5,793 bases of DNA from Oscillospiraceae bacterium (GTDB lineage Bacteria; Bacillota_A; Clostridia; Oscillospirales; Oscillospiraceae): NCBI GenBank assembly GCA_017936985.1, contig JAGBEM010000168.1, forward strand, positions 1 to 5,793. Reading direction: 5' to 3'. Below are positions 1 through 5,793 of the stretch, piece by piece (position 1 is the stretch's first letter; each line of letters opens with the position of its first letter). The notes under the pieces were generated by a model. The model was given only the letters and a program-made list of their open reading frames with translations, searched no databases and was not told the DNA's origin. The translations under genes and the position numbers were made by a program.

Positions 1-117
1 AGACCAGCCAACGATGTCGGCAAGGATGCTGACCATTTCCATCAGCGTACGGGGCTGTTCCCATAAAAGCTCCATGATCTGCCATTCGCTCTGGGTCACT
101 GCTTGTTGCCTGTCCAT
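1..117 (-). CDS. BlaI/MecI/CopY-family transcriptional repressor, N-terminal part (cut by window edge)
   Basis: Only the first 39 codons are present; the rest lies beyond position 1. The product begins MDRQQAVTQSEWQIMELLWE, matching the start of the winged-helix DNA-binding domain of the BlaI/MecI/CopY family, where a Ser-Glu-Trp-x-x-Met-x-x-Leu-Trp pattern opens helix 1 (here residues 10-19). The start is the ATG at 115-117, with AAAGGAGG at 126-133 placed 8 nt upstream; another ATG nearby in a different frame gives no recognisable protein. Family members are dimeric repressors that usually control themselves and either a neighbouring M56 peptidase/sensor (BlaR1/MecR1), a beta-lactamase or a copper ATPase. 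The partner here is outside the window, so the signal is unknown. Operator-like dyads in its promoter fit autoregulation. The family call is from a short fragment but the motif is distinctive. Confidence 0.82.
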   Translation of the reverse strand, partial: MDRQQAVTQSEWQIMELLWEQPRTLMEMVSILADIVGWS

Positions 118-125
118 ATCCCATT

Positions 126-133
126 CCTCCTTT
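126..133 (-). promoter_or_regulatory. Ribosome binding site of the BlaI-like gene
   Basis: AAAGGAGG on the minus strand, 8 nt before the ATG at 115-117. It decides the start in favour of the frame that gives the BlaI-type N-terminus. Confidence 0.85.
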
Positions 134-151
134 GGTTTACTCTTGTAAACC
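134..151. promoter_or_regulatory. Operator-like perfect dyad at the start site of the BlaI-like gene
   Basis: GGTTTAC-TCTT-GTAAACC is a perfect 7-bp inverted repeat with a 4-nt centre. Its central ten bases, TACTCTTGTA (138-147), agree with 7 of the 8 fixed positions of the BlaI/MecI/CopY operator consensus TACAnnTGTA and share its centre of symmetry. It covers the expected transcription start (about 146), a position where a bound dimer would block initiation. Function as the repressor's own operator is inferred. Confidence 0.6.
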
Positions 152-152
152 T

Positions 153-181
153 AGTATATAATGTTGGACGACAAATGTCAA
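153..181 (-). promoter_or_regulatory. Sigma-A promoter of the BlaI-like gene
   Basis: Read on the minus strand: -35 TTGACA (176-181, consensus), 17-nt spacer, -10 TATACT (153-158). The expected start near 146 gives a leader of roughly 30 nt. The promoter sits about 16 nt after the T-run of the terminator of the upstream PfoR-like gene, so the two genes are separately transcribed. Confidence 0.82.
170..179. promoter_or_regulatory. Second BlaI-type operator candidate overlapping the -35 box
   Basis: GACA-AA-TGTC is a 4-bp inverted repeat with a 2-nt centre, containing the ACAnnTGT core of the BlaI/MecI/CopY operator. It overlaps the -35 hexamer (176-181). Its centre is 32 bp, about three helical turns, from that of the dyad at 134-151, so two dimers could lie on the same face. 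This is an inference from pattern and spacing. Confidence 0.4.
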
Positions 182-196
182 CTACAATATGATTAC

Positions 197-237
197 AAAA
201 AATACACAGAGCTGTTACGGATGTAACAGCTCTGTGT
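197..237 (-). terminator. Rho-independent terminator of the PfoR-like gene
   Basis: A perfect 15-bp stem (204-218 with 223-237; arm ACACAGAGCTGTTAC) closes on the 4-nt loop GGAT. On the minus strand it is followed by a run of six T (197-202). It begins 8 nt after the stop codon of the PfoR-like gene. In the plus direction it is followed only by GATTTTC, so any bidirectional use would be weaker. Confidence 0.92.
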
Positions 238-245
238 GATTTTCA

Positions 246-1328
246 TTACAGATCCAACTTTAGGTCGTTTTCCTTGATCCAGCCCCATTTGCGCAGAATT
301 AAGCAGAATGCCCAGCTTAAAACAGCCGGCAGGATAAAGCAGATCAGCACCAGACCGATCCAGTCCATGGCGGTAATGGCGGCCTTTGCGCCGCTGGCCA
401 CATCGTTGACCCAGCCGGTATACACGCCGATCTGACCTACCAGACCGCAGGTGCCCATGCCGGAGGACACCGGCGCGCCGTTCATTTCCAGCTTAAACAA
501 GCAGGTGGCCAGAGGGCCGGTGATCATGGATGCCAGAGTAGGGGGGATCCAAATGCGGGGATTTTTCACGATGTTTGGCATTTGCAGCATACTGGTACCT
601 ATGCCCTGGGCCACCAGACCGCCCCAGCGGTTTTCCCGGAAGCTCATAACGGCGAAGCCTACCATCTGGGCGCAGCAGCCGGCTACAGCAGCGCCGCCGG
701 CAAGACCGGTCAGACCCAGTGCGGCGCAGATAGCTGCGGAGGAGATTGGCAGAGTCAGCGCGATACCGATAACGGCAGATACCAAAATTCCCATCCAGAA
801 GGGCTGCAAAATGGTGGCCCATTCTACAAAGTCACCTACAGCGGAGGCTGCCTTACCGATGGGAGCGGCCACCAGAGCGGAAAAACCGATACCAACGAGA
901 ATGGTGACGATGGGCGTTACCAAAATGTCCACCTTAGTCTCCTTTGACACCAGTTTGCCAAATTCGGAAGCCACGATGGCCACGAAATACACAGCCAACG
1001 GGCCGCCGGCACCGCCCATGGCGTTGGCAGCAAAGCCTACCGGGATCAAGGAGAACAGTACCAGTGGCGGACAGTGCAGGGCATAGCCAATAGCGACGGC
1101 AATGCCGACACCGACCATGGCTTTACACAGACCGCCGATGGTGTAGCTGCCGGTAATCACGGCGTTCAGAAAACCAATGCCGAATTGCTGTCCGATGGTG
1201 TCCAGGATCGTGCCTACCAGCAGTGTACAGAAAAGACCCTGAGCCATAGCACCCAGTGCGTCAATGCCGTAGCGCTTGCCGGAAAAGACAATGTCCTTCT
1301 TTTGCAGGAATGCGCGGAGTTTGTTCAT
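246..1328 (-). CDS. PfoR-like / PTS_EIIC_2 family polytopic membrane protein
   Basis: A 360-residue, strongly hydrophobic protein with roughly nine or ten membrane segments, of the family annotated as PTS_EIIC_2 or as 'PfoR, putative toxin regulator' (COG3641). Family-like stretches include a glycine-rich GGAGGP (residues 105-110), the polar loop GKLVSKETKVDILVTP (124-139), and NGAPVSSGMGTCGLVGQIG (283-301) near the C-terminus. It resembles the membrane IIC component of sugar phosphotransferase systems, but no IIA or IIB gene is seen nearby, so substrate and phosphorylation are unknown; PfoR of Clostridium perfringens was linked to toxin expression, which need not apply here. I chose the ATG at 1326-1328, since a GTG four codons earlier (1338-1340) would overlap the only ribosome-binding-like stretch, AAAGAGAG. 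It has its own promoter, a long structured leader and a terminator, so it is monocistronic. Confidence 0.85.
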   Translation of the reverse strand: MNKLRAFLQKKDIVFSGKRYGIDALGAMAQGLFCTLLVGTILDTIGQQFGIGFLNAVITGSYTIGGLCKAMVGVGIAVAIGYALHCPPLVLFSLIPVGFAANAMGGAGGPLAVYFVAIVASEFGKLVSKETKVDILVTPIVTILVGIGFSALVAAPIGKAASAVGDFVEWATILQPFWMGILVSAVIGIALTLPISSAAICAALGLTGLAGGAAVAGCCAQMVGFAVMSFRENRWGGLVAQGIGTSMLQMPNIVKNPRIWIPPTLASMITGPLATCLFKLEMNGAPVSSGMGTCGLVGQIGVYTGWVNDVASGAKAAITAMDWIGLVLICFILPAVLSWAFCLILRKWGWIKENDLKLDL

Positions 1329-1532
1329 TTGTAGTTTCACTCTCTTTCAGTAGAATTGCGTCTGCTGAAAAAGCGTGCGCCAGTGATCAACGCTGGCCCT
1401 AGGCGGCTCGGGGCATCTAAGCGGCATATCCTTTCTTTCCACCGCGGATACTCAGTCACCTTCGGTGCCGACCCAAAGCCGCAGCCTCTGCAGCTTTGGA
1501 ACTTTGCCCGTTCTTCACAGATCGGAAACATT
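1329..1532 (-). ncRNA. Structured 5' leader of the PfoR-like gene, orphan riboswitch candidate
   Basis: The consensus promoter at 1539-1567 implies a transcript start near 1532, leaving about 204 nt of untranslated RNA. Seen in it, 5' to 3' on the minus strand: a 12-bp hairpin with one U-G pair and an AGG loop (1473-1499, arm CCAAAGCTGCAG); a hairpin CACC-GAA-GGTG extended by UCGG/CUGA; a local stem GCCAG/CTGGC (1379-1397); and a 9-bp stem CTTTTTCAG/CTGAAAGAG (1342-1373) that buries the purine-rich ribosome binding region. Long-range alternatives also exist: AAAGCTGC with GCACGCTTT (one bulged C), and GCGGCT with AGCCGC nested inside it, both competing with the local hairpins. Such mutually exclusive folds are typical of riboswitches. 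An AGAGG after the possible P1 recalls the lysine riboswitch, but its other conserved elements were not found. Ligand and class are unknown. Confidence 0.5.
1342..1373 (-). promoter_or_regulatory. Hairpin that could sequester the ribosome binding site of the PfoR-like gene
   Basis: On the minus-strand RNA, CUUUUUCAG (1365-1373) pairs with CUGAAAGAG (1342-1350) over nine positions with one U-G, across a 14-nt loop. The 3' arm contains the AAAGAG part of the only Shine-Dalgarno-like stretch before the ATG at 1328. The 5' arm is also part of the possible long-range helix with AAAGCUGC (near 1490), so the two states exclude each other. The pairing is visible; control of translation is inferred. 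Confidence 0.5.
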
Positions 1533-1538
1533 GAAATG

Positions 1539-1567
1539 ATTATAATGGGAAAGATCCAGATTGTCAA
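1539..1567 (-). promoter_or_regulatory. Consensus sigma-A promoter of the PfoR-like gene
   Basis: Minus-strand -35 TTGACA (1562-1567), exactly 17 nt, and -10 TATAAT (1539-1544): both hexamers match consensus fully. The start is expected near 1532, about 204 nt ahead of the chosen ATG. A promoter this strong in front of a long leader suggests control acts after initiation. Confidence 0.88.
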
Positions 1568-1587
1568 TATCCCGAAAGGGCAGATAT
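1567..1587. promoter_or_regulatory. Dyad directly upstream of the PfoR-like promoter
   Basis: Outer arms ATATC (1567-1571) and GATAT (1583-1587) enclose CCC-GAAA-GGG (1571-1580). It abuts the -35 box of the minus-strand promoter and lies 50 bp ahead of the plus-strand MATE promoter. It could be an operator for either gene, or chance; no regulator family is recognised from it. Confidence 0.3.
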
Positions 1588-1636
1588 ACAGGGATTCATT
1601 TGCCCACATTTTCCTGTAGATTTTTGCAGGCAGGGG

Positions 1637-1665
1637 TTGCGAAGAAAGCTGATTTCTTGTATAAT
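1637..1665 (+). promoter_or_regulatory. Sigma-A promoter of the MATE-Sua5-CoaE-M18 gene run
   Basis: -35 TTGCGA (1637-1642), 17-nt spacer, -10 TATAAT (1660-1665). The start near 1672 gives a leader of about 33 nt before the ATG at 1705, too short for an aptamer. It points away from the PfoR-like promoter, so the two transcripts diverge from the 1567-1637 interval. Confidence 0.75.
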
Positions 1666-1704
1666 AAATTGATTATGTATGTTTCACGGAAGAAAGGAAT
1701 TGTT

Positions 1705-3090
1705 ATGCCGAAAGAGAATCATGCTCCCAGCCTGCGGGAGAACAAAATGGGTACGATGCCCATCGGAAAGCTGCTTTTTAACATGGCGCTTCCCATGATC
1801 ATTGCCATGCTGGTGCAGGCACTTTACAATATCGTTGACAGCATCTATGTTTCCCAGATCTCGGAAAATGCGGTAACGGCCCTGGGCCTGGCGTTCCCGA
1901 TCCAGAATATTCAGATCGGTTTTGCTACCGGTATCGGTGTGGGTGTCAATGCGCTGCTGAGTAAATCTCTGGGTCAGAACGATCAAAAAACTGCCAACCG
2001 GGCAGCCGGCAACGGCTTGTTTTTGGTGTTTGTGGTAACGGTTTTGTTTATTCTGTTCGGTATTTTCGGTGCCAGACCTTATTATGCGGTGCAGTCCGAT
2101 GTGGAAGCCACCGTGGAAGGCGGCGCGATCTATACCGCCATTTGCTGTATCGGCTCTTTTGGCATCTTTGTGGAAGTCCTTGGTGAGCGGCTGCTGCAGT
2201 CCTCCGGACGAACCATCTATACCATGATCACCCAGGGTACCGGAGCGGTGGTAAATATCATCCTGGACCCCGTGTTCATTTTCGGCGCACCCTGGCTGGG
2301 GATTCCTGCCATGGGTATCGCTGGCGCGGCGGTGGCGACTGTGATCGGCCAGTGGATCGCGGCGATCCTGGCTGTGATCTTCAATTTGAAGTGCAACCCG
2401 GAAGTCCAGTTCTCTTTGGAAGCCATCAAGCCCAAGGCGGAAGCCATCAAGCCCATCCTTACTGTGGGCATTCCCTCTATCATCATGGTGGCCATTGGCT
2501 CTGTGATGAACTTCTCCATGAACCAGATCCTCCAGGGACTGGACAAAACAGAAACGGCTACCGGCGTGTTCGGTATCTACTATAAGCTCCAGAGCTTCTT
2601 CTTTATGCCCCTGTTCGGCCTGAACAACGCGACCATTTCCATCGCAGCCTACAATTACGGCGCCCGGAATCCCAAGCGGATCACAGGTACGCTGAATCGG
2701 GCCTGCATCAGCGCCATGTGCGTCATGGTCGCCGGGTTGATCGCGTTCCAGCTGATTCCGGATCTGCTGCTGAGTATCTTTAATCCTACCGATGAGTTTC
2801 TGCGGATCGGCCGCACAGCCCTGCGGATCATCAGCCTTTGCTTCCCGGCTGCGGCCATCGGTATTGCCCTCAGTGCCGCCTTCCAGGCTCTGGGCAACGG
2901 TATCTATTCTACTATCGTATCCATTTGCCGCCAGATGCTGGTGCTGCTGCCGGCAGCATTCCTGCTGAGTCTCAGCGGAGAGGTGACCAATGTCTGGTGG
3001 GCGTTCCCCATTGCAGAAGTGGTCAGCCTGGTCGTTACCATGCTGCTGTTTGTTCGGATCTATCGGCAGAAGATCAAGCCGATGATGTAA
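1705..3090 (+). CDS. MATE family efflux transporter
   Basis: A 461-residue inner-membrane protein with about 12 predicted hydrophobic segments in two six-helix halves, the usual size and layout for MATE (NorM/DinF/MepA-type) antiporters, which export drugs or other cations in exchange for Na+ or H+. Typical features are the N-terminal LPMIIAMLVQALYNIVDSIYV stretch (starting at residue 29; conserved N42 and D45), and NIILDPVFIFG (184-194). The ATG at 1705 is chosen because AAAGGAA (1693-1699) precedes it; an in-frame ATG at 1675 would fall almost on the transcript start, and the open frame back to TTG 1561 crosses the promoter. The linker between halves holds a short duplicated peptide (EAIKP at 239 and 246). 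The substrate cannot be predicted. The gene is the promoter-proximal member of a likely four-gene transcript, ending 22 nt before the Sua5 gene. Confidence 0.92.
   Translation: MPKENHAPSLRENKMGTMPIGKLLFNMALPMIIAMLVQALYNIVDSIYVSQISENAVTALGLAFPIQNIQIGFATGIGVGVNALLSKSLGQNDQKTANRAAGNGLFLVFVVTVLFILFGIFGARPYYAVQSDVEATVEGGAIYTAICCIGSFGIFVEVLGERLLQSSGRTIYTMITQGTGAVVNIILDPVFIFGAPWLGIPAMGIAGAAVATVIGQWIAAILAVIFNLKCNPEVQFSLEAIKPKAEAIKPILTVGIPSIIMVAIGSVMNFSMNQILQGLDKTETATGVFGIYYKLQSFFFMPLFGLNNATISIAAYNYGARNPKRITGTLNRACISAMCVMVAGLIAFQLIPDLLLSIFNPTDEFLRIGRTALRIISLCFPAAAIGIALSAAFQALGNGIYSTIVSICRQMLVLLPAAFLLSLSGEVTNVWWAFPIAEVVSLVVTMLLFVRIYRQKIKPMM
2418..2455 (+). repeat. 17-bp direct repeat inside the MATE gene
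   Basis: GGAAGCCATCAAGCCCA occurs at 2418-2434 and again at 2439-2455, an offset of 21 bp, or seven codons. It encodes EAIKPKA followed by EAIKPIL in the cytoplasmic linker between the two six-helix halves. The reading frame is kept. It looks like a small in-frame tandem duplication. Confidence 0.85.
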
Positions 3091-3097
3091 TTTTTGG

Positions 3098-3105
3098 AAA
3101 GGAGG
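3098..3105 (+). promoter_or_regulatory. Strong ribosome binding site of the Sua5 gene
   Basis: AAAGGAGG, 7 nt before the ATG at 3113, within the 22-nt gap after the MATE stop codon. It fixes the start and supports cotranscription. Confidence 0.88.
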
Positions 3106-3112
3106 CATTTTC

Positions 3113-4147
3113 ATGCAGACGCTGATTCTCTCTGCCGGTGATCCCGCAGCCGCACAGACGGCGGCAAAAATTATCAAAAATGGCGGTTTAGTGGCGATCC
3201 CTACAGAAACGGTTTACGGACTGGGTGCCAACGGCCTGGATGAAAATGCCGTTGCGAAGATCTTTCAGGTCAAGGGCCGTCCGCAGGACAACCCTCTGAT
3301 CCTGCACATTTGTGGTCCGGAGCAGATCGAAGTGTTCTGCAAGGATGTGCCGGAAAGTGCCTACGCTTTGGCGGAAAAATTCTGGCCCGGCCCGCTGACC
3401 ATGGTGCTGCCTGCAAAGGACGTGGTGCCGAAGCGGACTACGGGTGGCCTGTCTACGGTGGCGGTCCGCTGCCCGGACAGTGATGTGACAAGGCAGATCA
3501 TCCGGTTGGCAGGCGTGCCGCTGGCTGCTCCATCTGCCAATATTTCCGGAAAACCCTCCACCACTACAGCCCAACACGTTCTTCACGACCACGACGGAAA
3601 GATCGAACTGATCGTGGATGGAGGAAACTGCCGGGTAGGCGTAGAATCTACAATCGTGGATCTGACGGAGGCCCGGCCCAGATTGCTGCGCCCCGGCGGA
3701 ATCACCCCGGAACAACTGCTGGAGGTTTTGGGCGATCTGGTGGTGGACAAGGCGGTCACCGCCCAGATCGATCATGATGCGGTGGTGAAAGCCCCTGGTA
3801 TGAAGTACCGCCACTATGCCCCGGAGCGTCCGGTGATCATTGTATCCGGCAACCGGGAAAAGGCGGCGCAGTATATCCGCCGGCATTTTGTTCCCGGTGA
3901 CCGGGTACTGTGCTTTGAGGAGGAATTACCCCTTTATGGGGATTGTGCGCCTTTGGCATACGGAAAAGAGGCAGATGTCAACACCCTTTCTGCCGGTCTA
4001 TTTGGGGCACTGCGGGAGCTGGATGGCGAGTCCGGCGGAACAGTCTATGCCCGGTGCCCGGTTGGCGGCGGCGTGGCATATGCGGTGCAAAACCGGCTGA
4101 AAAAGGCGGCGGCTTTCCACATCGTGGATGCGGAGGTGGAGGTATGA
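3113..4147 (+). CDS. Threonylcarbamoyl-AMP synthase, two-domain Sua5 type
   Basis: A 344-residue cytoplasmic enzyme that makes L-threonylcarbamoyladenylate from threonine, bicarbonate and ATP. The TsaD complex then uses this to form t6A at position 37 of ANN-decoding tRNAs. The YrdC/TsaC catalytic domain (about residues 10-205) shows PTETVYG (30-36), KGRPQDNPL (54-62), APSAN (139-143), GVEST (176-180) and LRPGGIT (192-198). The linker APGMKYRHYAP (227-237) and the C-terminal domain ending in GGGVAYAVQNRLKKAA (318-333) identify the longer Sua5 form, as in Bacillus YwlC, rather than short TsaC. The length is normal for Sua5. The stop codon overlaps the coaE start (ATGA), and the coaE ribosome binding site lies within its last codons, so the two are probably translationally coupled. 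No other t6A gene is in the window. Confidence 0.95.
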   Translation: MQTLILSAGDPAAAQTAAKIIKNGGLVAIPTETVYGLGANGLDENAVAKIFQVKGRPQDNPLILHICGPEQIEVFCKDVPESAYALAEKFWPGPLTMVLPAKDVVPKRTTGGLSTVAVRCPDSDVTRQIIRLAGVPLAAPSANISGKPSTTTAQHVLHDHDGKIELIVDGGNCRVGVESTIVDLTEARPRLLRPGGITPEQLLEVLGDLVVDKAVTAQIDHDAVVKAPGMKYRHYAPERPVIIVSGNREKAAQYIRRHFVPGDRVLCFEEELPLYGDCAPLAYGKEADVNTLSAGLFGALRELDGESGGTVYARCPVGGGVAYAVQNRLKKAAAFHIVDAEVEV

Positions 4148-4725
4148 TCATCGGCATTACCGGGGGAACCGGCTGCGGAAAGACCACACTTTTGCGTCTC
4201 ATCGGGGATATGGGCGGTCTGGTGCTGGATTGCGATGCCATTTACCACGACCTTCTTTCGACGGATGCCGACCTTTTACGAGCCATTGAAAATCGGTTTT
4301 CCGGCACCGTTCGACATGGATTTTTGGACAGAAAGGCCTTAGGAAGGCTCGTTTTTGACGATAAAGTTGCACTCCGGGACTTAAATACCATTACACACGG
4401 CGCGGTCAAAAGGGAAGTGCTTCGACGCCTGGAAGAAAAGCCCCGGCTTGCTGCCATCGATGCCATCGCACTGCTGGAAAGCGGTTTGGGCGAGCTGTGC
4501 GATGTGACTGTGGCGGTGACTGCCCCGGAAGAATTGCGCGTGCAGCGGCTGATACAGCGGGACGGGATCCCGGAAGACTATGCCCGCAAGCGTATCGCGG
4601 CGCAGCATACGGCTCAGTGGTTTCGGGAACACTGTGACTATGTGCTGGAAAACGCCGGTGATATGGCCGCGTTTGAGCGGAAATGTATTGCCTTTTTGAA
4701 GAACTTAGGTATAATGAAAATATAA
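4144..4725 (+). CDS. coaE: Dephospho-CoA kinase
   Basis: A 193-residue P-loop kinase for the last step of coenzyme A synthesis, phosphorylating the ribose 3'-hydroxyl of dephospho-CoA with ATP. The Walker A motif GGTGCGKT lies at residues 7-14. The acidic LDCDAIYHD stretch (28-36) corresponds to the family's conserved D-x-D-x-x-x-H region, LDRKALGRLVFDD (61-73) and LNTITH (80-85) are typical CoaE elements, and LLESGL (110-115) matches the family LLxExxL motif. The lid region around VQRLIQRDG (133-141) ends in RIAAQ (150-154). Length is normal. The ATG at 4144 is chosen because it starts directly at the P-loop strand, has GGAGG (4132-4136) 7 nt upstream, and overlaps the Sua5 stop by 4 nt; the open frame reaching back to 3943 is only Sua5 coding sequence. 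One oddity is cysteine and threonine (C11, T14) where many homologues have serine. Confidence 0.93.
   Translation: MIIGITGGTGCGKTTLLRLIGDMGGLVLDCDAIYHDLLSTDADLLRAIENRFSGTVRHGFLDRKALGRLVFDDKVALRDLNTITHGAVKREVLRRLEEKPRLAAIDAIALLESGLGELCDVTVAVTAPEELRVQRLIQRDGIPEDYARKRIAAQHTAQWFREHCDYVLENAGDMAAFERKCIAFLKNLGIMKI
4688..4715 (+). promoter_or_regulatory. Possible internal promoter for the M18 peptidase gene
   Basis: TTGCCT (4688-4693), 16 nt, then TATAAT (4710-4715), inside the last codons of coaE. A second TATAAT follows at 4721-4726 but lacks a well-spaced -35 box. It would let the peptidase be made independently of the upstream genes. The AT-rich end of coaE may also produce such matches by chance. 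Confidence 0.35.
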
Positions 4726-4730
4726 TGCAC

Positions 4731-4737
4731 AAGGAGG
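4731..4737 (+). promoter_or_regulatory. Ribosome binding site of the M18 peptidase gene
   Basis: AAGGAGG, 9 nt before the ATG at 4747, in the 21-nt gap after the coaE stop. Confidence 0.88.
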
Positions 4738-4746
4738 ATAAACAAT

Positions 4747-5793
4747 ATGACTACTGATGAACTGCGCGAATCCCTGCTGGCTTCGCCCAAGAACGGCTAT
4801 GCCCGTATCACTGGGGAGCAGCGCACAGAAATGGAAGATTACTGCAAGCGCTACATGGCGTTTATGGATGCGGCCAAGACTGAGCGGGAAGCGACTGCCT
4901 GGGCTATTGCCGAAGCGGAAAAAAACGGCTTCAAGCCCTTTGCTCCCGGCATGGAAGTCAAGCCCGGTGACAAGATCTACTACAACAACCGGGATAAGGC
5001 TATCGCCCTGGCTGTGATCGGCACTGAGCCCCTGAGTAAGGGTGCCAATATTTGTGCTGCCCATGTGGATTCTCCCCGGATGGACTTAAAGCCCAATCCG
5101 TTGTATGAGGATTCAGAGATCGCTTATTTCAAGACCCATTACTACGGCGGCATCAAAAAGTACCAGTGGGTCACTGTGCCTCTGGCCCTCCATGGTGTTG
5201 TCTACCGCAAGGACGGCAGTGTGATCACTGTGACCATCGGCGAAGATGACAATGACCCGGTGCTGATGATCTCCGATCTGCTGATCCACCTGTCTGCCGA
5301 TCAGATGCAGAAGACTGCCGGTAAGGTCATTGCCGGTGAGCAGCTGAATGTGATCCTGGGCACTGAGCCTATCGAGGGCGAGGGCGGCGACCTGGTGAAG
5401 CTGAATGTGATGAAGTTCCTGAACGAAAAGTACGGCATGATCGAAAATGATTTCCTGTCCGCTGAGCTGACCATCGTGCCGGCAGGCAAGTGCCGTGAGG
5501 TTGGCTTCGACCGGAGTTTGATCAGTGCCTACGGTCACGACGACCGGGTTTGCGCTTATGCAGAGCTGGAGGCCCTGTTCAACATTCCCACTCCCACCAA
5601 GACCGCTGTGTGCATCCTGGCGGACAAGGAAGAGATCGGCAGCGTTGGCATTTCCGGTATGCAGAGCCAGTATTTTGAGCATTTTATGGGCGGCCTTTGC
5701 GATGCCCAAGGGGTAAAGCTCTTTGACTGCTTTGCCAACTCCTTCTGCCTCAGCGCAGACGTGAGCAATGCCTACGACCCCAACTTCCCGGAG
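4747..5793 (+). CDS. M18 family aminopeptidase (aspartyl aminopeptidase-like), C-terminus cut by window edge
   Basis: An open frame of 349 codons without a stop, running off the window. It is a di-zinc metallopeptidase of family M18, cytoplasmic, removing N-terminal (often acidic) residues from peptides. Metal and catalytic motifs appear in order: AAHVDSPR with ligand H106 and D108; GHDDR with the likely bridging D265; DKEEIGS with catalytic E295 and ligand E296; and SADVSNAYDP with ligand D338. The last histidine ligand, expected near the C-terminus, is not included. Members are usually about 430-480 residues, so roughly 100 are missing. The N-terminus starts MTTDELRES with an AAGGAGG ribosome binding site ahead. 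It follows coaE by 21 nt and is probably part of the same transcript, perhaps with an additional promoter at 4688-4715. Whether it prefers aspartate cannot be told from sequence. Confidence 0.93.
   Translation, partial: MTTDELRESLLASPKNGYARITGEQRTEMEDYCKRYMAFMDAAKTEREATAWAIAEAEKNGFKPFAPGMEVKPGDKIYYNNRDKAIALAVIGTEPLSKGANICAAHVDSPRMDLKPNPLYEDSEIAYFKTHYYGGIKKYQWVTVPLALHGVVYRKDGSVITVTIGEDDNDPVLMISDLLIHLSADQMQKTAGKVIAGEQLNVILGTEPIEGEGGDLVKLNVMKFLNEKYGMIENDFLSAELTIVPAGKCREVGFDRSLISAYGHDDRVCAYAELEALFNIPTPTKTAVCILADKEEIGSVGISGMQSQYFEHFMGGLCDAQGVKLFDCFANSFCLSADVSNAYDPNFPE

What the first reader, a model, noticed from the sequence alone, without database searches (positions are those of the whole stretch)
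1329..1532. About 200-nt structured leader ahead of a PfoR-like gene: possible undescribed riboswitch class
A perfect-consensus promoter is followed by about 204 nt without a credible gene, full of stable hairpins (12-bp stem at 1473-1499) and nested long-range pairings (AAAGCTGC with GCACGCTTT; GCGGCT with AGCCGC) that cannot coexist with the local ones. I tried to match it to lysine, TPP, FMN, SAM, cobalamin, glycine, M-box, ydaO, ykkC, ZTP, THF and T-box patterns and found no convincing fit. A ligand for this leader could reveal the substrate of the PfoR/EIIC_2 transporter family.
Basis: partly seen in the sequence, partly recalled or inferred. Interest (0 to 1): 0.72.

Follow-up and report, generated by a model that had tools for sequence, protein, structure and literature searches.

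The report
RNA switch before a vitamin-transporter gene
The untranslated start of this bacterial message folds into a conserved shape, unlike any in the RNA catalogue, that looks able to hide or expose the ribosome site of a membrane transporter whose relatives in other bacteria sit with vitamin B3 (niacin) genes, so it may be an undescribed vitamin-related RNA switch.

Summary
The leader (minus strand, 1532-1329) is a conserved structured RNA. It starts at a perfect-consensus promoter and precedes a PTS_EIIC_2 (PF13303) gene (ATG at 1328). Rfam 15 has no match. Covariance models found it in 13 of 136 genomes of one Oscillospiraceae genus (plus one diverged copy), each time before the same gene, and in no other genus among 400 family-level and 394 order-level sampled genomes. 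Covariation supports P3, P4, P6, a closing helix P1, and a hairpin P7 that buries the Shine-Dalgarno region. P1 and P7 share one strand and both covary, the signature of a translational switch; in 13 of 14 sequences the state without P1 (P7 allowed) is favoured by about 4-8 kcal/mol. No ligand was tested. Context places the transporter in NAD-precursor uptake: in other Clostridia the gene has NiaR-type operators (21 of 80 perfect cores, 0.1 expected), niaR nearby (13 of 80), and pncB-niaR-transporter order (2 of 80). The 14 leader-bearing genomes searched show no NiaR and no NadA (the window's own genome is not held). Best reading: a riboswitch candidate standing where other lineages use NiaR, with an NAD-pathway ligand as first guess. 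The predicted 'ligand on' polarity is opposite to feedback and unexplained.

The parts
1539..1567 (-). sigma-70/A type promoter, TTGACA (1567-1562), 17 nt, TATAAT (1544-1539); start of transcription about 1532 (inferred)
   Evidence: 12 of 12 matches; TTGAC[AT]-16 to 18-TATAAT stands before the leader in 14 of 14
1511..1521 (-). 5' strand of P1 (UCUGUGAAGAA), closing helix of the whole domain
   Evidence: pairs with 1372-1361; replaced on both sides in L091-L093/L084, in L094 and in L110
1463..1510 (-). P2 (1510-1506 with 1468-1463, bulged A1466), carrying P3
   Evidence: 95.7% of cells paired, C-G to U-A in L094; 3 of 14 are unpaired at one pair
1470..1502 (-). P3 hairpin; terminal CAGAGGCUG (1490-1482) in 14 of 14 (absent from the diverged L110), arms variable
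   Evidence: swap test, 20,000 permutations, p 0.00005; letters
1402..1460 (-). P4 (1460-1449 with 1415-1402) enclosing P5
   Evidence: swap test p 0.00025; 8 of 12 pairs with both-side changes
1421..1445 (-). P5 hairpin (1445-1441 with 1425-1421)
   Evidence: pairs in every sequence but no covariation by the swap test, p 0.93
1379..1397 (-). P6 hairpin (1397-1393 with 1383-1379); preceded by conserved AGG (1400-1398) at the junction
   Evidence: swap test p 0.00005; letters
1342..1373 (-). P7: hairpin that pairs the Shine-Dalgarno region (about 1347-1340) with 1373-1365; shares 1372-1361 with P1
   Evidence: swap test p 0.0001; energies
246..1328 (-). PTS_EIIC_2 (PF13303) transporter gene, 360 aa, downstream of the leader
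   Evidence: E 3.4e-93 (query began at 1334, two codons early)

Best explanation
The leader is a cis-acting RNA switch that sets translation of a transporter for an NAD precursor. SHOWN by computation: a conserved core (P2-P6, a four-way junction closed by P1) and two alternative helices that share one strand, P1 and P7. INFERRED: in the resting state P7 buries the ribosome-binding region and translation is low; when the core is stabilised, P1 forms, takes the 5' arm of P7 and frees the ribosome site, so translation rises. INFERRED: the stabiliser is a small molecule, making this a riboswitch. INFERRED from regulation and gene neighbourhood: the transporter belongs to NAD-precursor (niacin) uptake, and the RNA stands where other lineages use the niacin repressor NiaR; the first ligands to test are therefore nicotinate, nicotinamide, NaMN, NMN, NR and NAD. 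My estimates: structured regulatory RNA 0.97; P1/P7 switch 0.85; small-molecule ligand 0.65; ligand in NAD metabolism, given that, 0.6.
For: R1 finds the leader in 13 of 136 genus genomes (E 1.4e-11 or lower), R2 the same 13 and one diverged copy; the window's and these 13 all stand just upstream of this gene. Cognate arms pair better than swapped arms for P1, P3, P4, P6 and P7 (p 0.00005 to 0.00025 on 14; 0.00005 to 0.00135 on 10 representatives). 21 of 36 core pairs show changes on both sides, 0 of 500 shuffles as many (on an alignment fitted to R1). P1 is kept in four different sequence versions and P7 in the same four. The state without P1 is favoured by 3.9-8.4 kcal/mol in 13 of 14. Transporter: perfect TGTCWWGACA core upstream in 21 of 80 loci, 0.1 expected from letter shuffles, fitting the published type I NiaR site TGT-N4-ACA (PMC7713382, passages); NiaR homologue inside 13 of 80 loci; niaR beside the gene in 7 of the 8 genus genomes with both; a pncB-like hit within about 1.5 kb in 8 of 77 transporter genomes; pncB-niaR-transporter order in L077 and L011. 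Leader-bearing genomes searched: NiaR 0 of 14, NadA 0 of 14. No NiaR-type core of 9 or 10 matches in the 14 leaders with their promoters, window included, L110 not included.
Against: No ligand was tested. P1 closing the core predicts 'ligand turns expression on', whereas NiaR represses niacin uptake when niacin is plentiful. In L094 P1 is already the more stable state (by 3.2) and the two helices overlap only in part; in L110 the P1 fold is 7.3 kcal/mol better than the fold without P1, so those two may not be off at rest. L110 also lacks the CAGAGGCUG loop. The permutation values do not correct for kinship. 55 of the 77 transporter genomes of the genus show neither leader nor NiaR, so control of this gene is dispensable and the replacement story is a correlation. 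The leader is narrow and has one gene context, so the ligand cannot be triangulated from several genes. G005 and G007, both with the leader, gave no pncB-like hit.
Confidence: 0.55

Rival explanations
1. It is a riboswitch, but its ligand has nothing to do with NAD (for example a sugar or an ion carried by an EIIC-like protein).
For: The predicted fold leans to EIIC: ChbC and PtsG are among the top matches, weak (E 0.012-0.1, TM 0.37-0.57, no match at E 0.001 or less). The leader may have been recruited for another signal. On-switch polarity does not suit vitamin feedback.
Against: niaR, NiaR-type sites and pncB keep company with this gene family in part of the Clostridia examined.
Confidence: 0.2
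2. A protein, not a small molecule, binds the conserved loop CAGAGGCUG and junction and tips P7 against P1.
For: The terminal loop of P3 is the same in 14 of 14 while its stem drifts, as in many protein sites.
Against: The conserved positions are spread over junction, bulge and loop of a 140-nt core, more than most single-protein sites need (judgement, not tested).
Confidence: 0.15
3. It is a structured but unregulated leader (message stability), or an RNA thermometer built on P7.
For: P7 alone could act as a heat-labile lid; in two diverged members the P1 state is already favoured.
Against: A thermometer does not need P2-P6 nor a P1 that covaries with the 5' arm of P7.
Confidence: 0.08
4. It is a diverged member of a known riboswitch or T-box family missed by Rfam.
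For: Rfam models can miss far relatives.
Against: No gathering-level hit in the leader of the window or of L003, L004, L005, L008, L010, and no shared hit in the leaders of 13 relatives down to E 10; the architecture matches none of the classes that I recall (memory, no call).
Confidence: 0.02

Closest known systems
NAD+-II riboswitch (pnuC motif)
   Same: Narrow RNA class before a transporter of the NAD pathway, acting on the ribosome site; first found in one genus (PMC7749635, abstract and passages).
   Different: There, constructs of 65-85 nt and a possible pseudoknot to the ribosome site, predicted 'OFF'; here a core of about 140 nt, a four-way junction and an SD hairpin released by P1 (predicted 'ON'); another transporter family.
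NAD+-I riboswitch (nadA motif)
   Same: NAD-pathway gene control by RNA.
   Different: Two tandem bulged stem-loops with an ACANCCCC bulge (abstract start of PMC7297122 in a listing). No Rfam match here; ACANCCCC occurs in 2 of 14 leaders, not in the window.
NiaR (YrxA) repressor and its operator
   Same: By the evidence here it controls the same transporter family in other Clostridia; published NiaR targets include niaX, niaY, niaP (PMC7713382 passages).
   Different: A DNA-binding protein acting on transcription; not found in the 14 leader-bearing genomes searched.
NiaY niacin transporter family
   Same: Named in papers as a NiaR-regulated niacin transporter family; in Bacilli and Clostridia (PMC5343564, PMC6593275 passages).
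   Different: Whether PTS_EIIC_2 is NiaY was not tested: the founding paper is not held. If it is, the substrate guess is not new.

Membership tests
riboswitch (general) | conserved structured core in the 5' leader with covariation | tested here: met
riboswitch (general) | expression platform with mutually exclusive states | tested here: met
   P1/P7 share a strand and both covary; prediction only, overlap partial in L094
riboswitch (general) | direct binding of a small ligand | not testable with these tools
   needs in-line probing or ITC
Rfam 15 families (all 4227, so known riboswitches and T-box as far as held there) | score above the family's gathering threshold | tested here: not met
NiaR regulon | TGT-N4-ACA operator before the gene of the window and its leader-bearing kin | tested here: not met
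   best 7-8 of 10 to TGTCWWGACA in 14 of 14
NiaR regulon | operator and niaR with the same gene in other Clostridia | tested here: met
   21 of 80 perfect cores, 13 of 80 loci with a NiaR homologue
PTS_EIIC_2 transporter | PF13303 over its cut-off | tested here: met
   312.7 bits against 28.9
PTS_EIIC_2 transporter | transport of niacin or another NAD precursor | not testable with these tools
   inferred from context only

The most novel reading that the evidence does not exclude
A third RNA class for NAD metabolism, possibly the first that senses nicotinate or its nucleotide: an ON riboswitch that replaced the NiaR repressor before a little-known niacin transporter family (PTS_EIIC_2/PfoR) in NAD-auxotrophic gut bacteria.
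Probability: 0.3. Interest if true: 0.85.

Novelty: new variant of a known kind. Interest (0 to 1): 0.7.

Why it matters
It is a conserved RNA switch candidate with strong covariation and no Rfam entry, and it comes with a short, testable ligand list. It also gives a substrate guess (an NAD precursor) for a transporter family that sources name 'PTS sugar transporter subunit IIC' or 'uncharacterized membrane protein', in a genus where 132 of 136 genomes gave no NadA hit (completeness of the genomes not told). A case where an RNA stands in for a protein repressor before the same gene would show how regulators are swapped in evolution.

Tried and rejected
Rfam at lax thresholds: scattered chance hits in the leaders. 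Model hits dropped: L085 (E 0.11), L095 and L169 (same place in G455, look like a dispersed repeat), L096, L167 (antisense in a recR-like gene), L168 (inside an argH-like gene); no transporter was found beside them. Of 70 transporter loci (L097-L166) whose upstream DNA was taken, 18 could not be oriented by tblastn and were not printed; the model searches of the 136 genomes did cover them. P0, a 5' hairpin competing with P1 and P2, is seen in folds but is weak by eye in L081, L082 and L087; I do not rely on it. Pairing of the extreme ends (GUUUC/GAAAC), noted, fails by eye in L082, L087 and L094 and is dropped. Leader peptide: no shared frame. Phages: no blastn match; viral contigs: one exact pattern only, no match. 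Origin: on a tree of 55 transporter rows (15 with leader, 19 leaderless of the genus, 21 others) the leader needs 5 changes: old with losses, or moved. PF04095 (11 of 136) under-counts pncB: the pncB protein of G004 does not list it, so pncB was read from weak PF01729 hits and confirmed by NCBIfam for proteins of G004, G451 and L077 only. The NiaR profile was built from 12 picked frames, of which L180's is a wrong frame. Some 9-of-10 operator hits are -35 boxes. Rodionov 2008 on NiaR is not held.

Full report
Observation. The minus strand carries a perfect sigma-A type promoter, about 204 nt of leader and a PTS_EIIC_2 gene, 246-1328 (PF13303). The leader folds better than its shuffles, z -2.8. 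Rfam has nothing.

Conservation. The transporter query brought 80 loci (a capped list, more relatives exist). Upstream of the gene in L004, L005, L008 and L010 the same leader stands in long conserved blocks. A covariance model from the window, L004, L008 and L010 (R1) was run over all 136 held genomes of the genus of L008 (probably Faecousia: the genome of L002, a Candidatus Faecousia record, is among them). 15 had a match at E <= 0.1, of which 13 are accepted (E 1.4e-11 to 3.4e-36) and two (L095, L096) dropped. With the window this gives 14 leaders. All 14 lie just before the transporter, and each genome shows one match. A second model (R2) found the same 13 and one diverged copy, L110/L170 in G003, E 0.033, also before the transporter. 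In 400 genomes drawn from the family R1 found only G006 itself, and in 394 of the order R2 found G006 and two hits that I dropped; these wide searches used stricter filters and scored few candidates per genome. 77 of the 136 genus genomes have the transporter at E <= 1e-40, so 14 of 77 have the leader. On a protein tree of 55 rows the leader needs 5 changes.

Structure. Reading the 14 leaders by segment (all 14 fitted) gives: P2 (CGGGC with GC-A-CYG, with variants); P3 with variable arms and CAGAGGCUG at its end in 14 of 14; AA; P4 enclosing P5; AGG; P6; then P7. In alignment A6, which is fitted to R1 and so leans towards its structure, 86.1% of 498 cells pair, 21 of 36 pairs change on both sides (12.8 in shuffles, 0 of 500 as high), and sliding one strand by 1-3 columns drops pairing to 30-45%. 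An alignment-free swap of arms between species gives p 0.00005 for P1, P3 and P6, 0.0001 for P7, 0.00025 for P4, and no signal for P5 (0.93) on 14 sequences; on 10 representatives 0.0004 (P1), 0.00005 (P3), 0.00005 (P6), 0.0003 (P7), 0.00135 (P4) and 0.95 (P5). These are not corrected for kinship.

Switch. P1 pairs the 5' end with the 5' arm of P7, whose other arm holds the ribosome site. Four sequence versions keep both pairings: window type, L091-L093/L084 type, L094 and L110. In L094 the overlap of the two helices is partial. With P1 forbidden (P7 allowed) the ensemble is more stable than with P1 enforced by 3.9-8.4 kcal/mol in 13 of 14; L094 prefers P1 by 3.2 and L110, by lowest-energy folds, by 7.3. 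The simplest logic for the 13 is off at rest, on when the core is stabilised.

Transporter. In part of the other Clostridia the region near the -10 box of this gene holds a palindrome. 21 of 80 upstream regions have a perfect TGTCWWGACA, 10 more have 9 of 10 (some of these are -35 boxes); letter shuffles give 0.1 and 1.6. Papers describe the Firmicute NiaR site as TGT-N4-ACA (PMC7713382, passages) and a predicted Streptococcus site TACAATTGTCTTGACAATTGTA at nadC, whose mutation alone had no effect there (PMC5343564, passages). A NiaR homologue lies in 13 of the 80 loci; the L077 and L011 proteins have HTH_11 plus 3H domains, the NiaR make-up given in PMC5343564. In the genus, 12 of 136 genomes have a 3H-domain protein, 8 of these also the transporter, and in 7 of 8 the two are neighbours. 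A pncB-like hit lies beside the transporter in 8 of 77 genomes; nicotinate phosphoribosyltransferase identity was confirmed for proteins of G004, G451 and L077, and pncB-niaR-transporter is the order in L077 and L011 (pncB cut by the contig end in L011). NadA is in 4 of 136 genomes and in none of the 14 with the leader; a pncB-like hit is in 12 of these 14; PnuC in 1 of 14, G488. The window's own genome is not held, so none of this is tested for it. The predicted fold leans to EIIC but is of modest quality (mean pLDDT 75; best matches ChbC and PtsG, E 0.012 and up).

Against. The polarity is opposite to feedback; no ligand was tested; the class is narrow; 55 of 77 transporter genomes of the genus show neither NiaR nor leader. 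In print I found no niacin or nicotinate riboswitch under five phrases (0 papers), nothing under COG3641 or PTS_EIIC_2, one paper with PF13303 (listing only), and none of six terms in one ncRNA survey (PMC8632094); 'PfoR' mostly returned the enzyme PFOR (listing of 20 of 214). The library holds open-licence papers only.

Verdict. A real, apparently undescribed RNA switch candidate of translational type; riboswitch probable, NAD-pathway ligand a reasoned first guess.

Noticed in passing
L001:5590-5994; by eye also upstream of the gene in L104, L108, L114, L115, L118, L135, L141: A FlK-type thioesterase gene (PF22636, E 1.2e-38, checked in L001 only) sits between pncB and the transporter gene in L001; similar letters precede the gene in the others.
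   Followed up: partly
L016, L019, L020, L047 upstream of the transporter: Hairpins followed by T-runs just after the promoter look like attenuators in yet other leaders of the same gene (by eye).
   Followed up: no
L095:1501-1611 / L169: A dispersed-repeat-like stretch shares GGCACCGAAGGTGACTGAG with the leader; probably chance or a repeat family.
   Followed up: no
window 203-238: Strong two-way terminator-like hairpin between the transporter and a partial gene at 1-138 with a weak BlaI match.
   Followed up: no
L004:1091-1165: S10-Clostridia ribosomal leader (Rfam RF03136), unrelated to the finding.
   Followed up: no
L094:1832-1903: A tRNA gene (Rfam RF00005, E 2e-9) about 200 nt from the leader, on the same strand.
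   Followed up: no
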